The translations under genes and the position numbers were made by a program. A stretch of DNA of 64,000 nt from contig CACJMO010000004.1 of the NCBI GenBank assembly GCA_902594545.1, forward strand, positions 1 through 64,000, read 5' to 3'. How positions within the stretch are numbered: position 1 is the first letter of the stretch; each line of letters opens with the position of its first letter. Below are positions 1 through 64,000 of the stretch, piece after piece. A model generated the notes under the pieces. That model saw only the letters and a program-made list of their open reading frames with translations, was not told the origin of the DNA and made no database searches. This DNA is from an uncultured SAR86 cluster bacterium. GTDB lineage: Bacteria > Pseudomonadota > Gammaproteobacteria > Magnimaribacterales > Magnimaribacteraceae.

Positions 1-1
1 G

Positions 2-304
2 TCTGATTTTGATGTAACAGTTAATTGTTTGCATCCAGGTTTTGTGAGTACAGGAATTGGATCGAATAATAATAAAACCTTGTGGTCCATCCTTATGTTC
101 CTGGCAAAACCCTTTGCAAGAAATACAAGTAAAGGAGCAGAAACTTCGGTCTATCTGTGCGCCTCTCCTGAGGTAACGAATATTACTGGAGAATATTTTG
201 TTGACTGCAGTATTGAAAAGATTTCTGATGCTGCTAAAGATTCTGATCAAGCAGAGAGACTTTGGATGATAAGCTCCGACTTAACTGGGTTGGATTTAAT
301 TTGA
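2..304 (+). CDS. Short-chain dehydrogenase/reductase, C-terminal part (5' end outside window)
   Basis: Reading frame open from the left edge, so only about the last 100 residues are present. The segment NCLHPGFVSTGIG is the post-catalytic loop of SDR oxidoreductases, where the PG motif follows the Tyr-x-x-x-Lys helix and contacts the nicotinamide. The following stretch ending GEYFVDC resembles the C-terminal substrate lid seen in retinol dehydrogenase-like SDRs. The Rossmann fold and catalytic residues lie upstream of the window, so substrate and cofactor cannot be judged. The stop codon overlaps the end of the convergent priA by 9 bases. Confidence 0.8.
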   Translation, partial: SDFDVTVNCLHPGFVSTGIGSNNNKTLWSILMFLAKPFARNTSKGAETSVYLCASPEVTNITGEYFVDCSIEKISDAAKDSDQAERLWMISSDLTGLDLI

Positions 305-2506
305 TGAAAGCGGGTCTACGTCTATAGACCATCTAACCTGTTTGGTTGTTTTGGGATCGTATAACTTTGACTGAAGTATATCGAGAGATTTATGTAATTT
401 AGATCTGCTCTTCGAGAAAATGCTTAATTCCCATCTGTATACACCCGATTTCTTTTCCATTAACGCCGGTAAAGGTCCAACCATACGAATATCTTTTCTT
501 AAGTTCTCACTCAAAGGTGTTTTCTTTAGGAGTCCTCTAATAAAATCCCTGCTTACAAGACTTTTAGGTGACTCAGCATAGAGCTTAGCTTGAAAGGCGA
601 AAGGAGGTACTTTAGAAGCTTTTCTATCTTCTAGTAGTTTCTTTGCAAACTTTTCATAACTCCCACTGATTATTTCTTCTATCTGAGGATGATCTGGGCA
701 GTAAGATTGAAGTACTACTCTGCCTGGTTTTTTATCTCTACCTGCCCTTCCTGAAACCTGAGTCATAAGTTGAGCTACTCTCTCACTGCCCCGAAAGTCA
801 GCACTAAACAAGCCTGAATCTGCATCCAATATTCCTACTAAGGTAACATTTGGAAAGTGATGTCCTTTTGCTAAAAGCTGGGTCCCAAGCAGGATCATAG
901 GCTCTCCTTTCTTGATTTCATGCAAATAGTTATCCATAGAGTCTTTTTTTCGAGTTGAGTCGCTATCAATTCTAAGAATCTTGTACTCAGGAAAGCTCTT
1001 CCTCAAGAATTCCTCTATTCTCTCAGTGCCATATCCGTATGTTAGAAAATCATCTGAACCACATGAAACACATTGTTCGGGATAATTCTTTTGAGATTCA
1101 CAGTGATGACAGTGAAGTTTCAAAGGATTCTTATGAACTGTCATCAAAGCATCACAGCGATCACAATTAGAGATCCACCCGCAAGTTTTACAAATTAATG
1201 ATGAGGCGTATCCTCTTCTATTTAAGAAAATTAAAACTTGATTACCTTGTGTTAGTTCTGACTCTGTTGCTTCAATTAAATCGCTACTAATACCTTCATT
1301 TAATACTTTTCCTCTCAGATCAATTGCACTAAATGACGGCAACTTTGCCCCTGTGGCTCTCTGACTTAATTTTAGTAATTCATATTTGCCTTCATCCACG
1401 TTCTTTAATGTCTCTAAGGAGGGGGTAGCAGAAGCTAAAACAACTGGTACTTTCTCTAGCTTTGCCCTATATAAGGCCATATCTCTTGCTGAGTACCTAA
1501 ATTTATCCATCTGCTTAAAAGAAAGATCATGCTCTTCGTCTACAACGATTATTCCTAAATCTTTCATGGGTAAAAATACGCTAGAACGTGTTCCTATGAT
1601 TACATCGATCAGCCCTTTTGAAGCCCCCAACCATGCGTCTACTTTTTCTCTATCATTTTTAGCTGAGTGAAAAGACATCACCCTATCACCAAAATAATCT
1701 CTGAATCGTTCTTCTGCTTGAGGCGCTAATCCTATCTCAGGTATGAGAATAAGAGCCTGTTTTCCTTGAGCTACTATTTCCTGTACAGCCTGAAGATACA
1801 CTTCAGTTTTGCCACTGCCTGTTATCCCGTCTATTAAAAAAGTAGCATTTTTATTCTGACCTTTGTTTATAGCCGCTACAGCGAGTGATTGTTGCTCATT
1901 TAGCTTATGGGGTTTCGATTGCTGTTTGCTTTCAAGCTTTTTATAGGGCGATAGCTCTCTTGAGAATCTTCTAATGTATCCTTTATCTTCTAATCCAGTG
2001 ACAGCAGACGGGCTAATCTCAAATGCTGTTAGAGACTTAAGAGAGATTTCTTTTTTTTCTTTTAAAATTGTTATCAGTTTTCTTTGGACAGGTGCGTTAG
2101 AAAGTAAATCCTCATTTATAAATTCGCCCTTAGAAGTAATTTCTATATATTTACTTTGTCTAAAGCTGGCTTCATTTCCCTTTCTTAAAGATGGGGGAAA
2201 GAAATAAGTAATTATCTCGCCCAGCGGATAGTGATAATAACGCGAAGACCATTCCGCTAAATTCATTGCGTTTGAACTAAGCAAAGGAACGGCATCTAAG
2301 ACTTCTTTGATTCTTTTATATTTTCTTTTGTCAGCAGAGCCTTGTAATCTTTTGCCCCAAATAACTCCCACAAGCGTCCTATTGCCAAAAGGTATTAGAA
2401 CCCTAGATCCTTGTTTAATAGGGTATTTGGAGTTTTTAGGAGGCAGATAGGAGAATTTTTCCAATAGAGGTATTGGAACTAAAATATCAACTAATTCTTC
2501 TGCCAT
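296..2506 (-). CDS. priA: Primosomal protein N' (replication restart helicase PriA)
   Basis: PriA recognises stalled or repaired forks and reloads the replicative helicase. The 736-residue length matches the family (E. coli 732). An N-terminal DNA-binding region (about 1-105) is followed by a winged-helix segment and the helicase core with Walker A GSGKTEVY near residue 230 and a DEEHD Walker B box. Eight zinc-binding cysteines lie in the CKTCGW, CDRC, CHHC and CVSCG pairs, and helicase motif VSGRAGR is intact. ATG start at 2506. Monocistronic, transcribed away from rpmE2 across a short divergent region. Confidence 0.97.
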   Translation of the reverse strand: MAEELVDILVPIPLLEKFSYLPPKNSKYPIKQGSRVLIPFGNRTLVGVIWGKRLQGSADKRKYKRIKEVLDAVPLLSSNAMNLAEWSSRYYHYPLGEIITYFFPPSLRKGNEASFRQSKYIEITSKGEFINEDLLSNAPVQRKLITILKEKKEISLKSLTAFEISPSAVTGLEDKGYIRRFSRELSPYKKLESKQQSKPHKLNEQQSLAVAAINKGQNKNATFLIDGITGSGKTEVYLQAVQEIVAQGKQALILIPEIGLAPQAEERFRDYFGDRVMSFHSAKNDREKVDAWLGASKGLIDVIIGTRSSVFLPMKDLGIIVVDEEHDLSFKQMDKFRYSARDMALYRAKLEKVPVVLASATPSLETLKNVDEGKYELLKLSQRATGAKLPSFSAIDLRGKVLNEGISSDLIEATESELTQGNQVLIFLNRRGYASSLICKTCGWISNCDRCDALMTVHKNPLKLHCHHCESQKNYPEQCVSCGSDDFLTYGYGTERIEEFLRKSFPEYKILRIDSDSTRKKDSMDNYLHEIKKGEPMILLGTQLLAKGHHFPNVTLVGILDADSGLFSADFRGSERVAQLMTQVSGRAGRDKKPGRVVLQSYCPDHPQIEEIISGSYEKFAKKLLEDRKASKVPPFAFQAKLYAESPKSLVSRDFIRGLLKKTPLSENLRKDIRMVGPLPALMEKKSGVYRWELSIFSKSRSKLHKSLDILQSKLYDPKTTKQVRWSIDVDPLSSN

Positions 2507-2538
2507 AATGTTTCTATATTCTAATTTAAATTATGCAT

Positions 2539-2566
2539 TTGCCATGTTTTGTCTGTCTGGTATAGT
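2539..2566 (+). promoter_or_regulatory. Promoter of rpmE2
   Basis: A -35 like TTGCCA (2539-2544) and a -10 TATAGT (2561-2566) are separated by 16 bases, with TGG directly before the -10 (extended -10). The discriminator is GCGCGTCC, very GC-rich for this sequence. Predicted start of transcription is near 2573, about 27 bases upstream of the L31 ATG. Confidence 0.6.
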
Positions 2567-2599
2567 GCGCGTCCATATTTTTAATTTCAAGATAATTAA

Positions 2600-3034
2600 A
2601 TGAGAAAAGATATACATCCAGAATACAGAGAAGTCTTATTTCACGATACAAGCGTTGATGAGTACTTTTTAGTGAGATCAACACTGCAAACAGATCAAAC
2701 TAAGGAATGGACTGACGGAAAAACTTATCCATACTGTGTGCTTGATGTTTCATCGGCCTCTCATCCATTTTACACAGGTAAACAAAAACTTGTTGATACG
2801 GGCGGTAGAGTTGACAGATTTAGAAAACGCTTTGGAAATAAATCTCAAATTAATACTGCTAATGAAGAAGCGCCTGCTGAAGAAGTGATTGCTGAAGAAG
2901 CACCTGTAGAGGAAGTTATCGCTGATGAAGCACCTGCAGAAGAGGTGGTAGCTGAAGAGGCACCTGTAGAGGAAATCACTTCTGAAGAAACACCAGCTGA
3001 AGACAGTGCCTCTGAAGAACCCGAAGAAAAATAA
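2600..3034 (+). CDS. rpmE2: Type B 50S ribosomal protein L31 with an acidic repeat tail
   Basis: Residues 1 to about 84 match type B L31 (starts [14 protein letters not shown], ends RFRKRFG), the paralogue that lacks the zinc-binding cysteines of type A L31; the single Cys here (YPYCVLD) is not part of a CxxC. Residues 89-138 form five 10-residue repeats of the kind [10 protein letters not shown], giving a strongly acidic tail of about 56 residues. Type B L31 is normally about 80-90 residues, so the tail nearly doubles it. The gene is single and follows a good promoter. In many bacteria this paralogue is Zur-controlled; no obvious Zur operator was recognised here. Confidence 0.93.
2864..3013 (+). 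repeat. Five tandem 30-bp repeats in the rpmE2 tail
   Basis: Five in-frame 30-base units begin at 2864, 2894, 2924, 2954 and 2984. Each begins GA(A/T)GA(A/G) and encodes variants of EEAP(A/V)EEV(I/V)A. Unit divergence is mostly at third positions, as expected of old duplications kept under protein-level selection. The fifth unit is the most degenerate. Confidence 0.85.
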
Positions 3035-3054
3035 ATTTCTTTCAGACTCCAGGT

Positions 3055-4251
3055 CTATATTTGGTCTGATATAAAGTCTATTATTTGTCTGGATACTTTT
3101 TTCTTAGACTGCCTTTCTATTAAAGTCTTTTCTTTTAAAGTAATCAAAGTAACCTCGTTTTGTTCAGAGTTAAAACCTATCTCTTTATCGGAGACATCAT
3201 TAGCTACAATCAAATCTAAATTCTTTCCTTTGAGTTTCTTATCTGCATTCACCAATAAATTATCTGTCTCTGCTGCAAAACCAACAACATAAGGCTTATC
3301 TTGAAGCTCGCTAACTGACTTTAAAATATCTTTATTTTCTTCAAGCTCTAGAGTGATGGGCTTTCCGCTTCCATCCTTTTTAATTTTCAGATTGCTGGTA
3401 TTTACTGGTTTGTAGTCAGAAACTGCAGCTGTTCCAATATAAACATCCTTTTCTTTGACATGATGCATAACTGCATCATACATTTCTTGAGCGGTCTCAA
3501 CAGATACGAAGTTACAATTCGATGGTTTTGGTATATCCACAGGCCCGCTAATAAGAGTTACTCTGGCTCCAGATTCTATTGCAGCTTCTGCTAAGTTATA
3601 TCCCATCTTTCCTGAGCTTCTGTTTGTAATGAACCTAACTGGATCTATAGGCTCTTGAGTTGGACCAGCAGTTATAAGCACCCTTTTTCCACTCATTTTT
3701 CCCTTTGTAAAAGAGTTAGAAAAAATCTGTAAGATTTCCAATGGCTCTAACATTCTTCCAAGTCCAATATCTCCACAGGCCTGTTCTCCTGAACCAGGCC
3801 CACAGACTTCATAGCCTTTTTGAATAAGCCTATCCAAATTCTCCTGTGTTCTTTCATCTCTCCACATGGCTTGATTCATTGCTGGAGCTAAGCTGACTGG
3901 ACCATCGAAAGCTAATGTAACAGTTGAAAGTAGATCATCTCCTCTTCCGGAAGAAAGTCTAGCTATCGTGTTAGCTGTAGCTGGAGCTATAAGTATTGCA
4001 TCAGCCCATTTAGCTAATTCGATATGACCCATAGCCGCTTCAGCTTCTGCATCAAGGAGTTCGCTAGAGACCCTGTTCCCCGATAAGGCTTGCAAGGTTA
4101 GAGGTGTAATAAACTCTTCAGCAGATTTAGTCATAACGACTCTAACAGAGCTGCCTGACTTCTTTAGATGTCTTACAATTTCAGCAGATTTGTAGGCAGC
4201 GATACCCCCCGTTACGCCTAACAGTACATTTTTATTCGTTAAAGAGTCCAA
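3055..4251 (-). CDS. coaBC: Bifunctional phosphopantothenoylcysteine decarboxylase / phosphopantothenate-cysteine ligase
   Basis: Carries out two consecutive steps of coenzyme A synthesis: condensation of 4'-phosphopantothenate with cysteine, then FMN-dependent decarboxylation. The N-terminal CoaC flavoprotein half (about 1-185) has GVTGGIAAYK, the active-site His in MGHIEL, PAMNQAMW and the Cys of GEQACGDIG. The CoaB half has the nucleotide-binding ITAGPTQEPIDPVRFITN segment and the KIKKDG lysine region. Length 398 fits the fusion. The start is TTG at 4251: an AGGA Shine-Dalgarno lies 7 bases upstream and no ATG or GTG fits better. Confidence 0.96.
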   Translation of the reverse strand: MDSLTNKNVLLGVTGGIAAYKSAEIVRHLKKSGSSVRVVMTKSAEEFITPLTLQALSGNRVSSELLDAEAEAAMGHIELAKWADAILIAPATANTIARLSSGRGDDLLSTVTLAFDGPVSLAPAMNQAMWRDERTQENLDRLIQKGYEVCGPGSGEQACGDIGLGRMLEPLEILQIFSNSFTKGKMSGKRVLITAGPTQEPIDPVRFITNRSSGKMGYNLAEAAIESGARVTLISGPVDIPKPSNCNFVSVETAQEMYDAVMHHVKEKDVYIGTAAVSDYKPVNTSNLKIKKDGSGKPITLELEENKDILKSVSELQDKPYVVGFAAETDNLLVNADKKLKGKNLDLIVANDVSDKEIGFNSEQNEVTLITLKEKTLIERQSKKKVSRQIIDFISDQI

Positions 4252-4289
4252 ATTAATATCCTAAAAATTAAGATTATAGCTGCTTATTC

Positions 4290-4318
4290 TTGATTGGAGT
4301 CAATGCTTCTGGTATAAA
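4290..4318 (+). promoter_or_regulatory. Promoter of rpmB-rpmG
   Basis: TTGATT (4290-4295) and TATAAA (4313-4318) with an ideal 17-base spacer, followed by a GC-rich discriminator (ACGCGGCTC). The transcript would start near 4325, about 25 bases before the L28 ATG. Confidence 0.65.
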
Positions 4319-4350
4319 ACGCGGCTCACAAGTTAATTATTTATTAAGTT

Positions 4351-4587
4351 ATGTCTAAAGTTTGCCAAGTAACTGGAAAAAAACCTCAAGCAGGAAATAA
4401 TGTTTCGCATGCTAAGAACCGCAATAAAAGAACCTTCCAGCCAAACCTTCATAAACATAAGTTTTGGGTAGAATCTGAAAACAGATATGTAAGCTTAACT
4501 GTTTCAGCAAAAGGCATGAGGACGATAGACAAAAATGGTATTGATCAAGTGCTTGCTGATATAAGATCTAGAGGAGAAAAGATATGA
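4351..4587 (+). CDS. rpmB: 50S ribosomal protein L28
   Basis: 78 residues, the usual length of proteobacterial L28, with the typical start [12 protein letters not shown], the [17 protein letters not shown] segment and the C-terminal [11 protein letters not shown] region. It sits in the large subunit near the exit side. Its stop codon overlaps the start of rpmG (ATGA), the classical rpmB-rpmG pairing with translational coupling. Confidence 0.97.
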
Positions 4588-4739
4588 GAGAAAAAATTAG
4601 ATTAGTATCCTCAGCTGGAACAGGACATTTTTATACTACAGATAAAAATAAATCTGCTATGCCTGACAAAATGGAAATTAAGAAATTTGATCCGGTTGTC
4701 AGAAAGCATGTAATTTACACAGAAGCTAAGATTAAGTAA
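4584..4739 (+). CDS. rpmG: 50S ribosomal protein L33 (cysteine-free form)
   Basis: 51 residues beginning [19 protein letters not shown] and ending [14 protein letters not shown], almost the E. coli L33 sequence. It contains no cysteine, so it is the zinc-independent form. The ATG at 4584 overlaps the rpmB stop. The 3' end overlaps the convergent flavin monooxygenase gene by 8 bases. Confidence 0.95.
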
Positions 4740-5907
4740 TTCCCGCAGCTTCTTTAATTAATCGCTGCTTCAAGGGCTCTGTCTTGTTTGCGAAATTAAA
4801 GGCAAAATTCCTACCCACCTTTATCCAAAGACTCTCGGATCCAAAGCCTCTTTTGAAAGCCTCCATCAAGCCGATCATCTTATAACTATCTGGCTGTCTT
4901 CTTTTGGAATAGGCTTGAAGAATATTTAAATCACTCAAACCATTGCCATATCGTTGAGCTTTTAGAATTAAATGTGTTAATTCTGTCACGTCTGAAATGC
5001 CTAAATTTAACCCTTGTCCGGCTAAGGGGTGAATGGTATGAGCAGAATCTCCCACCAGTGCCACTCTGCCTTGTGCAAATCTTTTTGCATGAAGTTGATG
5101 AAGTGGAAAAGAGTTAATCTTCTCTTTTAACTTTATTTTTCCAAATCTATTTTCTGTTTTTAATCTCAACTCCTCGAGAAAATCATCCTCTTCGATGGAT
5201 AGTAAATTTTTTCCGTAGACTTCGTCAGTGGACCAAATCAATGAGCCTTCATTTGATCCGGATACCGTGGGAAGAAATGCTATAGGACCCGTGTCCGTGA
5301 AAATTTGAAATGCAGTATTGTTAAATGGCTTCTCCGTTTCAACAGATGAAACTATAGCAATCTGATGATAACTCCATGTTCTTACTGGCATTTTTGAAAT
5401 ACTTCGAACTTTAGATAGAGAGCCATCTGCACCGATCAAAATCTCAGAAATAATGGTTTTTTCAGCATCTGTAGTTAAAACAATCTTGTCTGTTGAGGTT
5501 GAAATATCTGTAAGGCCTTCGTTCTCAATTATTTTTACGGTTGGGATATCAATTAGCTTTTTAAAGATTGCTTCAAGAATAACGTTATTGTGAACAATAA
5601 CTCCCAATTCTTTTCGATTGATATCTGAAGAATGAAACCTTATCGAGGAGGAACCTTCTGCATCCCACACATAAATCTCATTAAATGCTTTTGAATGAGG
5701 CTGAATTGAATCCCATATTCCAGACTGTCTAAGCGATTCTATGGAAGCTAGATTAAGAGAAGTGGTTCTTCCTTGATATAAATTAGGGTAAGCCTTAGAG
5801 GGCTCACCTCTATCAATCAATGAAACATCTAACCCAGATCTTCCAAGATTTAGGGCTAAGAGAGCGCCTGTTACTCCTCCCCCAACAATGGAAATATTAT
5901 TTTGCAC
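4732..5907 (-). CDS. UbiH/UbiI/UbiF-family FAD-dependent ring hydroxylase
   Basis: 391-residue class A flavoprotein monooxygenase. It has an N-terminal FAD dinucleotide motif [16 protein letters not shown], a central [13 protein letters not shown] motif and a C-terminal [18 protein letters not shown] motif, the signature of ubiquinone-ring hydroxylases. Which ring carbon it hydroxylates cannot be read from sequence. It starts with GTG at 5907, the base next to the pepP stop (TAAGTG junction), so the two are an operon. E. coli has two such genes (ubiI, ubiH) next to pepP; only one is present here, so it may be a broad-specificity form or others lie elsewhere. Confidence 0.9.
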
Positions 5908-7212
5908 TTAACCCTGAACTGTTTGTTCAACTTCTTCGATAGTTCTTGGAACATCAGGTGTTAGGATCTCAAAACCAGAATCAGTTACCAGAATATCATC
6001 TTCTATCCTTACCCCTATTCCTTTCCATTTATCATCTACACCTTCTAAGGAATCCAGAATGTAAATTCCAGGTTCGATAGTCATTACCATTCCTTTCTCA
6101 AGCTTCCTCCAATCACCATCTTGTTTATAACTTCCTACATCATGAACATCCATCCCCAGCCAATGACCTATTCTGTGCATATAAAACTTCGAATATTCAC
6201 CCTTCTCTATGATTTCTTCTTTCGAACCTTTCAAAAGACCGAGCGACAAAAGCCCTTCCACAATAACCTCAACAGATTTTTCATGCATTAAATTCCATTT
6301 ATTTCCAGGTTGAGCTTGATTCATGGATTGGTGATGAGCCTCTAAAACTATTGAATAAATCTCTTTCTGTTCGGCAGAAAATTTTCCATTAACAGGAAAA
6401 GTTCGAGTTACGTCAGAGGCGTAATATTCGTACTCGCAACCTGCATCTACAAGAACTAAATCACCGTCCTTAAGTTCATCATTATTTTCAACATAGTGAA
6501 GAATGCAGGAGTTATTTCCTCCTCCGACTATGGAATTGTAAGCGGGAGATCTTGCTCCATTCTTATTAAATGCGTAAAGATATTCAGCTTCAAGCTGATA
6601 TTCATACATGCCTGGCTTTACATATTGCATAGCCCTTATATGAGCTTCGGTTGTTATGGAGGCCGCTTTCTTCATAATGTCTATCTCAGCATCTTCTTTT
6701 ATGAGCCTCATTTCATGAATTAAATTATCTAAAGAAAGGAGATTTTGAGGTGGTTCTGCTCCTGCCCTTGTATTGATTCTGATACTTTCTATCCATTTTT
6801 TTACTTTTTGATCTACCCCGGAAGGTGCACTCATAGAGAAATATATATTTTTAATACCTTCCAACATCTTAGGCATTACTTCATCCAAGGAATTTATGCT
6901 GAAAGCCTTGTCAGCTCCATATCTATCCACTGCACCTTCTTGTCCGCTCCTAAAACCATCCCATTGCTCTCTTAAGGGGTCTCTATCCCTACAAAAAATA
7001 ATGTATTTATCTTTATCGGCGCTGGGTCTAATCAAAAGTAGCGAATCCGGCTCTTCATATCCAGATAGATAATAAAAATTACTATCTTGTCGGTAAGCAT
7101 AATCTGTATCCGAGATTCTAGATTTAACAGTTGCAGAGCTTACGATAATAGCTGAATCTTCTAAAGCCTTGGCGGATAAAGAAGATCTTCTCTCAGAATA
7201 ATTTATTTCCAT
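5908..7212 (-). CDS. pepP: Xaa-Pro aminopeptidase (aminopeptidase P)
   Basis: Removes N-terminal residues preceding proline. The 434-residue product matches E. coli PepP (441). After an N-terminal creatinase-like domain (YRQDSNFYYLSGYEEP) comes the pita-bread metallopeptidase fold. Its dimetal ligands are the two Asp of VDAGCEYEYYASDVTRTF, the His of HRIGHWLGMDVHD, the Glu of MTIEPGIYI and the Glu of GVRIEDD. The ATG at 7212 is chosen because it aligns with family N-termini; an in-frame ATG at 7251 would add a hydrophobic stretch of 13 residues and run into the divergent gene. First gene of a pair with the ring hydroxylase. Confidence 0.95.
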   Translation of the reverse strand: MEINYSERRSSLSAKALEDSAIIVSSATVKSRISDTDYAYRQDSNFYYLSGYEEPDSLLLIRPSADKDKYIIFCRDRDPLREQWDGFRSGQEGAVDRYGADKAFSINSLDEVMPKMLEGIKNIYFSMSAPSGVDQKVKKWIESIRINTRAGAEPPQNLLSLDNLIHEMRLIKEDAEIDIMKKAASITTEAHIRAMQYVKPGMYEYQLEAEYLYAFNKNGARSPAYNSIVGGGNNSCILHYVENNDELKDGDLVLVDAGCEYEYYASDVTRTFPVNGKFSAEQKEIYSIVLEAHHQSMNQAQPGNKWNLMHEKSVEVIVEGLLSLGLLKGSKEEIIEKGEYSKFYMHRIGHWLGMDVHDVGSYKQDGDWRKLEKGMVMTIEPGIYILDSLEGVDDKWKGIGVRIEDDILVTDSGFEILTPDVPRTIEEVEQTVQG

Positions 7213-7293
7213 GGTGTATATGATAAATATAAGTGCGAATTGAATAAACATGGTAGCAAGAAATTAAGTTCAAAGTTAAACTTAAAGTTAGAG

Positions 7294-7488
7294 ATGTCTG
7301 AAAATAAGTTTGAAAGTCTAGAAAAAGAAGTGCTTGAACTCATAAAGCTTAGCCAACAACTTAAGGAAGTTAATGAGCATCTCTCAAAAAAGAACCAGCA
7401 ACTCTCACAAGAAAATAATCAACTAGCTAAAAATCTTAATACTGCCAAAGAAGGAATTGCTAAGATCATAAAAACCTACAAAGACTGA
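7294..7488 (+). CDS. Small coiled-coil protein (TIGR02449 / ZapB-like)
   Basis: 64 residues starting MSENKFESLEKEVLELIKL, almost entirely heptad-like coiled coil rich in Leu, Gln, Asn and Glu. It resembles the TIGR02449 family that lies immediately upstream of zapA in many gammaproteobacteria, and broadly the cell-division coiled coil ZapB. The start at 7294 gives the family length; an in-frame ATG at 7240 would add a basic stretch overlapping the pepP leader. The stop overlaps the zapA start by one base (TGATG), so it is coupled to zapA. A role at the division ring is inferred from that context. Confidence 0.8.
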   Translation: MSENKFESLEKEVLELIKLSQQLKEVNEHLSKKNQQLSQENNQLAKNLNTAKEGIAKIIKTYKD

Positions 7489-7790
7489 TGAGCAAAGAGA
7501 CAACAACTGTAAAGATCTTAGGTGCAAGTTACAAAATTGCCTGTCCGCCCGAAGAGTCTGAAGAAGTTAAGAAAGCTGCTGTTTTTCTAGACACTAAACT
7601 TACTGAAGTCAAGGAAGCATCTGGGTTAGATGAAAAAAGAGCCGCAATAATTACAGCGTTGAATATAAGTAGTGAATATCTAAAAAATCTTTCAGATGTT
7701 AGTAGGGACGAATCTGTGAATGAAGGGCTTGAGAATCTTACCTTAGAGGTTCAAAAACAGTTAGAAACTTTATCTTTTAAAGCAAAATAA
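7488..7790 (+). CDS. zapA: Cell division protein ZapA
   Basis: 100-residue FtsZ-ring stabiliser. The N-terminal VKILGASYKIACPPEE segment is the ZapA globular domain (compare VNIFGRSLRVNCPPEQ in E. coli), followed by the helix with AALNISSEYL and a C-terminal coiled coil that makes the tetramer. Directly followed by the 6S RNA gene and fau, the same order as in E. coli, which strongly supports the call. Confidence 0.93.
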   Translation: MSKETTTVKILGASYKIACPPEESEEVKKAAVFLDTKLTEVKEASGLDEKRAAIITALNISSEYLKNLSDVSRDESVNEGLENLTLEVQKQLETLSFKAK

Positions 7791-7796
7791 GTAGGT

Positions 7797-7802
7797 TATA
7801 AT
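7797..7802 (+). promoter_or_regulatory. -10 box of the 6S RNA gene
   Basis: A perfect TATAAT places the start of transcription near 7809-7810, exactly where the closing stem of 6S RNA (GTTTCC pairing with GGAAAC at 7980-7985) begins. No good -35 is visible 17 bases upstream. Confidence 0.6.
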
Positions 7803-7808
7803 TTTTAA

Positions 7809-7988
7809 AGTTTCCTGGTTTATACGATAGTTGTTACTACTCTCGAGCCGATAAAAAAATATTAGGAGACTCTGAAAAGTTCTTGTTGTGCATACCCATT
7901 TTATGGGAAGCCTGATAAATTGACGGAGTCACCGCCTTGAACTTCACGGTTCAGGGCAGTAATCAATAACGGTAATCTGGGAAACACC
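7809..7988 (+). ncRNA. ssrS: 6S RNA
   Basis: Binds the sigma70 RNA polymerase holoenzyme by mimicking an open promoter and down-regulates transcription in stationary phase. The segment CTCGAGCCGATA near 7842-7853 and the CACCGCCTTGAAC...GGTTCAGGGCAGTAATC stretch near 7930-7964 are close to the conserved CTGAGCCGATA and CACCTTGAACC...GGTTCAAGGGTTACAGCC of E. coli 6S RNA. The termini GTTTCC (7810-7815) and GGAAAC (7980-7985) pair to close the rod. Location between zapA and fau is the conserved one. Length about 180 nt fits; the exact 3' end is uncertain. Confidence 0.9.
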
Positions 7989-7992
7989 TTTG

Positions 7993-8559
7993 ATGACAAA
8001 AAAATCAGATCTGAGAAAAAAATATATTTCTAAAAGAAAAAATATCTCAGGTAATTTCCTTAACAAGGCCGAAAAAAGTCTTCTATCAATCTTCAGTACA
8101 GAATTAAAATTATCTAAGAAAAAAGTAGCTTGTTATGCTTCCATAGGCAACGAAGTCCCTACAAAATCTATCTTAAATAAACTTTTAGAAAACGACTGCG
8201 AAGTTTATCTCCCATCGATAGATTCCCATTCTAAGATACTGAAATTTTTAAAACTGGATGAGGAAGAAAATTTAATAAAAAATAGATTTGGCATATTAGA
8301 GCCTAAGAGTACTTACGAAATCTATCCTTCAGAATTAGACATCATATTTCTTCCGTGTGTATGTTTTGATTTAAAGGGCTTCAGGGTTGGCATGGGCGCC
8401 GGATACTATGATCATTCTCTTACTTCCACCAAAAATTCTAATTGCAAGCTCATAACTCTGGCCTATGAGTTTCAAAAAGTCAGTGATTGTTATCCTGAAG
8501 AACATGATATTAGATCTCATGCTTGTTTAACCGAAGATAGGTACTATAAATTTGATTGA
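7993..8559 (+). CDS. fau: 5-formyltetrahydrofolate cyclo-ligase
   Basis: Converts 5-formyl-THF to 5,10-methenyl-THF using ATP, clearing a folate by-product. 188 residues. N-terminal basic LRKKYISKRKNI and C-terminal LPCVCFDLKGFRVGMGAGYYDHSL (the GxGxGYYD nucleotide/phosphate motif) are diagnostic. ATG at 7993 preferred over the adjacent in-frame TTG at 7990. It lies immediately downstream of 6S RNA as in E. coli, where the two are processed from one transcript. Confidence 0.95.
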   Translation: MTKKSDLRKKYISKRKNISGNFLNKAEKSLLSIFSTELKLSKKKVACYASIGNEVPTKSILNKLLENDCEVYLPSIDSHSKILKFLKLDEEENLIKNRFGILEPKSTYEIYPSELDIIFLPCVCFDLKGFRVGMGAGYYDHSLTSTKNSNCKLITLAYEFQKVSDCYPEEHDIRSHACLTEDRYYKFD

Positions 8560-8562
8560 TAC

Positions 8563-10095
8563 TTATTTAAGGAAAGACTTATAAGCAGAATTTTGTGTTT
8601 CATCCCAAAATCTAAAACCTGTTCCGGCTAGATATTTAAGCAATTTAGGATAATTTTCTTGTTTCGATTCAAACCCAACAAGGACCCTTCCGTATGCAGC
8701 ACCTTGATTTCTGTAATGAAACAAAGTTATGTTGAACTTGTCGCTCAATTTATCTAAGAAATCAACCAAAGCACCAGGCCTTTCGGGAAACTGAACTCTA
8801 AATATATATTCTCCCCTTGCAGAAATAGTCTTAGGTGCCCTTCCACCTACCATATGCTTTATATGGAGTTTTGCTACTTCATTATCTGATAAATCCCTTG
8901 GGGAAAAACCTTTAGAGCGCAAGTGCTTTATTAGTTTGCTTTTGCCTGTCTTGTTATTGAACCTGCATGCAACAAATATAGTTGCCTCATCGCTCTCCTC
9001 TGCCCTGTAGTTAAACTCTGATATGCTTCTCTTTCCAAGGAAATTACAAAATTTTCTAAAACTACCTTTTTCTTCAGGTATTTTGACACTCAATAAAGCC
9101 TCTTTGCTCTCTCCGAGCTGAACTCTCTCAACAATATGTCCAAGTCTGTCAAAATTTAAGTTAGCACCTGAATTGATTGCAACGATTCTTTTATTTTTTA
9201 TACCCCTTGATTGAACATATTTTTTTAAGCCAGCTAGTGCCAATGCTCCTGCAGGCTCTGCCATAGTTCGAGTCTCCTGGAATGTGTCTTGAACTGCAGC
9301 GCACATCTCATCTACAGTAACTGTCACCACATCATCAACCCACTCCTTGATAAGAGAAAATGTTTTTTCACCTATTTGCTTTACGGCTACACCATCAGCA
9401 AATAAACCTACCTCTTTGAGAGATAATCTCTTTTTGTTATCGATTGCCAGTTTAAGACAAGCAGCATCTTCAGGCTCAACGCCAATTACCTTTGTCTTAG
9501 GACTAAGAGCTTTAATATAAGTTCCGACACCAGCCAAAAGCCCTCCTCCTCCAACCGGAATAAAAATAGCATCTATACCTTGATCAATTTGCTCTAAGAG
9601 TTCTTTTCCAATGGTACCCTGCCCAGCAATAACATCTTTGTCATCGTATGGGTGTATAAATGCGTAACCCTCTTTTTTAGCAAGCTTGAGAGCGTAATCA
9701 TAGGCTTCATCAAAAGTATCCCCTTTCAGTATTACTTTTCCTCCATAATTCTTAACAGAGTTAACTTTAATAGCAGGAGTAGTAACAGGCATCACTATAA
9801 AAGCATTTAATTTTAAACTTCTAGCTCCAAAAGCTACTCCTTGAGCATGGTTTCCTGCAGAAGCGGCAATAACGGGTTTTACCTGCCCATTTCTTTTAAG
9901 GTTTGCCAATTTGTTATAGGCGCCCCTAATTTTGAATGAAAAAACTGGCTGTAAATCTTCTCTTTTCAAAAATATTTCATTTTTAAGATGTTTAGAGAGG
10001 GTATTTGCCTTGGTAACAGGAGTAACTTGAGCAACATCATAGACATTGGATGTCTCAATAAGGTCAATATATTTAATGTATTTGTTGGATTTCAT
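8563..10095 (-). CDS. ilvA: Threonine ammonia-lyase (threonine deaminase), biosynthetic
   Basis: PLP enzyme making 2-oxobutyrate from threonine, the first step to isoleucine. The catalytic domain has the Schiff-base lysine in FSFKIRGAYNKL, ASAGNHAQGVA, and the glycine-rich PVGGGGLLAGVG phosphate loop. Two C-terminal ACT-like regulatory domains follow (IPEEKGSFRKFC and FPERPGALVDFLD), so feedback control by isoleucine/valine is expected. ATG at 10095 (510 residues) fits the family better than a start at 10116. Divergent from rpiA. Confidence 0.95.
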   Translation of the reverse strand: MKSNKYIKYIDLIETSNVYDVAQVTPVTKANTLSKHLKNEIFLKREDLQPVFSFKIRGAYNKLANLKRNGQVKPVIAASAGNHAQGVAFGARSLKLNAFIVMPVTTPAIKVNSVKNYGGKVILKGDTFDEAYDYALKLAKKEGYAFIHPYDDKDVIAGQGTIGKELLEQIDQGIDAIFIPVGGGGLLAGVGTYIKALSPKTKVIGVEPEDAACLKLAIDNKKRLSLKEVGLFADGVAVKQIGEKTFSLIKEWVDDVVTVTVDEMCAAVQDTFQETRTMAEPAGALALAGLKKYVQSRGIKNKRIVAINSGANLNFDRLGHIVERVQLGESKEALLSVKIPEEKGSFRKFCNFLGKRSISEFNYRAEESDEATIFVACRFNNKTGKSKLIKHLRSKGFSPRDLSDNEVAKLHIKHMVGGRAPKTISARGEYIFRVQFPERPGALVDFLDKLSDKFNITLFHYRNQGAAYGRVLVGFESKQENYPKLLKYLAGTGFRFWDETQNSAYKSFLK

Positions 10096-10130
10096 ATATT
10101 TAGCTTCACCAACCATCCTAAAAGCGCGTT

Positions 10131-10136
10131 ATTATA
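10131..10136 (-). promoter_or_regulatory. -10 box of ilvA
   Basis: Read on the minus strand this is TATAAT, followed by AACGCGC as discriminator; predicted start near 10124, about 29 bases before the ATG. A second TATAAT on the plus strand (10151-10156) is suitably placed for rpiA. No convincing -35 for either. Confidence 0.5.
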
Positions 10137-10177
10137 CAAACTTAACAACTTATAATTACTATTATCCCTAAATTAAC

Positions 10178-10843
10178 ATGAACCAAGATCAAAAAAAGGA
10201 AAAATCAGCAAAAGAAGCATATAAATTGATCGAACCAAGCATCAGAAGAGATTCTGTGATTGGAATTGGAACAGGATCTACTACAAACTACTTTATAGAA
10301 GAGTTAAATCAAGCAAGATTAGATATAAAAGGGGTTGTCTGTAGTTCTGAAGCGTCAGCTGAATTAATAGACAATGTATATCAAGTTCTTTCCTTAAACG
10401 AAGTTCATTCTATAGATTTCTATGTTGATGGAGCTGATGAGTTTAATGACAGAAAAGAATTAATTAAAGGAGGAGGGGGAGCTTTAACAAGAGAAAAAAT
10501 ATTAGCTTCTTGCTCGGAAACTTTTATTTGTATTGTTGATGAATCTAAATTTACCAATCTATTAGGTTCATTTCCTTTGCCTATAGAAGTATTAGAGATA
10601 GCAAGAAGTGCAATTTCTAGAGAGCTTATGAAAATGGGAGGAAAGCCGATTTTTAGAAATGGTTTTACCACTGATAATGGTCACCAAATTATAGATATAC
10701 ATAATCTACCAATGGAAGTTCCTTATGAATTGGAAGAAAAGATCAACAACCTACCTGGAGTAGTGGAGAACGGAATTTTTTCAAAAAGAAAGGCTGACAT
10801 TATTTTATCAGCCACAGATACTGAGATAAAAGAAATAAGATAA
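10178..10843 (+). CDS. rpiA: Ribose-5-phosphate isomerase A
   Basis: Interconverts ribose 5-phosphate and ribulose 5-phosphate in the pentose phosphate pathway. 221 residues, the usual size. GIGTGSTTNYFIEEL forms the phosphate loop, DGADEFN carries the catalytic-region Asp residues, and KGGGGALTREKI the catalytic Glu-Lys segment. Divergent from ilvA, an arrangement also common in pseudomonads. Confidence 0.97.
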   Translation: MNQDQKKEKSAKEAYKLIEPSIRRDSVIGIGTGSTTNYFIEELNQARLDIKGVVCSSEASAELIDNVYQVLSLNEVHSIDFYVDGADEFNDRKELIKGGGGALTREKILASCSETFICIVDESKFTNLLGSFPLPIEVLEIARSAISRELMKMGGKPIFRNGFTTDNGHQIIDIHNLPMEVPYELEEKINNLPGVVENGIFSKRKADIILSATDTEIKEIR

Positions 10844-10878
10844 TATAAGTATCTTAACGAGAGTAAGTACTTACTTTT

Positions 10879-11403
10879 TTATAAAAGCTTTGTTATCTCG
10901 TTTATTAAAGTTGAACTATCAGGCTCAACGCTTGTATCAAAACTCTTAACTTCACCTTCCTTAGAAATTAAGTATTTATGAAAATTCCAACCAGGTTTCT
11001 GCCCTGTTGCATTAGTTAAAGACTTATAAAAAGAATGTGCTTTTTTGCCCTTTACTGGAGTAGTAGCGAACATGGGGAAAGTTACTCCATATTCAGTGCT
11101 GCAAAACTCTTTGACCTTAGACTCATCATTGTATTCTTGATACATAAAATCTCTTGAAGGAAATCCAAGAATTACGAAGTTATCTTTGTTGTATTTTGAG
11201 TAAAGATTTTGCAGAGCCTCATATTGGTATGTAAACCCGCATCTGCTAGCAACATTTACTGCTAAAACTACTTTATCCTCATACTGACATAAATTTACTG
11301 TTTCAGATGAATCTAAAACTCTTACTTCATGATCAAGCACTTTCGGGCATGAGAATATAAAACTTCCATACGTAATAAATAAAAATACCAATATCCTTTT
11401 CAT
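10879..11403 (-). CDS. Secreted glutathione peroxidase family protein
   Basis: 174 residues with an N-terminal hydrophobic export signal (MKRILVFLFITYGSFIFSC), so probably periplasmic or membrane-attached. The thioredoxin-like peroxidase fold has the peroxidatic Cys in NVASRCGFTYQY and the WNFHKYLI Trp/Asn block of the tetrad. The usual GFPCNQF motif with its extra Cys and Gln reads GFPSRDF here. A Cys in VKEFCSTEYGV remains and could act as resolving residue. Reduction is therefore likely by a thioredoxin-like partner rather than glutathione (inference). Last gene of the minus-strand run from miaB. Confidence 0.88.
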   Translation of the reverse strand: MKRILVFLFITYGSFIFSCPKVLDHEVRVLDSSETVNLCQYEDKVVLAVNVASRCGFTYQYEALQNLYSKYNKDNFVILGFPSRDFMYQEYNDESKVKEFCSTEYGVTFPMFATTPVKGKKAHSFYKSLTNATGQKPGWNFHKYLISKEGEVKSFDTSVEPDSSTLINEITKLL

Positions 11404-11415
11404 AATTCTTTTTTA

Positions 11416-12042
11416 CTAGTAAATCCAAACCTGAGCTTTTTCATCTACAAGATCGTAAAGCTCTATAACATCTTTATTATACATTCTAATACAACCATCG
11501 GAAGCTGGTTTTCCTATCAAGCCCTCTTCTGCTGTACCATGAATGTATATATATCTGCTTCTAGAATCTACACCTTCGCCTTTATTTTTTCCTTCTTCTA
11601 AGCCATCTAGCCATAAAATTCTTGAAGTTACATGATCAAAATCAGTATCAATTGGCTCACTAACTATACTTGCAATAGCTCCATTCCAAACTCTTCCTTT
11701 CAAAATTGCATTTTCAGGTAGATCTTTACCAATTTTCTTATATATCTCATGTTTGCCAAGAGGAGTTTTAAAGCTATTAGCTTCACTACCTGTACCATAA
11801 AATGAAGAAGATATAGAATATACTTTAATAACTGTACCTTTTTTTATATTGAACAGCTGTTGAGAGGCTATATCAACGAATATTAGACTTTCATAAGAAT
11901 TGAATTCTGAGTCAATTTTCCTTATTTTCTCTATAATATTGTTTTTGTTCATGATATCATAATCTTGTAGTACTGCACAGGAAGTGGAAATTATTATAAC
12001 CAGTATAAAAGTTATGCCTTTTTTTATATAATTATGTAACAT
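11416..12042 (-). CDS. L,D-transpeptidase (YkuD domain), probable lipoprotein
   Basis: 208 residues. Starts with a hydrophobic signal ending STSC, a plausible but non-ideal lipobox. The C-terminal half has the YkuD catalytic pattern: His in YIHGTAEEGLIG and the nucleophile in ASDGCIRMYN. Such enzymes make 3-3 peptidoglycan crosslinks or attach proteins to the wall. Overlaps the end of lnt by 11 bases, so it is translated from the same message. The context with lnt supports an envelope role. Confidence 0.9.
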   Translation of the reverse strand: MLHNYIKKGITFILVIIISTSCAVLQDYDIMNKNNIIEKIRKIDSEFNSYESLIFVDIASQQLFNIKKGTVIKVYSISSSFYGTGSEANSFKTPLGKHEIYKKIGKDLPENAILKGRVWNGAIASIVSEPIDTDFDHVTSRILWLDGLEEGKNKGEGVDSRSRYIYIHGTAEEGLIGKPASDGCIRMYNKDVIELYDLVDEKAQVWIY

Positions 12043-13516
12043 TTGTTCTTTTTTTATTATTTTTTAGAAAAATTAGAACCAAATATATTAAAATTATAGA
12101 AATTAATGGAAAATTTCCATATTTTGAATAAAAGGTGTTTCCTGAATATAGAGTAACATTTCTTTTCAGCTTTTTTTCTTCAAAATATTCTTGCTTTTCA
12201 ATGATTGTACCTTTTTTTGAGATATATGCGGTAATTCCACTGTTTGTGGACCTTACAAGCTCCTTATTGTGCTCTAAAGCCCTATTTTGAGCTATTTCTA
12301 GGTGCTGGATAGGCCCAATAGACTTACCAAACCAAGTATCGTTGCTCACAGTAACTAATAAGTTGCTATCCTTGGTGGCTGTTCTTATAAGATTATCAAA
12401 GGCAATTTCGTAACAAATACTCGGCGAAAGCCTTGTTTTTCCAGCTTTTATGACCTTTATTTCGTCTCCAGGCAGTGTATTTGTTAAATCTAAGCCAAGA
12501 ATATCCAAAAAACTCCCTAGGTAGTCTTCTAGAGGTATAAATTCACCGAATGGAACCAATTTAACTTTATCATAGTGGGATTCGGACGCTCCAAGAGACT
12601 GTAGTCTGTTTCTCATGGTTTTAGAATCTTGCCTTTGAACTATTCCTGTTATGAGAGTTATATTCTTTTGTATGCTTAGAAACCTGACCTCATTCAAGAA
12701 GTTTAAATTATCCTTCTCAGAAAGTATTAGGGCAGTTTCAGGAAAAACTATTATCTCACCCTGTTCGGCTCTACTTATAGAATCATAAATCATTCCTTGA
12801 GTTTTTATTATTCCATAATTGCTCCATTTATCTTCTAAAGTCAGGTTGGGTTGATGCAAAGAAACTGGCACCTTACCTTCAAGTTCAGTCCACTCAATAG
12901 ACTTAGAGATATACGCAGAAAGAACAAGAAATACTGTGCAAAATAAATAGAGGAGGGCGCCTTTTTTGGTTTGGGTCAATTTAATTACTTTAAATATAAG
13001 GACTCCAAGGAGAATGAGGAAAAAACTGTTGCCTTGTGCGCCTATAATCGGGGTTAGGCCATCTATATAACTATCAGCCAACATAGTTCCAGAAATGAGC
13101 CATGGAAAACCTGTAAATAAATAAGATCTGATTATTTCAATTATCACCCATGAGGTTGGAAGAGTTAAGAAATCAAAGCTTTTTGTACTCCAAGAAATTA
13201 AATAATTATTTAGTAGAAATACTAAACCTGAGTATATTGAAAGGGCGGCTATAAATAATAGTATTAAAAATGAAGATCCGAAGACACTGATATTTCCATG
13301 ATAGTGAATACTCACATACAACCAAGAGATACCCGAAAGCCACATACCAAAACCAAAAATATATCCTGTGATAAATGACTCTTTTTTTGAGAGATTTTCT
13401 CCTATATATAAAAGTGTGGATATAGATAAAATCGCGAGCCACCAAAGGTCAAAAGGAGCAAAACCTAGTGAATAAATTAAGCCGCAAAACAGTGTTAGAA
13501 ATCTCTTCTTCAGCAT
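12032..13516 (-). CDS. lnt: Apolipoprotein N-acyltransferase
   Basis: Adds the third acyl chain to lipoproteins in the inner membrane. 494 residues. The N-terminal half has several membrane segments (GLIYSLGFAPFDLWWLAIL onward), and the periplasmic nitrilase-like domain carries the Glu-Lys-Cys triad in VFPETALIL, KVKLVPFGEF and SICYEIAF. A final membrane helix lies near the C-terminus. The ATG at 13516 directly follows an in-frame TTG. Part of the conserved miaB-ybeZ-ybeY-corC-lnt cluster. Confidence 0.95.
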   Translation of the reverse strand: MLKKRFLTLFCGLIYSLGFAPFDLWWLAILSISTLLYIGENLSKKESFITGYIFGFGMWLSGISWLYVSIHYHGNISVFGSSFLILLFIAALSIYSGLVFLLNNYLISWSTKSFDFLTLPTSWVIIEIIRSYLFTGFPWLISGTMLADSYIDGLTPIIGAQGNSFFLILLGVLIFKVIKLTQTKKGALLYLFCTVFLVLSAYISKSIEWTELEGKVPVSLHQPNLTLEDKWSNYGIIKTQGMIYDSISRAEQGEIIVFPETALILSEKDNLNFLNEVRFLSIQKNITLITGIVQRQDSKTMRNRLQSLGASESHYDKVKLVPFGEFIPLEDYLGSFLDILGLDLTNTLPGDEIKVIKAGKTRLSPSICYEIAFDNLIRTATKDSNLLVTVSNDTWFGKSIGPIQHLEIAQNRALEHNKELVRSTNSGITAYISKKGTIIEKQEYFEEKKLKRNVTLYSGNTFYSKYGNFPLISIILIYLVLIFLKNNKKRTNVT

Positions 13517-13559
13517 CAATAAATATATTAAGTAGGAAGAGGATTTTAAGAAAGAGAAT

Positions 13560-14429
13560 TTAATTTATTTTTGAAACTTTAATCCTTTTTATTCTTCTTC
13601 TTTCTAGCGAATTAATTACAAACCTTAAACCCTCTATGTTGATTGCATCATTAGGTTTTGGGAATCTAGCAAAGTGGTGCATGACAATACCGCCAAGAGT
13701 ATCAAAATCTTTGTCACTTAAAGATGAATTGAATTTTTCATTGAAAACGTCTATTGGGGTCAAAGCAGACACCAGAAACTCATCTTTGGCTATCTCTTTT
13801 ATCAGAGTTCCAGTATCTTTATCATGTTCGTCTTCTATTTCACCAACTATCTCTTCAAGAACATCCTCAATAGTTATAATTCCTGTAATATCTCCATATT
13901 CATCTAAAACTATGGCCATATGATTTCTGCTTGCCTTCAATTCATCCAGTAAAATATTAAGCTTTTTACTCTCTGGAACTAATTTTGCTGGCCTAATGAG
14001 CTTATCTAGTTCAAATGTACTTATATTTTCAGCAGAAATGAAGGGTAATAGCTCTTTTGCCAATAAAATACCTTCAATTTTGTCATTTTCCGTGTTTAAA
14101 ACAGGGAATCTTGAATGGCCAGACTTAATCACTCTGGGTAAAAAGTCTTCTGGCTTCTCGTCTTTCTCAATGAATACAACCTGCGGTCTCGGAATCATTA
14201 CATCTCGTACCTGATCTGTAGAAACTTTTAATGCTCCCTCGATCATATTGAGTGTTCCTTTTTCTAGAACACCTCTCTCACTGGAATCTCTTATAGATCC
14301 AGCTAGTTCTTGTTTATTCTTGGGTTTGTAGGAGAAATTTTGATAAATTTCCTTAATTCGATCTTTTATTTTTTTCCTAAAGCCGAGTCCATTTGACTCA
14401 GCAGATATACTTGGGGGCTCGTCGTTCAT
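13560..14429 (-). CDS. corC: CorC/YbeX-type CBS-domain protein
   Basis: 289 residues. Two CBS domains (about residues 65-195; VRDVMIPRPQVVFIEKD and HMAIVLDEYGDITGIITIEDVLEEIVGEI) are followed by a CorC_HlyC C-terminal domain. No membrane segment, as in E. coli YbeX. The family is linked to magnesium/cobalt efflux and, in E. coli, to ribosome maturation. Its place between ybeY and lnt is the conserved one. Confidence 0.93.
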   Translation of the reverse strand: MNDEPPSISAESNGLGFRKKIKDRIKEIYQNFSYKPKNKQELAGSIRDSSERGVLEKGTLNMIEGALKVSTDQVRDVMIPRPQVVFIEKDEKPEDFLPRVIKSGHSRFPVLNTENDKIEGILLAKELLPFISAENISTFELDKLIRPAKLVPESKKLNILLDELKASRNHMAIVLDEYGDITGIITIEDVLEEIVGEIEDEHDKDTGTLIKEIAKDEFLVSALTPIDVFNEKFNSSLSDKDFDTLGGIVMHHFARFPKPNDAINIEGLRFVINSLERRRIKRIKVSKIN

Positions 14430-14470
14430 TAACGCCTCACTTCATCAACACATGCACATATTAATTTGTT

Positions 14471-14938
14471 TCAATAGGGATTCGCAATACCTATTTTTCT
14501 CAAGGCTCTTATCTCAAGCGATTCCATAAGGTCGGCTTCAACATTCTCTTTGTGATCAAACCCGGCAAGATGGAGAAGGGAATGCACAATGAGATGGAAC
14601 AAATGATCTCTTTCAAGTTTATTCTGAAGAGCAGACTCTTCTTTGATGATTTTGGGACATATTGCTACGTCTCCAAGTATGCCCTCTGCGTTGTCTTCTT
14701 TAGTAGCTGGGAATGATAGAACATTTGTTGGTTTATCATTATTCAAGAAATTGGTATTAAGTTCATGTATTGACTCTGATGACATGAACGCAATATTTAA
14801 TGATTTACCTATTATTTTATCTCTCAAGTCTTGATCAAGTTCAGATAAAACATCAATCAATAACTGCACATCAGTTTCAGAAAATAAAAGGCCTTCTAGG
14901 TCACCTGTAATGGTTATTTGAGTATTTTTATTGGTCAC
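14471..14938 (-). CDS. ybeY: Endoribonuclease YbeY, rRNA maturation factor
   Basis: 155 residues with the metal-binding signature HSLLHLAGFDH (His-x3-His-x5-His). Single-strand RNase acting in 16S rRNA 3'-end maturation and ribosome quality control. The start is GTG at 14938, abutting the ybeZ stop (TAAGTG), which implies translational coupling with ybeZ. Confidence 0.95.
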   Translation of the reverse strand: MTNKNTQITITGDLEGLLFSETDVQLLIDVLSELDQDLRDKIIGKSLNIAFMSSESIHELNTNFLNNDKPTNVLSFPATKEDNAEGILGDVAICPKIIKEESALQNKLERDHLFHLIVHSLLHLAGFDHKENVEADLMESLEIRALRKIGIANPY

Positions 14939-15883
14939 TTAAGTTAAAAACTTTGCGTAAGCTTCGACAATCTTTTGTACCAATCCGTGACGTACAACAT
15001 CTTTTGTATCAAATTCAACAATACCTATATCTTCAATTTTTCTCAATACCTCCAAAGAATTAACTAAACCTGAAGGTGTATTTCGCGGTAAATCGATCTG
15101 AGTTATGTCACCAGTGACAACTACCTTAGAGCCAAATCCAAATCTTGTCAGAAACATCTTCATTTGTTCGACTGTTGCATTTTGGCTCTCGTCTAAGATG
15201 ATAAATGAATTATTAAGTGTCCTACCTCTCATAAATGCCAAAGGAACAACCTCTATTATATTCCTCTCTATTAGCTGATTAGTCTCTTTAAAGCCAATCA
15301 TCTGATATAGGGCATCATATAATGGCCTTAGATAAGGATCGACCTTTTGACTGAGATCACCCGGCAAAAATCCAAGCTTTTCTCCAGCTTCAACAGCAGG
15401 CCTTACTAATAATATCTTTTCAACCTCTCCCTTAGAAAATTGTTCAACAGCTAAAGCAACAGCTAAAAAAGTCTTCCCAGTACCGGCAGGGCCGATTCCA
15501 AAAGTTAACACCTTCTTCTTGATTGTATCAACATAATTCTCCTGACTACCGACATTAGCTGAGACAATCAGATTAGGTGTTTTAATTACTTGCCTGCTTG
15601 AAGTCTCTTTCGTGATATTTTTTAGATCATTCATTCCTTTCCTTAAATATAGATGAACCTCTTCTGACGTAATTTGTTTACTTTCATCTAAATCTTGATA
15701 AATCCTAAGAATTATATCTTTGGCTATTTGCGCATTTGAAGAATCACCGTTTATCTTAAAGCTTGGACCCCTATTTAATATCTTAATATCTAGCTCATCT
15801 TCAATTTGCTTCAAAATTGAGTTAGTGGGACCACATAGATCAGTTATTTTTTCGTGATCTACTGGCTCTAGTTGAAATTTCAT
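14939..15883 (-). CDS. ybeZ: PhoH-family ATPase YbeZ
   Basis: 314 residues. N-terminal KH-like/nucleic-acid binding part, then a PhoH NTPase domain with Walker A GPAGTGKT near residue 132 and Walker B FIILDESQNAT. Works with YbeY in RNA metabolism in other gammaproteobacteria. Lies between miaB (8-base gap) and ybeY (directly adjoining). Confidence 0.95.
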   Translation of the reverse strand: MKFQLEPVDHEKITDLCGPTNSILKQIEDELDIKILNRGPSFKINGDSSNAQIAKDIILRIYQDLDESKQITSEEVHLYLRKGMNDLKNITKETSSRQVIKTPNLIVSANVGSQENYVDTIKKKVLTFGIGPAGTGKTFLAVALAVEQFSKGEVEKILLVRPAVEAGEKLGFLPGDLSQKVDPYLRPLYDALYQMIGFKETNQLIERNIIEVVPLAFMRGRTLNNSFIILDESQNATVEQMKMFLTRFGFGSKVVVTGDITQIDLPRNTPSGLVNSLEVLRKIEDIGIVEFDTKDVVRHGLVQKIVEAYAKFLT

Positions 15884-15891
15884 TAAGTTAG

Positions 15892-17217
15892 TTAAACAGC
15901 AATTCCTTTTAAAGACTTGTTCTGAGCATTTACAATTTCTATATCGATAATGTTACCAATTATTGAGGGATCGGAGCATGGAAAAATCACAACCTTATTA
16001 TTTTCAGCTCTGGCCTGGAATTCACCTGGATTTTTTTTAGAAACTCCTGTTACTAAGCATTTACTGGTCTTGCCAACCATTTTTCTACTGATGCTAATTG
16101 CGGAATTCTCTAACTTATGTTGTAAGACAGAGAGTCTCTCTTTTTTTTCTTCAGTTGGGACATTATCTTCTAAATCCTTAGCAGTTGTATTAGGTCTTGG
16201 GCTGTATATGAAGCTAAAAGACTCATCGTAACCAACTCTATCAACTAGATCTAAGGTGTCTTGAAAGTCTTTATCCGTCTCTCCTGGAAAACCAACAATA
16301 AAGTCTGAAGATATACTTATGCCTTCTCTAACAGACTTAAGCTTATCGATTATTTCAAAATATTCATCTCTAGTATGTCTTCGCCTCATCTGCTTCAAGA
16401 TGTTATTTGACCCACTCTGAACAGGTAAATGAACGTAACTAATGAGTTGAGGGACTTCTTCGTAGATATCAATTAAATCTTGTCCAAACTCAAACGGGTG
16501 CGAGGTTGTAAATTGTATTCTCTCGATACCTTCTATTTCAGCAGCGGCTCTAATCAAGTTCGATAAGCCGAGGCCTTTTGTTTTTAATTTTGAATCTCTG
16601 TATGAATTAACATTTTGTCCTAGAAGGTTTATTTCCTTTGTACCTTTTTTTGCTAAAACGCTTATTTCTCTGAGAATATCATCGATAGGTCTGCTTATTT
16701 CATGACCTCGTGTATGAGGCACAACACAAAATGAACAGTACTTATTACAACCTTCCATTATCGACACAAATGCAGTTGGACCTTCATTCTTTTGATCGGG
16801 AAAATGTTCAAACTTTTCCGTCTTGGGAAAGGATATATCGACAGTATTAATTGTGTTCTCAACACTCTTTTCATAAAGGTTAGAGACTCTATGGATAGTT
16901 TGTGGACCAAAAACCATATCAACCTGGGGAGCTCTTTTGATTATATTTTCACCCTCTTGACTCGCTACGCAACCTCCTACTCCAATTTTCAGATTAGGAT
17001 TTTTTTCTTTTAACTTTTTCCACCTACCAAGCTGATGAAATACTTTTTCTTGAGCTTTTTCGCGAATAGAACAAGTATTAAGAAGAATAAGATCAGCTTC
17101 TTCCTCATTCAGGGTGGTCTCAAAGCCATGGCTTTCATTCAACAGATCCTGCATTCGGTCAGAGTCATACTCATTCATCTGACATCCGTGGGTCTTGATA
17201 AAAAGCTTCTTGGCCAT
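15892..17217 (-). CDS. miaB: tRNA-2-methylthio-N6-dimethylallyladenosine synthase
   Basis: Radical-SAM methylthiotransferase modifying A37 of tRNAs that read UNN codons. The N-terminal UPF0004 domain has three cluster cysteines (HGCQMN, NTCSIR, GGCVAS), the radical-SAM core has GCNKYCSFCVVPHTRG (CxxxCxxC), and a TRAM domain closes the 441-residue protein. First gene of the minus-strand run continuing through ybeZ, ybeY, corC, lnt, the transpeptidase and the peroxidase. Confidence 0.97.
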   Translation of the reverse strand: MAKKLFIKTHGCQMNEYDSDRMQDLLNESHGFETTLNEEEADLILLNTCSIREKAQEKVFHQLGRWKKLKEKNPNLKIGVGGCVASQEGENIIKRAPQVDMVFGPQTIHRVSNLYEKSVENTINTVDISFPKTEKFEHFPDQKNEGPTAFVSIMEGCNKYCSFCVVPHTRGHEISRPIDDILREISVLAKKGTKEINLLGQNVNSYRDSKLKTKGLGLSNLIRAAAEIEGIERIQFTTSHPFEFGQDLIDIYEEVPQLISYVHLPVQSGSNNILKQMRRRHTRDEYFEIIDKLKSVREGISISSDFIVGFPGETDKDFQDTLDLVDRVGYDESFSFIYSPRPNTTAKDLEDNVPTEEKKERLSVLQHKLENSAISISRKMVGKTSKCLVTGVSKKNPGEFQARAENNKVVIFPCSDPSIIGNIIDIEIVNAQNKSLKGIAV

Positions 17218-17277
17218 ATATTTAGATTAAAGGTTTAATTAACTTCAGTTAAATTCATTGAGAAGGCAGGAATTGTA

Positions 17278-17613
17278 ATGGCAAAAAAGGGAATCTACAA
17301 AGTTGTATTTGTTCAATTGGGTGAAGTTTACGAGATTTATGCTGAATCTATCTACCAAAGTGATATGTATGGGTTTATCGAAGTTGAAGAGTATATATTT
17401 GATCAAAACTCCCAAATTGTTCTCGATACAAGTGAAGAAAAGTTAAAAAACGAATTCAAAGGAGTGCAAAGAAGCTATATTCCTACGAGCTGTATTATGA
17501 GAATCGATGAAGTGGATAAAAAAGGAACGGCAAAAATAACTGCTAATGACTCAGCTAAAGTCATGCCAATAGCCAATTCGATATTTGATAACCCTGGCTC
17601 TAAAAAAGACTAA
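17278..17613 (+). CDS. DUF1820 family protein
   Basis: 111 residues, soluble, no signal peptide. The core IYKVVFVQLGEVYEIYAESIYQSDMYGFIEVEEYIF matches my recollection of the DUF1820 family, widespread in gammaproteobacteria and without known function. A FGE/FVE-like beta-rich domain fills residues 5-85; the tail is low in structure. Overlaps the convergent orn gene by 4 bases. Confidence 0.8.
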   Translation: MAKKGIYKVVFVQLGEVYEIYAESIYQSDMYGFIEVEEYIFDQNSQIVLDTSEEKLKNEFKGVQRSYIPTSCIMRIDEVDKKGTAKITANDSAKVMPIANSIFDNPGSKKD

Positions 17614-18158
17614 ATAAAGAACTTATCCCTGTAAAACTTCAATTCTTCAATAGATTCGAGGACATCCTCCATGGCCCTGTGACCTCCACTTTTTCTAAAG
17701 CCTTCAAGCAATTCAGGATTCCACCTCTTAATGAGTTCTTTGATAGAACTTACATCAACGTTCCTATAGTGGAAAAAAGCATCAAGTTTAGGCATATAAC
17801 GCCTCAAGAACCTTCTGTCATGGGATATTGTGTTACCGCAAAGGGGGGATTTTCCTGCCTCTGTGTGAAGAGACAAAAACTCAAGTGTTTGTTTTTGAGC
17901 TTCCTCAATTGTTATATTGGTGACCTTTAAGCTTTCTACCAAACCCGATTTAGTGTGTTGGTTAGTATTCCATTCATCCATATTGTCGATGTATTCCATA
18001 GGCTGCTGGATAACCAAATTGGGTCCCTCTATAATCTCAGTAAGATCATGGCTTGTGACAGCAGTAGCAATTTCTATGATTCTTTCTGAATCAGGATCAA
18101 GTCCTGTCATTTCTAAATCTAACCAAACTAAGGTAGGATAATTTTTTGTGTCTGCCAT
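17610..18158 (-). CDS. orn: Oligoribonuclease
   Basis: 3'-5' exonuclease that removes RNA dinucleotides, including pGpG from cyclic-di-GMP breakdown. 182 residues. DEDDh catalytic residues are visible: Asp and Glu of WLDLEMTGLD, Asp of ISHDRRFL, and His/Asp of HRAMEDVLESI. The start MADTKNYPTLVWLDLEMTG at 18158 gives the family length; an in-frame start at 18269 would run through the divergent gene. A TAGAAT-like -10 (minus strand, 18170-18175) lies 11 bases upstream. Confidence 0.96.
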   Translation of the reverse strand: MADTKNYPTLVWLDLEMTGLDPDSERIIEIATAVTSHDLTEIIEGPNLVIQQPMEYIDNMDEWNTNQHTKSGLVESLKVTNITIEEAQKQTLEFLSLHTEAGKSPLCGNTISHDRRFLRRYMPKLDAFFHYRNVDVSSIKELIKRWNPELLEGFRKSGGHRAMEDVLESIEELKFYRDKFFI

Positions 18159-18201
18159 TTGCGGACGGAATTCTAACTGCAATTTACAATAACCCCTAAT
18201 A

Positions 18202-19059
18202 ATGAATAGAAAAATTTTTAGATTTTGCTTTGCATGCATCTTAGTTTTTACGCTTAACGCATGCTCCATAGCAGGCTCTTGGTTATATGAAAGACTAGAT
18301 TCATATATTGCGGACTATTTCAAAGATTATGCCGAATTTACAAAAGACCAGAATCAACGAATTGATCAAATAGCTAAAGATTTTCATGATTGGTTTACCG
18401 AGAAAGAACTCACCGAGATAAGAATCTTATTAGCTGAGCTTAAAGAAATAGATTTGCAGGAACCAAAGAGAAAGATAGTGGCAATTTATAAAGAGGGTGA
18501 ACTTCTTTTTGAAAGATCAAATGATTACTTCGAAGAACCAATTATATCGTTCACAAAAACACTTACAGAAGATCAGATAACTCAAATTGGAGAGCATTTT
18601 GAAAAAATTAGGAATGAAAGAGAGGAAGAAAGAGAGAGAGAAGATAAAGAATATAAGGAAAGACTTTTGGACAATTATGAATCGGGTTTTAGCCGCATCG
18701 GTATCAACCTCAGAGAAGAACAGATAGATACACTCAAAATAAGACTAAATGAGCATATTGAAATTAGAGAAGAGTGGTCAAAGTTTCAAAAGGAATGGGT
18801 CGAAGATTTCATATTGCTTCTCAGAGAGAATCAAACTCCAAACTATGATTCTAAAATGGCAGCCTATCTTAGGTCTTTTGAAGATCTAGGTGATGATGAA
18901 TTCAGAACAAAGATGGAGAGCAATGAAGAGCTAACTATTGAGTTACTGAGCTATGTTTTGAGAACTGCAGATGATGGGCAAATCAAAGGTTTCAAAAGGA
19001 GTTTGGATACATATCTAAAATCTATAAATAGAATATTGTCCAATAGAAAAATAAATTAG
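18202..19059 (+). CDS. DUF6279-type lipoprotein
   Basis: 285 residues with a lipoprotein signal (LNAC lipobox at residues 18-21). The mature part is highly charged and helical, with a dense Glu/Arg stretch (REEEREREDKEYKERL) near the middle. The opening SWLYERLDSYIADYF and regularly placed helices match the DUF6279 lipoprotein family as I recall it; function unknown. Divergent from orn, 43 bases apart, and 33 bases upstream of ubiE, from which a separate -10 (TAGAAT near 19072) appears to start. Confidence 0.75.
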   Translation: MNRKIFRFCFACILVFTLNACSIAGSWLYERLDSYIADYFKDYAEFTKDQNQRIDQIAKDFHDWFTEKELTEIRILLAELKEIDLQEPKRKIVAIYKEGELLFERSNDYFEEPIISFTKTLTEDQITQIGEHFEKIRNEREEEREREDKEYKERLLDNYESGFSRIGINLREEQIDTLKIRLNEHIEIREEWSKFQKEWVEDFILLLRENQTPNYDSKMAAYLRSFEDLGDDEFRTKMESNEELTIELLSYVLRTADDGQIKGFKRSLDTYLKSINRILSNRKIN

Positions 19060-19092
19060 AAATACAATAAGTTAGAATGCCGTCAAAATTTG

Positions 19093-19848
19093 ATGAAAAA
19101 AAATAAAACTAGCTTCGGATTTAAGGAGGTTGATTCAGAACAAAAGGCTGATCTTGTCGGCGAGGTTTTTGATACTGTCTCTGAAAATTATGACCTTATG
19201 AATGACCTGATGTCTTTTGGCATTCATAGGTTATGGAAGAGAGTTACGATTGAAACTGCAGCTATCCGAGAAGACTTTGTAGTGCTTGATCTTGCAGGCG
19301 GAACCGGTGACATGGTTAAGTTAATGAGAGATAAAATATCTGAAAAAGGCACATTAATTCTGAGTGATATCAATGCCTCTATGCTCAATGAAGGAAGAAA
19401 TAGATTAATTGATGATGGGATCCAAGATGTTCAGACCGCTCAAATTGATGCTCAATTTTTACCCTTTAAAGATAATACTTTTGATTTAATTACAATAGCT
19501 TTTGGTTTAAGAAATGTAACTGACAAAGAAAAGGCTTTAGGCGCTATTTACAGAGCTCTCAAGCCAGGAGGTAAGTTGGTGATTCTTGAGTTTTCTAAAC
19601 CTCAGAATGAAGTATTTAGAGAAATTTACGACCTGTTTTCATTTGAAATAATACCAAAGATAGGAGCATTCATTGCACAAACTGAAGAGAGTTATAGATA
19701 TTTGGCTGAATCAATAAGAATGCATCCTACACAAGAAGAGCTTAAGGTCATGATTGAAGGGTCAGGTTTCACCAAATGTAAATATGAAAATCTGACAAAT
19801 GGTGTTGTAGCCATACATTCTGGTCAAAAAGGATTGCTAGATGTTTAA
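19093..19848 (+). CDS. ubiE: Ubiquinone/menaquinone C-methyltransferase
   Basis: SAM-dependent methyltransferase of quinone synthesis, 251 residues. N-terminal VFDTVSENYDLMNDLMSFGIHRLWKR and the SAM-binding DLAGGTGDM motif are typical UbiE; FGLRNVTDKEKAL follows. ATG at 19093 chosen over the preceding TTG. Its end overlaps the ubiB start by 8 bases, so ubiJ, which separates the two in E. coli, is absent at this position. Confidence 0.96.
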   Translation: MKKNKTSFGFKEVDSEQKADLVGEVFDTVSENYDLMNDLMSFGIHRLWKRVTIETAAIREDFVVLDLAGGTGDMVKLMRDKISEKGTLILSDINASMLNEGRNRLIDDGIQDVQTAQIDAQFLPFKDNTFDLITIAFGLRNVTDKEKALGAIYRALKPGGKLVILEFSKPQNEVFREIYDLFSFEIIPKIGAFIAQTEESYRYLAESIRMHPTQEELKVMIEGSGFTKCKYENLTNGVVAIHSGQKGLLDV

Positions 19849-21394
19849 AGATCTTTTGAGACTATTAAAAATAATTAATACATTTCTAAAGGCTAGACTG
19901 GATGTTGAATTGCAAGATTGGCAATACTCAAAGATGGTTGCGTTTTTACTTTTCATATCGCCCTGGCGTCTTTATTCTCCTCAAGGAGAATCTGGAGAAA
20001 GGCTTAGAAATGCATTAGAGGAACTTGGGCCAATTTTTATTAAATTTGGCCAACTTCTCTCAACAAGGCCAGATATTCTTCCATCAGATATCGCTTCAGA
20101 TTTAAAAGCACTTCAAGATGACTTACCACCTTTCTCAGAACAAGAGGCCCTAAAAATTATTGAAAGAGAACTTGGGGCAGATATAAATGAAGTATTCGAA
20201 GATTTTGATGCCCGACCTTTAGCTGCTGCTTCAATTGCCCAAGTTCATACTGCGAAACTGAAAGATATTCAGCAACAAGTAGTTTTGAAAGTTGTTCGTC
20301 CTGGGATTAAAAAAACTATAGAAAAAGATATTTCGCTCATGAAAAGAATAGCGTCATTCTTAGAAAAAAGATCTGAAGACGCTAGACGACTGCAGCTAAT
20401 CAAGTTGGTGGAAGAATATGAATCTGTAATCTTTTCTGAACTAGACATGAGACTTGAAGCTTCCAATGTAAAACAGACCCGAAGAAATTTTGAAAACAAT
20501 AATCTTCTTTATGTACCAGAAGTTTATTTGGACTACTCCACCGAAAATCTCTTAATCATGGAAAGAATAGAAGGCATTCCAGTAGACCGGCTTGAAGTAC
20601 TTAATGACCTTGGGGTGGATCTAAAACTGGTAGCGGAGCGAGGAGTTGAGATTTTTCTCAAACAGGTTTTTATTGATAATTTCTTTCATGCAGACATGCA
20701 CCCTGGAAATATCTTTATTGATGCAAAGAATCCAGCTGACCCCGCCTATGTAGCAGTAGATTACGCAATAGTTGGTTCTCTCAGCGAGGAGGAACAATTT
20801 CAAATAGGAAGAATGTTATTGGCTGTTATTGGCAGAGATTTCAGAGAAGTCGCAAATATTCTCATTGATTCAAAGTGGGTTGATCCAGATACGAGATTAA
20901 ATGAGCTCGAAAATACTATTAGAGCAGCGTGTGAACCTATATTTGATCAGCCAATGGAAAAAATAAATTTTGGAGAAATGCTCTTATTCATTTTTGATTC
21001 AGCAAGAAAGTATAATTTGAAGATGCAACCCCCTTTGATGCTACTTCAAAAGACGCTTGTAAATATTGAAGGGCTGGGTAAGCAACTTTATCCCGCCTTA
21101 GATTTTTGGTCTATTGCGAATCCATTTCTTAAAGAATGGATCTCTGATAAATATAACCCGAAAAAAATCGCAGAATGGGCAAAAAAGAACTCACTTAATT
21201 GGCTTGAGAAAGCTAGAAGATTTCCTGAGTTGGCTGACACAGCCATAGAACAAGTTTCGAAGCTAGAAGAATACCAATCAGCGAATGAAGAAAGACACCT
21301 TCAACTCATGAATAAAGTCTATGAACAGGGTAGATTCAATAAAGTGCTGCTGGTTGTTTTTATTATTTTGATACTTTTTCTTATAATAAATTAA
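19841..21394 (+). CDS. ubiB: Ubiquinone biosynthesis protein kinase-like UbiB
   Basis: 517 residues. The atypical kinase/ATPase of the Ubi complex: KxGQ motif in IKFGQLLSTRPDILP, Ala-rich loop AAASIAQVH replacing the P-loop, and FFHADMHPGNIF catalytic segment followed by the metal-binding D of VAVDYAIVGS. A C-terminal membrane segment (LLVVFIILILFLIIN) anchors it. The usual DFG is DYA here. Overlaps ubiE and is followed after 4 bases by hisE. Confidence 0.95.
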   Translation: MFKDLLRLLKIINTFLKARLDVELQDWQYSKMVAFLLFISPWRLYSPQGESGERLRNALEELGPIFIKFGQLLSTRPDILPSDIASDLKALQDDLPPFSEQEALKIIERELGADINEVFEDFDARPLAAASIAQVHTAKLKDIQQQVVLKVVRPGIKKTIEKDISLMKRIASFLEKRSEDARRLQLIKLVEEYESVIFSELDMRLEASNVKQTRRNFENNNLLYVPEVYLDYSTENLLIMERIEGIPVDRLEVLNDLGVDLKLVAERGVEIFLKQVFIDNFFHADMHPGNIFIDAKNPADPAYVAVDYAIVGSLSEEEQFQIGRMLLAVIGRDFREVANILIDSKWVDPDTRLNELENTIRAACEPIFDQPMEKINFGEMLLFIFDSARKYNLKMQPPLMLLQKTLVNIEGLGKQLYPALDFWSIANPFLKEWISDKYNPKKIAEWAKKNSLNWLEKARRFPELADTAIEQVSKLEEYQSANEERHLQLMNKVYEQGRFNKVLLVVFIILILFLIIN

Positions 21395-21398
21395 ACAT

Positions 21399-21743
21399 AT
21401 GAAAGAAGATTTTCTTGAAGAGCTATTTCAGTTAATAGAAAAAAGAAAAAAAGCTGATAGCAACGATTCCTATGTTAAATACCTGCAGGAAGCTGGAACT
21501 TCTAAGATCAATGAAAAGATTCTTGAGGAGACTTTAGAGTTATTAGAAGCTTCTTCAGAAACAACAAAAGATAAAAAAGAAAAAATTATTCATGAGACAG
21601 CAGATTTATGGTTTCATGTAATGGTGCTTCTGAGCAATCAGGACATTGAACTAGATGAAATTGTCAAAGAACTTCAATCTAGATTTGGAACTTCAGGCCA
21701 TATAGAAAAAGCTTCGAGAAGTTCTTCAGAAGAGGAGAAATAG
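21399..21743 (+). CDS. hisE: Phosphoribosyl-ATP pyrophosphatase
   Basis: 114 residues, second step of histidine synthesis. The MazG-like metal motif is visible as EETLELLEA and HETADLWFHVMVLL. In many proteobacteria hisE lies just before tatA, as here (1-base gap to the tatA ATG). Confidence 0.92.
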   Translation: MKEDFLEELFQLIEKRKKADSNDSYVKYLQEAGTSKINEKILEETLELLEASSETTKDKKEKIIHETADLWFHVMVLLSNQDIELDEIVKELQSRFGTSGHIEKASRSSSEEEK

Positions 21744-21744
21744 T

Positions 21745-21906
21745 ATGGGAATAGGTGGAATAGGTATTTGGCAAATTTTAATACTCTTAATTGTGATACT
21801 TTTAGTATTCGGAGGGACTAAGAGAATTAAAAGTCTAGGCTCTGACTTAGCAAATACCATTAAAAGCTTTAGAAAGACCATGGATGAGGAAGACAAAGAT
21901 AAGTAA
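21745..21906 (+). CDS. tatA: Sec-independent translocase subunit TatA
   Basis: 53 residues: MGIGGIGIWQILILLIVILL is the membrane helix, FGGTKRIKSLGSDL the conserved FG hinge and amphipathic helix, then a short charged tail. It forms the translocation pore with TatC. At 53 residues it is at the short end of the family (E. coli 89), lacking most of the cytosolic tail. Confidence 0.94.
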   Translation: MGIGGIGIWQILILLIVILLVFGGTKRIKSLGSDLANTIKSFRKTMDEEDKDK

Positions 21907-21912
21907 AGTCTT

Positions 21913-22146
21913 ATGTTCGATATAGGATTACTTGAACTCCTTCTAATTGCTGTTATTTCTCTTTTGGTCCTCGGACCAGAAAGGCTTCCTAGTGCAGTAA
22001 GATCTGGTGCTAAAACCATTTACTGGTTTAAGAGACAAGCATCTAACGCGAAAGCAGAAATCAATAAAGCTTTTGATCTCAATGAAGCATATCAAGATTC
22101 AAGAAATGAAGAAATTCTTGAAGATATCGAAAAAGATAAAAATTGA
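21913..22146 (+). CDS. tatB: Sec-independent translocase subunit TatB
   Basis: 77 residues starting MFDIGLLELLLIAVISLLVLGPERLP, the Glu-containing membrane helix and GPERLP hinge typical of TatB. The C-terminal tail is much shorter than in E. coli (171). Works with TatC as the twin-arginine signal receptor. The end runs into the tatC start region. Confidence 0.95.
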   Translation: MFDIGLLELLLIAVISLLVLGPERLPSAVRSGAKTIYWFKRQASNAKAEINKAFDLNEAYQDSRNEEILEDIEKDKN

Positions 22147-22151
22147 CTGCT

Positions 22152-22877
22152 ATGGAGAAGAGCTCATTCTTAGGGCATTTACAAGAGCTAAGATCTAGAA
22201 TACTTAAATCTTTGGTTGTAATTCTTACTTGCTTTTTGGCTTTGGTTTATTTCTCAAATGATATTTATCTAATGTTATCAGAGCCTCTGCTTAGTTTTTT
22301 ACCCGATAACTCATCAATGATAGCTACAGAAGTTGCCTCTCCCTTCTTAACTCCACTAAAGTTGACTTTTTACGTATCACTGCTTTTATCAATGCCTTTC
22401 CTATTGAATCAGATTTGGAAGTTTATAGCCCCTGGAATGTATGAAAATGAAAAAAGTCTTAGCTTTTTATTGATGCTTTCCAGCTTGATATTGTTCTATT
22501 TGGGCGTTCTCTTCACATACTTTTTAGTATTGCCATTAGTGTTTAGTTTTTTCACTGCAGCAGCGCCTGATGGAATCCTGATTATGACAGACATAAGCCG
22601 TTACCTAGACTTTGTGCTGAGCATGATGTTTGCTTTCTCAATTGCTTTTGAAATACCTGTATTTATATTTCTACTAATTTGGAGCGGAATCAGCAGCTCA
22701 GAAAGCTTAAGAAGCAAAAGACCTTACGTAATCATTGGCTGTTTCACAGTTGGTATGCTTGTAACTCCTCCTGATGTTATTTCGCAGTCATTACTGGCCA
22801 TACCTGCCTGGATATTATTTGAATTGGGTATTGTAATGGCCAACTTATTTGTTAAGAAGACAGAAGAAAAGTTATAG
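22152..22877 (+). CDS. tatC: Sec-independent translocase subunit TatC
   Basis: 241 residues with six predicted membrane segments. The N-terminal FLGHLQELRSRILKSL and the FIAPGMYENEK loop form the signal-peptide site. ATG at 22152 chosen; a TTG at 22143 overlapping the tatB stop would add 3 residues and is also possible. Ends by overlapping dtd by 6 bases on the opposite strand. Confidence 0.95.
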   Translation: MEKSSFLGHLQELRSRILKSLVVILTCFLALVYFSNDIYLMLSEPLLSFLPDNSSMIATEVASPFLTPLKLTFYVSLLLSMPFLLNQIWKFIAPGMYENEKSLSFLLMLSSLILFYLGVLFTYFLVLPLVFSFFTAAAPDGILIMTDISRYLDFVLSMMFAFSIAFEIPVFIFLLIWSGISSSESLRSKRPYVIIGCFTVGMLVTPPDVISQSLLAIPAWILFELGIVMANLFVKKTEEKL

Positions 22878-23309
22878 CTCAAACCAGAAAGTAATGGGGC
22901 CCTCATTCACAAGGCTTACCGACATCTCCGCTCCAAACTTTCCTGATTCAACTCTTTTAAACTTGCTTTCCAAAAGCCCCCTAAAGTCTGTAAATAAATC
23001 ATGGCCTGTTTCTGGATCAGCTGCATGTGAAAAACTTGGTTTGGTTCCTTTTTTGGTTCCAACAGAAAGGGTCACTTGTGGAACAATTAAAATATCATTT
23101 TGAGTTTCAATAAGGCTAAGAGCTACCTTGTGATTTGAATCATTGAAGATTTTATAATTTAGTAACTTTTCAGAAAGCGAAGTTAAAGTATCTAGATTAT
23201 CCTCTTTATCAAAGCCTACGAATACTAAGACTCCCTGTCCAATCGAACCAATTACTTCTTCCTCTACTTCTACAGAAGCTTTGGAAACTCTTTGTACAAG
23301 TAATTTCAA
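22872..23309 (-). CDS. dtd: D-aminoacyl-tRNA deacylase
   Basis: 145-residue proofreading enzyme that hydrolyses D-aminoacyl-tRNA. N-terminal MKLLVQRVSKASVEVE and C-terminal VSLVNEGPITFWFEL (the NxGPxT motif) are diagnostic. The usual SQFTL active-site motif reads PQVTL, with Ser replaced by Pro. The start is TTG at 23309; no ATG lies closer to the conserved N-terminus. Five bases downstream of the aldolase stop, so it may be read through from that operon. Confidence 0.93.
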   Translation of the reverse strand: MKLLVQRVSKASVEVEEEVIGSIGQGVLVFVGFDKEDNLDTLTSLSEKLLNYKIFNDSNHKVALSLIETQNDILIVPQVTLSVGTKKGTKPSFSHAADPETGHDLFTDFRGLLESKFKRVESGKFGAEMSVSLVNEGPITFWFEL

Positions 23310-23314
23310 TCAGG

Positions 23315-24325
23315 TTAATTTTCTAGAGACTGATCCCACTTTCCTTCGGAAGCTAGTTTATTCATCAAGGCCCTGTGAGAAAGGGCTTCTTGTGCCAATG
23401 AGCCATTCTCACTTTGACCCATCCATGCCTTTAGGGCAGGTTGCTGTAAAGCCCTTCCATAAGAGAAACTTAACTTCCAATTAAATCCCCCTATCTTATT
23501 CATAGCATCAAGATGGGCAGTAGCATCTACATCAGATTGACCTCCAGACAAGAAAGTAATTCCTGGTAAGCTCTCCGGTACATTTGCCTTTAAACAATCT
23601 ACAGTTCTTTGAGCTACTTCTTCGATACTTGCTTGATTAGAGGCTTTTGATCCCGATGTAACCATATTAGGTTTAAGAATTGTCCCAGTTATATCAACAC
23701 CCCTATCAGTTAGGTAAGAAAATAGTGACTCCAAGCAACGAGAGGTTGCATCATAACAATCATCAATTGAGTGAGCTCCATCCATTAAAACTTCTGGTTC
23801 TACCATAGGAACCATATTATTGTTTTGAACAATTTTTGCGTAATCAGCTAAAGCTTCCATATTTGCAGAAATAGCCTCGGAGGAGGGCATTCCTTCACCG
23901 ATATTTATTACAGCTCTCCATTTAGTGAACTTTGCACCTAGTTCAAAATATTCTTTTAGTCTTTCATCTAAACCGTCTAAACCTTGCGTAAGGCTTTCTT
24001 CTGAATCGCCTATTGCGCTTAGCCCCTTATCAACCTTTATACCAGGCAAAGCACCCTTTGCGTTGATGATGTCCACCAATGAGGTGCCATCGGCTGCCTT
24101 CTGACGAATTGTTTCATCAAAGAGAATAACTCCTCCTATATTCCCTTTCATACCCTCAGCTCTAAAAAGCAATTCTCTATAATCTCTTCTATTTTCTTCT
24201 GTAGACTCAACACCAATCGAATCAAAGCGCTTTGTACAAGTTGGATTACTCTCGTCGGCAGCCAATATTCCTTTTCCGTCTGAAACTATATAACTTGCTA
24301 TTTCATTTAAACTATTAAAATTCAT
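23315..24325 (-). CDS. Class I fructose-bisphosphate aldolase
   Basis: Cleaves or forms fructose 1,6-bisphosphate by Schiff-base chemistry. 336 residues, of the vertebrate-type class I family: GKGILAADESNPTCTKRF, the Schiff-base Lys in GTILKPNMV, FLSGGQSDVDATAHL and WKLSFSYGRALQQPAL. ATG at 24325 preceded by GGAGAG. Metal-independent, unlike the class II fbaA that commonly follows pgk in proteobacteria. Third gene of tkt-pgk-aldolase. Confidence 0.95.
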   Translation of the reverse strand: MNFNSLNEIASYIVSDGKGILAADESNPTCTKRFDSIGVESTEENRRDYRELLFRAEGMKGNIGGVILFDETIRQKAADGTSLVDIINAKGALPGIKVDKGLSAIGDSEESLTQGLDGLDERLKEYFELGAKFTKWRAVINIGEGMPSSEAISANMEALADYAKIVQNNNMVPMVEPEVLMDGAHSIDDCYDATSRCLESLFSYLTDRGVDITGTILKPNMVTSGSKASNQASIEEVAQRTVDCLKANVPESLPGITFLSGGQSDVDATAHLDAMNKIGGFNWKLSFSYGRALQQPALKAWMGQSENGSLAQEALSHRALMNKLASEGKWDQSLEN

Positions 24326-24346
24326 ATTTTCTCTCCACAAATAAAT

Positions 24347-25501
24347 TCAATTAACTTTATCTATCAAAGCTTCTAGTGCAGGTAATTTTTTTCCTTCCAT
24401 GAATTCTAAGAACGCCCCACCTGCAGTTGAAACATAGTCAAGGCTATCTAGCACCCCTGCTTTTTCAGCAGCAGAGATAGTATCTCCTCCTCCAGCAACT
24501 GAAAAGCCTTTTGAAGAAATAATCATCTCAGCGATCATGGCTGTGCCAGCAAAAAAATTCTCTTTTTCAAAAAAACCTATCGGTCCGTTCCATAGAATGG
24601 TTCCAGCGTTCATAATAATTGGCTCCAAATCAACTAAGGAAGCTGGAGCAATATCGAATATTGCTTCATTTTCTTGTATTGAACTGGCAGAAGCGATTCT
24701 TCCGGGCTCGTCAGCGCTTATAGAAACAATTACAGATTCCGGAATTATTATTTTAGGATTTTTTATCAACTCTTTAGCTTCTTCTAGCATAGAATCTTCA
24801 ATTAGAGACTTACCCACCTCATAACCCTTAGCTGCCAAACAAGTATTTGCAATACCTCCACCCAGGATTACTTTATCCACAGTTTTGGAAAGCGAATCAA
24901 TAAGACTTAATTTTGTTGAGATTTTTGCACCGCCTAATACAGCTATAGAGCTTTTTGCGTTTTCTTTTACTTTTGATAGTGCAGTTAGCTCCTCATCCAA
25001 GAGAAATCCCGCACAGGCATCATTAGAAAATGTTATTACTCCAGTAGTCGAAGCATGAGCCCTATGTGAAGTTGCAAACGCATCCATGACAAACACATCG
25101 GCCAAAGCTGCCAATCTTTTTGATAATTCTATATCGTTGTTTTTCTCGCCAATATTAAATCGGGTATTTTCTATAATTGAAATATGATCAACCTGATCTA
25201 AACTTTCAATCTCACTCAAGGAGTAAAGAGGGATTTGCATGTTTAATAGACCTTCCATTTCCTTAACTACAGGTGCTAGAGAAAATTCCTCTTGAAACAT
25301 GTTGTTTTCTTCAGGTCTTCCTAAATGGCTCATGATTATCAAGCGGGCACCTGATTCTAGAATGAAATTAACTGTTGGTAGAGACCTAATAATTCTTTCT
25401 TGATTTGTGACTACGCCCGCTTCGATGGGTGTATTTAGATCAAGCCTCAACAAGACAGACTTTTCGCTTAAACTAATTTCATTAAGCCTTTTGTATCTCA
25501 T
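24347..25501 (-). CDS. pgk: Phosphoglycerate kinase
   Basis: 384 residues. LLRLDLNTPI and the substrate Arg/His segments ENTRFNIGEKN and SHRAHASTTG are in the N-lobe; nucleotide-binding GGAKISTK and the phosphate loop FSVAGGGDTISA are in the C-lobe. Three bases follow the transketolase stop, so they are co-transcribed. No gap/epd gene is present between them, unlike in E. coli. Confidence 0.97.
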   Translation of the reverse strand: MRYKRLNEISLSEKSVLLRLDLNTPIEAGVVTNQERIIRSLPTVNFILESGARLIIMSHLGRPEENNMFQEEFSLAPVVKEMEGLLNMQIPLYSLSEIESLDQVDHISIIENTRFNIGEKNNDIELSKRLAALADVFVMDAFATSHRAHASTTGVITFSNDACAGFLLDEELTALSKVKENAKSSIAVLGGAKISTKLSLIDSLSKTVDKVILGGGIANTCLAAKGYEVGKSLIEDSMLEEAKELIKNPKIIIPESVIVSISADEPGRIASASSIQENEAIFDIAPASLVDLEPIIMNAGTILWNGPIGFFEKENFFAGTAMIAEMIISSKGFSVAGGGDTISAAEKAGVLDSLDYVSTAGGAFLEFMEGKKLPALEALIDKVN

Positions 25502-25504
25502 ATT

Positions 25505-27493
25505 TTAGAGATCTAATTTAGAAATAATTTGCTCTTTAGTGAAACCAAAATGCTCAAAAAGAGTTTTTCCAGGTGCAGATTCTCCAAACGAGTCCATACC
25601 TATAACTTCTCCGTCCAGCCCTACGTATTTTCTCCACCAGTCTGCATGAGAAGCTTCTATAGAGACTCTTTTTATCCCATTTCCTAAAACTGAATCCTTA
25701 TAGTCATCTGATTGAACATCAAATCGTTCGGAACAAGGCATCGACACTACTCGAATAGGTGTTTTATCCTTTACTTCCTCTGCTACCGCCATAGCTACTT
25801 CCACCTCTGACCCTGTAGCAATTAATATTAATTCAGGTTTTTCGTTTGGCTCATGCAGCGTATAAGCACCCTTTTTCATGGAATCAATCTGTTTTGCTGT
25901 TCTTTCAAAGTTAGGCAGGCCTTGCCTTGATAATATAAGCGCAGTTGGTTTATCAGAATTTTCTAGAGCTGCGAGCCAAGAAATTGCTGTCTCTGAAGTA
26001 TCACAAGGTCTCCAAGTTTCAAGGTTTGGGGTAGTCCTGAGACTTGTTAAATGCTCAACCGGCTGATGGGTGGGTCCATCTTCTCCTACACCAATTGAGT
26101 CATGGGAGTATACAAGCATAGTCTGAATCTTCATTAGAGCGGCCATGCGAACAGCATTTCTGGCATAGTCTAAAAAGGTTAAAAATGTTCCTCCATAAGG
26201 CCTGATGCCTCCATGAAGAACCATTCCATTCATAATACCTGTCATACCAAATTCTCTGACGCCATAATTTATATAATTTCCAGCAAAATTATCAGACCTT
26301 ATTTCAATCGTACCGTCCCAATTAGTATTATTTGAACCTGTTAAATCAGCTGATCCACCAACTAATTCAGGAATTAATGGACCTAAGACATTCAGAACTT
26401 TTTGAGAAGCTACTCTGGTGGCTAAATTTGGTAAATCTTTTTGAACATCTCCAATAAAGCCGTAAATAGCCTCTTCAACTCCCTCTGGCAAGTCTCCATT
26501 CATTATTCGTCTCAATTCAGACGCTAATTCTTCATTATCTTTTTGATATTGATCAAATAATTGATTCCATTCCTCTTCGTTAGAATTACCTTGCTCTTTG
26601 GCATCCCAGTCTTCGTAAACACTATCCGGAATATCGAAAGGTTCATTATCCCATCTAAGATCTTTTCTCATTTCAGCTATCTCTTCCTCGCCCAAAGGAC
26701 TTCCGTGCGTCGATGCCGTTCCTTCTTTATTCGGAGAACCTTTGCCTATTATTGTTTTGCAACAAATTAAGGTTGGCTTATCTTGACTGGTTTTGGCTTT
26801 CTCTATAGCTGCATTAATCTCTTCTGGATCATGGCCGTTAACATTAGAAACAACCTCCCAACCATAAGATTGAAATCTGGCTGGAATGTTCTCGGTAAAC
26901 CATCCATCAACTTCTCCATCGATAGAAATATTATTGTCATCATACAAAACAACTAATTTCCCCAGTCCCAGAGTACCTGCCAAAGAACAGGCCTCATGAG
27001 AGATTCCTTCCATCAAACACCCATCACCAGTAAACACGTAAGTCATGTGATCAATAACTTTGTGTTTTTCTGTATTGAACTTAGTAGCTAAAACTTTCTC
27101 AGCTATCGCCATGCCGACAGCATTAGATATTCCCTGTCCGAGGGGTCCGGTTGTAGTTTCGACTCCTGGAGTAACTCCATATTCTGGATGACCAGCGGTT
27201 TTTGAGTGAAGCTGTCTAAAATCTTTGAGATCTTGAATTGTTAAATCATAGCCACTCAGATGCAAAAGAGAGTATATGAGCATCGAACCATGACCATTAG
27301 ATAGCACAAACCTATCTCTATTAAACCAGTTGGGATTAGAAGGATTATGTATTAAGTGGCGTCGCCATAGCACCTCTGCAATTTCTGCCATTCCCATGGG
27401 CATGCCGGGGTGGCCACAATTCGCCTGCTGCACAGCATCCGCTGCGAGAATTCGAAGTGCGTTTGCTGTTTGGGAGCTTGAATTTTTACTCAT
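25505..27493 (-). CDS. tkt: Transketolase
   Basis: ThDP enzyme of the pentose phosphate pathway, 662 residues. [22 protein letters not shown] opens the Pyr/PP domain; [38 protein letters not shown] binds ThDP-Mg; [14 protein letters not shown] and the C-terminal domain complete it. Heads the tkt-pgk-aldolase operon, divergent from metK. Confidence 0.97.
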
Positions 27494-27589
27494 TTTTTTG
27501 AGATGGCTTATTGTCTCCCAAATGCTTTTTGATGTACATAGAAATACAGCTAAAAGGGTATATTTTTAAGCAAAAATTGCTGTTTTGTG

Positions 27590-27595
27590 TAAAAT
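27590..27595 (+). promoter_or_regulatory. -10 box of metK
   Basis: TAAAAT followed by ACGCGCTCC. Predicted start near 27602, about 20 bases before the ATG, too short a leader for any known SAM riboswitch. In the leader CTCC (27600-27603) can pair with the Shine-Dalgarno GGAG (27613-27616), only four base pairs. Confidence 0.45.
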
Positions 27596-27622
27596 ACGCG
27601 CTCCTTATAACTTGGAGACATT

Positions 27623-28780
27623 ATGTCTGAATATAAAATCTTCACCTCTGAATCTGTTTCGGAAGGACATCCTGATAAAATGGCAGATCAAATTTCTGAT
27701 GCTGTGCTTGATGCCATGCTAAAAGATGATCCAGAGTCTAGGGTGGCATGCGAAACCTTAGTTAAAGACAATTTAGTTGTTTTAGCTGGAGAGATTACAA
27801 GCGGTTCAGAGCCTGACCTTGAGGCTCTCACTAGAAAGGTGATCTTAGATATAGGATATGACAGCATAGATGTGGGCTGTGATGGTAATACCTGTGAAGT
27901 GGTCAACGCAATTGGAAAACAATCTCAAGATATCGCTCAAGGAGTAAATGAAGGCGAAGGAGAAGACCTTGAACAAGGAGCTGGGGACCAAGGTTTGATG
28001 TTTGGATATGCAACAAATGAAACAGAAGTTTTGATGCCTGCTCCAATAACTTATTCGCATAGATTAGTTGAACAACAGGCTTTTATAAGAAAAAGCAATA
28101 AATTGTCCTGGTTAAGACCAGATGCTAAAAGCCAAGTTAGTTTTGTCTATGGGGAAGATGGAAAACCTCAATCTATTTCAGCCGTTGTGCTGTCAACACA
28201 ACATGATCCTGACGTTTCTCAAGAAGATCTTAAAGAGGGAGTAATGGAAGAAATCATAAAACCCATATTGCCTTCAAATTGGTTAAATAAGGATACAAAA
28301 TATTTCATAAATCCTACTGGTAGATTTGAAATAGGTGGTCCTGTTGGAGATTGCGGTCTTACAGGAAGAAAAATTATTGTTGATACCTACGGAGGAATGG
28401 CTAGACACGGTGGAGGAGCATTCTCAGGGAAAGACCCCTCAAAAGTTGATAGGTCAGCTGCCTATGCGGGCAGGTATGTTGCTAAAAATATTGTTGCTGC
28501 AGGTCTGGCAGATAGATGTGAAATACAAGTATCTTATGCAATAGGAGTTGCTGAACCAACTTCCATAAGTGTGAATACCTTTGGAACATCAAAGATAGAT
28601 GAAGAAAAAATTTCTGATCTTGTAAGAGAACATTTCGATCTGAGGCCGAGACAGTTAATTAATATGCTTGACTTGAAAAGACCTATCTATCAGTCAACAG
28701 CTGCTTATGGTCATTTTGGAAGAGAAGAGTCGGCATTTACGTGGGAAAAAACAGATAAAGTAGAAGCTTTAAAAGGATAA
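27623..28780 (+). CDS. metK: S-adenosylmethionine synthetase
   Basis: Makes SAM from methionine and ATP. 385 residues with [29 protein letters not shown] (the flexible loop motif) and [27 protein letters not shown]. Leads metK-ahcY-metF-argH; together the first three supply SAM, hydrolyse SAH and make methyl-THF, so the methyl cycle is genetically clustered. Confidence 0.98.
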
Positions 28781-28785
28781 AAAAT

Positions 28786-30183
28786 ATGAGTAATAACGAT
28801 TACAAAGTAGCTGATATGTCATTGGCAGATTGGGGTAGAAAAGAGATAGTAATTGCCCAATCAGAAATGCCTGCTTTAATGAAATTAAGAGAGAGATATG
28901 GAGATGAGCAGCCTCTAAAAGGAGCGAAAATATTGGGTTGTATTCATATGACAATTCAAACTGCCGTCTTGATAGAAACACTCACTGCTTTAGGTGCAGA
29001 AGTGAGATGGTCGGGTTGTAATATATTTTCAACACAAGATCATGCTGCTGCTGCAATTGCAGAATCTGGAGTTCCAGTATTTGCATGGAAAGGACAGACT
29101 GAAGAAGAGTTCGATTGGTGTATAGAGCAGACAATTCTGTGCGATGGCAAACCATGGGATGCAAACATGATACTTGATGATGGTGGAGATCTAACATCCA
29201 TGGCTCATGAAAAGTATCCTGAAATCCTAGAAAATATTCATGGCATAACAGAAGAAACCACTACTGGTGTTGTAAGACTCAATGAAATGATAGAAAAGGG
29301 AGAGTTAAAAGTACCGGCCATTAACGTTAATGATTCTGTTACCAAATCCAAAAACGATAATAAATACGGAACAAGGCATAGTCTTAATGATGGAATAAAA
29401 AGAGGAACAGATATGTTCCTAGCTGGTAGAAAAGCCCTCGTTATAGGATATGGTGATGTTGGAAAAGGATCAGCACAGAGCCTTAAGCAGGAAGGTATGG
29501 TGGTAAGAGTCACTGAAATTGACCCAATTTGCGCCATGCAAGCCTGCATGGATGGTTATGAAGTTGTTTCACCTTACATCGATGGCATTAATAACGACTC
29601 TGAAGACTCTATAAATAAAGCGCTTTTAGAAGATACCGATCTTATAGTGACCACAACAGGTAACTATCATGTTTGCGATAAACATATGCTTAAAGCAGTT
29701 AAAGATGGGGCTGTAATTTGCAACATTGGACACTTTGATACAGAAATTGATACGCAATATATGCGTGATGAATGGTGTTGGGAAGAAGTGAAACCTCAAG
29801 TCCATAAGGTTTTCAGAGACACAAGACCCGGAGATACTCCTAACCTAGATAGCGAGAATTACATAATTCTTCTATCCGAGGGACGATTAGTAAACCTAGG
29901 CAATGCAACTGGTCACCCTTCAAGGATCATGGACGGATCCTTTGCAAATCAGGTTTTAGCTCAGATGTATCTCTACGAAAAGAAATTCGCTCACATTAAT
30001 GATGATGACAAGAAACAAGAGCTGATAAAAGTAGAAGTATTACCAAAGAAGCTTGATGAAGAAGTAGCTTCATACATGGTAGAAGGTTTCGGAGGAGTCA
30101 TGACTAAATTATCATCTGATCAGGCTGACTATATCAACGTGCCAGAAGAAGGGCCCTTCAAGTCAGAAATATATAAATACTAA
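28786..30183 (+). CDS. ahcY: Adenosylhomocysteinase
   Basis: Hydrolyses SAH to adenosine and homocysteine with bound NAD. 465 residues. N-terminal [39 protein letters not shown], catalytic region [22 protein letters not shown] site [15 protein letters not shown], and the C-terminal lid ending KSEIYKY with the conserved Lys-Tyr pair. Only 5 bases after metK, so no room for its own riboswitch. Confidence 0.98.
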
Positions 30184-30193
30184 TTTAAGACTT

Positions 30194-31027
30194 ATGGAAG
30201 AAAACTCTAAAACATTAAGTTTTGAGTTTTTCCCACCTAAAACAGCTTCTGGTCTTGAAAGGCTTAATAACATAGCCCAAGCATTTGAGGTTGTCCCTGC
30301 GGAATACTTTTCAGTTACCTTCGGGGCGGGAGGATCAACTCAACAAGGAACTTTAGATACTTGTAGCTCGCTTTTTGATGCCACAAAGACGCCCATTGCA
30401 CCCCATATTTCTGGAATAGGTTCTGATAAGGAAGCAATATTACAGTCTCTCAATGCTTATAAAGACAAAGGGCTAAAAAAATTAGTGGTTCTTAGAGGAG
30501 ATTTACCTTCCGGATTCGGATCTATAGGTGACTTTCCATATGCTGTAAATCTCATTGACTTCATTATTGATGAATTTGAAAACTATTTTGAAATTGAAGT
30601 GGGATCTTATCCTGAGACACATCCCGAAGCAGTTAGTCCTGAGCAGGATTTAAAATATTTCTGTGAAAAAATGTCTAGAGAAGTGCAAGGAGCTGTTACT
30701 CAATTTTTCTATAATCCAGACGTTTATTTTAAATTCATTGAGAATTGCGAAAAGCTTGGTTGTAGCAAGCCAATTACTCCTGGAATAATGCCCATTGTGA
30801 GTAAAGACGCCTTGATTAGAATGGCAAAAAACTGTGGAGCAAAATTACCTAATTCATTAATTAAACAACTCGACACTTATTCAAAGGAAGATGATGTAAA
30901 AAAATTTGGAATTGAATATGTATCCTCGTTGGTTCAGGAGTTGATAAAAAAAGGTGCACCCGGTATTCATTTCTATACTATTAATCAATTAGAACCCACT
31001 AAACAGATAATAGAAAACTTAGATTAA
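30194..31027 (+). CDS. metF: 5,10-methylenetetrahydrofolate reductase
   Basis: FAD enzyme producing 5-methyl-THF for methionine synthesis. 277 residues, a TIM barrel with FEFFPPKT near the N-terminus (Glu proton donor), SVTFGAGGSTQQGT, LVVLRGDLP, and FFYNPDVYFKFIENC. Ends GIHFYTINQLEPT as usual. Third gene of the methyl-cycle group. Confidence 0.96.
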   Translation: MEENSKTLSFEFFPPKTASGLERLNNIAQAFEVVPAEYFSVTFGAGGSTQQGTLDTCSSLFDATKTPIAPHISGIGSDKEAILQSLNAYKDKGLKKLVVLRGDLPSGFGSIGDFPYAVNLIDFIIDEFENYFEIEVGSYPETHPEAVSPEQDLKYFCEKMSREVQGAVTQFFYNPDVYFKFIENCEKLGCSKPITPGIMPIVSKDALIRMAKNCGAKLPNSLIKQLDTYSKEDDVKKFGIEYVSSLVQELIKKGAPGIHFYTINQLEPTKQIIENLD

Positions 31028-31031
31028 GGCT

Positions 31032-32435
31032 ATGACTAAGAAAGAAAAAAAAGTGAACCCACTTTGGGGAGGAAGATTTGATTCTGGCATGAATGATCTC
31101 GCACAATCTTTCTCAGCTTCAATCGACATAGATAAGAGGTTATTTGAAGCCGATATCAAAGGATCAATTGCGTATGCTGAAGTACTTAAAGATGCCAAGT
31201 TAATTAACGCATCTGAACTAAGCAAGATCAAAAAAGGTCTATCGAAAATTCTTAAGGAAATACAAGAAGATAAATTCCATTGGGACCCTGCACTTGAAGA
31301 TGTGCATATGAATATTGAATCTAGACTTGTGAAGATTGCTGGAGCAGCTGCAAAAAAAATACATACAGGAAGATCAAGAAATGACCAAGTGGCAACAGAC
31401 TTAAGAATATTTTTAAGGGATAAGATTGCAGATCTATTGAATTTACTAACCTTATTACAAAAATCTATAGTAAGAAAAGCTGAAGAAAATAGTGAAACTA
31501 TTATGCCGGGGTTCACTCATTTACAAATTGCCCAGCCTGTTACCTTCGGTCACCATCTCATGGCTTGGTATGAAATGCTATCTAGAGATTATTCTAGATT
31601 GCAGGATGCAAGTGAAAGAATGAGTGTTTTGCCCTTAGGCTCGGCAGCATTATCTGGAACACGATTTCACATAAATCGGGAATTGCTAAAAAAGAAACTG
31701 GGGTTTAAGGAAATAAGCAGGAACTCCATGGATGCCGTTAGTGATAGAGACTTTGTGTTGGAATTGGCTTCAGCGTTATCAATAGTTGGGATACACCTCT
31801 CAAGAATCAGTGAAGAAATAGTGATTTGGTCTTCGAGTCAATTTAACTATGTTGAGCTTTCTCATGAGGTTTGCACTGGCTCCTCAATCATGCCGCAAAA
31901 GAAAAATCCTGATATGGCCGAATTAATTAGAGGAGGTTCTTCAAAAACTATAGCCAACTTGATGGGGCTTCTTGCTTTGATGAAAAACTTACCTCTGACT
32001 TATAACAGAGACCTTCAGGATGATAAGGAATATATCTTTAGTAGTATTGATTTTTCAGAAGACAGCTTGGCTCTTCTTACTGTACTGATAAACGGTATGG
32101 AACCAAATAAAACTAAAATGAAGCAAGATTGCTTTCAAGGCCAGATAACTGCGACTGACTTGGCTGATTATTTGGTTGAAAAGAATATGCCTTTTAGGCA
32201 GGCTCATGAGGTTGTTGGAAAAATAGTAGCCCTTGCTGAGAGTAAAGATTTGCAGATTTTTGAACTTGAACTTTCTGAATTAAGAAAGTTCTCTAAATTA
32301 ATACAGGAAGATGTTAAAGACTATTTAGATCCACAGAAGACTATCCTATCTAGAAAACAAACAGGAGGGACGGCGCCCTCGCAAGTTAAAAAAGAAATTA
32401 AAAAAGCTAAATTGACATTAGAAAGGAGAAAATAA
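31032..32435 (+). CDS. argH: Argininosuccinate lyase
   Basis: Last step of arginine synthesis. 467 residues, beginning LWGGRFDSGMNDLAQSFSASI. Contains HTGRSRNDQVATDLRIFLRD, the catalytic-Ser loop GSSIMPQKKNPDMAELIRG and GQITATDLADYLV. Four bases after metF. Its stop shares a base with the lptM start (TAATG), linking it to the lysine operon downstream, as in pseudomonads where argH is near lysA-dapF. Confidence 0.97.
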   Translation: MTKKEKKVNPLWGGRFDSGMNDLAQSFSASIDIDKRLFEADIKGSIAYAEVLKDAKLINASELSKIKKGLSKILKEIQEDKFHWDPALEDVHMNIESRLVKIAGAAAKKIHTGRSRNDQVATDLRIFLRDKIADLLNLLTLLQKSIVRKAEENSETIMPGFTHLQIAQPVTFGHHLMAWYEMLSRDYSRLQDASERMSVLPLGSAALSGTRFHINRELLKKKLGFKEISRNSMDAVSDRDFVLELASALSIVGIHLSRISEEIVIWSSSQFNYVELSHEVCTGSSIMPQKKNPDMAELIRGGSSKTIANLMGLLALMKNLPLTYNRDLQDDKEYIFSSIDFSEDSLALLTVLINGMEPNKTKMKQDCFQGQITATDLADYLVEKNMPFRQAHEVVGKIVALAESKDLQIFELELSELRKFSKLIQEDVKDYLDPQKTILSRKQTGGTAPSQVKKEIKKAKLTLERRK

Positions 32436-32560
32436 TGATTACTGCTGTGAGAATCTTTCTTCTAATGTTGGCCTTTAACTTAATATCCTGCGGTAATAAG
32501 GTTCCATTAAGTCTGCCCGACAATTCCGATGAGACTTATTTTGGTCATGAAAGCAATTGA
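32435..32560 (+). CDS. lptM: LptM-type small lipoprotein
   Basis: 41 residues (MITAVRIFLLMLAFNLISCG...). A hydrophobic signal ends in the lipobox LISC; after the cysteine comes GNKVPLSLPDN, the equivalent of the CGxKGPLYxP motif of LptM (YifL), which stabilises the LPS translocon LptD-LptE. The short charged tail and the position just before lysA-dapF are characteristic. It overlaps argH by one base and lysA by 14. The Gly-Pro-Leu-Tyr core is altered here. Confidence 0.75.
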   Translation: MITAVRIFLLMLAFNLISCGNKVPLSLPDNSDETYFGHESN

Positions 32561-33770
32561 CGGACAACTCTTTGTTGAAAATATTCCAGTTATTGAATTA
32601 GCTAAGGAGTATGGCTCTCCATTGTTTATATATTCTTCTAAAGAAATTGAGGATAATTTTTTAAATTATAAAAATGAAATAAGGGATCAAGACCTTGTCT
32701 GTTATGCAGTAAAAGCCAACTCAAATATACATATCTTAAAGCTACTCTCTGATCTTGGTTCTGGATTCGATGTCGTATCTGGAAACGAGCTGCAGAGATG
32801 CCTTTTAGCTGGAGCAGACAGAAAGAAAATTGTTTTTTCAGGCGTAGCAAAATCCCATGAAGAAATTAAGCTGGCGGTAGAAAGTGATATTTTGTCTATC
32901 AATATAGAATCGGTTGGAGAATTTGAAAGAATCGCAGCAATAGCAAAAGAATTAAATAAAACAGTAAACTGTGCACTCAGGATAAATCCAGACATTAAAA
33001 TAGGTTCTCATAAATACATAGAAACAGGATCTAAAACCTCAAAATTTGGTCTGGATAAAGAGTCTGTGGGCAAGATTTCAGAACTCTCAAAGAGCAATGA
33101 GCACATTAATATTAAAGCTGTAGCCTGTCATATAGGTTCTCAGATTTCTGATGAGAATTTAATCCTCAAAAGCCTTATATATATAAAAGAAATTGCTGAT
33201 CAACTCAAAGAAGAGGGTCATAAAGTGAACTTTCTGGACATAGGGGGAGGTTTAGGAATTCAATATAAAGATGAAGAAAAGGGAGATCCAAAAATTTTAA
33301 TTTCCGAAGTTAAGACTTTACTCAAAGAAACGGATTATCAAGTAATAGTTGAACCTGGAAGATCTATAGTTGGAACTTCTGGAATACTTCTTACGAAAGT
33401 AGAATACATAAAAGAAGCTGGTGAGAAAAAATTTGCAATTATCGATGCCGGAATGAATGATCTTATCAGACCTTCATTATATGAAGCCTGGCACAAAGTA
33501 AGAGAGGTTGAGGAAAGAGATCTAGAAAGTGAAACTTACGATCTGGCTGGCCCAGTATGCGAAACAGGAGATATTCTTGCCAGAGATAGAAGCCTAAAAC
33601 TACAACCGGATGATTATTTAGTTTTTATGGATGTAGGTGCTTATGGTTCAGTTATGTCATCCAATTACAACTCTAGGTTGAAGCCTGCAGAATTGCTTAT
33701 AACCAAAGATGTCGTGAAAGTAATAAAAAGAAAAGAAAACTTCGAAGACCTTATCGCTTTGGAGTCTTAG
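32547..33770 (+). CDS. lysA: Diaminopimelate decarboxylase
   Basis: PLP enzyme producing lysine from meso-diaminopimelate. 407 residues from the ATG at 32547; an upstream ATG at 32529 is less likely. Schiff-base Lys in YAVKANSN, GSGFDVVSGNEL, PLP phosphate site GGGLGIQY and the C-terminal CETGDILARDR and DVGAYGSVMSSNYNSR segments are all present. Overlaps lptM and precedes dapF by 6 bases. Confidence 0.96.
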   Translation: MKAIDGQLFVENIPVIELAKEYGSPLFIYSSKEIEDNFLNYKNEIRDQDLVCYAVKANSNIHILKLLSDLGSGFDVVSGNELQRCLLAGADRKKIVFSGVAKSHEEIKLAVESDILSINIESVGEFERIAAIAKELNKTVNCALRINPDIKIGSHKYIETGSKTSKFGLDKESVGKISELSKSNEHINIKAVACHIGSQISDENLILKSLIYIKEIADQLKEEGHKVNFLDIGGGLGIQYKDEEKGDPKILISEVKTLLKETDYQVIVEPGRSIVGTSGILLTKVEYIKEAGEKKFAIIDAGMNDLIRPSLYEAWHKVREVEERDLESETYDLAGPVCETGDILARDRSLKLQPDDYLVFMDVGAYGSVMSSNYNSRLKPAELLITKDVVKVIKRKENFEDLIALES

Positions 33771-33776
33771 TCTCTA

Positions 33777-34568
33777 ATGTATTTAGATTTACACATCTAT
33801 TCTGGTCTAGGAAACATTATCGTCATTGTTGACTCTGTAAGAAAAGATATCTCCATAGACTCGAAAACTGTATTAAGTTTATACGAAAATAAAGGCATTA
33901 ATTTTGATCAACTCATTCAAGTCTTGCCTCCTCTAAGTCCTGAGAATGATTTTGATGTAAAGATTTATAACAATGATGGATCACTTGCATTAAATTGTAT
34001 TAATGGCGCTAGATGCGTATCCAAATTTGTTGAAGATAACTCTCTGAGTGCAGCAAAGGAAATAAAAGTAAGCACTGATGGCGGCCTTTGGCATCTTCAA
34101 GCTAAAAGTAAGGAAGAATTCTCTGCATCTTTTGAAATAACTAACTCTATAGATCAAATCACTGTAGATTTAGGAGAAGAAAACCTAATTTTAGATTGTA
34201 TAAATCTTGGCAATCCTCATGGAGTTATTTTTCAAGATAAAGACTCAACTGTTAATTTTCTAAAAACAGGAAAAGATCTTCAAGATAGTAGCTACTTTCC
34301 TGATGGAGTGAACTTTGGCCTAGCGAATAAATTGAGTGATAGTGAGATTGACCTAAGAGTATACGAAAGAGGTGCAGGAGAGACCGCAGCATGTGGAAGC
34401 GGGGCATGTGCAGCTGCGATCATTGGGATATCAAGAAAAAACATGGTAGCTCCAGTGAAGGTTAACTTCCAACTGGGAAGTCTTTTGATAGACTATAAAA
34501 AAGAATCTAATCTAATAGTCGCTGAAGGGTCGGCGACTTTAGTTGAAAAAAGACAAATCGAAATTTAA
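33777..34568 (+). CDS. dapF: Diaminopimelate epimerase
   Basis: Cofactor-free two-Cys racemase making meso-DAP for lysine and peptidoglycan. 263 residues. Catalytic cysteines lie in NCINGARC and in ERGAGETAACGSGACAA. The usual residue after the first catalytic Cys is Gly (CGNGxRC); here it is Ile, and the N-terminal GLGNDF reads GLGNII. Both changes touch the active site, yet the rest is well kept. Its end overlaps the DUF484 gene by one base. Confidence 0.93.
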   Translation: MYLDLHIYSGLGNIIVIVDSVRKDISIDSKTVLSLYENKGINFDQLIQVLPPLSPENDFDVKIYNNDGSLALNCINGARCVSKFVEDNSLSAAKEIKVSTDGGLWHLQAKSKEEFSASFEITNSIDQITVDLGEENLILDCINLGNPHGVIFQDKDSTVNFLKTGKDLQDSSYFPDGVNFGLANKLSDSEIDLRVYERGAGETAACGSGACAAAIIGISRKNMVAPVKVNFQLGSLLIDYKKESNLIVAEGSATLVEKRQIEI

Positions 34569-35230
34569 TGTCAAAAAATAATTTAGATCCAAAGCAAGTA
34601 GAGGAATTTCTTATACTTAATCCTGATTTTCTTTCTGACAATTCCCATATTTTAAACTCCATAGAAATAGTTCATGAGACCGGGGGTGCCGTTTCATTAA
34701 TTCAAAAACAAGTTGAAATACTTCGACAGAATTACGAATCTACATCTAGCAACCTGCTGCAATTATTAGATATTGCAAAAAACAATGAAGGAATCTTTGA
34801 AAAGACAAAGAAGTTAATTTTGGAGTTAATAGTATGTCGCAATCTTACCGATGTAGTCTCTATCACTGAGGATACTTTCAGAAGAGAATTTCAGGCTGAC
34901 GCATGTAAAGTCCTATTTTTTAAGGAGAATAACAATATTCCTAGAGGCAGAATTGTTGATGTTAAAGAAGCTCATAAGCATATAGGCAAGAAATATAATG
35001 CAGTTGATATATTTTGTGGACCTCTAGATAAAATTGAATCGAACTACATATTTGATAAAAAATCTGGAGTTGTAGATTGTGTGTTAGTACCGATAAAAAA
35101 TTCTGAGTGTCCTGCAATGCTGGCACTGGGGTCTAAATCAGCAGATACCTACTCTAAAGAAAACGACTCCTTGTTTTTAGAGTTTGTTGCGGAAACGCTA
35201 TCGAAACTTATTGATAGAAATAATTTTTAG
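34568..35230 (+). CDS. DUF484 family GAF-like protein
   Basis: 220 residues. N-terminal FLILNPDFLSDN and GGAVSLIQKQVEILRQN match the DUF484 family, which has a helical start followed by a GAF-like domain (about 85-215). Found between dapF and xerC in most gammaproteobacteria (E. coli yigA locus), as here. No established function; a regulatory or sensor role tied to xerC is only inferred from context. Confidence 0.9.
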   Translation: MSKNNLDPKQVEEFLILNPDFLSDNSHILNSIEIVHETGGAVSLIQKQVEILRQNYESTSSNLLQLLDIAKNNEGIFEKTKKLILELIVCRNLTDVVSITEDTFRREFQADACKVLFFKENNNIPRGRIVDVKEAHKHIGKKYNAVDIFCGPLDKIESNYIFDKKSGVVDCVLVPIKNSECPAMLALGSKSADTYSKENDSLFLEFVAETLSKLIDRNNF

Positions 35231-36142
35231 ATGCTACAGAAAGATATCCAAGTCTACTTATCATATTTAGAATCCGTAAAACAATACTCTCAACATACTC
35301 TTAACGGATACAAACGAGATCTTCAAAAGTTATCAAAATATCTTTCAGATCAAGAAATTGATAAATGGAAATTAGTAAAAGAACATGACTTGAGGACTTT
35401 TGTTAATTCTGAAAGAAGGAGAGGCCTTAGCCCAAGAAGCATCCAAAGGATTTTGTCCTCTTGCAGAACATTTTTTGAATTTTTATTAACTGAAGGTCAG
35501 ATCAAGTTAAGTCCAGCTCAAAATATAAGCTCCCCAAAGTTAGCACAGCTCCTTCCTAAAGCAATGGATGCAGATCTCGTGCAAAAGCTTTTAGATTTCA
35601 AGGCTAAAGGAATGATTGAAGTAAGGGATAAAGCTCTTGCAGAACTTCTATACTCTTCCGGGTTAAGGCTATCTGAAATATGTAAACTAAATATGGAGGA
35701 TTTAGATACAAAAGAAAGAACATGTGTTGTAAGCGGTAAAGGCAATAAGACAAGAATAGTTCCTGTAGGAAAGAAGGCCATTCAAGCCATAAGAGACTGG
35801 TTTATGTATAGATCAGAATTAAAACAATCTAAAGCAACTTCTACTAATGCTATTTTTTTAAATAATAAAGGCAATAGGATCTCTCCAAGATCAATTCAGC
35901 TTAGGTTAGAAAAATTATGTCTTATGCGAGGCCTTCCAGGAATAAACCCTCATATGTTAAGGCACTCTTTTGCCAGTCATGTACTTGAGTCAAGTGGGGA
36001 TTTAAGAGCTGTTCAGGAAATGTTGGGTCATTCAGATATAGGGACAACACAGATATATACTAAATTAGATTTCCAACATCTGTCGAAGGTGTACGACAAA
36101 GCTCACCCGAGAGCAAAAAAGGATACTAAAGATGGCCATTAA
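35231..36142 (+). CDS. xerC: Tyrosine recombinase XerC
   Basis: 303 residues. Together with XerD resolves chromosome dimers at dif. The N-terminal SAM-like DNA-binding domain is followed by the catalytic domain with Arg in SSGLRLSEIC, Lys in VSGKGNKTR, HxxR in HMLRHSFASH, and the His and nucleophile Tyr in LGHSDIGTTQIYTKLD. In the dapF-DUF484-xerC-HAD order of E. coli, so XerC rather than XerD. Confidence 0.95.
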   Translation: MLQKDIQVYLSYLESVKQYSQHTLNGYKRDLQKLSKYLSDQEIDKWKLVKEHDLRTFVNSERRRGLSPRSIQRILSSCRTFFEFLLTEGQIKLSPAQNISSPKLAQLLPKAMDADLVQKLLDFKAKGMIEVRDKALAELLYSSGLRLSEICKLNMEDLDTKERTCVVSGKGNKTRIVPVGKKAIQAIRDWFMYRSELKQSKATSTNAIFLNNKGNRISPRSIQLRLEKLCLMRGLPGINPHMLRHSFASHVLESSGDLRAVQEMLGHSDIGTTQIYTKLDFQHLSKVYDKAHPRAKKDTKDGH

Positions 36143-36830
36143 ATATATTTCTTTCGATCTTGATGACACCTTTTGGGATGTTATGCCGACTATATATAAG
36201 GCAGAAGACCTAACATCGTCTTGGATTAAGGAAAATTACCCTGGGGCAGATAAAATAATTCAGTCTACTAATATGATGGATTTGAGAAATAAACTTCTTA
36301 AAGAAGATCCATCATTACTCGTTAGGATCTCAGACTTGAGAACTAAAATGTTTTATGAAATTGGCCTTTTGGCCGGCTACAACAAAGAAGAATCTGATAT
36401 GTTGTCAAAGAATGCTTTCAATATCTTTATTGAGGCAAGAAATAATGTGAAGTTGTTTGAAGGAGTAGAAGAAACATTGGAGTCATTGAATCAAAACTAC
36501 TCTTTGGGTGTGATTACTAATGGCAATGCTGACTTAAAAAAAATTGGCATAGATCATCTTTTTTCTCATGTATTTTCTTCAGCGAATTCAGGAGCGCACA
36601 AACCAGACCCAAAAGCTTTCGAAATTTTGATCGAAGCATCTGGTCTCAAACCTGAAGAAATTTGTCACGTCGGGGATCATCCCTTAAATGATGTCAAAGG
36701 TAGCTTGGATTGTGGCATGAAGCCAATTTGGTTTAAAAACGAAGGCGCTGAGTGGCCATATGAGGATATAGAAATTCCTGTATTTGAAAAATGGGAAGAT
36801 TTTGAATCTGTCTTAGAGAAAGCTTACTAG
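36132..36830 (+). CDS. HAD-family phosphatase (YigB-like)
   Basis: 232 residues. HAD motifs: FDLDDTFWD (nucleophile Asp), VITNGN, Lys in GAHKPDPKAFE, and HVGDHPLNDVKG. The helical cap between motifs I and II places it in subclass I. The position after xerC corresponds to E. coli yigB, an FMN phosphatase, so dephosphorylation of FMN or similar is likely but unproved. Overlaps xerC by 11 bases and the convergent cytochrome gene by 4. Confidence 0.88.
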   Translation: MAIKYISFDLDDTFWDVMPTIYKAEDLTSSWIKENYPGADKIIQSTNMMDLRNKLLKEDPSLLVRISDLRTKMFYEIGLLAGYNKEESDMLSKNAFNIFIEARNNVKLFEGVEETLESLNQNYSLGVITNGNADLKKIGIDHLFSHVFSSANSGAHKPDPKAFEILIEASGLKPEEICHVGDHPLNDVKGSLDCGMKPIWFKNEGAEWPYEDIEIPVFEKWEDFESVLEKAY

Positions 36831-37237
36831 ATACTATCAAGCATATGCTGGACAGCAGAAGATAGTTCATCATCGGAACAATCCATACACATACCCATTG
36901 CGGGCATTCCATTAAGACCATTTTTGACAGAAGCGGTAAGGGCCTCCAAACCTTTGTCTGGCCTCGCACCCCATGAAGAAGCATCGGCAAATTTAGGAGC
37001 ACCGGCTAAACCAATATTGTGGCAGGTAGCACAAGCGTTTGTATAAACAGCCTCTCCACTTCTAGCTCCAGAGGAATCAGCCACTGTTTCAGCAACTGCT
37101 GTTCCACAATCTTGACCTTGAATACATACAGAACCTACCGGAGCAATTCTTTTTTCGATAGCCTTTTTTGCTTCAGAAGCTCCTAAGCTAACAACAAATC
37201 CAGTAAATAATATTAGTAAAAATTTTGAATATTTCAT
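36827..37237 (-). CDS. Cytochrome c5-family protein
   Basis: 136 residues with an export signal (MKYSKFLLILFTGFVVSLGA). One heme motif CATCH near residue 70, Met ligand in GMPAMGMC, and the extra Cys pair CMDCS typical of cytochrome c5. A periplasmic, probably membrane-associated electron carrier to a terminal oxidase. Own promoter: minus-strand TATAAT at 37271-37276. Confidence 0.92.
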   Translation of the reverse strand: MKYSKFLLILFTGFVVSLGASEAKKAIEKRIAPVGSVCIQGQDCGTAVAETVADSSGARSGEAVYTNACATCHNIGLAGAPKFADASSWGARPDKGLEALTASVKNGLNGMPAMGMCMDCSDDELSSAVQHMLDSI

Positions 37238-37270
37238 TTTTTAAAATAAGCTCAAGGTAGGGCGAGTTGC

Positions 37271-37276
37271 ATTATA
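37271..37276 (-). promoter_or_regulatory. -10 box of the cytochrome c5 gene
   Basis: Read on the minus strand: CTATAATGCAACTCGCCC, with the predicted start near 37264, about 27 bases before the ATG. Confidence 0.5.
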
Positions 37277-37314
37277 GAACATTAAACAGAGCGAGTCTTG
37301 TCGAAATTGGGCCC

Positions 37315-38496
37315 TTAAAATGCGGGAATATCGGTTTGTGTTCGACCTAAAATAAGAGCATGAATATCATGAGTTCCTTCATAAGTATTCACCACCTCAA
37401 GATTTACCATATGACGCATAATTGGGTATTCGTCAGATATGCCATTACCTCCCAGCATGTCTCTAGACTTTCTAGCTATTTCAAGCGCTTTACCTGTAGA
37501 GTTTCTCTTTATTAAAGAAATTAATTCTGGAGATATATTGTGATCATCCATCAATTGACCAGCTCGAAAACAGCCTTGAAGTCCAATACTTATATCTGTC
37601 TGCATATCAGCGAGTTTAAGTTGTATTAGTTGATTGGATCCTAGGGGTTTATCAAACTGTTTCCTGTCCATCACGTAGTCTCTGGCAGTGTGCCAACAAG
37701 TCTCAGCTGCACCTAATGCACCCCACGCTATCCCATATCTAGCATTGTTTAGGCAACTGAAAGGTCCTTTGAGACCCTCAATATTTGGTAACATCTGGCT
37801 TTCATCAACAAAAACATCTTCCATAACAATTTGACCGGTTACGGAGGCTCTTAGGGCAAGCTTTCCTTCAATCTTAGGTGCGCTTAGACCCTTCATTCCC
37901 TTTTCTAATATGAATCCTTTGATTTTTCCTTCATCATTCTTTGCCCACACCACGAAGACATCGGCAATAGGGCTATTGGATATCCACATCTTAGCTCCGG
38001 ACAGAGAGTAACCGCCATCAACGGTTTTAGCTCTAGTAATTAACCCTCCAGCGTCAGAGCCATAATCAGGCTCTGTTAACCCAAAACAACCAATCTTCTC
38101 TCCTTTAGCTAAGCCAGGAAGATATTTCTCTCTTTGTTCTTCTGATCCAAAAGCATATATTGGATACATCACCAAGGAAGATTGAACACTCATCATGGAT
38201 CTGTATCCTGAGTCTACCCTTTCAACCTCTCTTGCTATCAATCCATAACTTATGTAGTCCACTCCAGGACAATCATAGCCACTGATAGTTGAACCCAAAA
38301 GACCTACAGAGCCCATTTCTTGGAAAATAGAAGGATCAGTTTCCTCATTCCTAAAAGCTTCCCTAACCCTGGGCAAGAGCTTATCTTGGGCAAATTGATG
38401 GGCTGTATCCCTCACCATTCTTTGATCATCAGAAAGTTGCTGTTCTAGTAGAAAAGGATCTTTCCAATTTATAGATTGCCAAGTATTGCTTGCCAT
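37315..38496 (-). CDS. gcdH: Glutaryl-CoA dehydrogenase
   Basis: Acyl-CoA dehydrogenase of 393 residues that oxidises and decarboxylates glutaryl-CoA to crotonyl-CoA (lysine, tryptophan and aromatic breakdown). FAD/acyl sites [15 protein letters not shown] and [18 protein letters not shown], and catalytic Glu in [17 protein letters not shown], are as in Gcd[16 protein letters not shown] is the usual GcdH block. Preceded by a GGAG Shine-Dalgarno. Stands alone, facing the tRNA gene. Confidence 0.92.
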
Positions 38497-38571
38497 ATGT
38501 ACTCCATTTTTAAACGAAAATGGATGATATCAGGGCTGGTATCTTAAATAAAACATAAATTGAGATAGATA

Positions 38572-38577
38572 TATAAT
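38572..38577 (+). promoter_or_regulatory. -10 box of the tRNA-Arg gene
   Basis: TATAAT followed by CGC. The predicted start (about 38584) falls one base before the mature tRNA 5' end, so the precursor leader would be extremely short. Confidence 0.5.
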
Positions 38578-38584
38578 CGCTATT

Positions 38585-38659
38585 GGGCTAGTAGCTCAGC
38601 TAGGATAGAGCGTCTGCCTCCGGAGCAGAAGGTCACAGGTTCAAATCCTGTCTAGCCCA
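38585..38659 (+). tRNA. tRNA-Arg (anticodon CCG)
   Basis: 75 nt cloverleaf: acceptor GGGCTAG/CTAGCCC, D stem GCTC/GAGC, anticodon stem TCTGC/GCAGA with loop CTCCGGA (anticodon CCG, reading CGG), T stem ACAGG/CCTGT with loop TTCAAAT, discriminator A at 38659. CCA is not encoded (TTT follows), so it is added post-transcriptionally. Confidence 0.97.
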
Positions 38660-38678
38660 TTTAGTGTATATTGGAGTG

Positions 38679-38933
38679 ATGAAAAAATTATTCATACTTT
38701 TGAGCTGCATAGTTACCGGGTTTTATGCGGCCTCTTATCTATTGATTTGGATATTAGCGATAATTGGCTCAATATTCAGTGTAAGTGTAAGATCAAATAT
38801 TCAAGACATGTTCTATACTCTAAGCTCAGAAGGGCTTGTTGGTTTCTTAATAATAACTCAATTAACTGTAGTTCCATTTATAGCAGGTTGGGTTTCTAAA
38901 TTTTTATACGAGAAATATAAGTCGCTTAAATAG
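38679..38933 (+). CDS. Small inner-membrane protein, unknown
   Basis: 84 residues with two hydrophobic segments (about 5-35 and 52-75) joined by a short polar loop, ending in a basic tail KFLYEKYKSLK. I do not recognise a family. ATG at 38679 assumed, although GGAG lies only 2 bases upstream; in-frame GTG codons at 38664 and 38676 are alternatives. It follows the tRNA by 20 bases and probably shares its transcript. Confidence 0.55.
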   Translation: MKKLFILLSCIVTGFYAASYLLIWILAIIGSIFSVSVRSNIQDMFYTLSSEGLVGFLIITQLTVVPFIAGWVSKFLYEKYKSLK

Positions 38934-39001
38934 TTATATTTTTAGCTCTTTTTTGGGATTCCTGTCTGAAGAAAAACTTATATACTTAAATTTCAATAGA
39001 G

Positions 39002-39011
39002 TTTAGGGGGA
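39002..39011 (+). promoter_or_regulatory. Strong Shine-Dalgarno decamer before the amidohydrolase
   Basis: TTTAGGGGGA, 5 bases before the ATG at 39017. The same ten bases precede the carotenoid oxygenase start (minus strand, 45923-45932). Most other genes here have much weaker sites. Confidence 0.55.
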
Positions 39012-39016
39012 GTGAT

Positions 39017-40651
39017 ATGCAACATGATTTAATCATCAAAAATGGGAATGTTATTGATGGCACTGGTTCTGATTCCTTTTCTGCGGATATAGCAGTTAAA
39101 GATGGAATTATTACTGAAATTGGCCAAATAGACGGTGAAGCGGCTGAGATCATAGATGCTGAAGGTATGACTGTCTCACCTGGTTTTGTGGATATACACA
39201 CTCATTTGGATGCTCAAATTGGATGGGATCCTGAAATGACCCCGATTTGCTGGCATGGTGTAACAACAGCTTTAATTGGAAACTGTGGTCTCACTTTTGC
39301 TCCTTGTAAACCTGAAGATGTCGAAGTTCTGGCTGGTATGATGGAAACAGTTGAGGATATTCCAAAGCAAGCCATTCTATCCGGACTCCCTTGGAATTGG
39401 GAGCACTATGGTGAATATCTCGATATGCTTGAAGAGCTTAAACCCTCATTAAATGTAGCTGGTCTCGTTGGTCATTCTGCTATTCGTTATTACGTTATGG
39501 GAGATAGGTCGTTTGATGAGCAAGCGACAGAAGCTGAAAAGCAGCAAATGGCAGAGATTGTAGAAAAAGCAATGAAAGACGGTGCTGTTGGATTCTCTAC
39601 TAATCGTTACGAACCGCATAAAGCTCCTGATGGTCGCTCAATTCCTGGAACCTTTGCTGAGTGTGCTGAGCTTGTAGAGATTGCAAAAGTTGTTGGACCT
39701 AAAGATGGGCTTATGCAGTTAGTTGGTGCAGATGCCGAGGTAATGAAGTCGGTTGCTGAGACAGAAGGAAGCAGAGTCTTATTTAGCTATGGCTGCTCAG
39801 GTGAAGAAGGGTCTGGGGCCAAGGCTGCGAAGCATCTTGATGAAATGAATTTAGATGGACGCAATATCACAGCAACTACTCATACGCGAGGGTCTGGCTA
39901 TATGTTTGGCCTTCAATCAGGTATACCCATTCAAGGTCCAAAATGGGATGAATTACGAGAGAAAGGTTTTGAAGCCAGATTGGAAGCGATTAATAATGAA
40001 ACCTTCTGTGAGGCTCTAGTAGCAGAAGCACGCGAACCTAAATCTTGTCCTATTCCTCTTCAAAAAGTTTACTTTTTGGGCTTCGATGAGATGCCCGATC
40101 ACAACTCCGCACAAAATCTGATAGAACTATCAAAATCTGCTTCAGAGCATTGGTCCGAAACTTTTTTAAGACTATCGAGAGAAAGTAACGGTAGAGGTCT
40201 TTTCAACTGGCGCATGTTTGGTACTAACCTGAAGGAACAAGGAGACCTTTTTGGCAGTGAAAATCTAATTCCTGGTCTTGGAGATGTCGGCGCTCATGTT
40301 TCTCAAATTATGGATGGAGGTTGGGCTAGCTTCATACTCTCCCATTATGTCCGTGAGAAAGGAGTATTCACACTTCCTCAAGCCATTAAGCGAATGACAG
40401 CAGATCCAGCATCAGTAATCGGCCTTAAAGATCGAGGTGTGCTAAAGGCGGGAATGAAAGCAGACATAAATGTGTTTAACCCCGAAGAAGTTACTGAACT
40501 TCAGCCCTTATTAGTAAATGACTTTCCTGGTGAAGCACCTCGTTATATTCAAAAATCTAAAGGCTTCAAAGCTACGATTGTAAACGGCTCTATCAATGTC
40601 CTTGATGGAGAGCCAACTGGTGCTCGTGCTGGACAAGTACTTAGACATTAA
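39017..40651 (+). CDS. D-aminoacylase/amidohydrolase family protein
   Basis: 544 residues. Metal-dependent amidohydrolase (N-acyl-D-amino-acid deacylase/dihydroorotase-like). Visible metal ligands: HTH in VDIHTHLDAQIGWD, GNCGLTFAPC (the Cys found in D-aminoacylases), VGHSAIR, THTRGSG, and GDVGAHVSQIMDGG. The C-terminal FKATIVNGSINVLDGEPTGARAGQVLR returns to the small beta domain. Likely hydrolyses an N-acyl or cyclic amide; the substrate is unknown. Followed after 45 bases by the ThDP enzyme. Confidence 0.85.
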   Translation: MQHDLIIKNGNVIDGTGSDSFSADIAVKDGIITEIGQIDGEAAEIIDAEGMTVSPGFVDIHTHLDAQIGWDPEMTPICWHGVTTALIGNCGLTFAPCKPEDVEVLAGMMETVEDIPKQAILSGLPWNWEHYGEYLDMLEELKPSLNVAGLVGHSAIRYYVMGDRSFDEQATEAEKQQMAEIVEKAMKDGAVGFSTNRYEPHKAPDGRSIPGTFAECAELVEIAKVVGPKDGLMQLVGADAEVMKSVAETEGSRVLFSYGCSGEEGSGAKAAKHLDEMNLDGRNITATTHTRGSGYMFGLQSGIPIQGPKWDELREKGFEARLEAINNETFCEALVAEAREPKSCPIPLQKVYFLGFDEMPDHNSAQNLIELSKSASEHWSETFLRLSRESNGRGLFNWRMFGTNLKEQGDLFGSENLIPGLGDVGAHVSQIMDGGWASFILSHYVREKGVFTLPQAIKRMTADPASVIGLKDRGVLKAGMKADINVFNPEEVTELQPLLVNDFPGEAPRYIQKSKGFKATIVNGSINVLDGEPTGARAGQVLRH

Positions 40652-40676
40652 ACAATAATTTTCCTAGTAAAAAATT

Positions 40677-40699
40677 CATAGGTTTATAATGAACCTATG
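40677..40699 (+). promoter_or_regulatory. Dyad CATAGGTT-7-AACCTATG around the -10 box and start codon of the ThDP gene
   Basis: Perfect 8-base inverted repeat (arms 40677-40684 and 40692-40699) whose 7-base centre is TATAATG. The -10 hexamer TATAAT (40685-40690) is the spacer and the right arm ends with the ATG start codon. As DNA this is operator-like; as RNA, from an upstream promoter, it would be a hairpin hiding the start codon. Transcription from this -10 would begin at or next to the ATG. Confidence 0.6.
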
Positions 40700-42244
40700 A
40701 ATTCTGCTGACGCTTTACTAAAAACTTTAATTACTAATGGATTAGAAGTTGTTTTTGCTAATCCAGGCACCTCCGAAATGCACCTGGTAGCTGCAATAGA
40801 TCACCATCCAGAAATAAGGCCTGTTTTAGGTTTATTCGAAGGCGTTGTAACTGGTGCAGCTGATGGATATGCAAGAGTGACGGGTAAAGCTGCTGCTAAT
40901 TTATTACATCTAGGACCTGGACTTGGTAATGGCTTTGCCAACATACATAATGCTAGAAAAGCAAAAACTCCAATGCTGAATATAGTTGGGGATCATGCTA
41001 CTTATCATCTGAAATACGATGCTCCCCTGACCTCAGATTTAGACGGTTTAGCAAAAGCATCATCAAATTGGGTGGGTAGAAGTTTATCGCCAGATGACTT
41101 ATCATCTTTAGGCAGCCAGGCTTGGCTGGAAGCACATAAATTTCCGGGTCAAATCGCTACTATGCTTGTTCCGGCAGACTGTGCTTGGGGTGAAACAGAT
41201 AATCTCGGTCCTGTTGTTGAAATTCCTGAGCCAGCTAAAATCGATGATAAAGAAATCGATATAGCCTTTAAAGCTCTGTCTCAAAGCAATAACGCAATGC
41301 TTTTTGTTGGTGGAGATTTTCTTGATGAAGAATCAGTAGGTCTAGCAGGTAAAATTGCTACAGCGGCTAACTGCAGGGTAGCTACAGACACTTTTGTAAA
41401 AAAACACAGAAGAGGTAGAGGGATAACTAAGATAGAACCCATCCCATACTTTGCAGAAATGGCTGAAGAGTATCTTAAAGGAATAGATACCATTGTTTTC
41501 ATAGGCACCAAGCCGCCAGTTTCTTTTTTTGCTTACCCTGGTAAAAAAAGCTATTTATCTCCAGAAAAAGCAAATCTCATTGAGTTATGTTCTCCTTTCC
41601 AAGATGGAAAATATGCCCTAAATGCCTTATGTGAACTTTTCAAAGGATCTGAGATAGATGGCCGCTTTATTCCTGATGAAGATATCAGTATGCCTGATAC
41701 GGGCGACCTAGGACCTGAGAATATAGGACCTATATTTGCAAATCTGCTTCCAGAAGAAGCAATAGTTTGTGATGAGGCTGCAACTTCTGGATTCTTCGTT
41801 ACACCTCACGCCTGGAATGCAAAACCCCTTGATTGGCTAGCCTTAACTGGTGGTTCAATAGGACAAGGCTTGCCTCTTGCCACAGGAGCAGCTATCGGAG
41901 CCCCAGATAGGCCAGTTGTCTGCTTACATGGAGACGGAGGGGCCATGTATACGGTCCAATCGCTTTGGACTCAAGCTAGAGAATCCTTAAATGTAACAAA
42001 TATAATTTTTTCCAATCGATCCTACGCAATCCTAAAAGTAGAGTTAGACAGGGTGGGTGCTTTGGGAACTGGAGATAGAGCTGCATCAATGTTTTCATTA
42101 GATGACCCAGCAATAAACTGGTCTTCTTTAGCTGAATCACTTGGTGTAACTGGTTACAGCACAACTACAGTTGAAGAATTTAAGAAAGCGTTATCTAACA
42201 GTTTGGCTTCGGAAGGCCCGAGCCTGATTGAAGTAATGATCTAG
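40697..42244 (+). CDS. Thiamine diphosphate-dependent enzyme (acetolactate synthase / benzoylformate decarboxylase-like)
   Basis: 515 residues. Pyr domain: VFANPGTSEMHLV and the catalytic Glu in LGLFEGVVTGAADGYARVTG. PP domain: GGSIGQGLPLATGAAIG and the ThDP-Mg motif LHGDGGAMYTVQSLWTQARESLNVTNIIFSNRSYAIL. Sequences like this are often labelled acetolactate synthase large subunit, but no small subunit or ilvC adjoins it and the catabolic neighbours favour a 2-oxo acid decarboxylase or carboligase. Starts inside the dyad noted above and lacks a Shine-Dalgarno. Confidence 0.85.
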   Translation: MNSADALLKTLITNGLEVVFANPGTSEMHLVAAIDHHPEIRPVLGLFEGVVTGAADGYARVTGKAAANLLHLGPGLGNGFANIHNARKAKTPMLNIVGDHATYHLKYDAPLTSDLDGLAKASSNWVGRSLSPDDLSSLGSQAWLEAHKFPGQIATMLVPADCAWGETDNLGPVVEIPEPAKIDDKEIDIAFKALSQSNNAMLFVGGDFLDEESVGLAGKIATAANCRVATDTFVKKHRRGRGITKIEPIPYFAEMAEEYLKGIDTIVFIGTKPPVSFFAYPGKKSYLSPEKANLIELCSPFQDGKYALNALCELFKGSEIDGRFIPDEDISMPDTGDLGPENIGPIFANLLPEEAIVCDEAATSGFFVTPHAWNAKPLDWLALTGGSIGQGLPLATGAAIGAPDRPVVCLHGDGGAMYTVQSLWTQARESLNVTNIIFSNRSYAILKVELDRVGALGTGDRAASMFSLDDPAINWSSLAESLGVTGYSTTTVEEFKKALSNSLASEGPSLIEVMI

Positions 42245-42246
42245 AG

Positions 42247-42906
42247 CTACTTCTTAATAAATTTTGTCCAAGTATCAATAGGTCTTCTGTCAGTTCTTAA
42301 ATCATTGATTGGAGCATTTGGATCTCTGAATCCAATTGCCATGCCACAAAACAACATTTCTTCATCTGGAGCTTCCACGAAAGCAGTTACACTCTCTTGT
42401 TTCATTGCCCAAGCTTCTTGTGGGCAAGTATCCAATCCAGCTTCCCTTGCCAAGAGCATAAACGTTTGAAGAAACATTCCAAGATCTGACCATTGAGGAG
42501 TTCCCATTTGCCTGTCTACAAAACAGAAAAAAGCTGCGGGCGCACCAAAGAATTCATAATTTCTTAGCATTTGCTTAAATCTTCCTTCTTTATCGTCACG
42601 ACCAATGTCTAAGATTGAATACATCTGAACGCCCACTTCAAATCTTGAAGTTTTGTAAGGCTCTTTGAGGTTTTCAGGATAAATAGCATACGCAGGTGTT
42701 TCTGGTTCTGTCCACTCCTCTTGAAACTTTAAGAAAGAAGCCATAGTTTCATTGTTGATAACGTATATTTTCCAAGGCTGTAGATTGCCACCTGAAGCAC
42801 TTCTAGCTGACTTCTCAAGCAGCTCTTTTATAAGCTCATCATCAACTGGATTTTTTAGAAATTCTCTTACCGAAAGTCTTGAATCGACTGCTTCACTAAC
42901 ATCCAT
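42247..42906 (-). CDS. Nitroreductase-family FMN oxidoreductase
   Basis: 219 residues. SRLSVREFLKNPV and ARSASGGNLQPWKIYVIN form the FMN phosphate and flavin contacts, and CGMAIGFRDPNAPIN the C-terminal FMN loop. The family uses NAD(P)H to reduce nitro groups, quinones, enones or flavins. Third gene of the carotenoid oxygenase operon, 8 bases after the acyl-CoA synthetase. It may reduce an enone or quinone product of that pathway (inference). Confidence 0.88.
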   Translation of the reverse strand: MDVSEAVDSRLSVREFLKNPVDDELIKELLEKSARSASGGNLQPWKIYVINNETMASFLKFQEEWTEPETPAYAIYPENLKEPYKTSRFEVGVQMYSILDIGRDDKEGRFKQMLRNYEFFGAPAAFFCFVDRQMGTPQWSDLGMFLQTFMLLAREAGLDTCPQEAWAMKQESVTAFVEAPDEEMLFCGMAIGFRDPNAPINDLRTDRRPIDTWTKFIKK

Positions 42907-42914
42907 GTTGTCTC

Positions 42915-44552
42915 CTAGGTTAATTCCTTTTCAGCTGTTTCTTTAGCCCACTTGTAGTTTGCTTTACCGTTAGGTGCTCGCATAACTTCATCCACAAAAA
43001 GAACTTGCTTGGGTAGCTTGTATCCAGCTAAGTGTTCTCTTGTGAAAGATATCAAATCTTGTTCTTCGATTTCCTTACCTTCTTGAAATGATGCAAGGGC
43101 TACTACTCTCTGGCCAAATCTATCATCTTGTAATCCAACTACCAGGCAATCGTAAATATCATCATGACGCTTAATTGCTTCTTCCACTTCTTCGGGATAA
43201 ACCTTTTCGCCAGCTGTATTAATGCAATTACTTCCTCGACCCAAAAGGGTAATCGTACCGTCTGCTTCAACCTTGGCATAGTCCCCCGGAAAGCTATATC
43301 GAACACCTTGAAACTCCTTAAATGTTTCGGCAGATTTCTTTTCGTCTTTGAAATATCCTAGAGGGACCAATCCACTTGTTCCAATTTTGCCCATTTTGTC
43401 TGATCCCGGCTCAACTATTTCTCCGTCATCAGTAATTACTATAACGCCAGGATTCAAAACGAACTTAGCAGTTTCAGCTGGATTGTCTCTGGAAGCCCTT
43501 GAAGACCCCATGCCTCCTTCAGTTGAACCCATCGCATCGACTAGAACCATATCATGATGTTTCAGCAGACCTTGCTTAACCTCTGAACTCCACATAACTC
43601 CACTTGAAATAACAGTATTAACTGACTCTAAATCATATGGCTGCCCTTCAGAGGCGGCTTTGTCGAGAGCATCCATAATTGGTTTAGCAAAAGCATCACC
43701 CACAATGACAACATTATTTGCCTTCGTTCTTTCTACTTCTTTTAGAAGATTGTCTGGATCAAAACCCAGTTCGGGCAATGTAACTACGGTTCCACCAACC
43801 AGGTGAGGAATTATTGCTCCAAGCCACATGCCCGTTCCATGCATTAGCGGACAGGCAGGTATGCTTACAGGTAAATTGCCTTCATCAGACAGCCTTTTTA
43901 CTTCATCACCTATAGACTCTAAGTCTTCTTTCTCAAGACGTTCCTGAACTGGAATTAAGCCCCAGGCGCCAGCTGTATTTAACATGCCCATTAAGTGCCC
44001 TTCATGCTGATACATGACTCCCTTAGGCATTCCAGTAGTGCCCCCGGTATAGAGCATATATATGTTTTCTCCTGACCTCTCTATTCTTTCCATAGGTTCT
44101 GAAGCAGAAATTGCTGTTTCATAGTCTGTTGCAAAATTCAAAACATCATTTGTTCCGTCATCTACTTGAATAAATAATTTAACCTTTGGTAGTTTGTCTT
44201 TAATGGCCTCTATCTGTTGAGTGTAACAACCTTGATAAAAGACAGCCTCTGAATCTGAATTGTCCAAAAGGTAAATTAATTCTTCTTCTTTATATCTGTA
44301 GTTAACATTTATCGGTACACCTCTAATTTTAAATACACTGTATTGAGCTTCCAGATACTCGTTGGAATTATGCAGATACAGTCCTACCTTGGAGTCATTT
44401 CCAAGACCTGCTTCCGTAAGAACTGAAGCCAGTCGTGCTGCTCTATTGTCATAATCTCTCCAAGTAACTTGCTTATCTCCGCAAATTAGAGCTATCTCAT
44501 CGGGAATTACGTCTGAGTTTCGTTCCCAGACCGTTGCGTATTGTGCTTCCAA
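42915..44552 (-). CDS. Acyl-CoA synthetase (AMP-binding)
   Basis: 545 residues of the ANL superfamily. P-loop MLYTGGTTGMPKGVMYQHEG, motif VDAMGSTEGGMG, PGDYAKVEADGTITLLGRGSNCINTAGEKVYPEEVEEAI, and catalytic Lys in APNGKANYKWA. The fatty/aromatic acid site cannot be read; general resemblance is to FadD-type synthetases of steroid and other bulky acids. Second gene of the operon, 14 bases after the carotenoid oxygenase, so it could activate an acid formed from the cleavage product. Confidence 0.9.
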   Translation of the reverse strand: MEAQYATVWERNSDVIPDEIALICGDKQVTWRDYDNRAARLASVLTEAGLGNDSKVGLYLHNSNEYLEAQYSVFKIRGVPINVNYRYKEEELIYLLDNSDSEAVFYQGCYTQQIEAIKDKLPKVKLFIQVDDGTNDVLNFATDYETAISASEPMERIERSGENIYMLYTGGTTGMPKGVMYQHEGHLMGMLNTAGAWGLIPVQERLEKEDLESIGDEVKRLSDEGNLPVSIPACPLMHGTGMWLGAIIPHLVGGTVVTLPELGFDPDNLLKEVERTKANNVVIVGDAFAKPIMDALDKAASEGQPYDLESVNTVISSGVMWSSEVKQGLLKHHDMVLVDAMGSTEGGMGSSRASRDNPAETAKFVLNPGVIVITDDGEIVEPGSDKMGKIGTSGLVPLGYFKDEKKSAETFKEFQGVRYSFPGDYAKVEADGTITLLGRGSNCINTAGEKVYPEEVEEAIKRHDDIYDCLVVGLQDDRFGQRVVALASFQEGKEIEEQDLISFTREHLAGYKLPKQVLFVDEVMRAPNGKANYKWAKETAEKELT

Positions 44553-44566
44553 AATAACCTCCTAAT

Positions 44567-45916
44567 TTAATTTTGTATCCAACTTCCATGAGCTCCATAT
44601 GGAACTCTTTGAGGAATAATAACCTCAGCAACCGGTTCATGATCAAATGCTTCCGCATCAATGATAACTAGTTTTGATTGTCTTGTTTCCCTTTCATGAA
44701 CAAGAGACAAAATCCATCCTTCATCTTCTTTGGAAGAACCGGGTTTAGGAGCAAAAACAGGTTCTCCGCCTGCAACATTTTTACCTAAGTAATGATCGGT
44801 TCTCTTGCCTGACTCTAAATGATATTTAAATAAATTCTCTCCAAAAGTAAGGTCCTCAACATCTGTTTTCAGCTGCATACAGTAACCAAATTCAGAATTA
44901 AGGCCTATTAAGCTATCGTTGATTCTTGGGAAATCACATGCCCCATCATCTAGTTGCTCTTCAGTAACAATACCTGTCTCAAGATCTATAACCCAGCGCC
45001 ACAATCTAGCTACAGTTGTCTCGCCTCCGTAAATATCTTTAAAGCCTCCCACCATTGCTTCTTGCTGTCTAGAGACATATAAAACTATCTTATTTCCAAT
45101 CTCAAATGAATTAAAGCTATGGAATACGAAACAAGGATCTATATCAAACCACCTAACATCTGAATTATTTCCATCCCTTGGCATTACTCCTAATCTTGCT
45201 CCACATTCTGGTTTAAATCCAAAAGGGGAACCTGTTGAGGCAGCCAAATCCATATCTGAAACTATAGGAAGGTCCATAAAAATAACGTAGTTTCTGGTAA
45301 TGTTCCAATCATGCATCATTACTGGTCTTGGCAGTTCTATGGCTTCAGATTGAACAAGAGCTCCTTCATTGCTGACTCTGTAATAATTTAAAAAAGGTTC
45401 GCTGAACATTGAGTAACCAAAGAAAAGCATCTCTCCAGTTTCAGGACAGACCCTTGGGTGTGCCGTCATAGCAGTATCTAATTTTCCTTCGAAATCCTCT
45501 ACACCCACCGTATCAAGTTCTTTATTAACGCACCAAGGTAATGAGGTCTCTTCTAGGGCTAATAATTTACCTGCGTGATTCACAATATGAGTATTTGCCG
45601 GAGAAGCAGCTAAATCTCCAAAAGAAGACATTACATTTAAGTCATTTTCATAATAAGGAGTTTTAACGTATCGATTCTTGTAAGATGCTTTTCCATTTTC
45701 AAGATAAACTCCGTGTAGCATTCCGTTACCAAAAAACCAGTGATCGCTGTAACCTGACACTGGATTAAAACCATTTCTGACGAATAAACCTGACAGGTCT
45801 TCAGGTATCTTGCCTTTAACTTCAAGATTTTGAACGGTTAGCTCTTGCTCTACAGGCGCCCAGTTGCCTTTTAAATGCCAATGAAGTTTTTTTTCAGTGC
45901 CCGTTATGTCACCCAT
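44567..45916 (-). CDS. Carotenoid/apocarotenoid oxygenase (RPE65 family)
   Basis: 449-residue non-heme iron dioxygenase of the carotenoid cleavage/lignostilbene family. Four His ligands are visible in TAHPRVCP, VMMHDWNIT, VFHSFNSFE and YGAHGSW, with the seven-blade propeller pattern beginning DLSGLFVRNGFNP. It cleaves a C=C bond in a carotenoid, apocarotenoid or stilbene; substrate unknown. No signal peptide. It leads the operon with the acyl-CoA synthetase and nitroreductase and starts after a TTTAGGGGGA site. Confidence 0.92.
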   Translation of the reverse strand: MGDITGTEKKLHWHLKGNWAPVEQELTVQNLEVKGKIPEDLSGLFVRNGFNPVSGYSDHWFFGNGMLHGVYLENGKASYKNRYVKTPYYENDLNVMSSFGDLAASPANTHIVNHAGKLLALEETSLPWCVNKELDTVGVEDFEGKLDTAMTAHPRVCPETGEMLFFGYSMFSEPFLNYYRVSNEGALVQSEAIELPRPVMMHDWNITRNYVIFMDLPIVSDMDLAASTGSPFGFKPECGARLGVMPRDGNNSDVRWFDIDPCFVFHSFNSFEIGNKIVLYVSRQQEAMVGGFKDIYGGETTVARLWRWVIDLETGIVTEEQLDDGACDFPRINDSLIGLNSEFGYCMQLKTDVEDLTFGENLFKYHLESGKRTDHYLGKNVAGGEPVFAPKPGSSKEDEGWILSLVHERETRQSKLVIIDAEAFDHEPVAEVIIPQRVPYGAHGSWIQN

Positions 45917-46033
45917 AGCTTTTCCCCCTAAATTAGAAGATCAGTTATAGCAAAAAAAAGGTCTCAGTTATAGAGAAATTTAAGTCATCCAAATAGGTTG
46001 CCTCGCTGAATTTCAGATGTCAAAAGGTGATGT

Positions 46034-46039
46034 TATAGT
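46034..46039 (+). promoter_or_regulatory. Extended -10 box of the serine hydrolase gene
   Basis: TGTTATAGTT: TGn followed by TATAGT. Six bases then lie between it and the ATG at 46046, so the transcript would start at the start codon, and no Shine-Dalgarno is present. Confidence 0.45.
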
Positions 46040-46045
46040 TATTTC

Positions 46046-47326
46046 ATGCAAAGAAAATATGTTAGCTTTATGACAATTGTAAGAGTCAATATTGTTTTTC
46101 TAGTGATCCTTTGGTCTTCTGCTTTGGCGTTGGAGGAGATGAAACGACTTGATCCTGCAAAGGCAGGATTTTCAACTGAAAGACTACTTAAGATTTCCTC
46201 TGGAATGCAAAAATATATTGATGATGAACTAACTCCAGGTGTACTTACGGCCATCGCAAGAAAGGGAAAAATAATCCACCTCGAAACTCAGGGCTATATG
46301 GACGTAGAAAACGAGATTCCTCTAAGAGAAGATACAATCTTTAGAATAGCCTCTATGACTAAACCTATAGCATCAATAGCTTTAATGATGTTGTGGGAGG
46401 AAGGTCATTTCCAACTCAATGATCCGGTATCAAAATTTATTCCTTCCTTTAGCAGGGTGAAGGTTAGTTCAACTTCAGATGCAAGTGGAAAAACTGGAGT
46501 GTTAGAGGACCCAAGAAGAGATATTACTATCAAACATGTACTTACTCATACGGCCGGATTAGCAAATAGTTACATTGGAAATAGACAGGCCTATAGAAAA
46601 GCTATGTACGTGCCAAGACCTAAGAACAATGCTGAGCAAATAAATCGCCTATCAAAGCTACCATTAAACTATCATCCGGGAGAAGAGTGGCAATATTCAC
46701 AAGCAACAAATGTTGTAGGGCATCTTGTCGAAATTATTTCTGGTCAATCTCTTGATAAGTTCTTGAAAGAAAGAATCTTCGAGCCTCTTGATATGAAAGA
46801 TACGCACTTTTACTTGGAAGATACCAAAGATGGAAGACTTGCGGCCCAATATGCCCCCGGTAAAGACAAAAAAATTATTCTTCAGGATCCAGGAACAAAT
46901 AATAGTCGCTGGATAACCTCTAAAAGTGATTTATTTAGTGGTTCAGGTGGCTTGGTTTCTACCGCTAGAGACTATTTGAGATTTCAACAAATGATCTTGA
47001 ACGAAGGTGAATTATTTGGAAAAAGAATTTTAGCTCCAAGTACAGTTTCCTTGATATTGGAAAATCACACTGGTGATCTACCAATCTGGTTAACAGGACC
47101 GGGTACAGGATTTGGCTTGGGTTACGGAGTCATTTTAGACAGAGGGCAATCTTCTTCGCCTTTATCTGAAGGGTCAGCTTATTGGGGAGGTGCTTACTGC
47201 ACCATATCGTGGATCGATCGAGAAAAAGAATTAATTGGCCTCATGATGACTCAAGTGAGGCCTTATAATCACATAAATATAAGAGGTGACTTTCAAGTTC
47301 TAACCTACCAAGCTTTAGTTGAATAA
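46046..47326 (+). CDS. Class C beta-lactamase-family serine hydrolase, exported
   Basis: 426 residues with an N-terminal export signal (hydrophobic core VRVNIVFLVILWSSALA). The serine beta-lactamase/DD-peptidase fold has SxxK in RIASMTKPIAS and the Tyr motif in QYSQATN, followed by GLGYGVILD. More likely an esterase/transesterase (EstB or LovD type) than an antibiotic-resistance enzyme, since members in free-living bacteria generally act on esters or amides. A start at 46070 would shorten the signal. Divergent from the carotenoid oxygenase. Confidence 0.88.
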   Translation: MQRKYVSFMTIVRVNIVFLVILWSSALALEEMKRLDPAKAGFSTERLLKISSGMQKYIDDELTPGVLTAIARKGKIIHLETQGYMDVENEIPLREDTIFRIASMTKPIASIALMMLWEEGHFQLNDPVSKFIPSFSRVKVSSTSDASGKTGVLEDPRRDITIKHVLTHTAGLANSYIGNRQAYRKAMYVPRPKNNAEQINRLSKLPLNYHPGEEWQYSQATNVVGHLVEIISGQSLDKFLKERIFEPLDMKDTHFYLEDTKDGRLAAQYAPGKDKKIILQDPGTNNSRWITSKSDLFSGSGGLVSTARDYLRFQQMILNEGELFGKRILAPSTVSLILENHTGDLPIWLTGPGTGFGLGYGVILDRGQSSSPLSEGSAYWGGAYCTISWIDREKELIGLMMTQVRPYNHINIRGDFQVLTYQALVE

Positions 47327-47352
47327 GCTTAAAGGTTAATTTATTGCTGACT

Positions 47353-47871
47353 CTAATAATCAATCTTATCTTCGACAGCTTTTCCCTCTTTTGGTATGAG
47401 GGCGGATCGGATGAAAGAAGCCACTTCCACTCCATCTTGATTCTTGCCAATAGTTCTGACAGTTACAATGCCTTCGTCAGGTCGAGATTTTGATTCTCTT
47501 TTTTCTATAACTTCAGATTCAGCATACAAGGTGTCTCCGACATACAGTGGATGTGTCATTTTTATGTCCGTCCAACCTAGGTTTGCAACTGTCTTTTGAC
47601 TTACATCACTTACGCTCATTCCAACCATTAAGGCCACAGTGAAAGGGCTCACGACTAAAGTCTTTCCAAATTCTGTTCCTTTTCCGTATTCATCATCTAT
47701 GTGAAGAGGGTGTTGGTTCATGGTCAGTAAAGTAAACCAGATATTATCGGACTGAGTTATTGTTCTGCCTGGTCTATGTTCATATACATCACCCACGACG
47801 AATTCTTCGTAGTATCTTCCAAAAGATTCTCTGTATCGCCCAGGTGAAATTTCTTTCATTTTCTTTACCAT
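47353..47871 (-). CDS. MaoC-type (hot-dog) dehydratase
   Basis: 172 residues. VGDVYEHRPGRTITQSDNIWFTLLTMNQHPLHIDDEYG carries the R-specific hydratase motif (the Asp of QSDNIW and the His of NQHPLH). ADxxG-type loops and YVGDTLYAESEVIEKRES follow. Similar to mesaconyl-/itaconyl-CoA hydratases. It lies 5 bases after the CitE-like lyase, the usual pairing in C5-dicarboxylyl-CoA pathways. Confidence 0.88.
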   Translation of the reverse strand: MVKKMKEISPGRYRESFGRYYEEFVVGDVYEHRPGRTITQSDNIWFTLLTMNQHPLHIDDEYGKGTEFGKTLVVSPFTVALMVGMSVSDVSQKTVANLGWTDIKMTHPLYVGDTLYAESEVIEKRESKSRPDEGIVTVRTIGKNQDGVEVASFIRSALIPKEGKAVEDKIDY

Positions 47872-47876
47872 GGTGC

Positions 47877-48698
47877 TTAGTCTATATTCTTAGGATCAAT
47901 GCCGACAAGCCTTAATCTTTTTTCTAGAGATAAGATTACAGGGTTATCAATCATCTTACCGTTAAAAGATATGACAGCAGATGGAGAATCATTAAAAGCC
48001 TTGATGATTTCTTTTGCTTCGGTGATCTCTTGATCAGTGGGTAGAAAAGATCTTTTTATAATATCTATTTGAGTTGGGTGTATTGCTGCCTTTCCATTGA
48101 ATCCAAGAGCTTTAGATTTTTTACTTTCAACTTCAAGGGATTGTAAATTGTCAATGTCCATAAAGGGGCTATCGATAGAGAAAAGATTATTGCTGGCAGC
48201 TTCAATTACTAATTTGGATCTTGCATACAGGAGAGAATCCCAGTCCATTGTAGAACCTAGGCTAGCACTCAGGTCAGCACCACCTAAAGCAAGGCCTTTA
48301 ACTTTTGTGTTCGAGGCAATTTGCTCAATATTTTTTATTGCATCTGGGGTTTCCAGAAGTGCAATCACGTCCACATCGGGTAGTTCGTCGATTGAATTGC
48401 CCTCTTCTACTTTTGGAAGCATAAAAGCATCAATTGGAAGGTCTGATTTTGTTAAAAGCTCGATATCTAGTTGACCAGACTCATCTGAAATAGGATTAGT
48501 TCTGACTATAAGGATACCTTCATAAGTGGTTTGAGCGAGATGGGCTTGAAGGGATTTCCTGGCTTGATCTTTTTCAACTAAAGGAACTGAATCCTCTAAA
48601 TCAACAATAATACTGTCTGCTCCTTTATCAAAAGTTTTAGCAATCCATTCAATTTTATTTCCAGGAATAAAGAGAGGAGAAATGGGAAACTTGTTCAA
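47877..48698 (-). CDS. CitE-like CoA-ester lyase (HpcH/HpaI family)
   Basis: 273 residues. TIM-barrel lyase: SPLFIPGNK, SIIVDLEDSVP (Asp/Glu), ILIVRTNP (Arg), VIALLETPDAI (metal Glu) and LALGGADLSASLG (metal Asp). Free-standing CitE proteins cleave malyl-, methylmalyl- or citramalyl-CoA; no citrate lyase alpha or gamma subunits are present. Starts with TTG at 48698. Only 12 bases after dsbA, so it may be on the cytochrome c4-dsbA transcript; paired with the MaoC hydratase. Confidence 0.88.
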   Translation of the reverse strand: MNKFPISPLFIPGNKIEWIAKTFDKGADSIIVDLEDSVPLVEKDQARKSLQAHLAQTTYEGILIVRTNPISDESGQLDIELLTKSDLPIDAFMLPKVEEGNSIDELPDVDVIALLETPDAIKNIEQIASNTKVKGLALGGADLSASLGSTMDWDSLLYARSKLVIEAASNNLFSIDSPFMDIDNLQSLEVESKKSKALGFNGKAAIHPTQIDIIKRSFLPTDQEITEAKEIIKAFNDSPSAVISFNGKMIDNPVILSLEKRLRLVGIDPKNID

Positions 48699-48710
48699 AA
48701 CCTTTGAATT

Positions 48711-49361
48711 CTAGTTTCTTTCCTTTTCAACTAGAAAATCAACTACATCAAATAGTTGATCTGTTCGGACTGCTCTTGAAGCAGATACTTTATATTTTCC
48801 ATTTACGATAAGAGTAGGAACTCCAGTAACTTTCCATTGTTTCATTCTCTTATCTGCCTGATCAACAGCATTGCGTACTCCGAAGGAAGTAGAAACAGAT
48901 TTATATTTATCTCTCTCTATATCAAAGCCCCTGAAGTAATACTCTAACTCTGTATTCCCTGTCAGCATTCTTCCTTCATTCTGAATTGTATTGAATGCAG
49001 CAGGCACAAACTGCTGCTCAATCCCAAGAGCCTTTGCAGTATAGTAAATCCTGGCATGTGTTTTTAACATTTCATTCCAAGTAGCCGGAGATTTGATGAA
49101 TGAAACATCAGAAGAAATATCCCGCTTCCATCTAGCTATATATGGTTCTAAAGCATAGCAATGGTTACAGCCAAACCAAAAAACTTCCGTGACTTCGATT
49201 TTAGAGGGATCGCGAACAGTTGTTGGATTATCAAGGAGCTCATAATGAACTCCTTCACGATATTGATCAGCCGAATTGGCTTCCAAAGCTACAGGCTCTT
49301 CCGAAGAACACCCCGCTAACAAAATGAAAGCTAAGAAGAGAAGAGAATTGAAACGAATCAT
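48711..49361 (-). CDS. dsbA: Thiol:disulfide interchange protein DsbA, probable lipoprotein
   Basis: 216 residues. A signal ending LLAGCSS (lipobox LAGC) suggests membrane anchoring rather than soluble periplasmic DsbA. Thioredoxin fold with active site FWFGCNHCYALEP (CNHC, versus CPHC in E. coli) and cis-Pro in TGVPTLIVNG. Start at 49361, 4 bases after the cytochrome c4 stop; an in-frame ATG at 49379 overlaps it. Cytochrome c4 next to dsbA is the pseudomonad order. DsbB is encoded at 54.3 kb. Confidence 0.93.
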   Translation of the reverse strand: MIRFNSLLFLAFILLAGCSSEEPVALEANSADQYREGVHYELLDNPTTVRDPSKIEVTEVFWFGCNHCYALEPYIARWKRDISSDVSFIKSPATWNEMLKTHARIYYTAKALGIEQQFVPAAFNTIQNEGRMLTGNTELEYYFRGFDIERDKYKSVSTSFGVRNAVDQADKRMKQWKVTGVPTLIVNGKYKVSASRAVRTDQLFDVVDFLVEKERN

Positions 49362-49365
49362 GAAA

Positions 49366-49965
49366 CTAGTATAGCCCATGAACGAAGCTGGATAATGCTT
49401 CTATCTCTGTATCATCAAGCTTGTAGGCTATGGCAGCCATAATCTTTGAAGGATCTTCATTGATTCGTGCGCCAGACCTATAGTCTTTTAGTGCTTTTGC
49501 AACATAATCAGGTTGTTGGCCACTAAGCAAAGGATAAGCAGCAGGGCCGTTTCCTAGTCCACGAGGTGAGTGGCAAGCAGAGCATGAAGGAACACCCTTT
49601 TCTAAGTTACCGGCATAATATAATTTTCTACCAAGTTCTAGTTTAGATTCTTCAACTTGCCCTACTTTATTCTTCTTTGATGCATAGAAAGCAGATATAT
49701 CTTCCAAATCAGAATCATCTAGATTATCTAATAAGCCTACCATCGAATCTATTACTCGATCACCGGATTTAACAAGCCTCAATTGTTTTAAAAGATATTT
49801 CTCGTTTTGACCAGCAAGAGACGGCCAAAGACCCACTACGCTATTGCCATCTGCCCCATGACATGCTGAACATACAGTTACTTTAGATTCTCCAGATTTA
49901 GGATCACCTGCAGCTAGCAGAAAAAGAGCTGATACGAAGGCTACTAATAGATTTTTTAATTTCAT
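49366..49965 (-). CDS. Diheme cytochrome c4
   Basis: 199 residues with an export signal (LLVAFVSALFLLAAG). Two heme motifs, CSACHGADGNS near residue 32 and CSACHSPRG near residue 131, each followed by a Met ligand region (IDSMVGLL and SKIMAAIAY). Periplasmic electron donor to terminal oxidases. Own -10 at 50004-50009. Confidence 0.93.
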   Translation of the reverse strand: MKLKNLLVAFVSALFLLAAGDPKSGESKVTVCSACHGADGNSVVGLWPSLAGQNEKYLLKQLRLVKSGDRVIDSMVGLLDNLDDSDLEDISAFYASKKNKVGQVEESKLELGRKLYYAGNLEKGVPSCSACHSPRGLGNGPAAYPLLSGQQPDYVAKALKDYRSGARINEDPSKIMAAIAYKLDDTEIEALSSFVHGLY

Positions 49966-50003
49966 TAGAGAATATATCTTTAAATATGATGTGACGCGCC
50001 GAC

Positions 50004-50009
50004 ATTATA
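50004..50009 (-). promoter_or_regulatory. -10 box of the cytochrome c4-dsbA operon
   Basis: On the minus strand: TATAATGTCGGCGCGTC. Predicted start near 49997, about 32 bases before the ATG. GC-rich discriminator as at several other promoters here. Confidence 0.5.
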
Positions 50010-50049
50010 TACTAACCTTTAAAGCGATTCTAAATATATAACTGAAATC

Positions 50050-50646
50050 ATGAATACCCCCTTTCAGAATGCAAAGTTCGTGGGAAGCTTCCCATCTAAT
50101 GAAGATTTGCCTCTGGATGAAGGTTCGGAGATTGCTTTTTGCGGAAGATCTAACTGCGGAAAATCAAGCGTCCTCAATGCTCTTACAAATAATAAAAAAC
50201 TAGCAAAGACAAGTAAAACTCCTGGCAGAACGCAGGCAATAAATGTTTTTGAAATAGGCTCAGAGACCAATCTAAAAATAATTGATTTACCGGGTTACGG
50301 ATACGCAAAAGTATCAAAAAAAATGAGAGCTGAGTGGGGACAAGAGATTGAAGATTATTTGATGACCAGAAAAAGCCTAAAAGCTTTATGCATTATTATG
50401 GATATTAGACATCCGTTTAAGGACGATGACTTGAGGTTAATTGACTGGTGCGAGAGTAAAGATCTTCCAATGATACTCCTTCTGAATAAAGCAGATAAAT
50501 TATCAAAAAATAAAGCCTCGCAATCAGTTTTAAAAGCAGCTAAATATCTTTCAAGTCTCTCAACAAAACACTATGTCATAGCTACCTCTGCCACCGCCAA
50601 AACAGGGATAATTTCTTTAACAGAAAAAATAAATGAACTTAAATAA
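50050..50646 (+). CDS. yihA: Ribosome biogenesis GTPase YihA/EngB
   Basis: 198 residues. G1 GRSNCGKSSVL, G3 IDLPGYGYAKVS, G4 LLNKADKLS, and G5-like ATSATAKTG. TRAFAC-class GTPase needed for late large-subunit assembly. Divergent from cytochrome c4. Confidence 0.96.
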   Translation: MNTPFQNAKFVGSFPSNEDLPLDEGSEIAFCGRSNCGKSSVLNALTNNKKLAKTSKTPGRTQAINVFEIGSETNLKIIDLPGYGYAKVSKKMRAEWGQEIEDYLMTRKSLKALCIIMDIRHPFKDDDLRLIDWCESKDLPMILLLNKADKLSKNKASQSVLKAAKYLSSLSTKHYVIATSATAKTGIISLTEKINELK

Positions 50647-50682
50647 AAAAGCCCCGAACATTTGGGGTTGCTCGGAGCTTTA
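50642..50682 (-). terminator. Intrinsic terminator, stronger on the minus strand
   Basis: AAAGC-C-CCGA (50648-50657) pairs with TCGG-A-GCTTT (50672-50681) with one mismatch. Reading minus, the hairpin is followed by TTTTTT (50650-50645); reading plus, only TTTA follows. It can end engB weakly, but the U-tract shows it is built for a minus-strand transcript although no minus-strand gene lies upstream. The alternative inner stem CCCC/GGGG (50652-50655/50664-50667) is mutually exclusive. Confidence 0.6.
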
Positions 50683-50760
50683 TTGAAAGTTGGAGTTATT
50701 TGCTTTCATTTTTATAGACTACGAAAAAACCTAAAAGTTCAGTTTTTTATTTTTTATGTA
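50643..50760 (-). ncRNA. Candidate small RNA at the Spot 42/ErsA position
   Basis: The 183-base gap after engB holds a minus-strand arrangement typical of an sRNA: a stem-loop TGAAAG/CTTTCA (50708-50703 with 50689-50684) whose 13-base loop contains ACUCC, then the terminator hairpin and U6. In E. coli and pseudomonads an sRNA (Spot 42, ErsA) lies between engB and polA, convergent to engB, as here. The sequence is not recognisably Spot 42. The 5' end is uncertain: TATAAA at 50711-50716 would start inside the first stem, so a promoter nearer 50755 is possible. Confidence 0.35.
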
Positions 50761-50787
50761 ATGTAAAATTAAATTGAGGAATAAAAA

Positions 50788-51615
50788 ATTAGCAAAACAA
50801 GGTCATACATAATTCAAAAGTTTAGTAATTTGATTACGTTTGGTTCAAGCCAAAGAACCAGGACAAAGACATATGCGCGATTAGCGAATGCGTTTAAAGA
50901 AACTTATACCATAAAAACAGATAAAGGCTTGATTAACTTTAGAGTTGATTCACCCGGATCTGTTCCGCAAGATCCTGACTCTAATCGAAGTGAACCGGAA
51001 ACTTTTGAATGGATCAGAAGATACCTTAAGGCCGAAGAAGTCTTATGGGACATTGGAGCAAATATTGGTGTTTTCAGCTTGTATGCTGCTCTTAATAAAG
51101 AGAATAATGTTCTTTCTATTGAACCCTCCGCTGAGTCCTATGCAACCCTTAATGCAAATATACGACTTAATGGGCTCGATAAATATGTCAAAGCGCTTTG
51201 TTTTGCTGGCAGCGCAGATACCTGTGTGTTGGATTTATATATGAAAGATACGTCTTCAGGGGCTTCGCATAACAGCATAGGAACAAATACCAATCAATTT
51301 GGAAAATTTGAAGTTAATGGCTTTCAATCTATTGTGGCAATAACCCTCGATGATTTAAGCGAGGTAAAGGGAATACTATTGCCAAATCACATCAAGCTTG
51401 ATGTTGACGGAAGAGAGCTTGAGATACTTAAAGGATCATCAAAACTATTATTAACTATTGAAACCATTCTTGTAGAAATAGAGGGCAGTAATCGAGGTGA
51501 AAACCTAGAAGATATTGAAAATTTGTTGTCGAATGCTGGTCTAATTGAAGATACCGAATGGAGAGATAAGGGCTCGGGAAGGAACAGACTGTACAAAAGA
51601 GATAGAAATTTATGA
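50788..51615 (+). CDS. FkbM-family methyltransferase, probable ATT start
   Basis: SAM methyltransferase with DIGANIGVFSLYAA (SAM motif I), SIEPSAESYATLNANI, and IKLDVDGRELEIL typical of FkbM. Substrates in the family are sugar or lipid hydroxyls and amides; unknown here. The first standard start is TTG at 50830 with no ribosome site. A GAGGA Shine-Dalgarno at 50776-50780 lies 7 bases before an in-frame ATT at 50788 (after the stop at 50782), giving 275 residues beginning (M)SKTRSYIIQKF, so I use ATT. Stop overlaps the polA start (ATGA). Unusual insertion between engB and polA. Confidence 0.8.
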   Translation: MSKTRSYIIQKFSNLITFGSSQRTRTKTYARLANAFKETYTIKTDKGLINFRVDSPGSVPQDPDSNRSEPETFEWIRRYLKAEEVLWDIGANIGVFSLYAALNKENNVLSIEPSAESYATLNANIRLNGLDKYVKALCFAGSADTCVLDLYMKDTSSGASHNSIGTNTNQFGKFEVNGFQSIVAITLDDLSEVKGILLPNHIKLDVDGRELEILKGSSKLLLTIETILVEIEGSNRGENLEDIENLLSNAGLIEDTEWRDKGSGRNRLYKRDRNL

Positions 51616-54296
51616 GCGAAGATCAAGACCCGATAATATTAGTAGATGGATCGTCTTATCTCTATCGTGCTTATCATGCCCTTCCACCGCTAACCACAAG
51701 CAAAGATCAACCTACAGGGGCAATAAAGGGAGTAATTAGTATGATTAAAAAAATACTAATCGACCACCCGCAAAGCCCTCTTGCTGTTGTATTTGATGCT
51801 AAGGGAAAAACATTCAGACATGACATGTACTCTGAATACAAAGCAAATAGACCGCCGATGCCAGAAGATCTTGTGAAACAGATACAGCCAATTCATGACA
51901 TTATTTCCTTGATGGGCATAAAGCTAATTATGGTCTCTGGTGTTGAGGCTGATGATGTAATTGGAACGCTTGCAGAACAAGCGAGACAAAAAAAATTAAA
52001 TACAGTCATATCAACAGGTGATAAAGATATGACTCAGCTGGTTTGCGAAAATGTCAGTGTGGTAAATACTATGTCAGGAGAACTGCTGGACGAAAACGGC
52101 GTTTTAACAAAGTTTGGTGTCGGGCCAAATCTTATTACCGACTATTTAGCTCTTATTGGTGATAAATCAGATAACGTACCTGGAGTAGATAAAGTTGGTC
52201 CAAAAACCGCCGTAAAATGGCTTCAAGAATATGGAGATATTGAAGGAATTATAAATAATGCTGAATCGATAGGAGGAAAAGTCGGGGAAAATTTAAGAGC
52301 TTCTATAGAGACTCTTGATCTGGCACACGAACTTGTAAAGATTAAAACAGATGTTGATCTTGAACTAGGAATAGAAGAATTAGAGGTAGGCGAACCCAAT
52401 TTGGAAGAGCTATCTAAGATTTACAAAGAACTAGAATTTAATGCCTGGCTGCAAGAAGCGCCCCAAAAGCAAGTTGTTTCCAGAAATGTAAAAAATTCCT
52501 ACAAATGCATAACAACCAAAGAAGAGCTTAAAAAACTTATAAAAGATGCTACCAAGGCAGAGACTGTCGCTATTGATACAGAGACAACTGGTTTGGATTA
52601 TATAGACTCAGAATTGGTCGGTATTTCTCTAAGCTTCAAAGCTGGAGAGGGTTTTTATATTCCTATAGGCCACAAAGATGATTCGACCCCTCAACTAGCT
52701 ATAGATTATGTTCTAGATGAACTAAAGCCACTCTTAGAGAGCAATGACAAGAAGTTTATTGGTCAGAACATTAAATTTGATAAAAATGTTTTATCAAAAT
52801 ATGGCGTAGATATCTCCTCTATAAAAAATGACACAATGATGATGAGCTATGTTCTTGATGCTTCCGCTACAAGACATAACCTCGATGCTTTGGCCTCTTT
52901 TTATTTAGGATACAAAACATCAACTTTTGAGGAAGTTGCAGGCAAGGGAGTGAAACAAATTACTTTTGACCAAGTGCCAATTGAGGCTGCTACAAATTAT
53001 GCCGCTGAAGATGCTGACATTACTTTGAGGCTATACGATGAGCTAAGTCCTAAACTAGAAAGCATCGACTCTTTAAATAAGCTCAATGAAGAAATAGAGA
53101 TTCCCCTCATAGAGGTTCTATCGAATATGGAGAGGAATGGAGCTATTTTGAATGCAAAAATACTAAACGCTCAATCTAAAGACCTGGAATCAAGAATAAA
53201 GAAACTTGAGAAGAAGGCTTATAAAATTGCTGGAGAGGAATTTAATCTTGGATCAACTAAACAATTAAGGGAAATCTTTTTCGAAAAACTGGGTTATAGG
53301 GTCATTAAGAAAACTCCTGGAGGGCAGCCCTCAACTGATGAAAAGGTTTTGGCAGAGCTAGCAGAAGAGTATGAATTACCAAAGGTTTTACTGGAGCATA
53401 GAACTTTAAGTAAACTCAAATCTACCTATACAGATAAATTGCCAGATCAAATCTCATCTTTGTCAGGAAAAGTGCATACTTCGTTTCACCAAGCTGTCAC
53501 TACCACCGGGAGATTGTCCTCTTCAGACCCAAACTTACAAAATATTCCTATCAGAACAGAAGATGGCAGAAGGATTAGACAGGCATTTGAGCCCTCTAAA
53601 GGCAATAAATTCATCTCTGCAGATTATTCACAAATAGAACTCAGGGTAATGGCTCACCTATCAAAAGATCCAGGCCTGCTTTCTGCATTTCAAGATGGAG
53701 AAGATATTCACAGTAAAACAGCTAGCGAAGTTTTTAATGTAGGTATTGATGACGTAACCCCTGACTTAAGAAGAAATGCTAAAGCAATCAACTTTGGACT
53801 CATTTACGGAATCTCCGCATTTGGATTAGGCAAGCAACTTGGCATCACAAGGAATTTAGCTGCTGAATATATGGCAATGTATTTTGAAAAATATCCAAGA
53901 GTTAAAAAATACATGGAATCTACTAAAGAATCTGCCAGTCAAAACGGCTATGTAGAAACATTATTCGGAAGAAGGCTATACCTTCGAGAAATCAATGCCA
54001 GTAATGCAATGAGAAGGCAGGCATCTGAAAGAGCAGCTATCAATGCACCTGTGCAGGGCACTGCTGCCGACATCATGAAAATTGCCATGATAAAAATGCA
54101 CAAATCGCTTGAAAAAGAAAAAAGTCAGGCACAGATAATTCTCCAAGTTCACGATGAACTGATTTTGGACACGCCCGAAAAAGAGATAGATAAAGTTGTT
54201 AATTTAACAACTGAAGCAATGATGGGTGCAGCTCAACTTGATGTTCCATTAGAAATTGATATTGGAATTGGAGATAATTGGGATCAAGCTCACTGA
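51612..54296 (+). CDS. polA: DNA polymerase I
   Basis: 894 residues, three domains. The 5' nuclease (about 1-290) starts ILVDGSSYLYRAYHALPPL. The 3'-5' exonuclease is intact: Asp/Glu in AIDTETTGLDYI, NIKFDKNVL, and YAAEDADITLRL. The polymerase has motif A DYSQIELRVMAHLS, motif B RRNAKAINFGLIYG and motif C LQVHDEL. Coupled to the FkbM gene by ATGA and to dsbB by a one-base overlap. Confidence 0.97.
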   Translation: MSEDQDPIILVDGSSYLYRAYHALPPLTTSKDQPTGAIKGVISMIKKILIDHPQSPLAVVFDAKGKTFRHDMYSEYKANRPPMPEDLVKQIQPIHDIISLMGIKLIMVSGVEADDVIGTLAEQARQKKLNTVISTGDKDMTQLVCENVSVVNTMSGELLDENGVLTKFGVGPNLITDYLALIGDKSDNVPGVDKVGPKTAVKWLQEYGDIEGIINNAESIGGKVGENLRASIETLDLAHELVKIKTDVDLELGIEELEVGEPNLEELSKIYKELEFNAWLQEAPQKQVVSRNVKNSYKCITTKEELKKLIKDATKAETVAIDTETTGLDYIDSELVGISLSFKAGEGFYIPIGHKDDSTPQLAIDYVLDELKPLLESNDKKFIGQNIKFDKNVLSKYGVDISSIKNDTMMMSYVLDASATRHNLDALASFYLGYKTSTFEEVAGKGVKQITFDQVPIEAATNYAAEDADITLRLYDELSPKLESIDSLNKLNEEIEIPLIEVLSNMERNGAILNAKILNAQSKDLESRIKKLEKKAYKIAGEEFNLGSTKQLREIFFEKLGYRVIKKTPGGQPSTDEKVLAELAEEYELPKVLLEHRTLSKLKSTYTDKLPDQISSLSGKVHTSFHQAVTTTGRLSSSDPNLQNIPIRTEDGRRIRQAFEPSKGNKFISADYSQIELRVMAHLSKDPGLLSAFQDGEDIHSKTASEVFNVGIDDVTPDLRRNAKAINFGLIYGISAFGLGKQLGITRNLAAEYMAMYFEKYPRVKKYMESTKESASQNGYVETLFGRRLYLREINASNAMRRQASERAAINAPVQGTAADIMKIAMIKMHKSLEKEKSQAQIILQVHDELILDTPEKEIDKVVNLTTEAMMGAAQLDVPLEIDIGIGDNWDQAH

Positions 54297-54820
54297 TGGA
54301 ACAACTATACAAAAGCCCAAAAAGGGTTTATTCAATTATTTTAGCAGCCTCAATATTGATGATTGGCGTGGCCTTATTTATGGAATACGCAATGAATCTC
54401 AAGCCATGTATTCTTTGTTATATGCAGAGAGGTGCGGTTATATTGCTTGGACTTCTTGCTTTTGGGGCGCTAGTTTTCGATTCAAAAAAACTTGTAGTCT
54501 TTAAGTTAAATATATATTTACTCTCTTTATCCGTCTTAGCTGGGGCTGCACTTGCGATAAGGCAACTCTATCTCCAAAGTCTTCCAGCAGATTTAGTTCC
54601 TAGTTGTGCTCCTGATATGGAGTATCTCTTTGACACACTCCCCTTTCTGGAAATATTTATGTTAGCCCTAACCGGCGATGGTAATTGTGCAGAAGTTCTA
54701 TGGTCATTCTTGGGGATCAGCATACCCGGATGGGTTCTTATAGGGTTAATATCGATTGGCGTTTATCTAATGTTTGTTCTGAAATGTGCAAATGAAATTC
54801 ATTCTCATAAACAAGATTAA
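54296..54820 (+). CDS. dsbB: Disulfide bond formation protein DsbB
   Basis: 174 residues, four membrane segments. Passes electrons from DsbA to ubiquinone: first Cys pair in [11 protein letters not shown], second pair Cys of PSCAPDME and DGNCAEVLW. Arg of the CYMQR segment is the usual quinone-site residue. ATG at 54296 overlaps the polA stop (TGATG). Complements the dsbA at 48.7 kb. Confidence 0.95.
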
Positions 54821-54825
54821 ATCTA

Positions 54826-54831
54826 TATAAT
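54826..54831 (+). promoter_or_regulatory. -10 box of pckA
   Basis: TATAAT followed by ACACCGC; predicted start near 54838, about 21 bases before the ATG at 54859, with AAAAGGA as ribosome site. Confidence 0.5.
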
Positions 54832-54858
54832 ACACCGCAGTTTAAAAAGGATTCTTGC

Positions 54859-56388
54859 ATGTCTTCAGTTTACGAAAATTTATCCGTCGAAGAGTTAATC
54901 GAAAAAGCACTAGAAAGAAATGAAGGAGAAATAGCTTCTAATGGAGCTTTACTCGTCAAAACTGGAAAAAGAACTGGCAGAAGTCCGCTTGATAGATTTA
55001 TTGTTAAAGACGAATTAACAGAAAATTCAGTCGACTGGGGAGATGTTAATAAACCGTTTGCCAGTGATGCTTTTGATGAGCTTTGGACAAGGGTAGAAAG
55101 CTATCTAAATGAGAGAGATACCTTTATCTCTTCCCTTCATGTTGGGGAGCATTCTGATTACTACGTACCCGTAAAAATTAGGACAGAATGGGCCTGGCAT
55201 AATCTGTTCGGTAAGCAAATGTTCATAAGACCAGAAGTTTACAATCCCAATGGTAAGGATAATTGGGAAATAATGAGCGCTCCTGAATTTGTGTGTGAGC
55301 CCGATAGAGATGCAACAAATAGCGACGGTGTTGTCTTGTTGGATTTCAGTAGAAAAAAAGTTCTGTTAGCAGGAATGCCTTACGCAGGTGAAATGAAGAA
55401 ATCTATGTTTGCAGTTCAAAACTTTCTATTGCCTGAAAAAGATGTTCTGCCTATGCATTGCGCATCTAATGTTGGTTCAAATGGCGAAGTATGTCTTTTC
55501 TTTGGTCTTTCAGGAACGGGAAAGACAACTTTATCTGCAGATCCTGAGAGAAACTTGATTGGAGATGATGAACACGGCTGGGGACCGGGCACTGTATTTA
55601 ATTTTGAAGGGGGATGCTACGCTAAGTGTATTGATCTAACCCAGAAAAACGAGCCAGTTATCTGGGATGCCATCAGAAAAGGTAGCGTGATGGAAAATGT
55701 AGTTATTGATCCTGAATCAAAAGATCCTGACTACTCCAATTCTTCATTAACTGAAAATACACGCGTTGTTTATCCAAGAGAACACATCGAAAAAAGAGCT
55801 GATGAAAATGCTGCCGGAGAACCGAATGCAGTTATTTTCCTGACTTGTGATTTATCAGGTGTTATACCCCCTGTGTCTATCTTGAGTAAGGAAGCTGCGG
55901 CTTACCACTTTTTAAGTGGCTATACAGCTGCTATTGGCTCTACTGAGGTTGGATCAACAGAGGCTTTCAAAACAACTTTCTCCACCTGTTACGGGGCTCC
56001 TTTTTTTCCAAGAGCGGCAGGTGTTTACGCAGATTTGCTCATGAAAAGAATTGAAGAATTTGATAGCAAAGTATACCTAGTAAACACTGGTTGGACCGGG
56101 GGTCCTTACGGAGTAGGCAAAAGGTTTGATATTCCTGTCACAAGAGCGATTATTTCAGCCATACAATCTGGTACCTTAGTAGGCGCAGAGACTGAGACCG
56201 TTGCAGGAATGAATCTCGAGGTTCCAGTAGAATTAGAGGGAGTTGACTCAAAATTACTCAATCCTATAAAAAATTGGGCAGATCCAAGCTCTTATGCCGA
56301 GTATGAAGCCAAGCTTGTAAGCCAGTTCAAGGAAAATTTTCAAAAGTTCAATGTATCGCAATCTATTGTTGAGGCCGGGCCTAGGTAA
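54859..56388 (+). CDS. pckA: Phosphoenolpyruvate carboxykinase (ATP)
   Basis: Gluconeogenic conversion of oxaloacetate to PEP. 509 residues (E. coli 540). Kinase-1 loop [29 protein letters not shown], substrate [14 protein letters not shown], and [24 protein letters not shown]. The ATP-dependent form, judged by the [11 protein letters not shown] loop. A separate promoter precedes it; gshA follows after 5 bases. Confidence 0.97.
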
Positions 56389-56393
56389 AAACA

Positions 56394-57953
56394 ATGATCA
56401 GATCTTCTTTAGATCAAGTAAAGAAATCAAACGCGGCGTCAGAACTCAATTTTATAAATCGAGGTATTGAAAAGGAATGTCTTAGAGTAGATGCGTTGGG
56501 AGCTATCTCCCAAAAAGATCATCCATTGGCTCTGGGCTCAGCCTTAACAAATCCATTTATCACAACAGATTTTTCGGAAGCTCTTTTAGAGCTTGTAACA
56601 CCAACGTTCAATAGTGCAGAAGAAACAATAAGTTTCCTCACCGCTCTCCACGTATTTGTGAATAAAAATTTAGAAAATGAATCACTCTGGCCGATGAGCA
56701 TGCCCTGTTCAATAGACTCCGATAATGATATTCGCATTGGCAGCTACGGAACTTCAAATCAAGGAATGATGAAAACTATCTATAGAAGAGGGCTATCCAA
56801 CCGATATGGAAGCATGATGCAAGCGATAGCGGGAATCCACTACAACTTTTCCTTTTCAGATAAATTTATAGAAATTTTATCGGAATCTAATTCTGAAGAT
56901 ATTAAAGACTATAAAAACAAGGCCTATCTCAAAATTGCTAGGAATTTTAGACGTTATGGATGGATATACCTTCTTTTATTTGGATCTTCCCCTCTTACCA
57001 GCAACACATTCGCTAGAAATAGAGCCCATGACCTAGAAGAACTAAATACAGGGGACTTGTATAAGCCTTATGCAACTTCATTGAGGATGGGAGATTTAGG
57101 CTATATCAGTCATGCTCAAGATAGCCTTAATATTTCCTATAACAGTCTTGAAGACTATTGTTTAGATTTAAAGAATGCTCTGAACACATCTTACGACCAA
57201 TATAGAGAAATTGGTGAATTCAAAAACGGAAAAAGAATACAGCTAAATAGTTCTATTATTCAAATAGAAAATGAATATTACAGCACCATAAGACCTAAAA
57301 GAGTTTGTCCCAGTGGAGAGAGACCCATCAATGTGCTAAGAGAAGAAGGGATAGACTATTTGGAACTTAGATGCATTGATCTTAATCCTAATTCTCATAT
57401 CGGAATTACTGAAGAGCAGATATATTTTCTAGACTTGTTGATTCTTTACTGTTTTTTTATGGATAGTCCTGAAATAACTACTGAGGAATCGAACGAGCTT
57501 TTTAAAACTCATAAAACTATTGTTAATGAAGGCAGGAAACCCGACGCAACCATTAATACCCTTGAAGGAAATTCTACAGTACGGAAATCTGCTCTAGAAA
57601 TTATTTCTGGAATGGAAGAGATAGCAATTTTTATGGATCAAGAAGTGGTACAAGATGGCAACAATTCTTGGTTTGAAAAAATTCAGGATAAAAGGGAGAT
57701 GGTTAATGATCTTGATTTATCACTTAGCGGCTCTCTTTTAAAAGAAATAAAAGAAAAAGATACGAGCTTTCAAGAATATTCAATGAAGCTATCTTTGCAG
57801 CATCATGAAAAACTTAATTCAATGCCTGAAAGTGAAACCCATAACTTTGATGAAGTAGCAAGAAATTCACTTAACGAAGCAAAAAATATAGAACAGGCTG
57901 GGCAAGCAGACTTCGAAGTATACCTTAGAGAATTTTTATCTAAGATTTCTTGA
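56394..57953 (+). CDS. gshA: Glutamate-cysteine ligase (GshA type 1)
   Basis: First step of glutathione synthesis. 519 residues (E. coli 518). INRGIEKECLRVD at the N-terminus, TDFSEALLELVTPTF, GSYGTSNQGMMKTIYRRGLSNRYGSMMQAIAGIHYNFSF and LELRCIDLNPNS are family blocks for ATP, glutamate and cysteine binding. Downstream of pckA by 5 bases. Confidence 0.96.
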   Translation: MIRSSLDQVKKSNAASELNFINRGIEKECLRVDALGAISQKDHPLALGSALTNPFITTDFSEALLELVTPTFNSAEETISFLTALHVFVNKNLENESLWPMSMPCSIDSDNDIRIGSYGTSNQGMMKTIYRRGLSNRYGSMMQAIAGIHYNFSFSDKFIEILSESNSEDIKDYKNKAYLKIARNFRRYGWIYLLLFGSSPLTSNTFARNRAHDLEELNTGDLYKPYATSLRMGDLGYISHAQDSLNISYNSLEDYCLDLKNALNTSYDQYREIGEFKNGKRIQLNSSIIQIENEYYSTIRPKRVCPSGERPINVLREEGIDYLELRCIDLNPNSHIGITEEQIYFLDLLILYCFFMDSPEITTEESNELFKTHKTIVNEGRKPDATINTLEGNSTVRKSALEIISGMEEIAIFMDQEVVQDGNNSWFEKIQDKREMVNDLDLSLSGSLLKEIKEKDTSFQEYSMKLSLQHHEKLNSMPESETHNFDEVARNSLNEAKNIEQAGQADFEVYLREFLSKIS

Positions 57954-58007
57954 CGTTTTTTATTTTAGAGGTAAGTTAACAGCCTAATATTGAACGAGGA
58001 TAATCTG

Positions 58008-59000
58008 ATGAAAGCATTTTTATGTAAAGAATTTGGGCCCATAGAATCTCACAAAGTAGAGGAAATAGAAGATCCTGTAGCAGGGCCAGGCGAAGTTGTT
58101 GTAAGCATAAAGGCAACAGGAATAAGCTTTCCTGATGTTCTAATTGTTCAAGGCTTATATCAATTTAAACCGCCCTTCCCCTTCAGTCCTGGAAGTGAAA
58201 TTTCTGGAGTAGTTGAGTCGGTGGGTGAAGGAGTCACTTTGCATCAAGTAGGAGATAGAGTGATAGGAAGTGTTGGCTCCGGAGGTCTTCGTGAAAAAGG
58301 TGTTTATTCTGAACATCAACTTATGCCTTTGCCAGAATCCATGGACTTTCAAACCGGAGCAGGATTTCCCCTCAACTACGGAACCACTTATCACGCATTC
58401 AAACAAAGAGGAGAACTGAAAGCCGGAGAATCTGTTTTAGTTCTAGGAGCAGGTGGAGGATTAGGTATAACGGCTATCCATGTTGCAAAAGCCATGGGCG
58501 CTAAAGTTATAGCAGCGGCTTCGTCTCAAGAAAAAATTGACTTGTGTATTAAAGAGGGAGCTGATGAAGGAATAATTTATCAGAGGGATATGGATCGAGA
58601 CCTACAAAAGAAATTCTCCGATGATATTAAGGAAGTCTCAGGTGGAGGTGTAAATATGATTTACGATCTTGTAGGTGGTGATTATGCTGAACCTGCACTT
58701 CGAGCGATTGCGAGACATGGAAAATATTTAGTTATAGGTTTCACAGCGGGGATACCAAAAATGCCTCTAAATCTCACGCTGCTTAAGGAATGCCAAATTG
58801 TAGGGGTGTTTTGGGGTCAGTTTGCTGCAATAGATCAAGCAGAGAATGCTCAAAATTTTAAAGAACTATTTGATCTTCATGCAAGTGGCAAAATTAAACC
58901 ATTTGTTACAGAAAGTTACTCGCTAGAAGAATCAGCAAAAGCAATAAAAACTCTAGAAGAAAGAAAAGTGCTAGGTAAAGTTGTTGTTAGCATGGAATAA
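58008..59000 (+). CDS. NADPH:quinone oxidoreductase (zinc-free MDR family)
   Basis: 330 residues. N-terminal MKAFLCKEFGPIESHKVEE, GTGISFPDVLIVQGLYQFKPPFPFSPGSEISGVVESVG, and the nucleotide site VLGAGGGLGITAIHVAKAMGAKVIAAASSQEK. No zinc-binding cysteines, so the quinone/enoyl reductase branch of the MDR superfamily. ATG at 58008 follows GAGGA; an in-frame ATT/ATG-like upstream extension from 57990 is unlikely. Confidence 0.92.
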   Translation: MKAFLCKEFGPIESHKVEEIEDPVAGPGEVVVSIKATGISFPDVLIVQGLYQFKPPFPFSPGSEISGVVESVGEGVTLHQVGDRVIGSVGSGGLREKGVYSEHQLMPLPESMDFQTGAGFPLNYGTTYHAFKQRGELKAGESVLVLGAGGGLGITAIHVAKAMGAKVIAAASSQEKIDLCIKEGADEGIIYQRDMDRDLQKKFSDDIKEVSGGGVNMIYDLVGGDYAEPALRAIARHGKYLVIGFTAGIPKMPLNLTLLKECQIVGVFWGQFAAIDQAENAQNFKELFDLHASGKIKPFVTESYSLEESAKAIKTLEERKVLGKVVVSME

Positions 59001-59008
59001 ATAATTCT

Positions 59009-59461
59009 ATGAGGAGTTTGCTCAAAGGATTGATACTTCTCTGTATTCTCTTTAATTTTTCAAACCTCTTTTCCGTAGATGAAAAAGATGACTTTGTTTA
59101 CGATCTTGCACTGGCCACCCAAGGAATTTCGGTCTCTCAATACAATACTGGTGTTAACTATTCGTTAGGCAGAGGAATAGACAAAGATATGGAAAAAGCT
59201 GTGTACTGGTATCAACGAGCGAATGAACAGGGCCATTCTAAGGCACCTTTTAATATAGCCATTATCTACGCAGAAGGTAAATATCTTGATCCCGATCTGT
59301 CATTAGCACTGAAATATTTTCTCATAGCAGAAGAAAGAAATAATAAAGAGTCGAAGAACTTTCTTAATAGGCTAAGAGGCTTTGATAATCTTTCCCTAGA
59401 GGATGCGCTTGCAAAATATTGCTGTCCCAAGCCCTTAGTTCATTCTATGGCAAAAAATTAA
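59009..59461 (+). CDS. Exported Sel1-repeat protein
   Basis: 150 residues with an export signal (LLKGLILLCILFNFSNLFS). Two Sel1-type helix pairs: AQYNTGVNYSLGRGIDKDMEKAVYWYQRA-like at about 42-72 and APFNIAIIYAEGKYLDPDLSLALKYFLIA-like at about 77-107. Sel1 proteins act as adaptors in envelope or signalling complexes; partner unknown. It lies 8 bases after the quinone oxidoreductase. Confidence 0.85.
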   Translation: MRSLLKGLILLCILFNFSNLFSVDEKDDFVYDLALATQGISVSQYNTGVNYSLGRGIDKDMEKAVYWYQRANEQGHSKAPFNIAIIYAEGKYLDPDLSLALKYFLIAEERNNKESKNFLNRLRGFDNLSLEDALAKYCCPKPLVHSMAKN

Positions 59462-59483
59462 TAGAACATTGCCTAGAAAAGCC

Positions 59484-59489
59484 TATAAT
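59484..59489 (+). promoter_or_regulatory. -10 box of typA
   Basis: TATAAT followed by TGCGGC; predicted start near 59496, about 14 bases before the ATG at 59510. Short leader without a clear Shine-Dalgarno. Confidence 0.45.
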
Positions 59490-59509
59490 TGCGGCTTTTT
59501 TATATATCC

Positions 59510-61294
59510 ATGTCTATCGATAACCTCAGAAATATAGCAATTATTGCCCACGTTGATCATGGAAAAACTACTCTTGTAGACAAGCTACTTCAACAGTCTG
59601 GAACATTGGATAGAAAGAGTATGGACTCTGAACGTGTAATGGATTCAGATGATCAAGAAAAAGAGAGAGGCATAACTATACTCGCAAAAAATACAGCCAT
59701 TAACTGGAAGGATTACAGAATCAATATTGTTGATACGCCTGGACATGCTGATTTTGGTGGAGAAGTTGAAAGAGTTCTCTCCATGGTGGATTCAGTTTTA
59801 CTCCTTGTCGATGCCGTGGATGGGCCCATGCCTCAAACAAGATTTGTAACTCAGAAAGCTTTTGATCAAGGGTTAAATCCTATTCTGGTTATCAACAAAG
59901 TAGATAGACCTGGTGCGAGACCTGATTGGGTATTGGATCAAGTGTTTGATTTGTTTGATCGGCTTGGCGGAACTGATGAACAGCTAGATTTTCCGGTTGT
60001 TTATGCATCAGCCCTAAATGGTATTGCAGGATTGGATGATCAAGATATGGCTGAAGATATGGAACCATTATTTAATTTGATTACTGAAAAAGTGAACCCT
60101 CCCTCTGTAGATTTAGAAGGACCCCTTCAAATGCAAATAAGTGCTCTTGATTACAACAGCTATGTCGGAGTTATTGGAATAGGAAGGATAAAAAGAGGCA
60201 AGATCAAGCCTAATGATCAGGTTGTTGTCGTCTCCTCTGACGGGGAGCAAAGAAAAGGAAAGATACTTCAAGTGATGGGCTATAACGGATTAGAAAGAAA
60301 CGAAGTTTCTGAAGCTCAAGCTGGAGATATTGTCTGCATAACGGGTATAGATCAATTAAACATCTCAGATACGATCTGCAACCCTGAACAGGTGGAAGCG
60401 CTCGAGGCATTATCTGTCGATGAACCTACAGTGAGCATGACTTTCCAAGTTAATGACTCCCCTTTTGCTGGTAGAGAAGGGAAGTATATTTCTTCCAGAA
60501 ATCTTAAAGAAAGATTAGAGCAAGAGCTAATACACAATGTGGCACTGAAGGTTGAGCAAGGCGACTCTCCGGATAAGTTCAAAGTATCAGGAAGAGGAGA
60601 GCTTCATCTCTCAGTCCTGATCGAAAATATGCGAAGAGAGGATTATGAGCTTGGTGTTTCTAAACCAGAGGTAATACAAAAAGAAGTGAATGGGGAAATC
60701 CATGAGCCCTTTGAGCAAATTGTCATAGACATTGAAGATCAGCACCAAGGTTCGGTAATGGAAGAGATGGGCATCCGAAAGGCAGATCTACAGAATATGG
60801 AGCCCGACGGAAAAGGAAGAATTAAATTAGAATTTTTGGCACCTTCACGTGGCATGATTGGTTTTAGGTCATCTTTTTTAACGATGACAAGTGGTACAGG
60901 GATTATGACCAGTGTCTTCGATCATTATGGGAAGGCAAAAGAAGGAGAACTTGCCAAAAGAACTAATGGGGTTCTTGTGTCCATGATCGCGGGTAAAACA
61001 CTCGCATACTCGCTTCACAATCTTCAAGAAAGAGGGAGAATGTTTGTTGGTCATGGTACAGAAATATACAAAGGCCAAATTGTAGGTCTCCATTCCAGAG
61101 ATAACGATTTGCCAGTTAATCCTACCAAAGCAAAGCAGTTAACAAATATTAGAGCTGCAGGATCAGATGAAAATTTAATACTTACTCCGCACATAGATCA
61201 CACCCTAGAGCAGGCATTAGAGTTTATAGAAGATGACGAGCTTGTGGAGGTGACACCAAAATCAATAAGATTACGTAAAAAAGAAATTCGATAA
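59510..61294 (+). CDS. typA: Ribosome-associated GTPase TypA/BipA
   Basis: 594 residues. Translational GTPase acting in 50S assembly and stress translation. G1 [15 protein letters not shown]2 [11 protein letters not shown]3 [16 protein letters not shown]4 [10 protein letters not shown], then EF-G-like domains II, III and V and the BipA-specific C-terminal domain ([47 protein letters not shown]). ATG at 59510 gives [16 protein letters not shown], the standard N-terminus. Confidence 0.97.
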
Positions 61295-61366
61295 GATCTA
61301 ATTTTACTTTTTTTAGAAGCCGCCTTGCTTTTAATTTGTTTCCAAGACCAGATGCTATTACTCTGC

Positions 61367-61372
61367 TAATAT
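61367..61372 (+). promoter_or_regulatory. -10-like box of the saccharopine-dehydrogenase-family gene
   Basis: TAATAT ending 7 bases before the ATG at 61380. A transcript from here would start at or one base before the start codon; no ribosome site is visible. Confidence 0.3.
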
Positions 61373-61379
61373 CTAGCGT

Positions 61380-62564
61380 ATGAGGATTTTGGCTTTAGGT
61401 GGAAGCGGCGGTATGGGCAGGTTTGCCGTTGAAACGAGCATGTATTTTGATAATGTCAGCGAAATAATTGTAGCTGATATCAATGCTGAGGAAGCAATGA
61501 AGTTTGCTGATTCTATGAATGAAAAAGTTTCAGGAATTGGATTAGATGTCACTGACATTGATGACCTAAAAGAGCACATGGATAAAGCTGATGTAGTTTT
61601 AAATACCGTAGGACCGTTCTTCAAATATGGTCCGCCGATTCTCGAAGCTGCTTTAGATTCAAATTGTCACTATCTTGATATAAATGATGACTGGGAGCCT
61701 ACTATTGAGATGCTACAGTTTCATGAAAAAGCAGAGAGTAATCTCAAAACAGCAATTCTAGGTATTGGCGCAAGTCCAGGCCTAACGAATATGTTGGGTG
61801 CTGCGGCAATAGAAGAGTTAGATGAAGTTGAAACCCTTTATACGGGTTGGACTATGGATGGTGCCGCTCCTGAAGAAGAGTCATCCCAATCAGGTATTAA
61901 CGCAGCAATGGTGCATGCCGTCCAACAAATGACAGGAACGGTACAAATCCACGAAGGAGGTAAATCAAAAATGGTAAGGCCTCTAAAAAAAATCGAGGTT
62001 AATTTCCCTGGCTTTAAAAAATTTAAGCCTCGTATTTTCGGTCATCCAGAAGCTATTACCTTTCCTCATCACTTTAAGAGCATAAAGAATAGTATTAATT
62101 TAGCTCATGGGAGTGGATTTGGTGTTCTAAAGTGGATTATGCGACTTGTGGATTGGAAAATCTTCTCTGTAGAGAGAGCTGCTGGCGTAGTCCAAAATCT
62201 TTCCTCCTCCATAAGAAAAGATATAGAAGATCAAAGTAAGGAATCAGGACTGGATTTAAAAAACAATAACTCTTTAGAGCCGCCTTCTATTTATGCACTA
62301 GCCATAGGAAGCAAAGAAGGTAAAAAAGTCTCTTGCGGAGCGACATTTAACACTAATGAATTAATTAGCATGGGTGAGGCTACAGGCATTCCATTAGCCT
62401 GCGGGTTGAAGCTTTTAGTGGATGGTAAGATTCAAAAAAAGGGTGTGTTTGCACCTGAAGGAGCTATAAACCCAAATGAATTTTTTAAAGAGCTACATAA
62501 TATAAGCGATCTGTTAGACGTTAGTGACGGTGAAATTATTAGTATCTTTAGAAGCTGGATGTAA
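61380..62564 (+). CDS. Saccharopine dehydrogenase-family oxidoreductase
   Basis: 394 residues. N-terminal Rossmann motif ILALGGSGGMGRFAVE, then VVLNTVGPFFKYGPPILEAAL, CHYLDINDDWEP, and GASPGLTNMLGAAA, the pattern of the Lys9/saccharopine-reductase-like family (also trans-acting enoyl reductases). No lysine-catabolic partner is next to it, so the reaction is unknown. Lies between typA and a DoxX protein. Confidence 0.85.
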   Translation: MRILALGGSGGMGRFAVETSMYFDNVSEIIVADINAEEAMKFADSMNEKVSGIGLDVTDIDDLKEHMDKADVVLNTVGPFFKYGPPILEAALDSNCHYLDINDDWEPTIEMLQFHEKAESNLKTAILGIGASPGLTNMLGAAAIEELDEVETLYTGWTMDGAAPEEESSQSGINAAMVHAVQQMTGTVQIHEGGKSKMVRPLKKIEVNFPGFKKFKPRIFGHPEAITFPHHFKSIKNSINLAHGSGFGVLKWIMRLVDWKIFSVERAAGVVQNLSSSIRKDIEDQSKESGLDLKNNNSLEPPSIYALAIGSKEGKKVSCGATFNTNELISMGEATGIPLACGLKLLVDGKIQKKGVFAPEGAINPNEFFKELHNISDLLDVSDGEIISIFRSWM

Positions 62565-62589
62565 AATAAAAAAAAACTTGGAGAGATCA

Positions 62590-63033
62590 ATGGAAAAAAT
62601 TAATAGTGTTCTTGATAGGATAGCGGCCCCTTTAAACAATATAGCGGATTGGCTATTAAGACTTGGACTGGGTATAGCTTTCTTTTTACATGGATATGGA
62701 AAACTACCTATTTCTGAAGGTTTTGTGGGCTGGTTAGGATCTAAGGGCGTGCCTATGGCCGAAACAACAGCTTATCTTGTTGCATGGGGAGAAATTCTAG
62801 CTGGACTAGGAATTATTATTGGTGGTGTTTTGGCTAAGCCGATGTTTCAGCTAGGTCACTTGGTAACCAGAGTATCTGGTGGTGCTATAGGTGTCATAAT
62901 GATATTCGCCTTGCTTATCGCGCACTCTGACTGGGGTATCTTCTTTGGAGAAAGAGGTTCTGTCCTTTTTGCAAGCGAACAGCTATTTCTTTTATTGTTA
63001 GGTACTTATTACGCAATCAAAGGAAACAGATAA
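62590..63033 (+). CDS. DoxX-family membrane protein
   Basis: 147 residues, four membrane segments. The DoxX pattern LLRLGLGIAFFLHGYGKL, a central VAWGEILAGLGIIIGG helix, and LFASEQLFLLLLGTYYAIKG at the end. Function of the family is loosely linked to quinone or sulfur redox at the membrane. ATG at 62590 after GGAGAG; 25 bases after the preceding reductase, probably co-transcribed with it. Confidence 0.88.
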   Translation: MEKINSVLDRIAAPLNNIADWLLRLGLGIAFFLHGYGKLPISEGFVGWLGSKGVPMAETTAYLVAWGEILAGLGIIIGGVLAKPMFQLGHLVTRVSGGAIGVIMIFALLIAHSDWGIFFGERGSVLFASEQLFLLLLGTYYAIKGNR

Positions 63034-63067
63034 AAAAAGGGCCGGAATTCCTTTTCCGGCCCCTTAT
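63033..63067. terminator. Bidirectional intrinsic terminator
   Basis: Nine-base-pair stem GGGCCGGAA (63039-63047) with TTCCGGCCC (63054-63062), 6-base loop. Seven A before it and CTTATT after it: it ends DoxX on the plus strand and, with a T7 tract, ends the convergent TonB receptor gene on the minus strand. Confidence 0.9.
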
Positions 63068-63122
63068 TCGTAATGCTTTGGGGAAGCAGTACTACCTAGC
63101 TAACTAGGCAAAACTAAATTAG

Positions 63123-64000
63123 TTAAAACTTATAACTGAATTTAGCTCCGTAATTTCTTCCTGCGAGAGGCACTTGATTCTTTACAAATGACGAGTGGTT
63201 TCTAGCCACTTCATCAAGTAAATTAGTACCAAACACAGAGATTTTGAACTGACCAGAATCATTTAAGTTAAAAGTCTTAGTCAGTCTAGCGTTAAGCATC
63301 TGGTAAGAATCAGTCGCTGTTTCGCCTTCAGCAACATCATCTTGCTTTTCTACATCCTTTAGACTCAGTTTAAATACCCAATCATTCTCAACATAGGATA
63401 GAGAATAGATATTCCTTGCAGGATTGATTCTTGGGACATTATGTCCATCCGAAAATTCTGCATTCACATCATCTCTTCCAAATGAAAGCGTTAAGTCTCC
63501 GGACCCTAAGCTGAAAGTTCTTCCAATTTCGAACTCATATCCTCTGAATTCAGCATCTTCTTGAACGTAATTAGCTTTTATTAGGTGAGCAAACTCTTTG
63601 TCATGGTCATCATGATCATCGTGCCCGTCATGATCGTCATGGTCGTCATGGTCATCATGGTCGTCATCACCGTGATCATCTCCGTGATCATCATGATCAT
63701 CATCATGGTCATCATGGTCGTCGATCATGTCTTGAAGAGTTATATAATTATCAACATCATTAATGTAGAAACTAGCCATGGCATAGAAATCACCATTATC
63801 GTAGTTAAAAGTAATATCAAAATTATTAGATGTCTCACCTTTTAGGTTAGGGTTTCCTGTCTCTAACCTTCCGGTTGCTAGGTGAGGACCATTCATAAAC
63901 AACTCAATTACTGAAGGAAGTCTCTCTACGCTAGCAAAGCCAATGTTTACATCTAGATTATCGCTAAGGTCTCTGCCCAAAGATAGAGCAAAGCTGTTAG
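63123..64000 (-). CDS. TonB-dependent receptor, C-terminal part, with His/Asp-rich loop (5' end outside window)
   Basis: 292 residues to the right edge, no stop, so the start lies outside. Beta-strand pattern, RLPSVIELFMNGPHLATGRLETGNPNLKGE and the terminal GRNYGAKFSYKF (aromatic last residue) are typical of outer-membrane TonB receptors. An extracellular loop (about positions 63590-63730) is a run of about 45 residues of almost only Asp and His, ending HDKEFAHLI. Similar His-rich loops occur in zinc receptors of the ZnuD type, so zinc or another divalent metal is a likely ligand (inference). Confidence 0.92.
   Translation of the reverse strand, partial: NSFALSLGRDLSDNLDVNIGFASVERLPSVIELFMNGPHLATGRLETGNPNLKGETSNNFDITFNYDNGDFYAMASFYINDVDNYITLQDMIDDHDDHDDDHDDHGDDHGDDDHDDHDDHDDHDGHDDHDDHDKEFAHLIKANYVQEDAEFRGYEFEIGRTFSLGSGDLTLSFGRDDVNAEFSDGHNVPRINPARNIYSLSYVENDWVFKLSLKDVEKQDDVAEGETATDSYQMLNARLTKTFNLNDSGQFKISVFGTNLLDEVARNHSSFVKNQVPLAGRNYGAKFSYKF
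63590..63730 (-). repeat. Low-complexity Asp/His-coding repeat in the TonB receptor
   Basis: Short GAT/CAC-CAT units repeated about 30 times (DHD, DDHDDH patterns), imperfect at the DNA level. The tract can expand or contract and may vary between strains. Confidence 0.8.

Follow-up and report, generated by a model that had tools for sequence, protein, structure and literature searches.

On comparative sequence evidence, a small RNA gene on the minus strand directly behind engB in SAR86 bacteria is real and conserved. Its product probably acts in trans as part of the sigma-E (RpoE) regulon, with its terminator loop blocking the translation of TonB-dependent receptors without Hfq or ProQ. Computational analysis of the window (the whole 64,000-nucleotide stretch of DNA that was analysed) and of related genomes showed the gene, its promoter type and strand, a stem and a loop that are conserved, and an enrichment of the loop complement at receptor starts. 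SAR86 is a marine lineage that is widespread and for the most part uncultured, and its genomes carry many TonB-dependent receptors. An RNA that, under stress control, curbs some of these receptors at a single ribosome-binding motif would, if true, give a first regulatory handle on them.

The RNA gene facing engB

The initial annotation had proposed a candidate small RNA at 50643-50760, having noticed a minus-strand terminator with a U6 tract behind engB and no minus-strand gene for it to end. Both observations hold: a stem of 13 pairs (50681-50648) runs into U6 at 50650-50645 directly behind engB, and the ORFs of the window include no minus-strand gene upstream of it. The stem-loop described upstream of the terminator is also present, as the hairpin UGAAAG...CUUUCA showing ACUCC at about 50696-50692. 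Compared with dinucleotide shuffles, the folding of the 118-nt stretch gave z = -3.9 and that of a 69-nt core z = -5.2; the AT-rich upstream third of the stretch is promoter and flank, not RNA. The predicted RNA has a 3' end that overlaps the engB stop codon. The features of the locus are:

50735-50741, minus strand: -35 element TGAACTT of a sigma-E (RpoE) type promoter; NGAACT-N16-GTC in 29/29 SAR86-family loci with identical spacing, motif also upstream of rpoE
50714-50719, minus strand: -10 element GTCTAT of the sigma-E type promoter; GTC invariant in alignment A1
50645-50708, minus strand: predicted small RNA of about 64 nt with two hairpins; start placed from the -10 element, end from the U tract
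50684-50708, minus strand: hairpin 1 (UGAAAG/CUUUCA) with loop ACUCC at 50692-50696; in each genus but shifting
50648-50681, minus strand: hairpin 2, the intrinsic terminator stem of 13 pairs; covariation and G-U strand asymmetry
50661-50668, minus strand: terminator loop ACCCCAAA, the proposed seed; core CCCCAA kept in 29/29 SAR86-family loci while the stem varies
50645-50650, minus strand: U6 tract of the terminator, read in the sequence
50050-50646, plus strand: engB/yihA, the convergent neighbour (TIGR03598, 225.7 bits over cut-off)
50830-51615, plus strand: FkbM-domain methyltransferase gene between the RNA and polA (PF05050)
51612-54296, plus strand: polA, DNA polymerase I (TIGR00593 / NF004397)

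The same window also carries a 6S RNA gene (7809-7987, plus strand, 82.5 bits).

Conservation, strand and promoter

The comparison set consisted of 29 engB loci from the SAR86 family of the window's genome. The strand convergent to engB carries NGAACT-N16-GTC with identical spacing in all of them, and this is followed in 29/29 loci by 60-100 nt with hairpins and then by a terminator-like stem. Across 21 aligned sequences, 99.6% of the cells of the terminator stem are paired, changes on both sides occur at five pairs, and the covariation score is 0.345 compared with 0.212 after shuffling; the stem is thus conserved between related genomes, a point on which the initial annotation had made its proposal depend. 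Among the 273 cells there are 27 G-U wobbles on the minus strand and no A-C. As these wobbles would become A-C mismatches if read as the plus strand, the RNA is on the minus strand; a stem on the plus strand would be mismatched in 18 of the 21 sequences.

The core of the terminator loop, CCCCAA, stays constant across genera in which the stems and hairpin 1 differ. Hairpin 1 is found in most genomes, but its position shifts, 75% of its cells are paired within the genus, and its loop is not conserved beyond the genus. The proposal that ACUCC serves as an anti-Shine-Dalgarno seed was therefore dropped, since loop 1 varies even within the genus and is without a C-run in genera g4 and g5, and the terminator loop core is the likelier seed. 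In genus g2 (L025-L028), the conserved hairpin and a strong sigma-E promoter are present with no U tract behind the hairpin, so termination there must differ.

A covariance model of the family (R1), of the kind the initial annotation had suggested building from relatives, matches the window at 50644-50741 with E=9e-16, the window sequence itself being in the model, and finds 27 family genomes. Independent matches were obtained in six more genomes, from SAR86 family f3, at E values of at most 3e-4. Those in G042, G045 and G051, the three with known engB coordinates, adjoin engB.

The sigma-E consensus is GGAACTT-N16-GTCTAA. Upstream of rpoE in these genomes stands (A/T)GAACTT-N16-GTCTAT, within a stretch (GAACTTTGGATTGAAATTCGGGTCTAT) whose boxes and spacing agree with those at engB in nearly all family members. 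RpoE was found in 34/41 genomes, most of the matches falling below the strict cut-off of the model yet aligning over the full length, and the gene order in the window's genome is rpoE-rseA-degP. By chance the promoter string would occur about 1.5 times per 64 kb in one genome; the evidence is therefore its fixed place in 29 loci and not its mere presence. Taken together, the conserved sigma-E-type promoter, the covarying, strand-specific stem and the near-invariant loop argue for the small RNA gene that had been predicted on the minus strand at the position of ErsA.

Predicted targets and mode of action

Prediction of targets pairing with ACUCC had been suggested as a check; the start sites of receptors favour TTTGGGG instead, which corresponds to the loop complement UUUGGGG. 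This motif was sought 2-25 nt before start codons, and 291 non-receptor genes, taken from the window and from 20 stretches sampled in G004, served as controls. It was found at 4 of 10 TonB-receptor genes in the window's genome and at 4 of 18 in G004 (8/28 in total) compared with 0/291 control starts (Fisher p = 1.3e-9, a pooled value that overstates independence, as the two genomes share orthologues). When the receptors of the window's genome were compared with the window's own genes, p was 2.7e-4. The SAR86 genomes examined have 10-20 plug domains each.

An unbiased search of the window's whole genome for TTTGGGG-N2-10-ATG returned 35 matches, 30 of which were fetched. Five of these lie at plausible gene starts, belonging to three beta-barrel receptor proteins, a DUF3604 protein and a beta-lactamase-fold protein. 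The other fetched matches are internal or without an ORF. A fourth receptor start, that of the gene at L215, which was identified by its Plug domain, is among the matches outside the 30. Eight receptors selected in the same way in relatives fit the pattern, and Pfam checks were made on five of these; the raw genus-wide tally was excluded as evidence because most of its matches lie inside genes.

Receptors of genera g4, g5 and g7 often have TTTGGGG or TGGGG sites, and in genus g2 the seed was found in only two receptor genes. The test of co-evolution across other SAR86 families was mixed. Family f3 was negative, with a TTGGGG Shine-Dalgarno sequence at 0/10 receptors though the same RNA is present, and f2 gave one match; one f2 receptor gene has the 8-nt GGGGATAT at its Shine-Dalgarno position, the complement of a motif of the f2 small RNA itself (AUAUCCCC). 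Duplex energies at the eight seed-bearing receptor sites range from -11.1 to -13.3 kcal/mol, and the best control start reaches -10.9. With altered loops a weaker enrichment remains, which indicates that G-rich start sites contribute; the reversed loop used as an energy control still holds CCCCAA and so gave no contrast. As the seed is 7-8 bp within a G-rich Shine-Dalgarno sequence, a strong Shine-Dalgarno sequence common to these genes could account for some of the enrichment.

Hfq was found in 0/41 SAR86 genomes, a set in which 19 reach a completeness of 90% or more, and ProQ in 0/31, with the positive controls detected in both searches; G000 (71% complete) and G004 (95% complete) yielded neither protein. 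This makes contact through a preformed loop, as in Xanthomonas sX13, the likely mode of action.

We infer from these results that the gene is transcribed, that it depends on RpoE in vivo, and that its RNA pairs with and represses its targets. Envelope stress would free RpoE from an RseA-type anti-sigma factor, and RpoE would then transcribe, on the strand that faces engB, a short RNA with two hairpins. The RNA would stop at its own terminator, whose 8-nt loop would expose CCCCAA(A). In mRNAs that encode large TonB-dependent receptors, and in those of some other exported proteins, the loop could then pair with UUUGGGG where the ribosome binds. The pairing would block translation and lower the outer-membrane protein load. 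Neither Hfq nor ProQ would be needed if, like sX13, the RNA brings a preformed loop to a linear G-rich site, and a lineage in which neither protein was detected could serve as a natural test of chaperone-free riboregulation.

That the hairpin is merely the terminator of engB, perhaps a bidirectional one, and is conserved as such is extremely improbable. Its place immediately after the engB stop codon and its capacity to fold on either strand speak for this explanation, which the initial annotation had itself considered. However, the wobble asymmetry rules out a bidirectional terminator, and because of it engB termination cannot explain the conservation; the plus strand also has no U run, a convergent sigma-E-type promoter stands at fixed spacing, and termination does not require a conserved loop. 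We consider it very unlikely, too, that a sigma-E RNA has a mainly local role here, as an antisense RNA to engB or through interference by convergent transcription. The overlap of the RNA end with the engB stop codon, at a conserved position, would suit such a role, as would genus g2, where transcription could run into engB in the absence of a U tract. However, most genomes have kept a terminator that ends transcription at the engB stop codon, a similar sigma-E-type RNA occurs at a different locus in SAR86 family f2, and the conserved loop and its complementarity to receptors would be left unexplained.

Another, unlikely possibility is that the sigma-E-dependent RNA has other targets, acting for example by general anti-Shine-Dalgarno repression or protein binding, and that the UUUGGGG sites of receptors are a separate translational feature. 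The enrichment of G-rich receptor starts beyond the exact complement is consistent with this, and so are the f3 receptors without a TTGGGG Shine-Dalgarno sequence. On the other hand, the T-run that precedes GGGG matches the A-run of the loop, TTTGGGG is absent from all the controls, and the sequence flanking the sites is not kept from one paralogue to another.

Distribution and known small RNAs

The initial annotation had placed the gene at the Spot 42/ErsA locus because of its synteny with engB and polA. In the window, the convergence on engB stands, but an FkbM-type methyltransferase gene comes before polA, and polA points the other way. The order polA > RNA > < engB, which is exactly the Spot 42/ErsA arrangement, was found in f3 SAR86. 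At engB, other SAR86 genera combine a sigma-E-type promoter with a hairpin whose loop is C-rich. The weak R1 matches in family f2 are a different sigma-E-type RNA, located behind a prepilin-peptidase-like gene and carrying the motifs AUAUCCUC and AUAUCCCC. This f2 RNA (L093-L100, e.g. L100:1055-1160, minus strand) has a conserved GACCUUUGAAUAUCCUCUU...UUCAUAUCCCCUAGGUC and a terminator. A third candidate RNA with a sigma-E promoter was seen in f4 SAR86 (L101, L103) at yet another locus, with the hairpin AUCGACAUCCUCACUCGAU and a terminator.

A sigma-E-type promoter running convergent to engB was also found in many Alteromonadaceae, with none on the opposite strand or within engB. Behind it comes an RNA about 70 nt long, in which a UAUGUGUUUUCUCU segment is shared. 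This candidate RNA, which is undescribed, has a conserved UACGGUUUUUAUGUGUUUUCUCUCAGUCCU (L392-L440, downstream of engB, minus strand). Aliagarivorans (L394) has the Rfam Spot 42 beside a separate RNA with a sigma-E-type promoter, showing that these are two genes; a Spot 42-like sequence also lies beside the sigma-E-type RNA in Salinimonas (L416).

In a class-wide sample of 40 loci, the promoter was convergent to engB in 13 and on the opposite strand in 1, with 0.7 expected. Most of these promoters stand before multi-hairpin RNAs that show CUCCCUCCCUG and CCCCAAG loops. These RNAs score against the anti-hemB model (RF02837) and, weakly, against the ErsA, sX13 and ar7 models, mostly below gathering. 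Such multi-hairpin RNAs were located in other gammaproteobacterial families at L442, L456, L458, L460, L467, L471, L472, L477 and L478. The anti-hemB, ErsA, sX13 and ar7 families of Rfam may belong together. It is about evenly balanced whether a sigma-E-controlled small RNA with a C-rich loop facing engB is an ancient gammaproteobacterial feature that has diverged in sequence but persisted in SAR86, Alteromonadaceae and many other families. ErsA, sX13 and the SAR86 RNA would then be local versions and Spot 42 a separate neighbour, and the RNA of SAR86 would have become a minimal form, able with its one loop and no known RNA chaperone to control many TonB receptors at once. The authors of the sX13 study asked whether polA loci elsewhere encode structurally related small RNAs that act similarly (PMC3771888), and both the SAR86 case and the 13/40 class-wide loci bear on that question.

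Rfam scans of the window and relatives gave only weak, terminator-driven matches to unrelated families. Spot 42 (RF00021) had no match at gathering or permissive thresholds, ErsA / Pseudomon-1 (RF01719) had none in SAR86 up to E=5, and sX13 (RF02232) had none in SAR86; the RNA is therefore placed in none of these families. This agrees with the lack of resemblance to Spot 42 that was noted at the outset. Both RNAs are convergent to engB and near polA (with the exact polA-engB placement in f3 SAR86), but identity with Spot 42 was rejected as there is no Rfam match and the real Spot 42 elsewhere sits beside a separate sigma-E-type RNA. The Pseudoalteromonas Pf1 small RNA, another candidate, is a Csr RNA and unrelated.

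The SAR86 RNA shares a sigma-E promoter with the sigma-E small RNAs that repress outer-membrane proteins, its own repression being predicted from complementarity. FoxI/FoxJ of Fusobacterium, which are sigma-E-dependent, have a cytosine-stretch seed and repress an abundant outer-membrane protein (PMC11005410), differ from it in phylum, locus and sequence, and are alike in regulon logic. ChvR of Caulobacter is similar in target class, as it represses a TonB-dependent receptor independently of Hfq, but it is under two-component (ChvI-ChvG) rather than sigma-E control and has one target with two pairing sites, one of them with 12 bp (PMC6237742). ErsA of Pseudomonas lies between polA and engB, is controlled by an envelope-stress sigma factor and represses the porin gene oprD; it is 132 nt long and Hfq-dependent on oprD (PMC8575079, PMC7264166, PMC5819304). 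The SAR86 RNA appears to share with it the polA-engB locus and a sigma22/RpoE-type promoter, whose motif is identical to that upstream of rpoE, but it is about 64 nt long and no Hfq was found in the SAR86 genomes searched. sX13 adjoins polA, is 115 nt long with three C-rich loops, and represses mRNAs with GGGG near the start codon independently of Hfq; its reported targets are pili, chemotaxis and hfq, not receptors (PMC3771888). The SAR86 RNA, at about 64 nt, has a single conserved C-rich loop, in the terminator (29/29 loci), and a 4G motif near the starts of its predicted targets (8/28 receptors vs 0/291, a statistical likeness only). To summarise, the SAR86 RNA resembles ErsA in position and promoter and sX13 in loop chemistry, target motif and Hfq independence, and probably works most like sX13, but under sigma-E control.
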